Positions 1 through 28,107 of a stretch of DNA of 28,107 bases are shown piece after piece; within the stretch, counting starts at the first letter, position 1; each line of letters starts with the position of its first letter. A program made the translations under genes and the position numbers. The notes under the pieces were generated by a model. That model was not told the origin of the DNA. It ran no database searches and worked only from the letters and a program-made list of their open reading frames with translations. Source of the stretch: a virus; IMG/VR virus record IMGVR_UViG_3300045993_000538, positions 1 through 28,107 of that record, one strand, 5' to 3'.

Positions 1-104
1 CCTTTTTTGATATGATGGTAAAGCTTGGAGGAACATTCAAAGACATGGTTGACATGTATAATGTTTATTACTGCCCAACAATCAATGAAGAGGAAATAAA
101 CTGA
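1..104 (+). CDS. C-terminal end of an unidentified protein (partial)
   Basis: An open frame (codons in phase with base 3) enters from the left edge and ends at TGA 102-104. The visible tail is about 33 residues and ends in TINEEEIN. The stop overlaps the ATG of the next gene (TGATG), the tight coupling seen throughout this operon, which supports it as a real gene end. Too little is present to name a family. Confidence 0.6.
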   Translation, partial: FFDMMVKLGGTFKDMVDMYNVYYCPTINEEEIN

Positions 105-376
105 TGAAGATCAGAAAAGGAATATTTCACAGCATCGAAGAAGTAGAAAAAATATGGCATGTAGCAGCAATGTGTCTTAATAGAAAAGACTTTGTTAAAT
201 ATCTTGAGGACAGAGGAATCATGGCAAACTCTATCTCAAGAAAGCTGTTGAGAGAAAATGTTGAGAGAATAATATCAGAAAGCTTAATCGAAGAAAGCAC
301 CGGACTGTTAAGGCTTCACCAAAAAGATGCTGCTGAAAAAATATTGAAACTATTTGATGAACATAAGGAAAAATAA
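104..376 (+). CDS. Small hypothetical protein, 90 aa
   Basis: The protein is charged and predicted mostly helical, with no Cys pairs, membrane segment or recognisable motif. Its ATG overlaps the upstream stop by one base, and its stop is followed directly by the ATG of the next gene, so it is part of a translationally coupled run. It has the character of an early or middle phage accessory protein, but no function can be assigned from sequence. Confidence 0.6.
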   Translation: MKIRKGIFHSIEEVEKIWHVAAMCLNRKDFVKYLEDRGIMANSISRKLLRENVERIISESLIEESTGLLRLHQKDAAEKILKLFDEHKEK

Positions 377-685
377 ATGAATGAGTATTTTGAAAGTGAT
401 CCAAGAGCAAAACAACACATTAGATGCAAAACAGATAATTGTACCAACCACACAGATGAAGGATTATTCAAAGGAGACTTCTGTTCGCCTTGTGCTGAAT
501 TTATTTCTATAACAATGGATAATTCTAAAACTATTTTTAATAATCATTCACAGGCATATAAAAATTGGTACAATCGACAACTTCAAGAAAAGATTGATGA
601 AATAAAAGAAATTCTTGATAATCACTTAGACTATCCCAAGAAGAAACAAAAGCTCAAAGCGATAAGAGTTGTTGTTTATGTTTAA
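377..685 (+). CDS. Small zinc-ribbon-like protein, 102 aa
   Basis: The N-terminal 45 residues hold four cysteines in two pairs: a C-x4-C pair (CKTDNC) and a C-x2-C pair (FCSPC), an arrangement typical of small structural zinc ribbons. The C-terminal half is helical, Lys/Glu rich and lacks further Cys. The CSPC turn recurs in the gene at 4155-4346, so the two may be distant paralogues. The start directly abuts the preceding stop. Zinc binding is inferred from the Cys spacing. A nucleic-acid or protein partner is possible but not shown. Confidence 0.6.
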   Translation: MNEYFESDPRAKQHIRCKTDNCTNHTDEGLFKGDFCSPCAEFISITMDNSKTIFNNHSQAYKNWYNRQLQEKIDEIKEILDNHLDYPKKKQKLKAIRVVVYV

Positions 686-713
686 TGGTATTATATAATA
701 CGGAGGATCTTCA

Positions 714-857
714 ATGATCAAAATTATCAAAAAATTTTTCCAAAAGGAAGAGAACAAAATGGCAGAGAAAAAAGCAGGAGCAAAAAAGGCTTCAAAGAAA
801 GCAGTAGCAAAAAAGCCAGCAGTAAAAAAAGCAGTGAAGAAGTCTTCTAAGAAGTAA
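714..857 (+). CDS. Histone H1-tail-like Lys/Ala-rich peptide, 47 aa
   Basis: This short ORF has a strong ribosome site (CGGAGG at 701-706) before ATG 714. Residues 16-47 are almost entirely Lys, Ala, Val, Ser and Pro in AKKA/VKKA/AKKP-type repeats, the composition of histone H1 C-terminal tails and of bacterial H1-like DNA-binding proteins. Residues 1-15 form a short amphipathic, basic segment. An internal ATG at 759, preceded by AAGGAAG, could give a 32-aa form made only of the basic tail. Binding to DNA or RNA is inferred from composition alone. A predicted terminator follows, and the small terminase gene comes next. Confidence 0.7.
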   Translation: MIKIIKKFFQKEENKMAEKKAGAKKASKKAVAKKPAVKKAVKKSSKK

Positions 858-878
858 TTAGAAAAATTGACCTGCTTG

Positions 879-908
879 AATCTCCTCCCTTAAACCGGAG
901 GAGATTTT
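879..908 (+). terminator. Probable intrinsic terminator between H1-like peptide and small terminase
   Basis: A perfect 10-bp inverted repeat (AATCTCCTCC at 879-888 and GGAGGAGATT at 897-906) has an 8-nt loop and ends in TTTT. The right arm contains a Shine-Dalgarno-like GGAGGAG, but it lies about 28 nt before the ATG at 931, too far to serve as that gene's ribosome site. The short T-tract suggests partial termination. Confidence 0.6.
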
Positions 909-930
909 CAAATTCCCTTGATGAGGTAAC

Positions 931-1677
931 ATGGCGAAGATTCCAAAAGGTAAAAAACCAGAAGATGCACTTGTTAAAAAAGCATCATCCCTACTTCCTT
1001 CAGATTTTGATGGACTTGATTTGGATCCAAAAGATTTTTTATTTGTAGCATCATATTGTAGTAATGGATTTAAAAGCGGAGATGCAGCAAGAGTTGCTGG
1101 ATGGAAAGGAAAAACACAAGGCGATTTTTCTGCTCATGGATATAGATTATTAAAAAAGGAATCAATAAACCTTGCAATAAAAAGATTCATAGATTCAATA
1201 ATAAAGCCTTTCAAAGATAAGCTTGAATATGAAGTTCTTGAGGCATACTACAAAAGAGCAACATACCGGATATCAGATTTTTTTAACAGTAATGGAACTG
1301 TAAAACCATTATCAGAAATACCAGAAGAATTTATTTGTTGTATTGATGGAATAGAAAAGAAATACTTTGGAAAAGATGCAGACAGATCAGTAGTAACATA
1401 CCAATTGCCAAATAGAGACAATGCCTTGATGATGCTATATAAATTTGCTACTGGAGTTGAGGGCATAGATCCTAAAACACCAACAGAAGCAAGAGAGAAC
1501 TTAAGAAATATTTTCCAGAAAGCATTATCAGAATCTGATGCTGAAACCAAAATGTCAAAAAGAACAACAGTAACAATAGAGGAAGAATACAAAAATTCAT
1601 ATAAGCACAAAGCAGCAGGCAGGCCAAAGAAAGTACCTCATACAATTGAGGTCCAAAAAATAGTAAAGGACAGATGA
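931..1677 (+). CDS. terS: Phage terminase small subunit
   Basis: This is the DNA-recognition subunit of the packaging motor; it would bind phage DNA and hand it to the large subunit at 8140-9438. The 248-residue protein has the usual small-terminase plan. An N-terminal helix-turn-helix-like region (about residues 30-75, with FVASYCSNGFKSGDAARVAG) is followed by a region typical of the Terminase_2 family in which a xRISDFF motif and NGTVKPLSEIPEE precede an ID-GIEKKYFG stretch (about 110-150). The C-terminal 60 residues are basic and likely flexible. It follows a predicted terminator and has a GAGGT ribosome site. It is unusually distant from the large subunit, with about 6.5 kb of small genes between. 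Confidence 0.78.
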   Translation: MAKIPKGKKPEDALVKKASSLLPSDFDGLDLDPKDFLFVASYCSNGFKSGDAARVAGWKGKTQGDFSAHGYRLLKKESINLAIKRFIDSIIKPFKDKLEYEVLEAYYKRATYRISDFFNSNGTVKPLSEIPEEFICCIDGIEKKYFGKDADRSVVTYQLPNRDNALMMLYKFATGVEGIDPKTPTEARENLRNIFQKALSESDAETKMSKRTTVTIEEEYKNSYKHKAAGRPKKVPHTIEVQKIVKDR

Positions 1678-1678
1678 T

Positions 1679-1822
1679 GTGTGTTATTCTGGAAGATGTC
1701 AACACGAGAATTATATGGGTGACTGTACTCTCCCTCCGATTAAGACAGATTGCCCAGAAGACTATGGAAGCATTGGTGAAGATGATACATTTAAGGAGGA
1801 TGATATTGATGCAGACGAATAA
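1679..1822 (+). CDS. Cys-rich mini-protein with GTG start, 47 aa
   Basis: This reading frame starts at GTG 1679, eight bases after AAGGA, and ends at TAA 1820-1822. The product begins CYSGRCQHENYMGDC, has a further Cys in TDCPED, and ends in a very acidic tail. Four Cys plus one His within 25 residues suggest a metal-binding or disulphide mini-domain. A longer open frame in another phase also crosses this stretch, but its first 45 residues are hydrophobic and basic in an unnatural way, and this frame reads far more like protein. It overlaps the start of the next gene by 14 nt, in keeping with the packed layout. Confidence 0.6.
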   Translation: MCYSGRCQHENYMGDCTLPPIKTDCPEDYGSIGEDDTFKEDDIDADE

Positions 1823-2000
1823 TTATTTTGGAAAATGGTGTACATTCTTTTTCGGATCTTTTGCTGAAGATGATAATAAAAATCCAGTTATTACTTATTG
1901 CAAGAATCCAAAGAATCAACTTGATGAAGAAGGAAATTGTTGTGAAGCATTTTGCCCAAAGAAGTATACAAAAGATCATTTTGGATTAAAAGGAGAATAG
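1809..2000 (+). CDS. Small Cys-rich protein, 63 aa
   Basis: The start was set at ATG 1809 because a perfect AAGGAGG lies nine bases upstream (1793-1799). The frame is open further upstream, but that part is occupied by the overlapping 47-aa gene. Cys residues occur in KWCTFFF, TYCKNP and GNCCEAFCPKK, so the second half forms a Cys-rich knuckle compatible with zinc binding. The gene stops at TAG, one of the few uses of that stop here, showing TAG is read normally. Function unknown. Confidence 0.65.
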   Translation: MQTNNYFGKWCTFFFGSFAEDDNKNPVITYCKNPKNQLDEEGNCCEAFCPKKYTKDHFGLKGE

Positions 2001-2001
2001 A

Positions 2002-2364
2002 ATGAAAGGAAGAAGTATGAAATATGCCGGAATGCTTTATATGCTTGCAGCCATGTTTGGCGTTTACGGATCTGAAAAAGCAGAATACATCAAAAGTAAT
2101 CCAGACCAGAATCCATTAAAAGGAATTGATTTGGATAAAGAGTACAAATTGATTCAACAGAAAAAATCAAAACTCACAAGAGCATCACGTGAATTTATCA
2201 TATATGCTTATGATAATAAAGAAGCCTTAAGAAAAAGAGGTGAAGAAGTTTTAAAAGCAGAACAAGAGGAAAAGAAAAAGATAGATAAGGAAAATGCAAA
2301 ACTTTTAAAGAAGGAGAATAAAAAGAATGAAATTGTTAAAGATAAAGAAAACAAGTTGGTTTAA
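2002..2364 (+). CDS. Hypothetical protein with hydrophobic N-terminus and Lys/Glu helix, 120 aa
   Basis: The first 25 residues are moderately hydrophobic (MKYAGMLYMLAAMFGVYG), and could be a membrane anchor or a weak signal segment. The last 45 residues are almost all Lys, Glu, Asn and Ala and should form a long charged helix or coiled coil. The ribosome site AAAAGGAGAA lies just before the ATG. The 3' end overlaps the next gene by 38 nt, a larger overlap than usual here. No family was recognised. Confidence 0.6.
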   Translation: MKGRSMKYAGMLYMLAAMFGVYGSEKAEYIKSNPDQNPLKGIDLDKEYKLIQQKKSKLTRASREFIIYAYDNKEALRKRGEEVLKAEQEEKKKIDKENAKLLKKENKKNEIVKDKENKLV

Positions 2365-2743
2365 ATTTTTCTTTCCAACAGCTGATGCAATGACGCTTTA
2401 TCCTTACATATTTGTGTGCCCAATATTTTTCAGGGAATCATCCATTGGAGAATATCAAGCAACCCTCCGTCATGAAAATATTCACCTTCACCAGCAATAC
2501 AAAACAGGTCTGATAAAATTCCTCTGGAAATACCTTACCAATAAGGAATTCCGATATCAATCAGAATTAGAAGCCTATAAAATAGATTTAAAATTCTACT
2601 GTGATAGAGGAGAGGCAAAGAACTTCGCAGCAGCAAATGTAGCAAGAACACTTTCATCAGATCTATACCACAATATGGTGACTTTTCAGCGTGCGTACAG
2701 CGATTTATTAGAGTACATAGAGAATAACAGAGAGCTGTTTTAA
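2327..2743 (+). CDS. HExxH-motif protein (metallopeptidase-like fold), 138 aa
   Basis: Residues 49-53 read HENIH inside ATLRHENIHLHQQ, a clean HExxH zinc-peptidase signature on a predicted helix. A conserved-looking SELEAY at about 79-84 could supply the third ligand (Glu). Similar small phage and bacterial proteins with an HE-x-IH-x-QQ core followed by an aromatic-rich helix and a late E-A-Y are known as uncharacterised families. A hydrophobic segment at residues 23-36 precedes the motif. Protease activity is inferred only from the motif. The start overlaps the preceding gene; a later ATG at about 2390 would still keep the motif. Confidence 0.62.
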   Translation: MKLLKIKKTSWFKFFFPTADAMTLYPYIFVCPIFFRESSIGEYQATLRHENIHLHQQYKTGLIKFLWKYLTNKEFRYQSELEAYKIDLKFYCDRGEAKNFAAANVARTLSSDLYHNMVTFQRAYSDLLEYIENNRELF

Positions 2744-2744
2744 C

Positions 2745-2984
2745 ATGGCTCTCCGCACATGTAAAGCATGTAAGAACACATACCCCTTAACCAAAGAGCA
2801 TTATCACCAACTTAATGTTAAAGGATGGATTGGATTTTATTACACATGTAAAATATGTAGAAACAAAAGAAAGGTTATTTATAATGAATCACGTAAAGAA
2901 ATAACAAAAATATATAATGCAGAATATTACAGGAATAATTATGTCAAAAGCAAAATCCAAAAGATGGACACAGGAAGAGGATGA
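2745..2984 (+). CDS. Small zinc-finger protein of HNH-associated type, 79 aa
   Basis: Two CxxC pairs (CKAC near residue 6 and CKIC near residue 35) are separated by about 25 residues containing YPLTKEHYH. Similar small phage proteins have the same layout: a treble-clef-like zinc site followed by a basic Tyr/Arg/Asn helix. The second half (NKRKVIYNESRKEITKIYN) matches that basic helix. It starts one base after the upstream stop and overlaps the next gene. Nucleic-acid binding is likely; the catalytic His/Asn residues of an HNH nuclease are not evident. Confidence 0.65.
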   Translation: MALRTCKACKNTYPLTKEHYHQLNVKGWIGFYYTCKICRNKRKVIYNESRKEITKIYNAEYYRNNYVKSKIQKMDTGRG

Positions 2985-3228
2985 TTTTATTTTAAAGAAT
3001 CCTACTATGTATTTGGATATTCTCTGTGCTAATCTTAATAGACCAGAAATACAGGTAATTCATCATTGTTTATATAGGAAATATCCTATTAACCATAAAA
3101 GAACTCCAGCGAAACAAATACCAGTAGGGAAAATATGGGATGAAAAACCAAAATACCCTAATTGGGAAAAAGAACTGGATATTATAGCAGAAAATAGGAA
3201 AAATAACAAATATGCAGGAATAAATTAA
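2941..3228 (+). CDS. Myb/SANT-like DNA-binding protein, 95 aa
   Basis: The start was placed at ATG 2941, preceded by AGGA, because the product then begins MSKAKSKRWTQEEDDFIL. RWTxEEDxFIL is the classic first helix of a Myb/SANT-type helix-turn-helix. The following helices (YLDILCANLNRPEIQVIHHCLYRKYP) fit the same three-helix unit used by phage regulators that scan DNA. The C-terminal third is basic and Trp/Pro containing. It probably binds DNA as a regulator; its target is unknown. An in-frame ATG at 2917 would add eight residues but has no good ribosome site. Confidence 0.65.
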   Translation: MSKAKSKRWTQEEDDFILKNPTMYLDILCANLNRPEIQVIHHCLYRKYPINHKRTPAKQIPVGKIWDEKPKYPNWEKELDIIAENRKNNKYAGIN

Positions 3229-3472
3229 ACCTATATATATTATAATTTTACCCCCTCCCCAATAAGGAATGTAAGGGAGGAAAGAAAAGCATTAAAATAA
3301 AGACCTTTAAAGAAGATAGTTTTTAAATAAGGGTATATAAATAGGGTAAATTTTGGAATAATTGTGGTTTAATTTTGCGGATCTTAATTATGATAATGGT
3401 GAACTTGTAAAGGGAAAAGTTGGGGCAAGCATTTGACTGCTGGTATCATTGATTGAAAAGGAGATTGGTGTT
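3229..3472 (+). other. AT-rich gap with a possible gene remnant
   Basis: No convincing intact gene lies here. A frame at 3353-3436 reads TTG-GAA-TAA and then continues WFNFADLNYDNGELVKG before a TGA. The stretch looks protein-like and vaguely resembles the start of phage HNH-type proteins, but it carries a stop at codon 3 and lacks a strong ribosome site. A weak 6-bp hairpin (CCTCCC 3254-3259 with GGGAGG 3275-3280) has no T-tract. The gap may hold a decayed gene or a promoter. Confidence 0.3.
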
Positions 3473-3628
3473 ATGATTACATTTTTAATTGTTGTTGTTT
3501 CATTCCTTATCGGATTTATTTTTGGAGGAACATTCACCATAAATCATTATAAGAAAAGAGCAGAAGAGAATAAAGTTGTTGAAATAAATGGAATTGTATA
3601 CAAATTCATTAAGGTAAATCCACAATGA
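3473..3628 (+). CDS. Single-span membrane protein, 51 aa
   Basis: Residues 2-22 form one strong membrane helix (ITFLIVVVSFLIGFIFGG). It is followed by a basic, helical cytoplasm-like segment (HYKKRAEENK) and a short tail. AAAGGAG at 3457-3463 sits nine bases before the ATG, and the stop overlaps the next ATG (ATGA). Its size and topology suit an accessory membrane protein such as a holin-like, lysis-timing or exclusion factor, but nothing in the sequence decides between these. Confidence 0.6.
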   Translation: MITFLIVVVSFLIGFIFGGTFTINHYKKRAEENKVVEINGIVYKFIKVNPQ

Positions 3629-3717
3629 AAACATTTTTAATTATATGTATAATAATCATTTTAACAGTATTAGCAGCAAAAATAATAATTAAAATATTTG
3701 ATAATACTTCTATATAA
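3625..3717 (+). CDS. Tiny membrane peptide, 30 aa
   Basis: The ATG overlaps the upstream TGA as ATGA, so translation is probably coupled. The product is almost wholly hydrophobic (MKTFLIICIIIILTVLAAK, then a short basic tail) and would span the membrane once. Together with the preceding 51-aa gene it makes a pair of adjacent membrane miniproteins, an arrangement also seen for lysis or membrane-exclusion factors. Function unknown. The call rests on coupling and composition. Confidence 0.45.
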   Translation: MKTFLIICIIIILTVLAAKIIIKIFDNTSI

Positions 3718-3768
3718 TAAGCCGGAAAGCAACTGTTTCTGGATATAATAGTATAGAGGAAAAAGAAA

Positions 3769-4158
3769 ATGAAGAAAGGCACAGCAAAGAATCCTTTATA
3801 TTGTCCGCACTGCTCAGCAAAAATGGTAGAATATAAACACACCATAACAAAAGGTCTGCTCAAATCTCTCCTTATCCTTAAACAGAGTAAAGGAAAAGCA
3901 AATATCAACGAAATAGGATTAACCAGCAACCAAAGAAATAACTTCCAGAAACTCCGCTATTGGAATCTTGTAACCATGACAGCAGACGCAGGAACATGGG
4001 AAATAACTAAAGAAGGACATTCTTTTTTGAATGGAAAATCAACTGTTCATGTTTTTGTGTATACATACAGAGGAGACATAGAAAGATTTGCTGGTCCAAA
4101 AATTAAAATATCTGATTATGATTTTCAATCTTATTATCAAAAGTGGTGTAGAAAATGA
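3769..4158 (+). CDS. Zinc-ribbon plus winged-helix-like phage protein, 129 aa
   Basis: Residues 12-15 are CPHC, half of a zinc knuckle. The next segment (residues 25-90) has the helix and strand pattern of a winged helix, with TKGLLKSLLILKQ, a recognition-like helix near NQRNNFQKLRYW, and a wing ending WEITKEGHSFL. Uncharacterised phage proteins with a CPHC start followed by a winged helix and TxxGxxFL are common. It may bind DNA. The stop overlaps the ATG of the next zinc-ribbon gene by four bases. Confidence 0.62.
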   Translation: MKKGTAKNPLYCPHCSAKMVEYKHTITKGLLKSLLILKQSKGKANINEIGLTSNQRNNFQKLRYWNLVTMTADAGTWEITKEGHSFLNGKSTVHVFVYTYRGDIERFAGPKIKISDYDFQSYYQKWCRK

Positions 4159-4346
4159 CAATACATGTTCCAAAAGAAATAATTAAAACAAAATATGGAA
4201 AGGTAAAGCAAAGAGGGATCTGCATCCGGTGTGATAAACCTACTCATCGTCATGTATGTTCAGATTATTGCTCCCCCTGTCTTGCTATTGTAGAGGAAGA
4301 ACAAAAAGCAAGATATAAAATAAAAAGGGAGGCAAAAAATGTTTGA
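4155..4346 (+). CDS. Small zinc-ribbon protein, 63 aa
   Basis: Cys pairs CIRC and, 18 residues on, CSPC, with additional His residues between (THRHVC), suggest one zinc site. A basic helix follows (EEQKARYKIKREAK). The CSPC element matches that in the gene at 377-685. Start and stop both overlap neighbouring genes, so it belongs to the same coupled run. Probably nucleic-acid or protein binding; role unknown. Confidence 0.6.
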   Translation: MTIHVPKEIIKTKYGKVKQRGICIRCDKPTHRHVCSDYCSPCLAIVEEEQKARYKIKREAKNV

Positions 4347-4551
4347 GAGAATTGAGAAGTATGTTCTTATGGCTCTTGCTCTTCTTGTTGTGGTGTTTGT
4401 TATTTATCTTATGTACTCAACTTATTCTATAGAAGAGAAGATTTCAGCAAAAAAGTGTTTTGACTGTGATCTTATGTATGATCCAATCGGAATGAATAAG
4501 GTGATGAAAACAAATTGTGTAGAAATTCCTTGTCTTAAGGAGGGAAAATGA
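4339..4551 (+). CDS. Membrane protein with extracytoplasmic Cys motif, 70 aa
   Basis: Residues 7-27 form a single strong membrane helix (YVLMALALLVVVFVIYLMY). The C-terminal 40 residues carry four Cys (CFDC, NC, PC), which would lie outside the inner membrane if the N-terminus is cytoplasmic. That suggests disulphides or metal binding. Its start lies inside the preceding gene and its end overlaps the following secreted-protein gene, so the two may act together at the envelope. No family was recognised. Confidence 0.6.
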   Translation: MFERIEKYVLMALALLVVVFVIYLMYSTYSIEEKISAKKCFDCDLMYDPIGMNKVMKTNCVEIPCLKEGK

Positions 4552-5042
4552 AAAGGATAGTTTTGTGTTTGTTCTTTCTTCTTAGCACTTCTGTTGAAGC
4601 TGGATATCTTGAGAATAGAATTGATGAATGGTCTTGGATTCATTCTTTTGAAGTTCTTGCTTTTGATAGTCTTGTGTGGGTTGATATGAGACAAACAAGA
4701 AACTTCTGCGGAGCGAATAGGAATTGGCTTAATAGCGGGAGAAAAGTTCTTATGAATTCCTATGATGTTGAAAGATACGGAGACAAGCCGGTTTATTATA
4801 TGTTAAGGGAAGGAAGTCAACCATACAGCAAAGAAACAAATCCTTTACTTGGACCATACCCATCAGATAAAAGAATTAAAGTTGTTTGTATATCAACAAT
4901 GATTATTTATCCGGTCGTTTCTTTTCTTCTGCCAAATAAATACAAGCAATTCTGGTTCGGATCTACGATAGGAATGGAAGCTCATGCGGTTTATATGAAT
5001 CATAAGGGAGGAATATCAGCAAACATCAATATTAAATTTTAA
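4548..5042 (+). CDS. Secreted or membrane protein of the ETNPxLGxxPS family, 164 aa
   Basis: A typical signal peptide is present: MKR, a hydrophobic core (IVLCLFFLLSTS), and a likely cleavage after VEA at residue 18. It has no lipobox Cys. The mature part contains DMRQT and then ETNPLLGPYPS, followed by two weakly hydrophobic helices, a LPNKYKQFW turn, and a C-terminus of alternating residues. The same order (xxQT, ETNPxLGxxPS, LPxxYR) marks an uncharacterised family found in many bacteria and phages. The role is unknown. Envelope location suggests superinfection control or host-surface change, which is inference. Confidence 0.6.
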   Translation: MKRIVLCLFFLLSTSVEAGYLENRIDEWSWIHSFEVLAFDSLVWVDMRQTRNFCGANRNWLNSGRKVLMNSYDVERYGDKPVYYMLREGSQPYSKETNPLLGPYPSDKRIKVVCISTMIIYPVVSFLLPNKYKQFWFGSTIGMEAHAVYMNHKGGISANINIKF

Positions 5043-5053
5043 CAGGAGGTAAA

Positions 5054-5164
5054 ATGAAAAAGATTATTCTTAATATATCAATTGCTGTTGTTGCTTGGAC
5101 TGTTTGCGCTCTTGCTAGTATAATGATTGTAAAGTTTTTTAAGGCAATTGGAAACGGAATGTAA
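5054..5164 (+). CDS. Tiny membrane peptide, 36 aa
   Basis: A near-perfect AGGAGGT at 5044-5050 precedes ATG 5054. The product is a basic N-terminus (MKK), a single membrane helix (residues 4-25) and a short basic end (KFFKAIGNGM). The strong ribosome site and tight fit between neighbouring genes make it likely to be expressed. Function unknown. Confidence 0.55.
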   Translation: MKKIILNISIAVVAWTVCALASIMIVKFFKAIGNGM

Positions 5165-5179
5165 TCAACCGGAGGAATC

Positions 5180-5392
5180 ATGGCAGAATTCCGCATCAAA
5201 GAATTCATTGGAACAGACAGAACAATTAAATATAAAATACAGGAAAAGAAAACAATCTTGTATTTTCCGTATTGGTCAGATTGTTTTAATTATGGATTAA
5301 CAGATGGCCATAATGAATCAATAATATATTTTGATTATAGAAAACAAGCAGAACATTTTTTAAAACTGATGCAGATAGGAGAATTTGTATGA
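5180..5392 (+). CDS. Hypothetical protein, 70 aa
   Basis: The ribosome site CCGGAGGAAT lies just before the ATG. The product is short, with an alternating aromatic pattern suggesting a small beta-rich fold (TIKYKIQEKKTILYFPYWSD) and a C-terminal helix (YRKQAEHFLKLM). Its stop overlaps the next ATG. No motif or family was recognised. Confidence 0.55.
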   Translation: MAEFRIKEFIGTDRTIKYKIQEKKTILYFPYWSDCFNYGLTDGHNESIIYFDYRKQAEHFLKLMQIGEFV

Positions 5393-5556
5393 AAGAGGCA
5401 GAAATATTCAGAGTGACATTATTATTTTTAATTGTATCCATGATTGTGATCATTTCAGTAATATGGATCAAATTAAAGATTGAAGAGTACCGCGACAAGC
5501 ACAAAGGTGAAAATGAATTACCAGATATGTTCAAAGATGATGAGCGTGTTTTATGA
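5389..5556 (+). CDS. Single-span membrane protein, 55 aa
   Basis: The ATG is embedded in the upstream stop (ATGA) and its own stop overlaps the following ATG, so the gene fits between its neighbours without a gap. Residues 8-27 are a membrane helix (VTLLFLIVSMIVIISVIWI), and the C-terminal half is charged and helical. Another member of the scattered set of small membrane proteins in this region; function unknown. Confidence 0.58.
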   Translation: MKEAEIFRVTLLFLIVSMIVIISVIWIKLKIEEYRDKHKGENELPDMFKDDERVL

Positions 5557-5858
5557 AACCAATGGAAGATAATGAAATAATAGAATTATTAAATACTATG
5601 AAGGATTTTGTATATAACATTTCAAACTGCTCTCCTGAGATTTACAGATATTTTAAGGACATTGACAAAGCCATTCAATGCCTATCTACCCGTAAAACTG
5701 TTGATGATGTTAGGGAGCATTGCAGAAATAAGCAAGACCATTATAATGAGATTATAGAGCATTTAACTTGTGATTCATACGATAGTACCATGTTATCATT
5801 TCAAGATGTTATTGATTTCATCGACACCCCTAAAGAACCGGAGGAGAAAAAGAAATGA
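5553..5858 (+). CDS. Hypothetical helical protein, 101 aa
   Basis: The product is acidic, predicted helical and ends in a charged EPEEKKK tail. Four Cys are scattered without CxxC pairing, so no zinc site is claimed. The start overlaps the upstream stop. The coding DNA of its tail also contains GGAGGAG, which would serve as ribosome site for the broken mini-gene that follows. No family was recognised. Confidence 0.55.
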   Translation: MKPMEDNEIIELLNTMKDFVYNISNCSPEIYRYFKDIDKAIQCLSTRKTVDDVREHCRNKQDHYNEIIEHLTCDSYDSTMLSFQDVIDFIDTPKEPEEKKK

Positions 5859-5917
5859 TATAAAGATATGTATGTGAAAATTGCATGACTGTTTATTATG
5901 ATAATCACAAGCATTGA
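5855..5917 (+). pseudogene. Broken mini-gene for a CxxC zinc-finger peptide
   Basis: ATG 5855 overlaps the upstream stop as ATGA and has GGAGG at 5840-5844, ten bases before it, so a start is expected here. The frame reads Met-Ile-TAA and then RYVCENCMTVYYDNHKH before TGA 5915-5917. The part after the stop looks like a real small zinc-knuckle peptide. A single substitution at codon 3 would restore a 20-residue protein. This is either a nonsense-mutated gene or a site of stop readthrough. Confidence 0.4.
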
Positions 5918-5940
5918 TTAAACAGTTAGGAGAGTAAACC

Positions 5941-6141
5941 ATGACACCAGAGCAAAAGAATATTATCTTTGATAGAGTTAATCAGACAACAAAACACGAT
6001 AGCAATGAATCTATATTAGCAATGATAAATGAATATAACATGATTCTTAGTCTTTCACTTAACTCAAATAAAAATGCAAACATTGAAGTGATTAGGTATA
6101 GCTTAATAGAGATTCTTAATGAGAGGGAAAATGATAACTAA
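5941..6141 (+). CDS. Hypothetical helical protein, 66 aa
   Basis: TTAGGAGAG at 5926-5934 provides the ribosome site. The product is a short, all-helical, acidic protein without Cys or membrane segments. Its end overlaps the start of the next small frame at 6131. A short inverted repeat (ACTGTTTA 5888-5895 and TAAACAGT 5919-5926) lies just upstream and could fold in the leader. No family was recognised. Confidence 0.55.
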   Translation: MTPEQKNIIFDRVNQTTKHDSNESILAMINEYNMILSLSLNSNKNANIEVIRYSLIEILNERENDN

Positions 6142-6249
6142 TAATCAAAAGAAAGAATTGATTGAATCATTGAAAGATAATTTAAGTAAAATAAACGGAA
6201 TAAAACTACTGTTTACGATAATTACACACCTAAAGACAAGGAAGGGTAA
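6131..6249 (+). pseudogene. Small gene with a probable frameshift
   Basis: ATG 6131 opens a frame reading MITNNQKKELIESLKDNLSK. After about position 6192 the more protein-like sequence lies in the -1 frame (RNKTTVYDNYTPKDKEG), which ends at TAA 6247-6249, just after the AAGGAAGGG ribosome site of the MazG gene. The original frame instead runs to TGA 6281-6283, overlapping the MazG gene by 29 bases with poorer codon use. No clear slippery heptamer was found, so a frameshift mutation is more likely than programmed slippage. If intact in the first frame it would encode 50 residues. Confidence 0.4.
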
Positions 6250-6254
6250 GTATA

Positions 6255-6842
6255 ATGAACAATTATCAGAAAAGAGCAAATGAAACAGCTGATTATCCAC
6301 AAAGCACAGATAAGGAAGCATTAACATATGTGGTAACTGGATTGTGTGGAGAGGTTGGAGAGATTGCAAACAAATTCAAGAAATTCCTGAGAGGAGATTT
6401 TGAATTAACAGAAGAGGTAAAAAACGATCTTGCTTCAGAACTTGGTGATGTTCTTTGGTATGTATCGGAGTTTGCTTTACAACTTGATTATTCGCTTCAA
6501 CAAATTGCTGATAATAATATTAAGAAATTATCAGAAAGGAAGTTGCTTGGAACTATAAAGGGTAATGGTGAAGGGAATCGAATTGTCCAATCAGCATTTT
6601 CAACTATGGTAAGAATTGATGAAAACATAAATATCAAAAAGAAAGATTGTTTGCTGAATAAATGTCTATACCATGATTTCAAAATAACCTCTTTCCCTTG
6701 TACTAGTTGCCAAGATTCAGACAAATTTGTTGATAAGGATTCTGTTTGTAATGTTTGTGATTTTAAAAATACTGAATCAACCAAATATCCTTGTGCTGTT
6801 TGTTCTGATGATCATAATCTTTTCCGAACTAAAAAGGGGTAA
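6255..6842 (+). CDS. MazG-like nucleotide pyrophosphohydrolase with Cys-rich C-terminal extension, 195 aa
   Basis: Residues 5-100 are a MazG-type all-alpha NTP pyrophosphohydrolase. It shows the metal-binding ExxE (E33, E36 in GEVGEIANKFKK) and, 29 residues on, ExxD (E62, D65 in ELGDVLWYVSEFA). Such enzymes cleave (d)NTPs to NMP and pyrophosphate and, in phages, are thought to adjust nucleotide or alarmone pools. Residues about 130-188 form an added Cys-rich tail built of two similar units: CLLNKC with FPCTSC, and VCNVC with YPCAVC. This looks like two zinc knuckles and is not a standard part of MazG. ThyX two genes downstream gives a nucleotide-metabolism context. Confidence 0.82.
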   Translation: MNNYQKRANETADYPQSTDKEALTYVVTGLCGEVGEIANKFKKFLRGDFELTEEVKNDLASELGDVLWYVSEFALQLDYSLQQIADNNIKKLSERKLLGTIKGNGEGNRIVQSAFSTMVRIDENINIKKKDCLLNKCLYHDFKITSFPCTSCQDSDKFVDKDSVCNVCDFKNTESTKYPCAVCSDDHNLFRTKKG

Positions 6843-6846
6843 TGAC

Positions 6847-7101
6847 TTGAAAGTATATGCTTTAATAAATGATTCAGGACAATTTCTTTGTAGAAGTAAT
6901 TCCACAATATCAGTATCTTCTGATAAAATAGACCATCTGATAACATACCGGAGAAGTCAAGATGCTCAGAATATGTTAAAGGATGAGGATTATTGGAAAG
7001 TAAGAAATGTTGATATTCTCTCTTTCCAAATCTGCTCAGTAGAATTAACAGCAGAAGTAATAATGATTCACAATTGGACAAGGAAAGGAGGTGTGCTGTA
7101 A
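6847..7101 (+). CDS. Hypothetical protein, TTG start, 84 aa
   Basis: The most likely start is TTG 6847, eight bases after AAGGGG and just past the MazG stop; the frame is open further upstream but there it overlaps the MazG gene. The product begins MKVYALINDSGQFLCRS, a beta-strand-rich start, followed by charged helices. It contains no metal motif. The stop overlaps the next ATG as TAATG. No family was recognised. Confidence 0.55.
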   Translation: MKVYALINDSGQFLCRSNSTISVSSDKIDHLITYRRSQDAQNMLKDEDYWKVRNVDILSFQICSVELTAEVIMIHNWTRKGGVL

Positions 7102-7334
7102 TGGCTTTTGGAGTTAATCTTGTTAAAGCATTTTTCTCTGATAAGTATAAAGAGAATGTGAAATTGAAAACCATTGATGAGTTGAGCTTGGATCTATTAA
7201 GGGATATTTTGACTGTTGAAATAAAAGAACTTAAGGAAAGATCATATAAATATAAAGGTCAACCAATGGCCATAAATATTGCTGGTCAAATAAAGTATGC
7301 AAAAAGAATATTAAGCTTGATAGAGGCAAAATGA
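7101..7334 (+). CDS. Hypothetical helical protein, 77 aa
   Basis: The start was set at ATG 7101 because AAAGGAGGT at 7084-7092 lies eight bases upstream and the ATG overlaps the upstream TAA. An upstream in-frame ATG at 7074 would place its first nine residues inside the preceding gene. The product is charged and mainly helical (LDLLRDILTVEIKELKER). Its end overlaps ThyX by four bases, so it is co-translated with thyX. Confidence 0.55.
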   Translation: MAFGVNLVKAFFSDKYKENVKLKTIDELSLDLLRDILTVEIKELKERSYKYKGQPMAINIAGQIKYAKRILSLIEAK

Positions 7335-7945
7335 AAGCAGAACTATTATCAATAACCAATTATCCAGAAGAGTTAATTGTCAAAGCAGGCAGAACTTGTT
7401 ATTTGTCTGAAAAGAAAGATACGCCAGAATCAATAAAGCTATTCATTAAATCAAGAATCAAAGAAGGGCATGAAAGTATTCTTGAGCACGCTTCTGCTTC
7501 CTTTAGAATAACTGGAGTATCAAGGGCATTAACTCATCAACTTGTAAGACACCGCCTTGCTTCTTTCTCTCAGCAATCTCAAAGGTATGTAAAGGAATCA
7601 ACTTTTGATTTTGTCACCCCTGATTCTATAAAAGATCATGAATCTAAAAACATTTATTGGCAGTATAGAAACTTTATGGATCAAACACAGAAGTTTTATA
7701 ATTATCTTGTTGATTCAGGAGTAAAGCCGGAGGATGCTAGATTTGTTCTTCCTAATGCTGTTTGTTCTGAGATCGTTGTGACTGCTAATTTCAGAGAATG
7801 GAAAAGGATTGGCCACTTAAGATTGGATTCACACGCTCAATGGGAGTTCAGAGATTTGATGAAACAAATAATGTATATTCTTTTAATCTATGCACCGAAT
7901 GTATTTGCTGAATTCAAGGAGGAAGTAAATGAGGAAGCCATATAA
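7331..7945 (+). CDS. thyX: Flavin-dependent thymidylate synthase ThyX
   Basis: The enzyme makes dTMP from dUMP with methylene-tetrahydrofolate, NAD(P)H and FAD, raising the thymidine supply for phage DNA. The signature RHRLASFSQQSQRY at about residues 73-86 is the ThyX motif (RHRxxSxxxxSxR type), preceded by the ESILEHASASFRI strand typical of the family. The later PNAVCSEIVVTANFREWKRI and LRLDSHAQWEFRDLM stretches are the usual folate and active-site region. At 204 residues it is near full length for the family. It lies downstream of the MazG-like enzyme, so the two may together tune nucleotide pools. Confidence 0.95.
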   Translation: MKAELLSITNYPEELIVKAGRTCYLSEKKDTPESIKLFIKSRIKEGHESILEHASASFRITGVSRALTHQLVRHRLASFSQQSQRYVKESTFDFVTPDSIKDHESKNIYWQYRNFMDQTQKFYNYLVDSGVKPEDARFVLPNAVCSEIVVTANFREWKRIGHLRLDSHAQWEFRDLMKQIMYILLIYAPNVFAEFKEEVNEEAI

Positions 7946-8027
7946 TGTATTTGGCGATACAGATCATACTTCATTTTTAATTTCGATAAGCAACAGCTGG
8001 ATATTTCCTTGGATAGAGGTGTTTTGA
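7929..8027 (+). CDS. Possible mini-protein, 32 aa
   Basis: ATG 7929 lies six bases after a perfect AAGGAGG (7916-7922) inside the end of thyX. The frame ends at TGA 8025-8027, which overlaps the ATG of the next gene. The neat tiling between two genes and the strong ribosome site support expression. The sequence itself (MRKPYNVFGDTDHTSFLIS, then an aromatic tail) matches nothing known. A second open frame across the same bases, in phase with the next gene, weakens the call. Confidence 0.4.
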   Translation: MRKPYNVFGDTDHTSFLISISNSWIFPWIEVF

Positions 8028-8140
8028 TGAAAGTAAGAATTCCGATTTGTGACAGACGATGCCATAATTGTTCTCATTATTCTGATATAACTTTGTATTG
8101 TAATTCTTGTGTAGAATTTTCAAATTGGAATAATAAATAA
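8027..8140 (+). CDS. Zinc-knuckle mini-protein, 37 aa
   Basis: Five Cys in 21 residues (C8, C12, C15, C25, C28) with two CxxC pairs, CHNC and CNSC, separated by nine residues, make a compact treble-clef or rubredoxin-like zinc site. Its start and stop overlap its neighbours by one base each; the stop TAA shares its last base with the large terminase ATG. The position directly before terL suggests coupled translation with it, though a role in packaging is only inference. Confidence 0.6.
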   Translation: MKVRIPICDRRCHNCSHYSDITLYCNSCVEFSNWNNK

Positions 8141-9438
8141 TGGCGATTATAAAACAAAAGTTTGAATTAACAGAACAGCATTTAATCCTAATAAGAGATC
8201 AACCCCACATTCTTGGACACATAGCTGGTAAGACCAAATTGACAGGTCTTCATTCCTTGTGGATAAAGCATATGTGGGATTCTTACAAGCACAGAGCTTT
8301 ACAAGCACATAGAGGATCTTACAAAACAACAGCAATGGCAATTGGAGCAGTACGATGGATGCTATTTAATCCTGATGATAGAATTGCTGTTGTAAGAAAA
8401 ACATTTACTGATGCTGCTGAAATAGTTAAAATGGTTTCACAGATAATGGAAAAACCAGAGATCATAGAACTATTTAAATTGGCTCATGGTTTTCCTCCAA
8501 AAGCAAAAGTAAAAAAGTATGGACAACTTCAATATAACTTCAAGCAAACGCAAACTCCTGAAGGAAATTTAACAGCTCATGGACTTGACGGATCTTTAAC
8601 AGGAAAGCACTATGACCGGATTTGGACTGATGATATTATCACTCTAAAGGATCGGACATCAAGAGCAGAAAGGGAAAGAACAAGAGAGATCATGAGAGAG
8701 ATCTATACAAACATTGTAGATCCAGGAAAGCCGATAATGGCATCAGGAACTCCATGGCATAAAGATGATGGATGGAAGGATATTCCCTGTGAAATTTTAA
8801 AATACCCCCTGTCTGCTTGTAACTTATTATCTGCTGAAGAAATTGCAATCAAAAGAAAAACAACCACGCCTTTTTTATTTGCTGTTAACTATGATCTTGA
8901 ATTTAATCACGATGAAGATTCTTTATTCAAGAATCCTAATTACAAGCCATGGGATTTTGTTGATGGAGAAGTATATGGTCATCTTGATGCAGCATACGAT
9001 GGCGACCACTGGTGTGCTTTTACTCTTATGAGCAAAAAGGCAAGTGGCAGATATCAGATGAAAGGGTTTGCTTATCCAGGAAACGTAAAAGATTGGGTGC
9101 CAGAATTAGCAAAGATATACAGACAACATCGATGTGTAACTATTTTCAATGAAACAAATCCTGATAAGGGATGGACAGCAAATCTATTAAGGAATCACGG
9201 ATGTGTTGTTGAAGAATATTGGGAAGATAAGAACAAACACATCAAGATAAGCACAAACCTTTATCCGGTATGGGAAGATATTGATTGGGCACCAGATTCT
9301 GATGATGAGTATATGAATCAGGTGTTGGATTATAGAGAAGGGCAAGAACCGGATGATGCACCGGATTCTGGAGCATCGTTAATATTCAAAGCATTCCCAG
9401 AAAATATTGTAAATGATAAGGAGGCATGGGCATTATGA
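8140..9438 (+). CDS. terL: Phage terminase large subunit
   Basis: This is the ATP-driven packaging motor and headful or site-specific nuclease. In the ATPase half, HRGSYKTTA at residues 57-65 is the Walker A-type P-loop (degenerate GxxxxKT form), RIWTDDI at 160-166 is Walker B with the catalytic acidic pair, and SGTPW at 202-206 is the coupling motif III. The nuclease half starts about residue 270, with GHLDAAYDGDHW (D283, D287) as the first metal-binding acids of an RNase H-like fold and further acids near the C-terminus (DDAPDSGA). At 432 residues it is compact. It acts with the small subunit at 931-1677 and docks on the portal at 9552-10919. Confidence 0.92.
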   Translation: MAIIKQKFELTEQHLILIRDQPHILGHIAGKTKLTGLHSLWIKHMWDSYKHRALQAHRGSYKTTAMAIGAVRWMLFNPDDRIAVVRKTFTDAAEIVKMVSQIMEKPEIIELFKLAHGFPPKAKVKKYGQLQYNFKQTQTPEGNLTAHGLDGSLTGKHYDRIWTDDIITLKDRTSRAERERTREIMREIYTNIVDPGKPIMASGTPWHKDDGWKDIPCEILKYPLSACNLLSAEEIAIKRKTTTPFLFAVNYDLEFNHDEDSLFKNPNYKPWDFVDGEVYGHLDAAYDGDHWCAFTLMSKKASGRYQMKGFAYPGNVKDWVPELAKIYRQHRCVTIFNETNPDKGWTANLLRNHGCVVEEYWEDKNKHIKISTNLYPVWEDIDWAPDSDDEYMNQVLDYREGQEPDDAPDSGASLIFKAFPENIVNDKEAWAL

Positions 9439-9539
9439 AAAAGTATGACTGGAAAAATATTGGTGTAGACATTTTTCTCCCAATATTAGTAGTTATATTC
9501 ATTATTTGGTATGGATATTATCTTTACTCAACAATTTAA
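9435..9539 (+). CDS. Tiny membrane protein, 34 aa
   Basis: The ATG overlaps the terL stop as ATGA and is preceded by AAGGAGG (9419-9425) nine bases upstream. After a short polar start (MKKYDWKNIG), residues 11-27 form a membrane helix, followed by an aromatic end (YGYYLYSTI). Its place between terminase and portal is unusual for a membrane protein. Its role is unknown. Confidence 0.58.
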   Translation: MKKYDWKNIGVDIFLPILVVIFIIWYGYYLYSTI

Positions 9540-9551
9540 AAAGGAGGATAC

Positions 9552-10919
9552 ATGAACAAAGATCAAAAACAACTTGTTTCACAAGTAAAGACTCTTCAGA
9601 AAGAAGTCCAAAGAAAGGATGGCTGGATAAATGCTCTGACTGGAATCGGAGGAAGAGCAGACAAAAGAAAAGCAAACAGGTCTGATGCTCCGGTTATTTT
9701 AACTGATGATGATCTTGAAAACCTTTACTTTGGCGAAGGATTTGCTTCTACAATAGTTGATGTTGTAGCTGATGATATGACCAGAGAATGGATTGAAATA
9801 GAATCCACAGAAGAAGGAAAAGAAGCTGATGGCAATTCAAAGATTGAAGCCATAAACAAAGAACTTGAAAGGCTTAGTGCTCAGTTGGTTTTCAATGAAG
9901 CATTAAAATGGAAAAGACTGTATGGTGGATCTATAATTGTTGTTGGTGCTCTTGATGGAGACAATCTTGAAAAGCCATTATCTGAAAAGGTAAAAGGCAT
10001 CGGAGGATTAAGAGTTGTTGACAGAACTGATGTTTTTATGCAGTCATCAGAATTTCAGACAGATCCAAATAAACCTAATTTTGGTAATGTAGTAAAATAC
10101 TCAATACAGTTTTGGATTGGAACAGAGTTGATTACAAAACTTGTTCATGCATCAAGGTGTATCGTCTTCAAAGGAAAGAAAGTTCCATCAGGAGCAAATA
10201 AAGTTCTTACTCAAGAAACAAGATTTTGGGGAATATCAGAATTACAGAATGTTAATGATAAACTTTCTGATTTTGGCGGAATAACTTCTTCCGTTGTAAA
10301 TGTAATGCATGAATTTGTTGTAGGAAAGTATACAATAAAAGGTCTTGCTCAGAAGATGGCAGCAGGAAAGGAAGCAGATGTTGTTAGCCGGATGAATCTT
10401 ATTGGTATGATGAAGTCTGTAATCAATTCTGTTTTACTTGATGAAGGGGAAAGTTATTCAAGAGACTCTGTCAGCCTTGCCTCTATTCCTGAGATAATGG
10501 ATAGATTCATGATGTTCCTTTCTGGTGTAGCAAAAATACCAGTAACGAAACTTTTCGGAAGATCTGCTGCTGGTATGAATGCTACTGGTGAGGGAGATTT
10601 AAAGAACTATTATGATACAGTAAAAGCAGAACAGCAGATAAGTTTAAGACCAGCAATCAATCAACTTGTTACCATGATAAAGTCTTACACATTCGATATT
10701 CCTACCAAGATTGAATTCAATCCTTTATTCCAGATGAGTGAAAAGGAAGAAGCTGAGATTGAAAAGCTTGAAGCGGAAACAGAAAAGATTAAAGCTGATA
10801 CATACTCTGTTCTTGTTGCTGCTCAAATACTTGATCCAGCAGAGGTTTTCGAAGTTGAGTATGCTGAGAAGTTTTCTGTTAAGCCTTCAGCATCTCTTCC
10901 TCCGGTTGGTGAAGAATGA
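9552..10919 (+). CDS. Phage portal protein, DUF1073 type
   Basis: The portal is the dodecameric ring at the DNA-entry vertex; it nucleates head assembly and docks the packaging motor. The 455-residue protein shows DUF1073-family features. Near residue 50 is DDDLENLYFGEGFASTIVD, then DMTREW; around residues 118-132 is a KRLYGGSIIVVGALDG strand. A central helical stem follows, then FLSGVAKIPVTKLFGRSAAGMNATGEGD (about 330-357), the conserved P-x-T-x-L-x-G-x-S-x-x-G-x-N-A-x-GEGD stretch of this family, and a Glu/Lys coiled region at the C-terminus. Some databases label this family with an anti-CBASS name, but the position between terminase and minor head gene supports a portal. It overlaps the next gene by four bases. 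Confidence 0.9.
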   Translation: MNKDQKQLVSQVKTLQKEVQRKDGWINALTGIGGRADKRKANRSDAPVILTDDDLENLYFGEGFASTIVDVVADDMTREWIEIESTEEGKEADGNSKIEAINKELERLSAQLVFNEALKWKRLYGGSIIVVGALDGDNLEKPLSEKVKGIGGLRVVDRTDVFMQSSEFQTDPNKPNFGNVVKYSIQFWIGTELITKLVHASRCIVFKGKKVPSGANKVLTQETRFWGISELQNVNDKLSDFGGITSSVVNVMHEFVVGKYTIKGLAQKMAAGKEADVVSRMNLIGMMKSVINSVLLDEGESYSRDSVSLASIPEIMDRFMMFLSGVAKIPVTKLFGRSAAGMNATGEGDLKNYYDTVKAEQQISLRPAINQLVTMIKSYTFDIPTKIEFNPLFQMSEKEEAEIEKLEAETEKIKADTYSVLVAAQILDPAEVFEVEYAEKFSVKPSASLPPVGEE

Positions 10920-11893
10920 GCACATTGTTCTTTCAGCAGGTAAAGGCATATAGAAGGTCTTTGACCAAGGCTCAAAGATCAAAGCCCATACGGACAAAGG
11001 CAGCAGTGTATCCTGCTGCTGTAGAGAGGAGATATTCAACAAAAATAGAATCTTGGTTGTTGCCAATTACTGATTTTGTTGAGAAGTATATCCAAGAAAA
11101 GGGAAAAGCCTTATTGAGAGGTGATACAAATAAGGATCTTCGCATGGATGCTGTTGCTGGAGAAGAGTTTGATGAGATGAAGAGGCAATTGGATGCTTGG
11201 ATGAAAGAATATTATCCAACTGATGAGCAAGAAATAAGCAAATCAGAAATAATGCTTTCAATCGGAGTGACTGCAACAACAGTATGTGCTCTTCAATCAA
11301 AGATCTTTTCAAGTCAAGCAAAACCGATTGTTGGATTTGATTACATTACTCCAGATCCTTGGTGGGAAGGATTAAGAGACAGATGGATGGCTGATAATTA
11401 TCGGCTGATAAAATCTTTATCAACAGAATACATAACCAAAGTAAACTTGCTTGTTGATGCAGCTATTGATTCTGGAACATCTTATGCTGATTTGACTAAA
11501 CAGATTCAATCCTTATCAGAGAACATAACAAAGAAAAGAGCAAGACTCATAGCAAGAGATCAAATTGGAAAGCTACAAGGACAGATCAACCAAAAGAAAC
11601 AAATGGAAGCAGGAGTTGAAACATATTATTGGCAAACAGCTGGTGATGAGCGTGTGAGAGGGAATCCAACAGGACATTTCAAAAACGCAATTCCTTCTCA
11701 TTATGTTATGAATGATGTTTTATGTCGATGGGATGACGCTTCTGTATATTCTAAGGATGGCGGAAAAACTTGGATCAACAGATCTGGTAAAATGCCTTTG
11801 GTGCATCCTGGACAGGCGATTCAATGCCGTTGTTCTGCTATTCCTAATTTTGATGATATTGTTCAAGAAGTAGATGAGGAGATTGCTGCATGA
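10916..11893 (+). CDS. Minor head protein, Mu gpF-like (head morphogenesis)
   Basis: This minor capsid component is added with the portal during head assembly. The C-terminal 120 residues carry the family pattern: RARLIARDQIGKLQGQIN (about 207-224), then YYWQTAGDERVRGNP, a H-x-x-x-N-G-like region, and finally HPGQAIQCRCSAIPNF (297-312), where the P-G-x-x-x-x-CRC ending is diagnostic. The N-terminal half is helical and has the less conserved sequence usual for this family. It overlaps the portal gene and the next gene by four bases each, so portal, gpF-like protein and the following small gene are translationally coupled. Confidence 0.9.
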   Translation: MSTLFFQQVKAYRRSLTKAQRSKPIRTKAAVYPAAVERRYSTKIESWLLPITDFVEKYIQEKGKALLRGDTNKDLRMDAVAGEEFDEMKRQLDAWMKEYYPTDEQEISKSEIMLSIGVTATTVCALQSKIFSSQAKPIVGFDYITPDPWWEGLRDRWMADNYRLIKSLSTEYITKVNLLVDAAIDSGTSYADLTKQIQSLSENITKKRARLIARDQIGKLQGQINQKKQMEAGVETYYWQTAGDERVRGNPTGHFKNAIPSHYVMNDVLCRWDDASVYSKDGGKTWINRSGKMPLVHPGQAIQCRCSAIPNFDDIVQEVDEEIAA

Positions 11894-12072
11894 TTTATGA
11901 AGTTGATTGTATCTATTATAAGGATTGTGGTGACTGCCATCTTAAGAATAAGATTCTTTGGTTCACTAATTGCTTAGAATATAACAAAAGAACTTATGGA
12001 ATATGCAATAACAGAAAATCAAAAAAGAAAATAATATTTACAAAGAGGAAAAAGAATGGCAAAATTAAGTGA
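11890..12072 (+). CDS. Cys-rich basic mini-protein, 60 aa
   Basis: The ATG overlaps the gpF-like stop (ATGA). Five Cys lie in the first 40 residues (CIYY, CGDC, NCLEY, GICNN) and are followed by a very basic tail rich in Lys. The CxxC with flanking Cys suggests a zinc or disulphide mini-domain. The tail overlaps the following gene by 17 bases. Nucleic-acid binding is plausible from charge. No family was recognised. Confidence 0.6.
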   Translation: MIYEVDCIYYKDCGDCHLKNKILWFTNCLEYNKRTYGICNNRKSKKKIIFTKRKKNGKIK

Positions 12073-12247
12073 TGAGATGATTGAATCAATAAAGTCTGCT
12101 TGTGATAAAATTCAATATGGAAAAGTAACCATCTGTATGAATGAAACTTCTCCGAATGTTGATATTGTTGTAGAGGAAAGAAGACAATTCAAGAAGGAAG
12201 TAAAAGCCGGAATGCCAGCAAGACCGCAATTCAGAAGAGAAGGCTGA
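12056..12247 (+). CDS. Small DUF2292/YezD-like protein, 63 aa
   Basis: The central stretch IKSACDKIQYGKVTICMNETSPNVDIVVEERRQF has the layout of the DUF2292 (YezD-like) family, in which an amphipathic helix is followed by xYGxVTI, a variable strand, and an ExRxxF end. That family is small and of unknown biochemical role. The ribosome site AGAGG lies before the ATG. It is the last gene before the strong terminator at 12252-12288, so it closes the terminase-portal transcription unit. The family match is by eye and moderate. Confidence 0.58.
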   Translation: MAKLSDEMIESIKSACDKIQYGKVTICMNETSPNVDIVVEERRQFKKEVKAGMPARPQFRREG

Positions 12248-12251
12248 TAAC

Positions 12252-12288
12252 AAAAATCCCATTACCAGATTAACCAGTAATGGGATTT
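12252..12288. terminator. Strong bidirectional intrinsic terminator
   Basis: Two perfectly complementary 13-nt arms (AAAATCCCATTAC at 12252-12264 and GTAATGGGATTTT at 12276-12288) enclose an 11-nt loop. The A-run on the left and T-run on the right make it work in both directions. It sits between the plus-strand head genes ending at 12247 and the end of the minus-strand operon, so it insulates two convergent transcripts. Confidence 0.9.
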
Positions 12289-12319
12289 TCCACATTCAAT
12301 ATTTAATTCAAATTTATTA

Positions 12320-12460
12320 TTATTTTTGTTGCCTGGCTAAACAAGCTTCATAACACTCACCTCCATAATTAAGATCCTTAGTTTTGTTCTGAACTCCGAT
12401 TGTTTAATCTGCCACCGATTTACTCTCAATTATATTATATCCAGAAGGATTAACTTTCCC
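12320..12460 (-). pseudogene. Protein-like extension beyond the stop of the 12461-12619 gene
   Basis: In the same frame as the 52-residue gene, after its TGA (12461-12463), the minus strand reads GKVNPSGYNIIESKSVAD, a TAA (12404-12406), then TIGVQNKTKDLNYGGE followed by CYEACLARQQK and a final TAA at 12320-12322. The codon use and composition look like real protein throughout, and no frame change is needed. Sense codons CAA for TAA and CGA or TGG for TGA would each require a single transition. It is either a gene broken by two nonsense mutations or one that relies on readthrough. Confidence 0.5.
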
Positions 12461-12619
12461 TCAAATAAATCTATAATTAAGAATATTTTTCATTGTTTCC
12501 ATCCAGTCTGAAAATCCAATCCCTCCATACAGACGGATTCTTGAATTGTTCCACATTTCATACGCTTCATCAACACTCATCTCTTTTACAGCTTCACACT
12601 TCAAATATTCTCTTTTCAT
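12461..12619 (-). CDS. Hypothetical protein, 52 aa (possibly truncated)
   Basis: The start was set at the ATG ending at 12619 because AGAGGTGAT lies just upstream. A longer in-frame start 12 codons earlier lacks a ribosome site. The product is mixed helical, with SVDEAYEMWNNSRIRLYGGIGFSDWMETMKNI. It is the last gene of the minus-strand operon. Protein-like sequence continues in frame past its TGA down to 12320, so the 52 residues may be only the first part of a longer original protein. No family was recognised. Confidence 0.5.
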   Translation of the reverse strand: MKREYLKCEAVKEMSVDEAYEMWNNSRIRLYGGIGFSDWMETMKNILNYRFI

Positions 12620-12655
12620 TTTGATCACCTCTACTAATATTATCGGGTGATTCAA

Positions 12656-13021
12656 TTATTCCTTAACAAATTTTTTAATTTTTCCTCCGTTTGCATAAAG
12701 AAGTGCATGATTGTAGCAATACGGATTTGGATCACCTTCTGCTTGGTGTGTTCCGCTCTTCCCACAAGGGGTTGTTCCTTCAAATCTTTGGACTTCTCCA
12801 CAGCAATGAACTTTTTCCGAGAAGTCTACCATATCAACAGAAGGTTTTGCCCTTTCCTTTTCAATTTCAAAGAATTTCATTCCATCCTGAGCAAGAACAT
12901 TGGCATGAACTCCGCAATATTCTTTTACCCTCTCATCAGCAAACTTGGAAAGGTGATGGCATTGCTTTCTTCCTCTGAAATAACCTTCTGTTTTGATCAT
13001 GATGTACTCACACTGTCCCAT
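12656..13021 (-). CDS. Cys/His-rich putative zinc protein, 121 aa
   Basis: The start was chosen at the ATG ending at 13021, where GGAG lies nine bases upstream; a TTG six codons earlier has no good site. The product has a CHH near residue 21, CGVH near residue 36, paired CC and C in the middle, and NPYCYNHALL near residue 106. The two CxxH elements with earlier Cys pairs suggest one or two zinc sites (Cys2-CysHis type). It starts just past the stop of the upstream basic coiled-coil gene, so translation is coupled. Function unknown. Confidence 0.6.
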   Translation of the reverse strand: MGQCEYIMIKTEGYFRGRKQCHHLSKFADERVKEYCGVHANVLAQDGMKFFEIEKERAKPSVDMVDFSEKVHCCGEVQRFEGTTPCGKSGTHQAEGDPNPYCYNHALLYANGGKIKKFVKE

Positions 13022-13022
13022 T

Positions 13023-13445
13023 TCACCTTGCTCCAACAATTTTTAATTTTTGTTCCGTCTTTGGATCACGCTTTTCAGAAACTGCCTCTTTGTAATCACC
13101 TTCATTTATCTGATATCTGAATCCGCCAACAATTTTCATGGCTTCTTCAATTATCGGAGCATGAACCACACGGAAATTTTTGAAGAAAGCTTTATCCTCT
13201 TTGTAATCTTGATATCCTTGTAGATCTGCCTTGTGTTGATCATCTCTATTCTTCAAGGCTTTCCGATAAAGCAAAATTTCTCTCCGGTGTTTTTCTACCA
13301 GTTTGGCGATATCTGCTCTGTGTTCTTTTTCCTTCTTCATCCTTAAGTCTTGAGCTTTCTTTTTCTCTTGCTGTCTTGCCTCTTTGTCTGATTTTGCCTT
13401 CTCCTTTTTAATTATTTGCTTGATGCTTGATTTCAATATGATCAT
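13023..13445 (-). CDS. Basic coiled-coil protein, 140 aa
   Basis: The start is the ATG ending at 13445, nine bases after AAGGAGG (13455-13461 on the plus strand). The first 85 residues are a long Lys/Glu/Arg/Gln helix with heptad character (KEARQQEKKKAQDLRMKKEKEH and on), strongly basic. Residues 90-140 form a separate, less charged part (FRVVHAPIIEEAMKIVGGFRYQ). It could bind nucleic acid or scaffold other proteins. It is flanked by co-oriented small genes in the minus-strand operon. No family was recognised. Confidence 0.58.
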   Translation of the reverse strand: MIILKSSIKQIIKKEKAKSDKEARQQEKKKAQDLRMKKEKEHRADIAKLVEKHRREILLYRKALKNRDDQHKADLQGYQDYKEDKAFFKNFRVVHAPIIEEAMKIVGGFRYQINEGDYKEAVSEKRDPKTEQKLKIVGAR

Positions 13446-13462
13446 AGGTCTTTTCCTCCTTA

Positions 13463-13876
13463 TTATTTTTTCTTTAACTGACACCAATCATCAAAATTTA
13501 ATCCGTCTGGGTGCTGGTTTAATCCATCAATGACTTTAAATTCAGAAAGATAAACCGATTCTACATATGAGCAGTAAGGCTTTGAACATTTTATATTCTC
13601 AAGATAAGTCTCATATTTGTTTTCAGATTCTTCCTGCTCTTGAAAATCCTTAACTGTTTCAATATGGATCTGATATTCATTATCAAAATAATCTTTCAAA
13701 CCAAGTAAAGATATTTTAAGGTTTTTCTCAAGAAAGTCTACAAAATAATCTTGGTCACCTTCTTCCATTTCATCAAAGTCTGGTGATGGATCTATCTTTA
13801 AAGACACTTTGAAAGATCTTCCTGAATCACCAACAGAAGAATCTCCGTTTGACCACACAACAAATTTAATTTCCAT
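13463..13876 (-). CDS. Acidic hypothetical protein, 137 aa
   Basis: The product is strongly acidic, with an N-terminal beta-like stretch (MEIKFVVWSNGD) and many Asp/Glu runs. Three Cys occur in the C-terminal third (CSKPYC and WCQLKK). The ATG overlaps the stop of the upstream 51-aa gene as TAATG. Acidic phage proteins of this kind sometimes mimic DNA or bind basic host factors, but nothing here shows that directly. The neighbouring gene downstream is strongly basic, so a physical pair is conceivable. Confidence 0.55.
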   Translation of the reverse strand: MEIKFVVWSNGDSSVGDSGRSFKVSLKIDPSPDFDEMEEGDQDYFVDFLEKNLKISLLGLKDYFDNEYQIHIETVKDFQEQEESENKYETYLENIKCSKPYCSYVESVYLSEFKVIDGLNQHPDGLNFDDWCQLKKK

Positions 13877-14031
13877 TATATCACCATCACTTTTGTAGAT
13901 ATTATTTTACCACATGGTTGCATACTTTTTATTATCGTTTCTTTTCCAACAACAAGAGGAAGTGAGGCAGAAATTATCTGCCCTCTCCTTAATAGATACA
14001 TTATGTTGGTTGGCGTCATTTGCTTTTTCAT
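13876..14031 (-). CDS. Small hypothetical protein, 51 aa
   Basis: This short gene fits exactly between its neighbours. Its ATG overlaps the upstream TGA (TGATG) and has AAGGAAGGG before it, and its TAA overlaps the next ATG. The product (MKKQMTPTNIMYLLRRGQII and on) is basic and amphipathic with one Cys. Perfect tiling and a good ribosome site make it likely real despite its size. Function unknown. Confidence 0.6.
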   Translation of the reverse strand: MKKQMTPTNIMYLLRRGQIISASLPLVVGKETIIKSMQPCGKIISTKVMVI

Positions 14032-14465
14032 CAATTCCCTTCCTTGTTGAAATCAATATCTTTTAATTCAGACCAAAGAAGCTGATCAGGCCACATGTTA
14101 AACTTTGCCATAATAGAATTCTGGTCTGCCATATCAACAGCAAATCTTTCTTCTATTTTCTTAATCATATTTGATCTTTCAACCTCTGATATACTTCTTT
14201 CTGTAAAGATAAAAGTAACTTGTGGAATATCGCTCCGGCTATTTGAATAATCATAAGAATCTGTCGTGCCATCAAATTTGCCGTAAACATATTTACAAGT
14301 AATGTCTTTGACTTGATCTTCTGTGTATCCGTCTGTCCATGAAACATAAATCGTTGAACCGCCGGAATACCGGCTGGTTGAAACTTTAAATTTAGATTTT
14401 GGCAATCTTGATTTAAGTTCTTTCCTAATAAGTGCTGATGCTTGAGCTGCTGAAGATAATTCCAT
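14031..14465 (-). CDS. LPD29-domain protein, 144 aa
   Basis: The start is the ATG ending at 14465, after AAAGGAGAAT; an earlier in-frame ATG would overlap the upstream gene. Residues 7-75 match the LPD29 domain (large polyvalent protein associated domain 29) by eye: ASALIRKELKSRLPKSKF, then VSTSRYSGGSTIYVSWTDG, TEDQVKDITCKY, and GKFDGTTDSYDY. LPD29 is usually found inside giant polyvalent proteins or as small proteins of phages and mobile elements, in gene sets linked to counter-defence and conflict. Its biochemical role is unknown. Here it stands alone in a minus-strand operon of other small proteins. Confidence 0.72.
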   Translation of the reverse strand: MELSSAAQASALIRKELKSRLPKSKFKVSTSRYSGGSTIYVSWTDGYTEDQVKDITCKYVYGKFDGTTDSYDYSNSRSDIPQVTFIFTERSISEVERSNMIKKIEERFAVDMADQNSIMAKFNMWPDQLLWSELKDIDFNKEGN

Positions 14466-14484
14466 TTTATTCTCCTTTGTATTT

Positions 14485-14691
14485 TTAGTCAATGATTTTG
14501 AAATCTTCTTTTTTGAATGGATATCCCCAAGTTGGTAACATGTACTCAGTATCAAGATCAATTGATCTTACTTTTCCGGTGATTGAACAAATATGGTATA
14601 ATTCACCGTATTTAATAATCACTTCATTTGAGTTATTCCAAACAACTTTCTTTCCAGCTTTGATTGCATCTTTAACTTGGGATGGCCACAT
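14485..14691 (-). CDS. Small beta-rich hypothetical protein, 68 aa
   Basis: AAGGAGAAAGAAA precedes the ATG. The product starts MWPSQVKDAIKAGKKVVWNN and continues with alternating strands (EVIIKYGELYHICSITGKVRSIDL), suggesting a compact SH3- or OB-like barrel. It lies directly upstream of the LPD29 gene in the same operon, 19 bases apart. No family was recognised. Confidence 0.58.
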   Translation of the reverse strand: MWPSQVKDAIKAGKKVVWNNSNEVIIKYGELYHICSITGKVRSIDLDTEYMLPTWGYPFKKEDFKIID

Positions 14692-14703
14692 TTTCTTTCT
14701 CCT

Positions 14704-14970
14704 TTATTCCTGATAAGACTCTATCATTAGATTTGAATTTGTTTTTAATTCTTTTTTAAACCATCTTAATATTCTATTGAGTTCAAATTCCGTTTCTGCT
14801 CTAAATTCTTTGACTTCATATTTGTCCAAATCTATTATTCTTACATATGATTTTAAATATCCAGAAAAATCTTCTTGTATGGAATCTCTTATAAAAGCTC
14901 TGGCTTCTTTTATTTTTTCTTTTGAATATTCTTGCTCTGATTCTTTTTTACCTAATTTAATTTGTTTCAT
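14704..14970 (-). CDS. First gene of the minus-strand operon, 88 aa hypothetical
   Basis: A canonical AAAGGAGATTAAG lies just before the ATG, and a clear promoter with an operator-like palindrome is at 15000-15036. The product is charged and mixed alpha/beta (KKESEQEYSKEKIKEAR, then YVRIIDLDKYEV, ending with a helix). It has no Cys and no membrane segment. As the promoter-proximal gene it is probably the most abundant product of the unit. Function unknown. Confidence 0.62.
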   Translation of the reverse strand: MKQIKLGKKESEQEYSKEKIKEARAFIRDSIQEDFSGYLKSYVRIIDLDKYEVKEFRAETEFELNRILRWFKKELKTNSNLMIESYQE

Positions 14971-14999
14971 CTTAATCTCCTTTAATTCTTTATATAACT

Positions 15000-15036
15000 A
15001 ATATAAACCAATACCGGAAAAAGTCGACAACTTTTT
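15000..15036 (-). promoter_or_regulatory. Promoter and operator-like palindrome for the 14970-12461 operon
   Basis: On the minus strand, TTGTCG (15030-15025) and TATATT (15005-15000) are spaced by 19 nt. The -35 position lies within a perfect palindrome: AAAAAGT at 15018-15024, a 5-nt centre, ACTTTTT at 15030-15036. The same arrangement with the same 19-nt spacing occurs at 16900-16936. An 11-bp direct repeat (CCAATACCGGA at 15008-15018 and 15064-15074) lies nearby. The conservation of two copies supports a shared regulator binding over the -35 region. Confidence 0.65.
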
Positions 15037-15179
15037 CTTATTATTTACAAAAAAATACACTTTCCAATACCGGATCTGTTTAATAGGTCTTTTCCATATG
15101 GTTTTATACATGCTTTTCCCATACGGAGAGCCATCCAAACCAGCATTCCCACATAAACTTACATCCCGCTTTAAAATTG

Positions 15180-15210
15180 TTGAGGGAATCCTGATTTTCA
15201 TGGATATAAT
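15180..15210 (+). promoter_or_regulatory. Probable promoter for the 15246-16481 gene
   Basis: TTGAGG (15180-15185) and a consensus TATAAT (15205-15210) are spaced by 19 nt, placing a start near 15217, upstream of the AAGGG ribosome site and ATG 15246. It diverges from the minus-strand promoter about 150 bp to the left. The spacing is longer than the ideal 17, as in the two minus-strand promoters. Confidence 0.5.
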
Positions 15211-15245
15211 ATAACAAGCCAAAATAAAAAATAAGGGATAATCAC

Positions 15246-16481
15246 ATGAAGAAGGATATCAGAAGTTCAATTTTACACCTGTGTGCAACCAACAAAGAAT
15301 TTCCTTCTTTGGTTGAGCTCATAAGTTATACAGGACAATCCGGTCACCAATTAAGAATCCAACTTGAGAAACTTTGTGAAAGAGGATTTATTGAAAGGAT
15401 GCCATCAGGAAAGTATCAGCTCAATATGTACCATGTAATAAATGGAACAGATGAGAAGGAAGAAGAAGTTGAAGAAGATTTTGTGATGGAAGCAATAAAT
15501 GAAAAAGAGATTCCAGAGACTTTCCCTGATCCTGTTTTTAATCCAATGTTGGAGAGAGCTATTGAAAAAGAAAACACAAAGATAAAAGTTTTTGAAACAA
15601 AAGGCGATAATCAAAACATTCACAAAAAAAGAATTCTTGATAATATAATAAAATTCCAAAAAAGCAAAAATGAAAAGAAGATTAAAAAGAATGATGTTGA
15701 TTTGGTTATTCCTATTACTAGAATTGCAATGTTGTTTATAGGAATTGGAGCTGGTATTGTTTCTGTTTTCTATACTTCTGTTTGGCTTCTTGAATTTCTT
15801 CCTTCGATGTTGGCAATTCTTCTTTCTACCATCATGGTTGGATTTTCAATACTTGCTTTTGAAGTCATCATCATGTTCTTTTCTGGTATGGTCTCAAAGC
15901 ATTGGTCCAGATGGGCAGTTGCTGTTGGCTTCTCCCTCCTTTGGTTAATAGTTGCTGCTTTTTCTATTACATCGACAGTTGCTGGACAATATAATCAGCA
16001 TATCAAGAATTCAAAAGAGTATGCAGAATTAAATGAAAGCAAAAGAGCTTCATCAATGACTTGGAATTCAATTCAAGAAAGAAAGAAGGAATTGGCAGAA
16101 AGAAGATCTGAGAAAAAGTCTCAACTATCGAACTTGATAAATATTTCTATTCAAGCAACAACAATAGAGGATTCAGAAAAGCACTCAAGAACTTTATCAA
16201 GTACAAGTAACCAAATCAATCAAGCAGAGAATGCCTTAAATAAAATAGAAGCAGAGATTGAGAAGATAAGAGAGGAAGAAAGAAAGGTGTTGGCAGCAAA
16301 TCCAAGCCAAGCAAATAATGATATGTCAGATATTCCTGACTTCTATTCTTGGGTTGCGAAGGTAATGGACATAAAAAAAGACCTTGCCCAATTTTGGCTC
16401 AGTCTTTTCCCAGCAATCTTTGTTGACATAATATCTCCGGTTGCTTTGGCAATAGCCATGTTCCTTAAGAAAAAGAAATAA
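15246..16481 (+). CDS. Membrane protein with N-terminal winged helix and long coiled coil, 411 aa
   Basis: Residues 5-60 look like a winged helix-turn-helix: FPSLVELISYTGQSGHQLR as helices 2-3, then LEKLCERGFIERMPSGKYQLN as the third helix and wing. An acidic linker (70-150) leads to three hydrophobic segments (about 155-177, 184-213, 222-245). Residues 253-350 form a Lys/Glu/Gln coiled coil, and a last membrane helix lies at about 382-407, ending in a basic KKKK tail. The protein would sit in the inner membrane with a DNA- or protein-binding head in the cytoplasm. It is a lone plus-strand gene between two minus-strand units with its own promoter, like a phage moron or exclusion gene. No family was recognised. 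Confidence 0.65.
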   Translation: MKKDIRSSILHLCATNKEFPSLVELISYTGQSGHQLRIQLEKLCERGFIERMPSGKYQLNMYHVINGTDEKEEEVEEDFVMEAINEKEIPETFPDPVFNPMLERAIEKENTKIKVFETKGDNQNIHKKRILDNIIKFQKSKNEKKIKKNDVDLVIPITRIAMLFIGIGAGIVSVFYTSVWLLEFLPSMLAILLSTIMVGFSILAFEVIIMFFSGMVSKHWSRWAVAVGFSLLWLIVAAFSITSTVAGQYNQHIKNSKEYAELNESKRASSMTWNSIQERKKELAERRSEKKSQLSNLINISIQATTIEDSEKHSRTLSSTSNQINQAENALNKIEAEIEKIREEERKVLAANPSQANNDMSDIPDFYSWVAKVMDIKKDLAQFWLSLFPAIFVDIISPVALAIAMFLKKKK

Positions 16482-16483
16482 TA

Positions 16484-16663
16484 TCAATCCTCATAAGAAA
16501 TTCCTTCTGGATAGCAATGAGCAAGGATTTGGTGAAAGCTACTATTATTCATAAGCTTTTCTTGGAACTGGTTCATTGCTTTTTCAGTTTTGAAAAATTT
16601 CTCTCTTTGAACCACACAATCGTGTCTGTCAACTTCTGTCCATCTTAATCCAAAATTATCAAT
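16484..16663 (-). CDS. Small protein with apparent ATT start, 59 aa
   Basis: The frame is clearly protein-like (DNFGLRWTEVDRHD, then CVVQREKFFKTEKAMNQ, ending AHCYPEGISYED). No ATG, GTG or TTG lies near its beginning. A strong AAGGAG (16676-16671) sits seven bases before ATT at 16663-16661, the most likely start. The nearest internal starts are a GTG and an ATG that would remove 16 and 29 residues. Its stop lies 2 bp from the convergent stop of the plus-strand gene. It is the second gene of the 16872 unit. Function unknown. Confidence 0.55.
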   Translation of the reverse strand: MDNFGLRWTEVDRHDCVVQREKFFKTEKAMNQFQEKLMNNSSFHQILAHCYPEGISYED

Positions 16664-16674
16664 TTTTATTCTCC

Positions 16675-16872
16675 TTAAACTATTTCTACAAAAGATCCAG
16701 TTGGAACAATAAGATTGATTCCAAATCCGTTGCTAAAAGCTGTTGATCCTTCTTTTCTTGTGATCCAATAAACTAAAAGATATTTTACTTTTCCTTTTTC
16801 GATCCCGACCGGAATCCGGTGACCAACTCCAACTTCTGATTCTATAACTTTTCTAAGACTTTGCTTTTTCAT
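16675..16872 (-). CDS. Small hypothetical protein, 65 aa
   Basis: This is the first gene after the promoter at 16900-16936, with AAAGAGGT just before the ATG. The product is basic at the start (MKKQSLRKVIESEVGVGHRI) and beta-rich after (KVKYLLVYWITRKEG, then INLIVPTGSFVEIV). No metal motif or membrane helix is present. Its stop is immediately followed by the ribosome site of the next gene, so the two are translated together. Confidence 0.6.
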   Translation of the reverse strand: MKKQSLRKVIESEVGVGHRIPVGIEKGKVKYLLVYWITRKEGSTAFSNGFGINLIVPTGSFVEIV

Positions 16873-16899
16873 ATGACCTCTTTAATTCGTTATATAGCT

Positions 16900-16936
16900 A
16901 ATATACTGAATGCTTTGTAAAAGTCGACAACTTTTT
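16900..16936 (-). promoter_or_regulatory. Second copy of the palindromic promoter, for the 16872-16484 pair
   Basis: On the minus strand, TTGTCG (16930-16925) and TATATT (16905-16900) are again spaced by exactly 19 nt. AAAAGT (16919-16924) and ACTTTT (16930-16935) form perfect arms around the same CGACA centre found at 15025-15029. The 5' leaders after the two promoters are also similar (a TATA-rich stretch and AATTAAAG before the ribosome site), so this is a duplicated control region. Confidence 0.65.
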
Positions 16937-17086
16937 CTTTATTTTTGTAATTTTTTTTGAAAAAAGCAGACTTTACATCCATAAAGACATATATTTGTAA
17001 AAAAAGACTTTACTTTCCTTATATCCTTAAGTACGTTGTATGTAATTTCATTTTATCTCTTTAATTTTGACGCTTACTGTTAACAG

Positions 17087-17118
17087 GAGCACTCTTCCAA
17101 GGGTGCTCTTTCTTTTTT
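17087..17118 (+). terminator. Intrinsic terminator upstream of the tail-fibre genes
   Basis: GAGCACTC (17087-17094) pairs with GGGTGCTC (17101-17108), with one G-T pair and a 6-nt loop, and TTTCTTTTTT follows (17109-17118). It reads as a classic plus-strand terminator. The ribosome site of the next gene begins three bases later, so the terminator may block incoming transcription or act as an attenuator for the late genes. Confidence 0.8.
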
Positions 17119-17134
17119 ACCGGAGGAAACTTAT

Positions 17135-17491
17135 TTGGAACAAATTATAGCTCTTCAAAGACTTCCCAGAAACGTTTCCATGGCAATACTTTCCCCAGAT
17201 TATTTCATATACAGAATTAAAAGAAAAACAAACATAACCGGATTCACATATGAATCTGCCATCACAGACGGTATCGAAGTTGATGGTGCTGAAACTATTA
17301 TCCAATCAATCACAGTAACTCCGATTGATTTAATTCTTGGAGATATAAACATCACCCTTACTTCAGCAGAAGTTGCTTTTGTAAGATCTATCAGACCAAA
17401 CTATCCAAATATGAAATGGTTTTTCCGTGAAACAATAGCTGGCTTGCCAAGAACGCTTCTGGCAGGTAAATTTGATGTGAGGTTATTGTAA
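17135..17491 (+). CDS. Small beta-rich virion-type protein, TTG start, 118 aa
   Basis: CGGAGG (17121-17126) lies eight bases before TTG 17135, and no ATG fits as well. The product is beta-rich (YRIKRKTNITGFTYESAITDGI, then VTPIDLILGDINITLTSAEV). It ends just before the tail-fibre ATG with the overlap TAATG, so it is coupled with that gene. It is probably a fibre-associated or adaptor protein of the virion, based on position and fold only. Confidence 0.6.
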   Translation: MEQIIALQRLPRNVSMAILSPDYFIYRIKRKTNITGFTYESAITDGIEVDGAETIIQSITVTPIDLILGDINITLTSAEVAFVRSIRPNYPNMKWFFRETIAGLPRTLLAGKFDVRLL

Positions 17492-19803
17492 TGGCAAGCG
17501 ATATAAAAGTTGAAGTAATTGAAGAGAATATTATTATTGAGCTTGCTCCGGTTGCTGCTGTTGCGAATGGTACAACAGGAGGAGGAACAACAAAACAAGT
17601 ATGGGGAAAGAAGTCTGCTGCTGCTTATGATTCTGATTGGATTGACCAAGAGGGAGGAGGAGTTCAGACTGTTATTGCTGGAACAAACATCGCAGTTGAT
17701 AACACTGATCCTTTAAATCCTATTATATCAGCTACTGGATCAGCAAGTGGAGAAGCGAACACAGCAAGCAATTCTTCTGCTGGAACAGGCTCTGGTCTTA
17801 TCTTCAAACTTAAGTCTGGTGTTGATCTTGTTTTTAAAAAGATAAAAGCTGGAACAAATGTTTCAGTAACAAACGGCGTTGATGATATTACTGTTGATGT
17901 AGATCTTTCTGGAAAGGTCGATAAGGTTGCAGGCAAGGGATTATCAACAGAAGATTATTCTACAGTTGAAAAATCAAAGTTAAATGGAATTGCTTCTGGG
18001 GCTGAAGTAAATGTAAATGCTGATTGGAACGCAGGATCTGGTGATGCTCAAATATTAAACAAGCCAACAATTCCTTCTCAGTATACTGATGCCATGGCAG
18101 ATTCAAGAATTGTTGCTGGAATAACAGGAAAGCAAGACCTGCTTGTAAATCAAAGCAACATTAAATCAATAAATGGCGTTTCTATTCTTGGTTCTGGTGA
18201 CATGGTTATTTCTGGTGGCGGAGGAGGAGAAGCAAACACCGCTTCCAATTCAGCATCGGGAACAGGCACAGGCTTAATCTTTAAAGTCAAATCTGGAGTT
18301 GATCTTATATTCAAAAAGATAAAAGCCGGATCTTCTAACCTTACAATTGTTAATGGGACTGATGATATCACTCTTGATGTAGATCTATCAGGAAGAGAGC
18401 CAGCAAATGCAAATATACAAAGTCATATATCAAATGTCACTACTAATCCGCATGCAGTAACAAAAGCTCAGGTCGGTCTTACTGATGCGGATAATGTAAG
18501 TATTCTTGGGTTGATGCAGATCACAAAAGAATTTACCGGATTCGTATCTCCAGAGCTGATAACAAGAACATATGATTCAGTAAATAGAACAATTACCCTA
18601 ACGGGAACAGTAACTGCTTATTATAGAGGCGTTCTCGTCTCTGCTATGGTATCGGGTTGGGTATCTCCTGCGCACTCTGTGACAACCGGAGTTAAATATT
18701 ATCTTACGTATAATGGATCAGCATTCGCATGGTCAACAACTGCGTGGGGATTCAGCGATATGATGATTGCTGAGGTTATTTTCGGGGCAACAAATAAATA
18801 TGCAATGAATGAAACTCATGGTCTTATGCAATGGCAATCACACGAAGAAGATCATGAAGTCATAGGAACATATTTGAGAAGTGGTGGAGATATTTCTGCA
18901 TTTGTATTATCTTCAACAACTGCTGCAAACAGAAGACCGGATGTTGCTCAGGCTCTTATAAAAGATGAAGACAATCCATCAACACTTCTGGCATTGACTT
19001 CAAAATCATATACTCGGAAATTTCTTGGAACTGCTGGAGCAATAAACTTTGCTCTTGCTCAGGCAGAAATTGTTCCTGTTCTTGTAAATAATCCTTATTA
19101 TAATTCATTCTCTTCTCCGAACTGGGGACAGACTTTAATGCCAGCAAATAGCGTTATGTCTATTTGGCTGTATGCTGTTCCGGTAACTGATGATGCAGGA
19201 AGTCAAGCATATCGTTTTATGTGGCTTCAAGGACAATGGATCACTCAAGCAGCAAATGCTTCTGCCGGAGCAATCAATACAGCAATCGCAACCGAACTTG
19301 CCAGATCAACTTCAGAATTAAATCTTGGAGAATCATCTGCGGTATCTGCCGAATATATCGCTATTGGTAGAATTGTAATTGACTTTACTACTAATTGGAC
19401 ATTCAGATCTGTTCAAAAATTATCAGGAACAAGAGTGCTTCAGCTTCAATCTCCGGCAGGCAATTATATTTCTTCTGTAATTACTGATACCACTTTAACC
19501 GGAGATGGAACAGCAGGGAATCCTCTTTCAATTCAATCTGCTCTTGATCTTAAGGTTGATAAAGTAACCGGAAAAGTATTATCAACAAATGATTATACAA
19601 CTGCTGAACAAACAAAGTTAAATGGAATAGCAGCAGGAGCAGAAGTCAATGTCAATGCTGACTGGAATTCTTCAAGCGGAGATTCTCAAATATTAAACAA
19701 GCCAACTCTTCCTACTTTCACAGGCATAGCGAAAATAGGAACAGGAACAGATTTGCCCACATCGGGAAATACTGAAGGGGATGTGTTCTTTAAAAAATTA
19801 TGA
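17491..19803 (+). CDS. Tail fibre protein with internal repeats, 770 aa
   Basis: The host-binding fibre of the tail. The N-terminal 60 residues probably attach to the tail. Repeats follow: GEANTASNS-type units at residues 87-141 and 246-301, and KVDKVxGKxLSTxDY-type units at 142-195 and 688-741. The latter hold NGIASGAEVNVNADWN, a common phage-fibre trimer motif. A SHISNVTTNPHAVTKAQVGL stretch at 309-328 is the widespread fibre linker motif. The middle (340-680) has no low-complexity repeat and is likely the globular part that meets the receptor. It overlaps the following small gene by four bases. The shared repeats suggest exchange or expansion by recombination. Confidence 0.82.
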   Translation: MASDIKVEVIEENIIIELAPVAAVANGTTGGGTTKQVWGKKSAAAYDSDWIDQEGGGVQTVIAGTNIAVDNTDPLNPIISATGSASGEANTASNSSAGTGSGLIFKLKSGVDLVFKKIKAGTNVSVTNGVDDITVDVDLSGKVDKVAGKGLSTEDYSTVEKSKLNGIASGAEVNVNADWNAGSGDAQILNKPTIPSQYTDAMADSRIVAGITGKQDLLVNQSNIKSINGVSILGSGDMVISGGGGGEANTASNSASGTGTGLIFKVKSGVDLIFKKIKAGSSNLTIVNGTDDITLDVDLSGREPANANIQSHISNVTTNPHAVTKAQVGLTDADNVSILGLMQITKEFTGFVSPELITRTYDSVNRTITLTGTVTAYYRGVLVSAMVSGWVSPAHSVTTGVKYYLTYNGSAFAWSTTAWGFSDMMIAEVIFGATNKYAMNETHGLMQWQSHEEDHEVIGTYLRSGGDISAFVLSSTTAANRRPDVAQALIKDEDNPSTLLALTSKSYTRKFLGTAGAINFALAQAEIVPVLVNNPYYNSFSSPNWGQTLMPANSVMSIWLYAVPVTDDAGSQAYRFMWLQGQWITQAANASAGAINTAIATELARSTSELNLGESSAVSAEYIAIGRIVIDFTTNWTFRSVQKLSGTRVLQLQSPAGNYISSVITDTTLTGDGTAGNPLSIQSALDLKVDKVTGKVLSTNDYTTAEQTKLNGIAAGAEVNVNADWNSSSGDSQILNKPTLPTFTGIAKIGTGTDLPTSGNTEGDVFFKKL
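17749..18393 (+). repeat. Tail-fibre repeat A, two copies
   Basis: Copy 1 spans 17749-17913 and copy 2 spans 18226-18393. Both encode GEANTASNS, GLIFKxKSGVDLxFKKIKAG and DDITxDVDLSG with few changes. They are about 55 residues each and separated by about 100 residues. This is an in-frame duplication within the fibre gene. Confidence 0.8.
17914..19713 (+). repeat. Tail-fibre repeat B, two distant copies
   Basis: Copy 1 is at 17914-18075 and copy 2 at 19552-19713. Both encode KVDKVxGKxLSTxDY, then NGIAxGAEVNVNADWN and QILNKPTxP. The two copies lie near either end of the fibre, about 1.6 kb apart, and bracket the presumed receptor-binding region. They could support recombination or gene exchange. 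Confidence 0.8.
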
Positions 19804-20054
19804 TGCAATTACTTTTAATACGCACAACCAATGAAGCAGTTAATCAATATGAAGGCGATATCATAGGAATATTTCCTATGAATCACCAGTTCTCTCAAAG
19901 GGAGCTTGATATATTTGATGTCGTATATGTAACCGAAAAGAAAGTTGAAGATTTTGAGTATAGCATTAAGACCTGGCTTGCAATGGATAATGAAGAAGGT
20001 CTCAAAGAAATAAAACGCAAAATATATTTCTATGGTGAATTGCAATGGCGGTAG
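19800..20054 (+). CDS. Hypothetical protein in fibre cluster, 84 aa
   Basis: Two adjacent ATGs (19800 and 19803) overlap the fibre stop. The product begins as a beta-strand (MQLLLIRTTNEAVNQYEGDI) and continues with a helix-rich acidic half. Its position between fibre and tailspike-like genes suggests a fibre-assembly chaperone or connector. It has no diagnostic motif. It overlaps the next gene by ten bases. Confidence 0.55.
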   Translation: MMQLLLIRTTNEAVNQYEGDIIGIFPMNHQFSQRELDIFDVVYVTEKKVEDFEYSIKTWLAMDNEEGLKEIKRKIYFYGELQWR

Positions 20055-21088
20055 TGGTTAAAACAGTGAGAACTTCTGGAGGTGATTATACAACCTTTGC
20101 TTCTGCTGTTGCTGGAGAGGTAGGTGATTTGGTCACACTTACAAGAAATCTTACTATTGATTGCCAGACAGGAGCTGATACCACTGCAGTCAACATAACC
20201 GGATTCGTTACAAATGCAACTTACTTCTTAACCGTAAAAGGCAATGCTGGATATACTTTATCTGTAAGCAATAATACAGCTGTGACAGTTAATTCTAATT
20301 TTACTGTGATTGATGGAATGAATATATCGCTTTCATCAATGTCAGCAAATTATCAACGTTGTGTTTATTTTGCCGGAGCAGCATCAGGAAATATTCACGA
20401 ATTAAAGAATTGTATTCTGAAAGGATTTGCTTCTGCTACATATAGAAGTAGAATTGTTGAGTGCTCATCTTCAAGAACTGTTGAAATATCGAATTGTGTT
20501 ATGTATGGGGCAACTGGAGCACAAGCATCATTAGCAAATGCTTGTTTGTGCAATACTGCTGATACAGTTTATCTTTATGATTGCACCATTTATGGAGCAT
20601 ATAACAGTTTATATCTGACTGGTGGTACAACTGTATGCAAAGGAAATATATTTGCTCCATCAAATATAGTTGGAACAGGAACGTTGACTGGAAGTAATTA
20701 TAATGCGACAACAAAAGCAGTTTGTACTGGTGGTGCAAATGATAGAGTAAATCAGACATTTACTTTTACTGATGCAACTAATGGTAATTTCCTTTTAACA
20801 TCAGGAGATACAGGTGCAAGAACTTTTGGAGTTGATCTTTCAGCAGATGCAAACTATCCAGTATCAAAAGATATAACCGGATACACAAGAACATACCCAA
20901 CAGATATTGGAGCATATCAGATTCAATCAGGAACAACTTATGGTGCTGAGTTATATCGTTATGAAAGTGGAGTATGGACAAAGTATAAAGCATATGAGTA
21001 TATCGGATCTGCCTTTACAGCAACCGGAGTTGAAACATATGAATATATTAGCGGTGCTTGGAAATTAGTGGACACAACAGGATTATAA
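20045..21088 (+). CDS. Tailspike-like beta-helix protein, 347 aa
   Basis: The sequence opens with VVVKTVRTSGGDYTTFASAV, the start of many parallel beta-helix proteins (pectate lyase-like). It continues with repeating short strands and turns (NITGFVTNATYFLTVKGNAGYTLSVSNNT-like rungs), Asn ladders and several aromatic steps. The C-terminal 50 residues differ and contain two related units, YRYESGVWTKYK and YEYISGAWKL, likely an adhesion or trimerisation end. It probably acts as a receptor-binding or glycan-binding spike; no catalytic residues were identified. It is the last gene before the head protease. Confidence 0.68.
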   Translation: MAVVVKTVRTSGGDYTTFASAVAGEVGDLVTLTRNLTIDCQTGADTTAVNITGFVTNATYFLTVKGNAGYTLSVSNNTAVTVNSNFTVIDGMNISLSSMSANYQRCVYFAGAASGNIHELKNCILKGFASATYRSRIVECSSSRTVEISNCVMYGATGAQASLANACLCNTADTVYLYDCTIYGAYNSLYLTGGTTVCKGNIFAPSNIVGTGTLTGSNYNATTKAVCTGGANDRVNQTFTFTDATNGNFLLTSGDTGARTFGVDLSADANYPVSKDITGYTRTYPTDIGAYQIQSGTTYGAELYRYESGVWTKYKAYEYIGSAFTATGVETYEYISGAWKLVDTTGL

Positions 21089-21102
21089 AAGGAGGATTAT
21101 TT

Positions 21103-22410
21103 ATGGAGCTTAATGAAGATTTGAAAAATATGTGCCCTGAGTGTAAACAGAAAGTTGTATCTTCTGAGAATACTTTATGTGATGCTTGCGGATCTAAGAA
21201 AAAACCTTCGATGGATTCTGCTGAGCGTGTAGACTCTTATATGCCAACAGAGTGGATGGCAAATAAGTTTGAAAAAACTCCTGAAGGTTATTTGAAAGGA
21301 AGAGCGATTGTTACAAACATCGGCGTTTTTCAATACCGGAATATGGATGGATCTACAAGAAAAGAATTGAGATTGCCAGAAGAGGTATTTGCTTATGACT
21401 CTCTTGAATCTCTTAAGCTCAAGCCAGTAACAAATGATCATCCATCAGAATCTGTTAACAATGAAAATGTTAAGGATCTTTCTGTTGGTTCTACCGGATC
21501 GAACGTAACATCAACAACTCAAGCATATTCATCAAATGGACAATACATTCCTTCTGAAAATATATCAGACGGAATTCACGTTGCTGTTGATATGGTTGTT
21601 ACGGATGCTTCAGCAGTTGTGGCAGTTGAAGAAGGGAAAGCAGCTTTGAGTTGTGGATATAATTGTGATCTTGAATTAGCAAAACCAGGATCTGTTTATA
21701 TGGGAATGCCTTACGATTATATTCAAAGAAATATCCGATACAATCATGTGGCAATTGTTGATGCTGCCCGTGCCGGAGATAATGCAAAAATAAGATTGGA
21801 TAGTATGGACAGCAACGGTGCTGTTCTTATGAATAAAGAACACTCAAAAAAGGAGGACACACAGATGGTCTTGAAAAAAGTACATCTTGACGGAGTTGAT
21901 TATGATGCTGAAGCTCCTGTCATAACAGCACTGGTAACAGCAAAGGATCGTGCAGACAAAGCAGAGGATTCTATCAAAGAACTCACTGCAACAATTTCTT
22001 CAACTCAAGCAGAGAAAGATACAGCACTTGCAAAAGTTGACTCTCTTTCTAAAGAACTTGAGGAAGTAAAAGCTGCTCAGCTTGATCAATCAAAAATTGA
22101 TTCTGCTGTTGAAGCAAAACTCAAGCTTGTAAAAACAGCAACTCTTGCTGGTGTAGAAGTAAAAGACGGAATGACAGATGCAGAAATAACTGTTGCTGTT
22201 ATCAAATCGGCTTTCCCTTCTGCCAATCTTGATGGCAAAGATTCAGTTTATCTTGCTGCACGTTTCGATGGTGCTGTTGAAATGCTTTCTGAAAAGAAAG
22301 AAAACAACAGTGACGTTCAGACGGTTGTCAGTGGAGAATTTCTTGGACAGCCAAAAGCTGATTCAAGTGATGCACGAAAAAGGTATGTTGACCAATTCAA
22401 CAAAAAATAA
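21103..22410 (+). CDS. Prohead protease/scaffold fusion, DUF2213 family, 435 aa
   Basis: The start is ATG 21103 with AAAGGAGGA just upstream. Residues 11-29 form a zinc ribbon (CPEC, CDAC). Residues 55-235 match DUF2213: TPEGYLKG, then FQYRN, LPEEVF, KPVTNDHP (with H113) and GKAALSCGYNCDL (with S183), a His/Ser pair in keeping with an assembly protease. NHVAIVDAARAG at 214-225 completes the domain. Residues 260-400 are a long helical coiled region typical of scaffold. The likely job is to template capsid assembly and then cut the scaffold out. An internal start divides protease and scaffold. It precedes the cement and capsid genes, the normal order. Confidence 0.85.
   Translation: MELNEDLKNMCPECKQKVVSSENTLCDACGSKKKPSMDSAERVDSYMPTEWMANKFEKTPEGYLKGRAIVTNIGVFQYRNMDGSTRKELRLPEEVFAYDSLESLKLKPVTNDHPSESVNNENVKDLSVGSTGSNVTSTTQAYSSNGQYIPSENISDGIHVAVDMVVTDASAVVAVEEGKAALSCGYNCDLELAKPGSVYMGMPYDYIQRNIRYNHVAIVDAARAGDNAKIRLDSMDSNGAVLMNKEHSKKEDTQMVLKKVHLDGVDYDAEAPVITALVTAKDRADKAEDSIKELTATISSTQAEKDTALAKVDSLSKELEEVKAAQLDQSKIDSAVEAKLKLVKTATLAGVEVKDGMTDAEITVAVIKSAFPSANLDGKDSVYLAARFDGAVEMLSEKKENNSDVQTVVSGEFLGQPKADSSDARKRYVDQFNKK
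21865..22410 (+). CDS. Scaffold protein from an internal start, 181 aa
   Basis: Within the fusion gene, AGGAGG at 21851-21856 lies eight bases before ATG 21865, in the same frame as the full protein. The resulting 181-residue product starts MVLKKVHLDGVDYDAEAPVI and contains just the coiled scaffold half without the protease domain. Nested scaffold genes are known in other phages, for example lambda Nu3 inside gene C. Production here is inferred from the strong ribosome site. Confidence 0.7.
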   Translation: MVLKKVHLDGVDYDAEAPVITALVTAKDRADKAEDSIKELTATISSTQAEKDTALAKVDSLSKELEEVKAAQLDQSKIDSAVEAKLKLVKTATLAGVEVKDGMTDAEITVAVIKSAFPSANLDGKDSVYLAARFDGAVEMLSEKKENNSDVQTVVSGEFLGQPKADSSDARKRYVDQFNKK

Positions 22411-22438
22411 TTAGTAAATAAAGGAAGGAGGAAGAAAA

Positions 22439-23188
22439 ATGGCAATGGATCTTTATGGAAATCTTGACAAAGCAATTGCTGGTCTTAAGTATGGACTTGG
22501 CGCTGGAGATGATATTGAAACAGGTATAGCACAAGAGGCAATCGCTTTTGGTGCACCTGTATTCGGTTATGCTGGCACAGAAGATAAGGTGTATGCTTCT
22601 CACAGTGGCAAAATCGTGGCTCTGCTTTCAGCAGACCTTGTAACATCGAACGTACTCACAAGTACAATAAACGGAATAGCAGTTGCTACAACTTTCGCAA
22701 CTGACCACGCTACTTCAATGACTGCTCACATCGCTGCAATAAATGCAAAAGCTGAACTCATCGCTCTTGGTATTGTTGCTGCTTCTGCTGGAGCAAGAAG
22801 CATTTCTGTTATCGGAAAGGCTCTTGATGTAACATTCACTCAAGTTGTAACGCTTGGAGCATCTCAGGCAACAGCTTCTTACACAGCATCAACAGGAATG
22901 GTTTTCTTGGGCATTGCTATGTTCACTCAGAAATCTACTGTTGATACAGGAGCTGGTAACAGCGGTTATGTATCTGGCGAAGCAGTAAACATCATGCGCA
23001 GAGGAACAATCTGGGTACCAGTTTCTGTTTCAGTTCTTGATAAGGAAGCAGCTTATGTTATTTTTGCTGCAACTAACCAAGGTAAACTCACCAACTCATC
23101 TTCAGGCACTTATGATATTGGCGGATATTTCCGTTCAAACAAAATCACTGGTGATCTTGCAATTCTTGAAGTTCGTGGCTTGAAGTAA
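22439..23188 (+). CDS. Structural cement (head decoration) protein, 249 aa
   Basis: It lies between the DUF2213 scaffold gene and the major capsid gene, as cement proteins do in this virus type. The sequence fits: an N-terminal FGAPVFGYAGTEDKVY region is followed by Gly/Ala-rich beta strands, an insertion with Ala-rich helices (HIAAINAKAELIALG), and a C-terminal IWVPVSVSVLDKEAAYVI. It has the composition of a capsid-surface stabiliser. The AAGGAGG ribosome site is strong, as expected for a highly made virion protein. The family name is by context and pattern. Confidence 0.7.
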   Translation: MAMDLYGNLDKAIAGLKYGLGAGDDIETGIAQEAIAFGAPVFGYAGTEDKVYASHSGKIVALLSADLVTSNVLTSTINGIAVATTFATDHATSMTAHIAAINAKAELIALGIVAASAGARSISVIGKALDVTFTQVVTLGASQATASYTASTGMVFLGIAMFTQKSTVDTGAGNSGYVSGEAVNIMRRGTIWVPVSVSVLDKEAAYVIFAATNQGKLTNSSSGTYDIGGYFRSNKITGDLAILEVRGLK

Positions 23189-23220
23189 AATTCTAATTTA
23201 ATAGAGGAGGAACAATTCAG

Positions 23221-24153
23221 ATGAACACACGTAAAAATCCAATGAATCTTGATGCTGGAGAATCAGCATTTTTCAAAAGAGAACTTGAGTATGTAAAATC
23301 AAAGTCGTATGATGCAAAACTCAAGCAGCTGAAAGGTCTTATGATCCTGCCGATCAGCACAGAAGCAAATGCCGGAGCGACACAAATCACTTTCCGTGCA
23401 TACAAAGGAGTTGGATTTGCAAAAATCATTGCTGATTATGCAAAAGACTTCCCACGTGTAGATGTGTACGGAGAAGAAAAGACCGTTAAGATTCACGGAA
23501 TTGGTGATTCATACGGTTATTCAATCAAAGAGATACGTGAAAGCCAATTTTCTGGAAAGCGTCTTGATGTTCGCAGATCTGAGACTGCTAAAAGAGCAAT
23601 CGAAGAAAAACTGAACTCAATCTCTCTTCTTGGTGATGCTGCTACAGGTCTGTATGGTCTTATCAACTATCCAGGCATCACAAATTACACTGTCCTCAAT
23701 GATGGAACTTCTTCATCAAAAACTTGGGCAGCAAAAACTCCTGATCAGATTGTTCGTGATGTTGTCGGTATGGTAAATGCTGTAATGACTCCAACTTCTG
23801 GTCGTGAAGTTCCTGACACCCTTCTCCTTCCTATGGCTCAGTACAATGACATAGCAACAAGAAGAATGGGAACAGCTTCTGATATTACTGTTCTTGAGTA
23901 CATCCTCAAGACTTCTCCTGCGATCAAGAAAGTTGAATGGCTTCTTGAACTCACTGGTGCTGGTGCTTCAACTACAGACCGCATGATGGTTCTTTCAAAC
24001 GATGCTAACAACATCACTTTTGAAATGCCTCAGCCGTTTGAGCAATTCGATGCTCAGCAAGAAGGAATGGAATTCAAAGTGCCTTGCCATGCAGAAACTG
24101 CTGGTGTGATTGTATACTATCCGCTGTCAATAGCGTATGGTGACGGAATCTGA
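23221..24153 (+). CDS. Major capsid protein, DUF2184 family, 310 aa
   Basis: This is the shell protein, folded as an HK97-type subunit. DUF2184 features are seen in order: FFKRELEYVKSKSYD near residue 18, ISTEANAGATQITFRAY near 46-62, YGYSIKEIRESQFSGKRLD near 98, KRAIEEKLNSISLLGD with GLYGLIN near 124-147, and PDTLLLPMAQYNDIA near 197. The closing VPCHAETAGVIVYYPLSIAYGDG is typical. The length is normal for the family. It has a strong ribosome site and a hairpin just after its stop, in line with high, separate expression. Confidence 0.88.
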   Translation: MNTRKNPMNLDAGESAFFKRELEYVKSKSYDAKLKQLKGLMILPISTEANAGATQITFRAYKGVGFAKIIADYAKDFPRVDVYGEEKTVKIHGIGDSYGYSIKEIRESQFSGKRLDVRRSETAKRAIEEKLNSISLLGDAATGLYGLINYPGITNYTVLNDGTSSSKTWAAKTPDQIVRDVVGMVNAVMTPTSGREVPDTLLLPMAQYNDIATRRMGTASDITVLEYILKTSPAIKKVEWLLELTGAGASTTDRMMVLSNDANNITFEMPQPFEQFDAQQEGMEFKVPCHAETAGVIVYYPLSIAYGDGI

Positions 24154-24171
24154 TTTCAATTCAGATAAAAA

Positions 24172-24195
24172 TCCCTGCCTGAAATATGGCAGGGA
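24172..24195 (+). terminator. Hairpin after the major capsid gene
   Basis: TCCCTGCC (24172-24179) and GGCAGGGA (24188-24195) form a perfect 8-bp stem with an 8-nt loop, followed by a weak ATATTT. It probably causes partial termination or protects the capsid mRNA 3' end, which would help set a higher level of capsid relative to neck and tail proteins. Confidence 0.6.
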
Positions 24196-24219
24196 ATATT
24201 TAAAAAGGAGACTTTTAAA

Positions 24220-24663
24220 ATGATTATAAACTGGAAACAAGATTGTTTAAAAATAGTTCCAACAAAATCCGGCTCTGCAAAAACACTGCTGCCAGGAATG
24301 AATGAAATGTCTGATGCAGATTGGGGATTTGCAAAAGCATCTCTTGCCCTTGAATTAAAACTTGGACACATCGAAGAAGTTATAATGACCACTCAGACTG
24401 GTCCAGGAAAGCCTTCAAAAGAAGCAAAAGGAATTTTTGAAATACCAGCAGCAAAAGCAAAATCACTTATCTCTGAAACCAACAGCGGTGAAACTCTTAA
24501 CACTTGGCTTGCAAAAGAAACAAGATCAGATGTAAGACGTTACATTGAAGACCGCCTTGAAACTCTTGGCATTGACAAAAAAGAAATTGTTGAAGCTGAA
24601 GAAGAAGTCATTTATGATGAAGTTGTGTCTGATGACGATGCTCCAGCAAAAGGAAAGAAGTAA
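24220..24663 (+). CDS. Hypothetical head/neck-region protein, 147 aa
   Basis: The first 40 residues (LLPGMNEMSDADWGFAKASL) resemble a motif in small proteins found after the capsid gene in other myoviruses, with PGxNxxxxxxW. The rest is helical and acidic, and the C-terminus has an acidic run and a basic end. Its place between capsid and DUF4054 connector suggests a head-completion role, not established. Confidence 0.6.
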   Translation: MIINWKQDCLKIVPTKSGSAKTLLPGMNEMSDADWGFAKASLALELKLGHIEEVIMTTQTGPGKPSKEAKGIFEIPAAKAKSLISETNSGETLNTWLAKETRSDVRRYIEDRLETLGIDKKEIVEAEEEVIYDEVVSDDDAPAKGKK

Positions 24664-24686
24664 TAAATTAAATAAGAGGTGCCAAA

Positions 24687-25034
24687 ATGACTCCAGCTCA
24701 AATACTCCCTGCTATCTGTCCTGCCCTTGCTGTTGATCCTAATGTAGCAATATTTCTTCAGTTAGCAGAAGAGGAAACAAGTTCAGCGTTTTTTGGCATC
24801 TCATATTCAAGAGCTGTTGCCCTCAAAGCAGCTCATATGTATGTATTATCAAAGAGAAGCCTTGGAGAAGGTGGAGCAGTAACTTCCAAATCAGAAGGAA
24901 AGCTGAGCATGTCTTTCTCTCAACAGGGAGGATCTTCAGAAGATCTTTCTCAGACAAATTATGGAAAGCAGCTTTTGGGATTGATCCAAAGCGGAACAAC
25001 AGCAATCTCAGTAACTGATGCTGGCTTTGAATGA
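24687..25034 (+). CDS. Head-tail connector, DUF4054 family, 115 aa
   Basis: DUF4054 proteins are the first adaptor below the portal. The sequence has the family layout: a start with xFxxxxP (ILPAICPALA), AIFLQLAEEE as the second helix, then AVALKAAHMYVLSKRSL, followed by a Gly/Ser loop and TNYGKQLLGLIQSG at the end. The length is typical. It overlaps the next gene by four bases, so the neck genes form a coupled run. Confidence 0.82.
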   Translation: MTPAQILPAICPALAVDPNVAIFLQLAEEETSSAFFGISYSRAVALKAAHMYVLSKRSLGEGGAVTSKSEGKLSMSFSQQGGSSEDLSQTNYGKQLLGLIQSGTTAISVTDAGFE

Positions 25035-25549
25035 GTTCCAAATCATTTTCAAAAACAACTGTACACATAAACCTCGGTGGAGCTAAAAAGTTTATCAAGG
25101 ATGATAGAAGGAAGTTGGACAAAGTAATAAAAGAAATAAACTCTTTATCAAAACAAAGAATACTGATTGGTGTATTTACTGGTCAAAGAAGGGAGGGAGG
25201 ATCCATGGCAACAATCGCAGCAACTCATGAGCTTGGATCTACTAAGAAAAATATCCCTGAAAGATCTTGGATGAGAACTTTTTTTGATGGTAACCTTGAT
25301 ATGATAAATAAGTTTATTCAACAAAGAGTAAAAATGGTATTTGGATTGACCATGACATCTGTTAAAGCTTCTGATCAAGTTGGGGTATGGTATTCTGGAC
25401 AACTAAAAAAAGCAATAAATAAATTGCCTCCGCTTGATGCTACAAAATCAGCAGCAACAATAAAAAGGAAGAAGTCATCAAAAGCTCTTATTGATACTTC
25501 ACAAATGATAAATGCAATTGTCCACAAAATCCAAAGGAGGTTTTTCTGA
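25031..25549 (+). CDS. Virion morphogenesis / tail-completion type protein, 172 aa
   Basis: The middle has RILIGVFTGQRREGGSMATIAATHELGS, then PERSWMRTFFD, the arrangement of HK97 gp10-like and Mu G-like completion proteins (IGV, xAxxHExG, PxRxFMR). These act in the joint between head and tail. The C-terminal half is basic and ends with SSKALIDTSQMINAIVHKI, again matching LxxTGxLxxSI in the family. It overlaps both neighbours. Confidence 0.75.
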   Translation: MSSKSFSKTTVHINLGGAKKFIKDDRRKLDKVIKEINSLSKQRILIGVFTGQRREGGSMATIAATHELGSTKKNIPERSWMRTFFDGNLDMINKFIQQRVKMVFGLTMTSVKASDQVGVWYSGQLKKAINKLPPLDATKSAATIKRKKSSKALIDTSQMINAIVHKIQRRFF

Positions 25550-25902
25550 TGAGTTTATTTAATTCACAAACATTTAAAATAAGAAGAAAGGCTGCTGGAT
25601 TTATAAATAGCAAAGGTAGATGGGAAGATGGTCTTGATGAAGATCCAATATATGCAACCGGAACAGCGCAACCAACTCAAGGTCTTGCTGTTAAGAATAT
25701 GCTTGAAGGGAAAAGAATATCAGGACTAATAGAAATAATAACAAGCTCAGATCTACAAGTTGCTGATCCTAAAACACTTATCGGAGGAGATGAGATTGAG
25801 TATGATGGAGAATATTGGGCAATAATATACAAAGCAAAATGGGGCAACGGAATTTTGGACCATAATGAATACATTATTGCAAAACCAAGGGAGCTTTTAT
25901 GA
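25549..25902 (+). CDS. Head closure / neck protein, 117 aa
   Basis: The small, beta-rich protein starts SLFNSQTFKIRRKAAGFINSKGRW and continues with YATGTAQPTQGL and IEYDGEYWAIIYKAKWGNGILDHNEYI. The layout is that of stopper or closure proteins in the neck of contractile-tailed phages, found between the tail-completion and tail terminator genes. The assignment is mainly by order and size. Confidence 0.65.
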   Translation: MSLFNSQTFKIRRKAAGFINSKGRWEDGLDEDPIYATGTAQPTQGLAVKNMLEGKRISGLIEIITSSDLQVADPKTLIGGDEIEYDGEYWAIIYKAKWGNGILDHNEYIIAKPRELL

Positions 25903-26450
25903 GCTGGCAGACTGATGTTGAAGATAAAATCTCTGGATTATTTAATCTTGTTTTTAATCCAGCATCATCATTTGATGATATAATCCATGTATGGTCTGGT
26001 GAAGCAGGAGTTAGACCGGCAGATGATTATTGTATGTTCAACGTTTTATCAACAAGGAATCTTGGACTGCCCTTTAAAAGTGCTGTTATAATATCAACAG
26101 AATATCCGAATGGAATACAGAACATAGTTAGAAGTAAAAGCATTACATTATCATTTAATTCATTTGGAAGAAGTTCCATGGACAGATGCCAAATATTAAA
26201 AGACAGTATTGATACAGAGGAAGTCCAAACATATTTATATAATAATAGTATTTCAATTCTTGATTCTACAGATGTTGTTGATTTATCTTTTGTAGAATCA
26301 GATGGAACAGAGATCAGGCACGGATTTGATATTATGATGGCATTGCCTGTGGTTGTTGGATTTGAATCAGGATTTATTGAGACAGTTGATGTATTAGGTG
26401 CTGTTGAAGGTTCTGATGGAAATAGCATAAAAGATTTAACATTGGTTTAA
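25899..26450 (+). CDS. Neck / tail terminator protein, LIC_12616 type, 183 aa
   Basis: The protein lies directly before the sheath gene and has the shape of tail-terminator proteins: an N-terminal helix, then VRPADDYCMFNVLSTRNLG (P-x-x-x-Y-x-x-x-x-x-L), a middle SITLSFNSFGRSSMDRCQILKDSI, and a C-terminal RHGFDIMMALPVVVGFESGFIETV. This looks like the LIC_12616-type phage neck terminator group. It would cap the tail tube and join it to the neck. Confidence 0.72.
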   Translation: MSWQTDVEDKISGLFNLVFNPASSFDDIIHVWSGEAGVRPADDYCMFNVLSTRNLGLPFKSAVIISTEYPNGIQNIVRSKSITLSFNSFGRSSMDRCQILKDSIDTEEVQTYLYNNSISILDSTDVVDLSFVESDGTEIRHGFDIMMALPVVVGFESGFIETVDVLGAVEGSDGNSIKDLTLV

Positions 26451-26469
26451 TAAAAAGGAGGATTAAAAA

Positions 26470-27525
26470 ATGAGTGATTTGGATCGAATTGTTGATGTTC
26501 AAATTTCAAAACAAACAGCAGTACCATCTGTTGAAAGTTTTCAGGACATTTTAATTGTCGCTGAGTTTCTTAAGGCATCAACCACACCAGTATTTGCAAC
26601 TGATGAACGTGTGAGATCATACGCAACCATCGATGAAGTTCTTGCTGGTGGATTTGCTGATACAACTTTTGTGTACAAAGCTGCTGCTGCAGCATTTATG
26701 CAAAATCCAAGACCAGCAAAAGTGTATGTCGGCAGAAAAGAGACCGGATCTGATGGAACTGAAACATGGACAGAAGCCCTTGCTGCAATAAAAGACCTTA
26801 ACAACAAATGGTACGGTCTTATTGTATCCACAAGACTTCAAGCTGAACAAGAGCTTGTTGCTGATTGGGTAGAAACAAACAAAAAACTTTGTGTTCTTGC
26901 TTCTGCTGATACAGCAATAATAAGCGGAACAGGAGACATAGCTGAATATCTTGATGATAACAGCTATGAAAGAACAGCTGTGCTTTATCACCCTTCTGCT
27001 GCTACAACTTGTCCTGATGCTGCTTGGATGGGAAAGATGTTCCCTAAGAATCCAGGATCAGTAAACTGGGCACACAAAACTCTTGCTGGTGTAACTGCTT
27101 ATGCGCTTACTGGAGCACAAATAACAGCAATCAAATCAAAAAATGGAAACTACTACACAGAAGTTTCAGGGAATTCTATTACACAATTTGGAACTGTTGG
27201 AAGCGGAGAGTACATTGATGTGACTCATGGACTTGATTGGCTGATTGCCCAGATCCAAGCAGATGTATACACACCGATACTTCAGCAAGACAAAGTTCCT
27301 TACTCTAATGAGGGTGCTGTGTCTCTTGAGGCTCAGCTGAAATACGCTCTTCAGAAAGGAGTTAACAACACAATCATCCAAGCAGGCTTTAACACTTCTG
27401 TTCCGCTTGTTGAGACTGTTGCTGTTCAAGATCGTGCTGGAAGAATGTTACCAGACATAAAGTTTGATGCTGTTCTTGCTGGAGCAATCAACAAAGTCAG
27501 AATTCGTGGTGTTGTAACTCTTTAA
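26470..27525 (+). CDS. Tail sheath protein, DUF3383 family
   Basis: The contractile sheath surrounds the tail tube. The 351-residue protein begins LDRIVDVQISKQTAVPSVESFQDILIVAEF, has the FVYKAAAAAFMQNPRPAKVYVGRKE element typical of the DUF3383 sheath group, then the central AAAxxTCPDAAWMGKMFPKNPGSVNWAHKTL segment, and a C-terminus with DVTHGLDWLIAQIQ and a long final strand. Full length is present. A good ribosome site precedes it, and the tube gene follows, in the usual sheath-tube order. Confidence 0.88.
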   Translation: MSDLDRIVDVQISKQTAVPSVESFQDILIVAEFLKASTTPVFATDERVRSYATIDEVLAGGFADTTFVYKAAAAAFMQNPRPAKVYVGRKETGSDGTETWTEALAAIKDLNNKWYGLIVSTRLQAEQELVADWVETNKKLCVLASADTAIISGTGDIAEYLDDNSYERTAVLYHPSAATTCPDAAWMGKMFPKNPGSVNWAHKTLAGVTAYALTGAQITAIKSKNGNYYTEVSGNSITQFGTVGSGEYIDVTHGLDWLIAQIQADVYTPILQQDKVPYSNEGAVSLEAQLKYALQKGVNNTIIQAGFNTSVPLVETVAVQDRAGRMLPDIKFDAVLAGAINKVRIRGVVTL

Positions 27526-27548
27526 CTAAATAAACCGGAGGAAGAAAC

Positions 27549-27977
27549 ATGGAAGTAAAAACATACGATCCTAAAAAGCTTGTTGTTTCATTCGGAGGCA
27601 TTCCAATAACCGGATTTGCTGATGGAACATTCATTCAAATAACAACAAACACAGAAGCATTCACCAAAAAGATTGGAGCTGATGGTGAAGTAGGAAGAAG
27701 CAGAGGCAATGATGATACAAGCGAAGTGACTGTGACTCTTATCCAGACCAGTCAATCAAATACTTATCTTACTGGAGTTCACACAACAGATAAGCTTACA
27801 AATGCTGGTGCTCTTCCTCTTATGATTACAGACCTTCTTGGCAAAACTGTATTCATGTGGGATTCTGCTTGGATAAAGAAGTTGCCTGACTTTGAAGCAG
27901 GAAAGGAAATATCAGACAGAGCGTGGGTGTTTGATACAGGCCAACCAGTAGTTGCTGTAATTGGCGGAGACTACTGA
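27549..27977 (+). CDS. Tail tube protein, DUF3277 family, 142 aa
   Basis: The inner tube stacks hexamers of this protein inside the sheath. DUF3277 features: KKLVVSFGGIPITGFADGTFIQITTNTEAFTKKIGADGEVGRSRGNDDTSEVTVTL is preserved in order (FxGxPITGF, then the G-D-G-x-V-x-R-S-x-x-x-D-x-x-x-x-x-x-T motif). The last 30 residues have PDFEAGKEISDRAWVFDTG, also typical. CCGGAGGAAG provides the ribosome site. Confidence 0.9.
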   Translation: MEVKTYDPKKLVVSFGGIPITGFADGTFIQITTNTEAFTKKIGADGEVGRSRGNDDTSEVTVTLIQTSQSNTYLTGVHTTDKLTNAGALPLMITDLLGKTVFMWDSAWIKKLPDFEAGKEISDRAWVFDTGQPVVAVIGGDY

Positions 27978-28006
27978 TCAAATAATTTTTAATGGGGAGA
28001 AAAATT

Positions 28007-28107
28007 ATGTTTAAAACGGAATCAACTACAATAGACGGAATTGACTTCAAGATTGTTCAATTCCCTGCTACAGAAGCTTACAAATTGAAAAGAAAATTAG
28101 CCAGACT
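28007..28107 (+). CDS. Tail assembly chaperone, partial (N-terminus)
   Basis: ATG 28007 follows GGGGAGAA. The first 33 residues end in QFPATEAYKLKRKLAR. The pattern of a short strand, then xxFPAxxAxxLxxxL, is the start of small tail assembly chaperones that follow the tube gene and precede the tape measure gene. The gene runs off the right edge of the window, so the usual frameshift site cannot be examined. Confidence 0.68.
   Translation, partial: MFKTESTTIDGIDFKIVQFPATEAYKLKRKLAR

Follow-up and report, generated by a model that had tools for sequence, protein, structure and literature searches.

Accessory island and its two minus-strand units

The window, meaning the whole stretch of DNA analysed here, is the 28,107-base virus record IMGVR_UViG_3300045993_000538, a linear phage fragment. 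It carries a Mu-like head module (terminase, portal and Mu F-like protein, and further downstream genes that are conserved in related phages). An island of about 8.7 kb lies between a small gene (12056-12247) and a protease-like gene (21058-22410), whose counterparts are directly adjacent, without the island, in most relatives found by capsid. Both minus-strand units of the window (units A and B) are located inside this accessory island, flanked by conserved head genes, and antisense genes were also found at the island position in three other loci (L009, L025, and L051). The nearest capsid in a named assembly came from a Spirochaetaceae metagenome bin (56%) and some of the terminase matches were Leptospira phages, hints from which the host can only be guessed.

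The features of the locus are listed in Table 1. The first genes of both units had no Pfam match and no relative in viral contigs. The LPD29-domain gene of unit A likewise had no relative in viral contigs; a study of polyvalent proteins in phage and plasmid conflict (PMC5512222) mentions this domain. For the likely second gene of unit B, the best-placed start is an ATT, possibly a rare start codon. The gene encoded between the two units, at 15246-16481, specifies a protein with a winged-helix domain and hydrophobic helices. Downstream of it, ahead of the next plus-strand genes, we noted a strong intrinsic terminator (17085-17110, plus strand). A search against Rfam gave no match.

Table 1. Coordinates of the two promoter copies, the units behind them, and the gene between the units
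Feature	Position	Strand	Description
Dyad element, copy 1	15018..15036	-	Minus strand AAAAAGT-TGTCG-ACTTTTT; plus strand AAAAAGT-CGACA-ACTTTTT
Dyad element, copy 2	16919..16936	-	Plus strand AAAAGT-CGACA-ACTTTT(T); one arm base shorter than copy 1
-35 hexamer, copy 1	15022..15027	-	TCGACT, in right half of dyad; promoter scan, register shared with relatives
-35 hexamer, copy 2	16922..16927	-	TCGACT; promoter scan, register shared with relatives
-10 hexamer, copy 1	15000..15005	-	TATATT, 16 nt from TCGACT
-10 hexamer, copy 2	16900..16905	-	TATATT, 16 nt from TCGACT
-10 and leader block, copy 1	14980..15005	-	TATATTAGTTATATAAAGAATTAAAG; 24/26 identical to copy 2
-10 and leader block, copy 2	16880..16905	-	TATATTAGCTATATAACGAATTAAAG; 24/26 identical to copy 1
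Unit A, first gene	14704..14970	-	88 aa; ORF with upstream RBS
Unit A, remainder	12461..14691	-	Six further ORFs; ORF list
Unit A, LPD29-domain gene	14031-14561	-	LPD29, E 3.9e-15
Unit B, first gene	16675..16872	-	65 aa; ORF list
Unit B, likely second gene	16484..16663	-	59 aa; open frame, apparent ATT start after AAGGAG
Candidate regulator	15246..16481	+	411 aa; N-terminal winged helix, hydrophobic helices, coiled coil, C-terminal hydrophobic helix; family alignment

Two promoter copies at a fixed distance

Both promoter copies lie upstream of an RBS and a start codon. A sequence-only reading of the window had described two promoters 1,900 bp apart with similar leaders, and both points held: the distance is exactly 1,900 bp for the dyad and leader blocks alike, and the -10 and leader blocks are identical at 24/26 positions. 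The palindrome, which was said to be the same at both sites, is kept over the -35 at 18/19 positions, with one arm a base shorter in copy 2. Its GTCGAC core occurs nowhere else in the window, as had been noted. The remaining parts, compared in the same ungapped manner, were at background level, namely the 60 nt upstream (17/60), the spacer (2/13), and the first 60 coding nt (13/60). Because two kept blocks at a fixed spacing enclose unrelated DNA, the pattern points to selection on the promoter and not to a fresh duplication. An exact 20-nt repeat of any kind arose in 5 of 150 order-2 shuffles, and the dyad repeat by itself is only unlikely as a chance event. A chance origin of the dyad repeat together with a second block at 24/26, at the same 1,900 spacing and with both copies before an RBS and start, we judge to be negligible. 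As a separate observation, a direct repeat, CCAATACCGG, flanks dyad copy 1 at 15009-15018 and 15065-15074 and is absent at copy 2.

The promoter hexamers had been read as TTGTCG-19-TATATT. These letters are present in both copies, but the register is probably wrong, since a 19-nt spacer is outside the usual sigma70 range and the promoter scan picked TCGACT-16-TATATT in its place. The latter has 9/12 consensus matches to the sigma70 type in both copies, and its spacing falls within 16-18 nt. In the related phage G005, the TTTACT of the palindrome AAAAGTAC-TTTACT-TTT is 17 nt from TATATT, and TTGACT occupies the equivalent place in the palindrome of G068. Because these hexamers align in the TCGACT register, we placed the -35 in the right half of the dyad. 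A likeness of TTGTCGA to the Spo0A box was rejected, as it is missing in the relatives. The comparison of the two copies supports a single dyad-bearing promoter type, which both minus-strand units would share.

The same design in related phages

The exact pattern of the element plus its -10 had no match in the viral contig collection, and a BLASTN search of the region against phages also returned none. Scanning related genomes for the palindrome, as the sequence-only reading had proposed, did recover the design ahead of unrelated small genes on either strand, with a spacing of 16-17 nt from the -35 and not the 19 nt expected. The common design consists of AAAAGT-N5-ACTTTT, whose right half contains the -35, a -10 at 16-17 nt, and then an RBS and start. 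In G005 (64 kb), AAAAGTACTTTACTTTT occurs at four places, with further variants, against 0 for a control pattern. Each of the four sites has a TAnnnT -10 at a distance of 17 nt; three are on the main strand and one precedes an island antisense gene. Dyad promoters are scattered over this genome ahead of small genes on both strands. That antisense gene (G005 20195-20869, plus strand; 2195-2869 in L097) encodes a UPF0150/HicB-like domain. Several sites per genome were found in the 28-kb window (two), G005 (four or more), G068 (two or three), and G073 (three to five), and further dyad promoters were detected in G069/G070 and G074. Matches to AAAGT-N5-ACTTT in G001/G037 lie inside a head gene and were taken as chance.

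The island position itself also carries such promoters in other phages. L009 (G006) has one dyad site, AAAAGTAGTAGACTATT, with TAGACT-17-TATTAT, before an antisense unit at the same island position. L051 (G003) has a different palindrome, AGTACATAWATATATGTACT, which occurs three times (2566, 2974, and 4798) between TTGACA and TACTAT and is confined to the antisense units of the island. At this spot, antisense accessory units therefore repeatedly have a promoter with a dyad, of varying sequence. Of the island genes in the window, only 15246-16481 has a homologue in G005 or G003, which indicates that the promoter is shared and not the genes downstream of it. On these comparisons, the conserved phage promoter class is real, and it is probably an operator regulon. 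The recurrence of the same promoter class in relatives fits the small regulon under one regulator that had been proposed for the window; its shared dyad promoter stands, and the regulator is what we infer.

Association with a membrane winged-helix protein

Homologues of 15246-16481 were found in G005, G066, G067, G068, G044, and eight further records (including G069/G070, G072, G073, and G074), and none were found in named bacterial genomes. Where read closely, the homologue genes adjoin replication or repair genes. We scored a dyad site when its arms had no more than one mismatch and it also had a -35, a TAnnnT -10, and an RBS-start. By this measure, 8 of the 13 records with a homologue (carriers) held dyad promoters (17 sites; 0-1 in shuffles); one of the eight, G006 (L009), counts as a carrier only because a contig from the same metagenome, G071, holds the gene, which the L009 fragment itself lacks. 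No dyad promoter was detected in 36 AT-rich non-carrier loci, each a stretch of up to about 20 kb with the capsid gene in it, as against whole carrier records. Because these loci are short, we also read 12 long or whole AT-rich non-carrier records, and none had a full dyad promoter (0/12); two sites had suitable arms but no RBS-start. The comparison of 8/13 with 0/12 gives a one-sided Fisher value of about 0.001, which ignores the ancestry that the records share. Among promoter-like sites in carriers, 10 had both arms, 3 the left arm only, 16 the right arm only, and 159 neither (odds ratio 33), whereas those in non-carriers included 12 left arms and 0 arm pairs. Although shared ancestry means that these association values overstate the case, the dyad appears almost confined to phages with a 15246-16481 homologue, which supports a phage regulon.

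The members of this protein family share a winged helix at the N terminus, with hydrophobic helices and a coiled coil after it. The N-terminal domain of the window protein matched the profile of 6sbs, of the GntR/YtrA type (E 7.5e-5), and its model showed an H-H-H-E-E fold (pLDDT about 76-89) that matched the LexA and AraR DNA-binding domains over about 60 residues (probability 1.00 and 0.98). The remainder of the model gave no meaningful fold match. Pfam GntR matched weakly in 2 of 12 family members (best E 0.0045), and the window protein had no match. In the window, G072, and G073, a dyad- or half-type promoter lies 200-300 bp upstream of the carrier gene and points away from it. G072 has mostly half-sites, AAAATAACTTGACTTTT. 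A literature search for membrane winged-helix phage regulators found none in the library searched. The protein had already been named as one possible regulator, and its co-occurrence with dyad promoters makes it a good candidate for binding the dyad; on the other side, the residues of the recognition helix vary widely among carriers of the same dyad, and G067 and G044 encode a homologue without having the dyad.

Interpretation and alternative explanations

The best overall explanation, to which we give about an even chance with a dyad-binding regulator included, is that both sites are instances of one class of phage promoter with a dyad over the -35. Phages of this group would place such a promoter, a sigma70-type promoter whose -35 is overlapped by AAAAGT-N5-ACTTTT, before small units of accessory genes, here the two minus-strand island units. 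A dimeric phage DNA-binding protein on the dyad may block RNA polymerase, and the units might fire together early and then be shut off together. No tyrosine integrase (PF00589) was detected in 13 related records, the window itself being a fragment, and no CI-like repressor (HTH_3) exceeded the cut-off in the same 13 records; for this reason, control of early genes appears likelier than a role in lysogeny or immunity. The membrane-anchored protein 15246-16481 is the leading candidate for the dyad-binding protein, at odds that we put well below even. The fuller picture of a membrane-anchored one-component phage regulator, acting on dyads over the -35 of scattered early promoters with control and perhaps tethering at the membrane, we regard as rather doubtful.

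A serious rival, possible although we lean against it, is that these are plain strong sigma70 promoters in which a UP-like A-tract, the -35, and a T-tract mimic a dyad, with no dedicated regulator. The left arm AAAAAGT does precede the -35 TTTACA in the non-carriers G016 and G021, and since it recurs there without the right arm, an upstream promoter element may account for part of the dyad. G009 and G072 also show an A-tract, -35, and T-tract without the GT, and repeated promoters are common in this phage group. However, the arms go together in carriers, the sixth base of their -35 is the T that the dyad requires and not the consensus A, and the window -35 departs further from consensus while its 19-nt block stays at 18/19. 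If a dyad-binding protein is accepted, it could still be another phage or host regulator, an unlikely alternative that draws on the same poor conservation of the recognition helix despite a supported dyad pattern. Because the window is a 28-kb linear fragment and relatives reach about 60 kb, other regulators may lie outside the record; the search for HTH_3 proteins and the co-occurrence with the dyad instead favour the membrane protein.

Two further readings explain less. That the repeated blocks serve a sigma factor encoded by the phage, as its -35 and -10 sites, seems improbable: Sigma70 region 2 proteins are present in G003, G044, G067, G069, and G070, but the sigma gene does not track the dyad (it is present in G044, G067, and G003, where such a site is missing), and the hexamers fit ordinary sigma70. 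A recent functionless duplication of a cassette end would account for the equal spacing of both blocks, yet we find it very hard to credit when the spacer and flanks are at background against two blocks over 90% identical, and when the same design occurs in other phages.

Relation to known systems

The nearest analogue to the dyad promoter class is the SPBRE element of SPbeta, which is bound by the master repressor MrpR (PMC10516654); it too is short and recurs at the promoters of several phage genes, most of them uncharacterised. MrpR, the repressor of a temperate phage, has the fold of a tyrosine recombinase, whereas no tyrosine integrase was found in the relatives here and the candidate is a membrane-anchored winged-helix protein with putative binding. 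The stoperators of cluster A mycobacteriophages are also regulator sites repeated across a phage genome, but they are asymmetric, are bound by a monomeric repressor, and also stop elongation (PMC9283540), in contrast to the dyad-symmetric element seen here in promoters and overlapping the -35. The N-terminal domain of 15246-16481 resembles the fold of GntR/YtrA-type regulators; its remainder, however, consists of hydrophobic helices and a coiled coil and not a ligand-binding domain, and the recognition residues are not conserved. Operators of GntR regulators are dyads of the GT..AC form.

To our knowledge, almost nothing is known of the promoter logic of uncultured phages. The present sites offer a promoter class that can be tested and that occurs in several phage lineages. 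It would mark small unknown genes that are probably switched together, perhaps for host takeover or anti-defence, and the switch may be a membrane winged-helix protein family not described before.

Repeated promoters of other kinds were also observed. In G044, a near-identical promoter region of about 90 nt with TACTTAACGGATTTTAAGTA stands before two different genes (L119 9955 and L120 16702). G009, G016, G021, and G024 each have a repeated promoter of their own (L147-L149, L153-L155, L162-L164, and L168-L170), with AAAAAGTGCTTTACA in G016 and G021 and AAAAAGAGATTGACAAAATATAAA occurring six times in G024.
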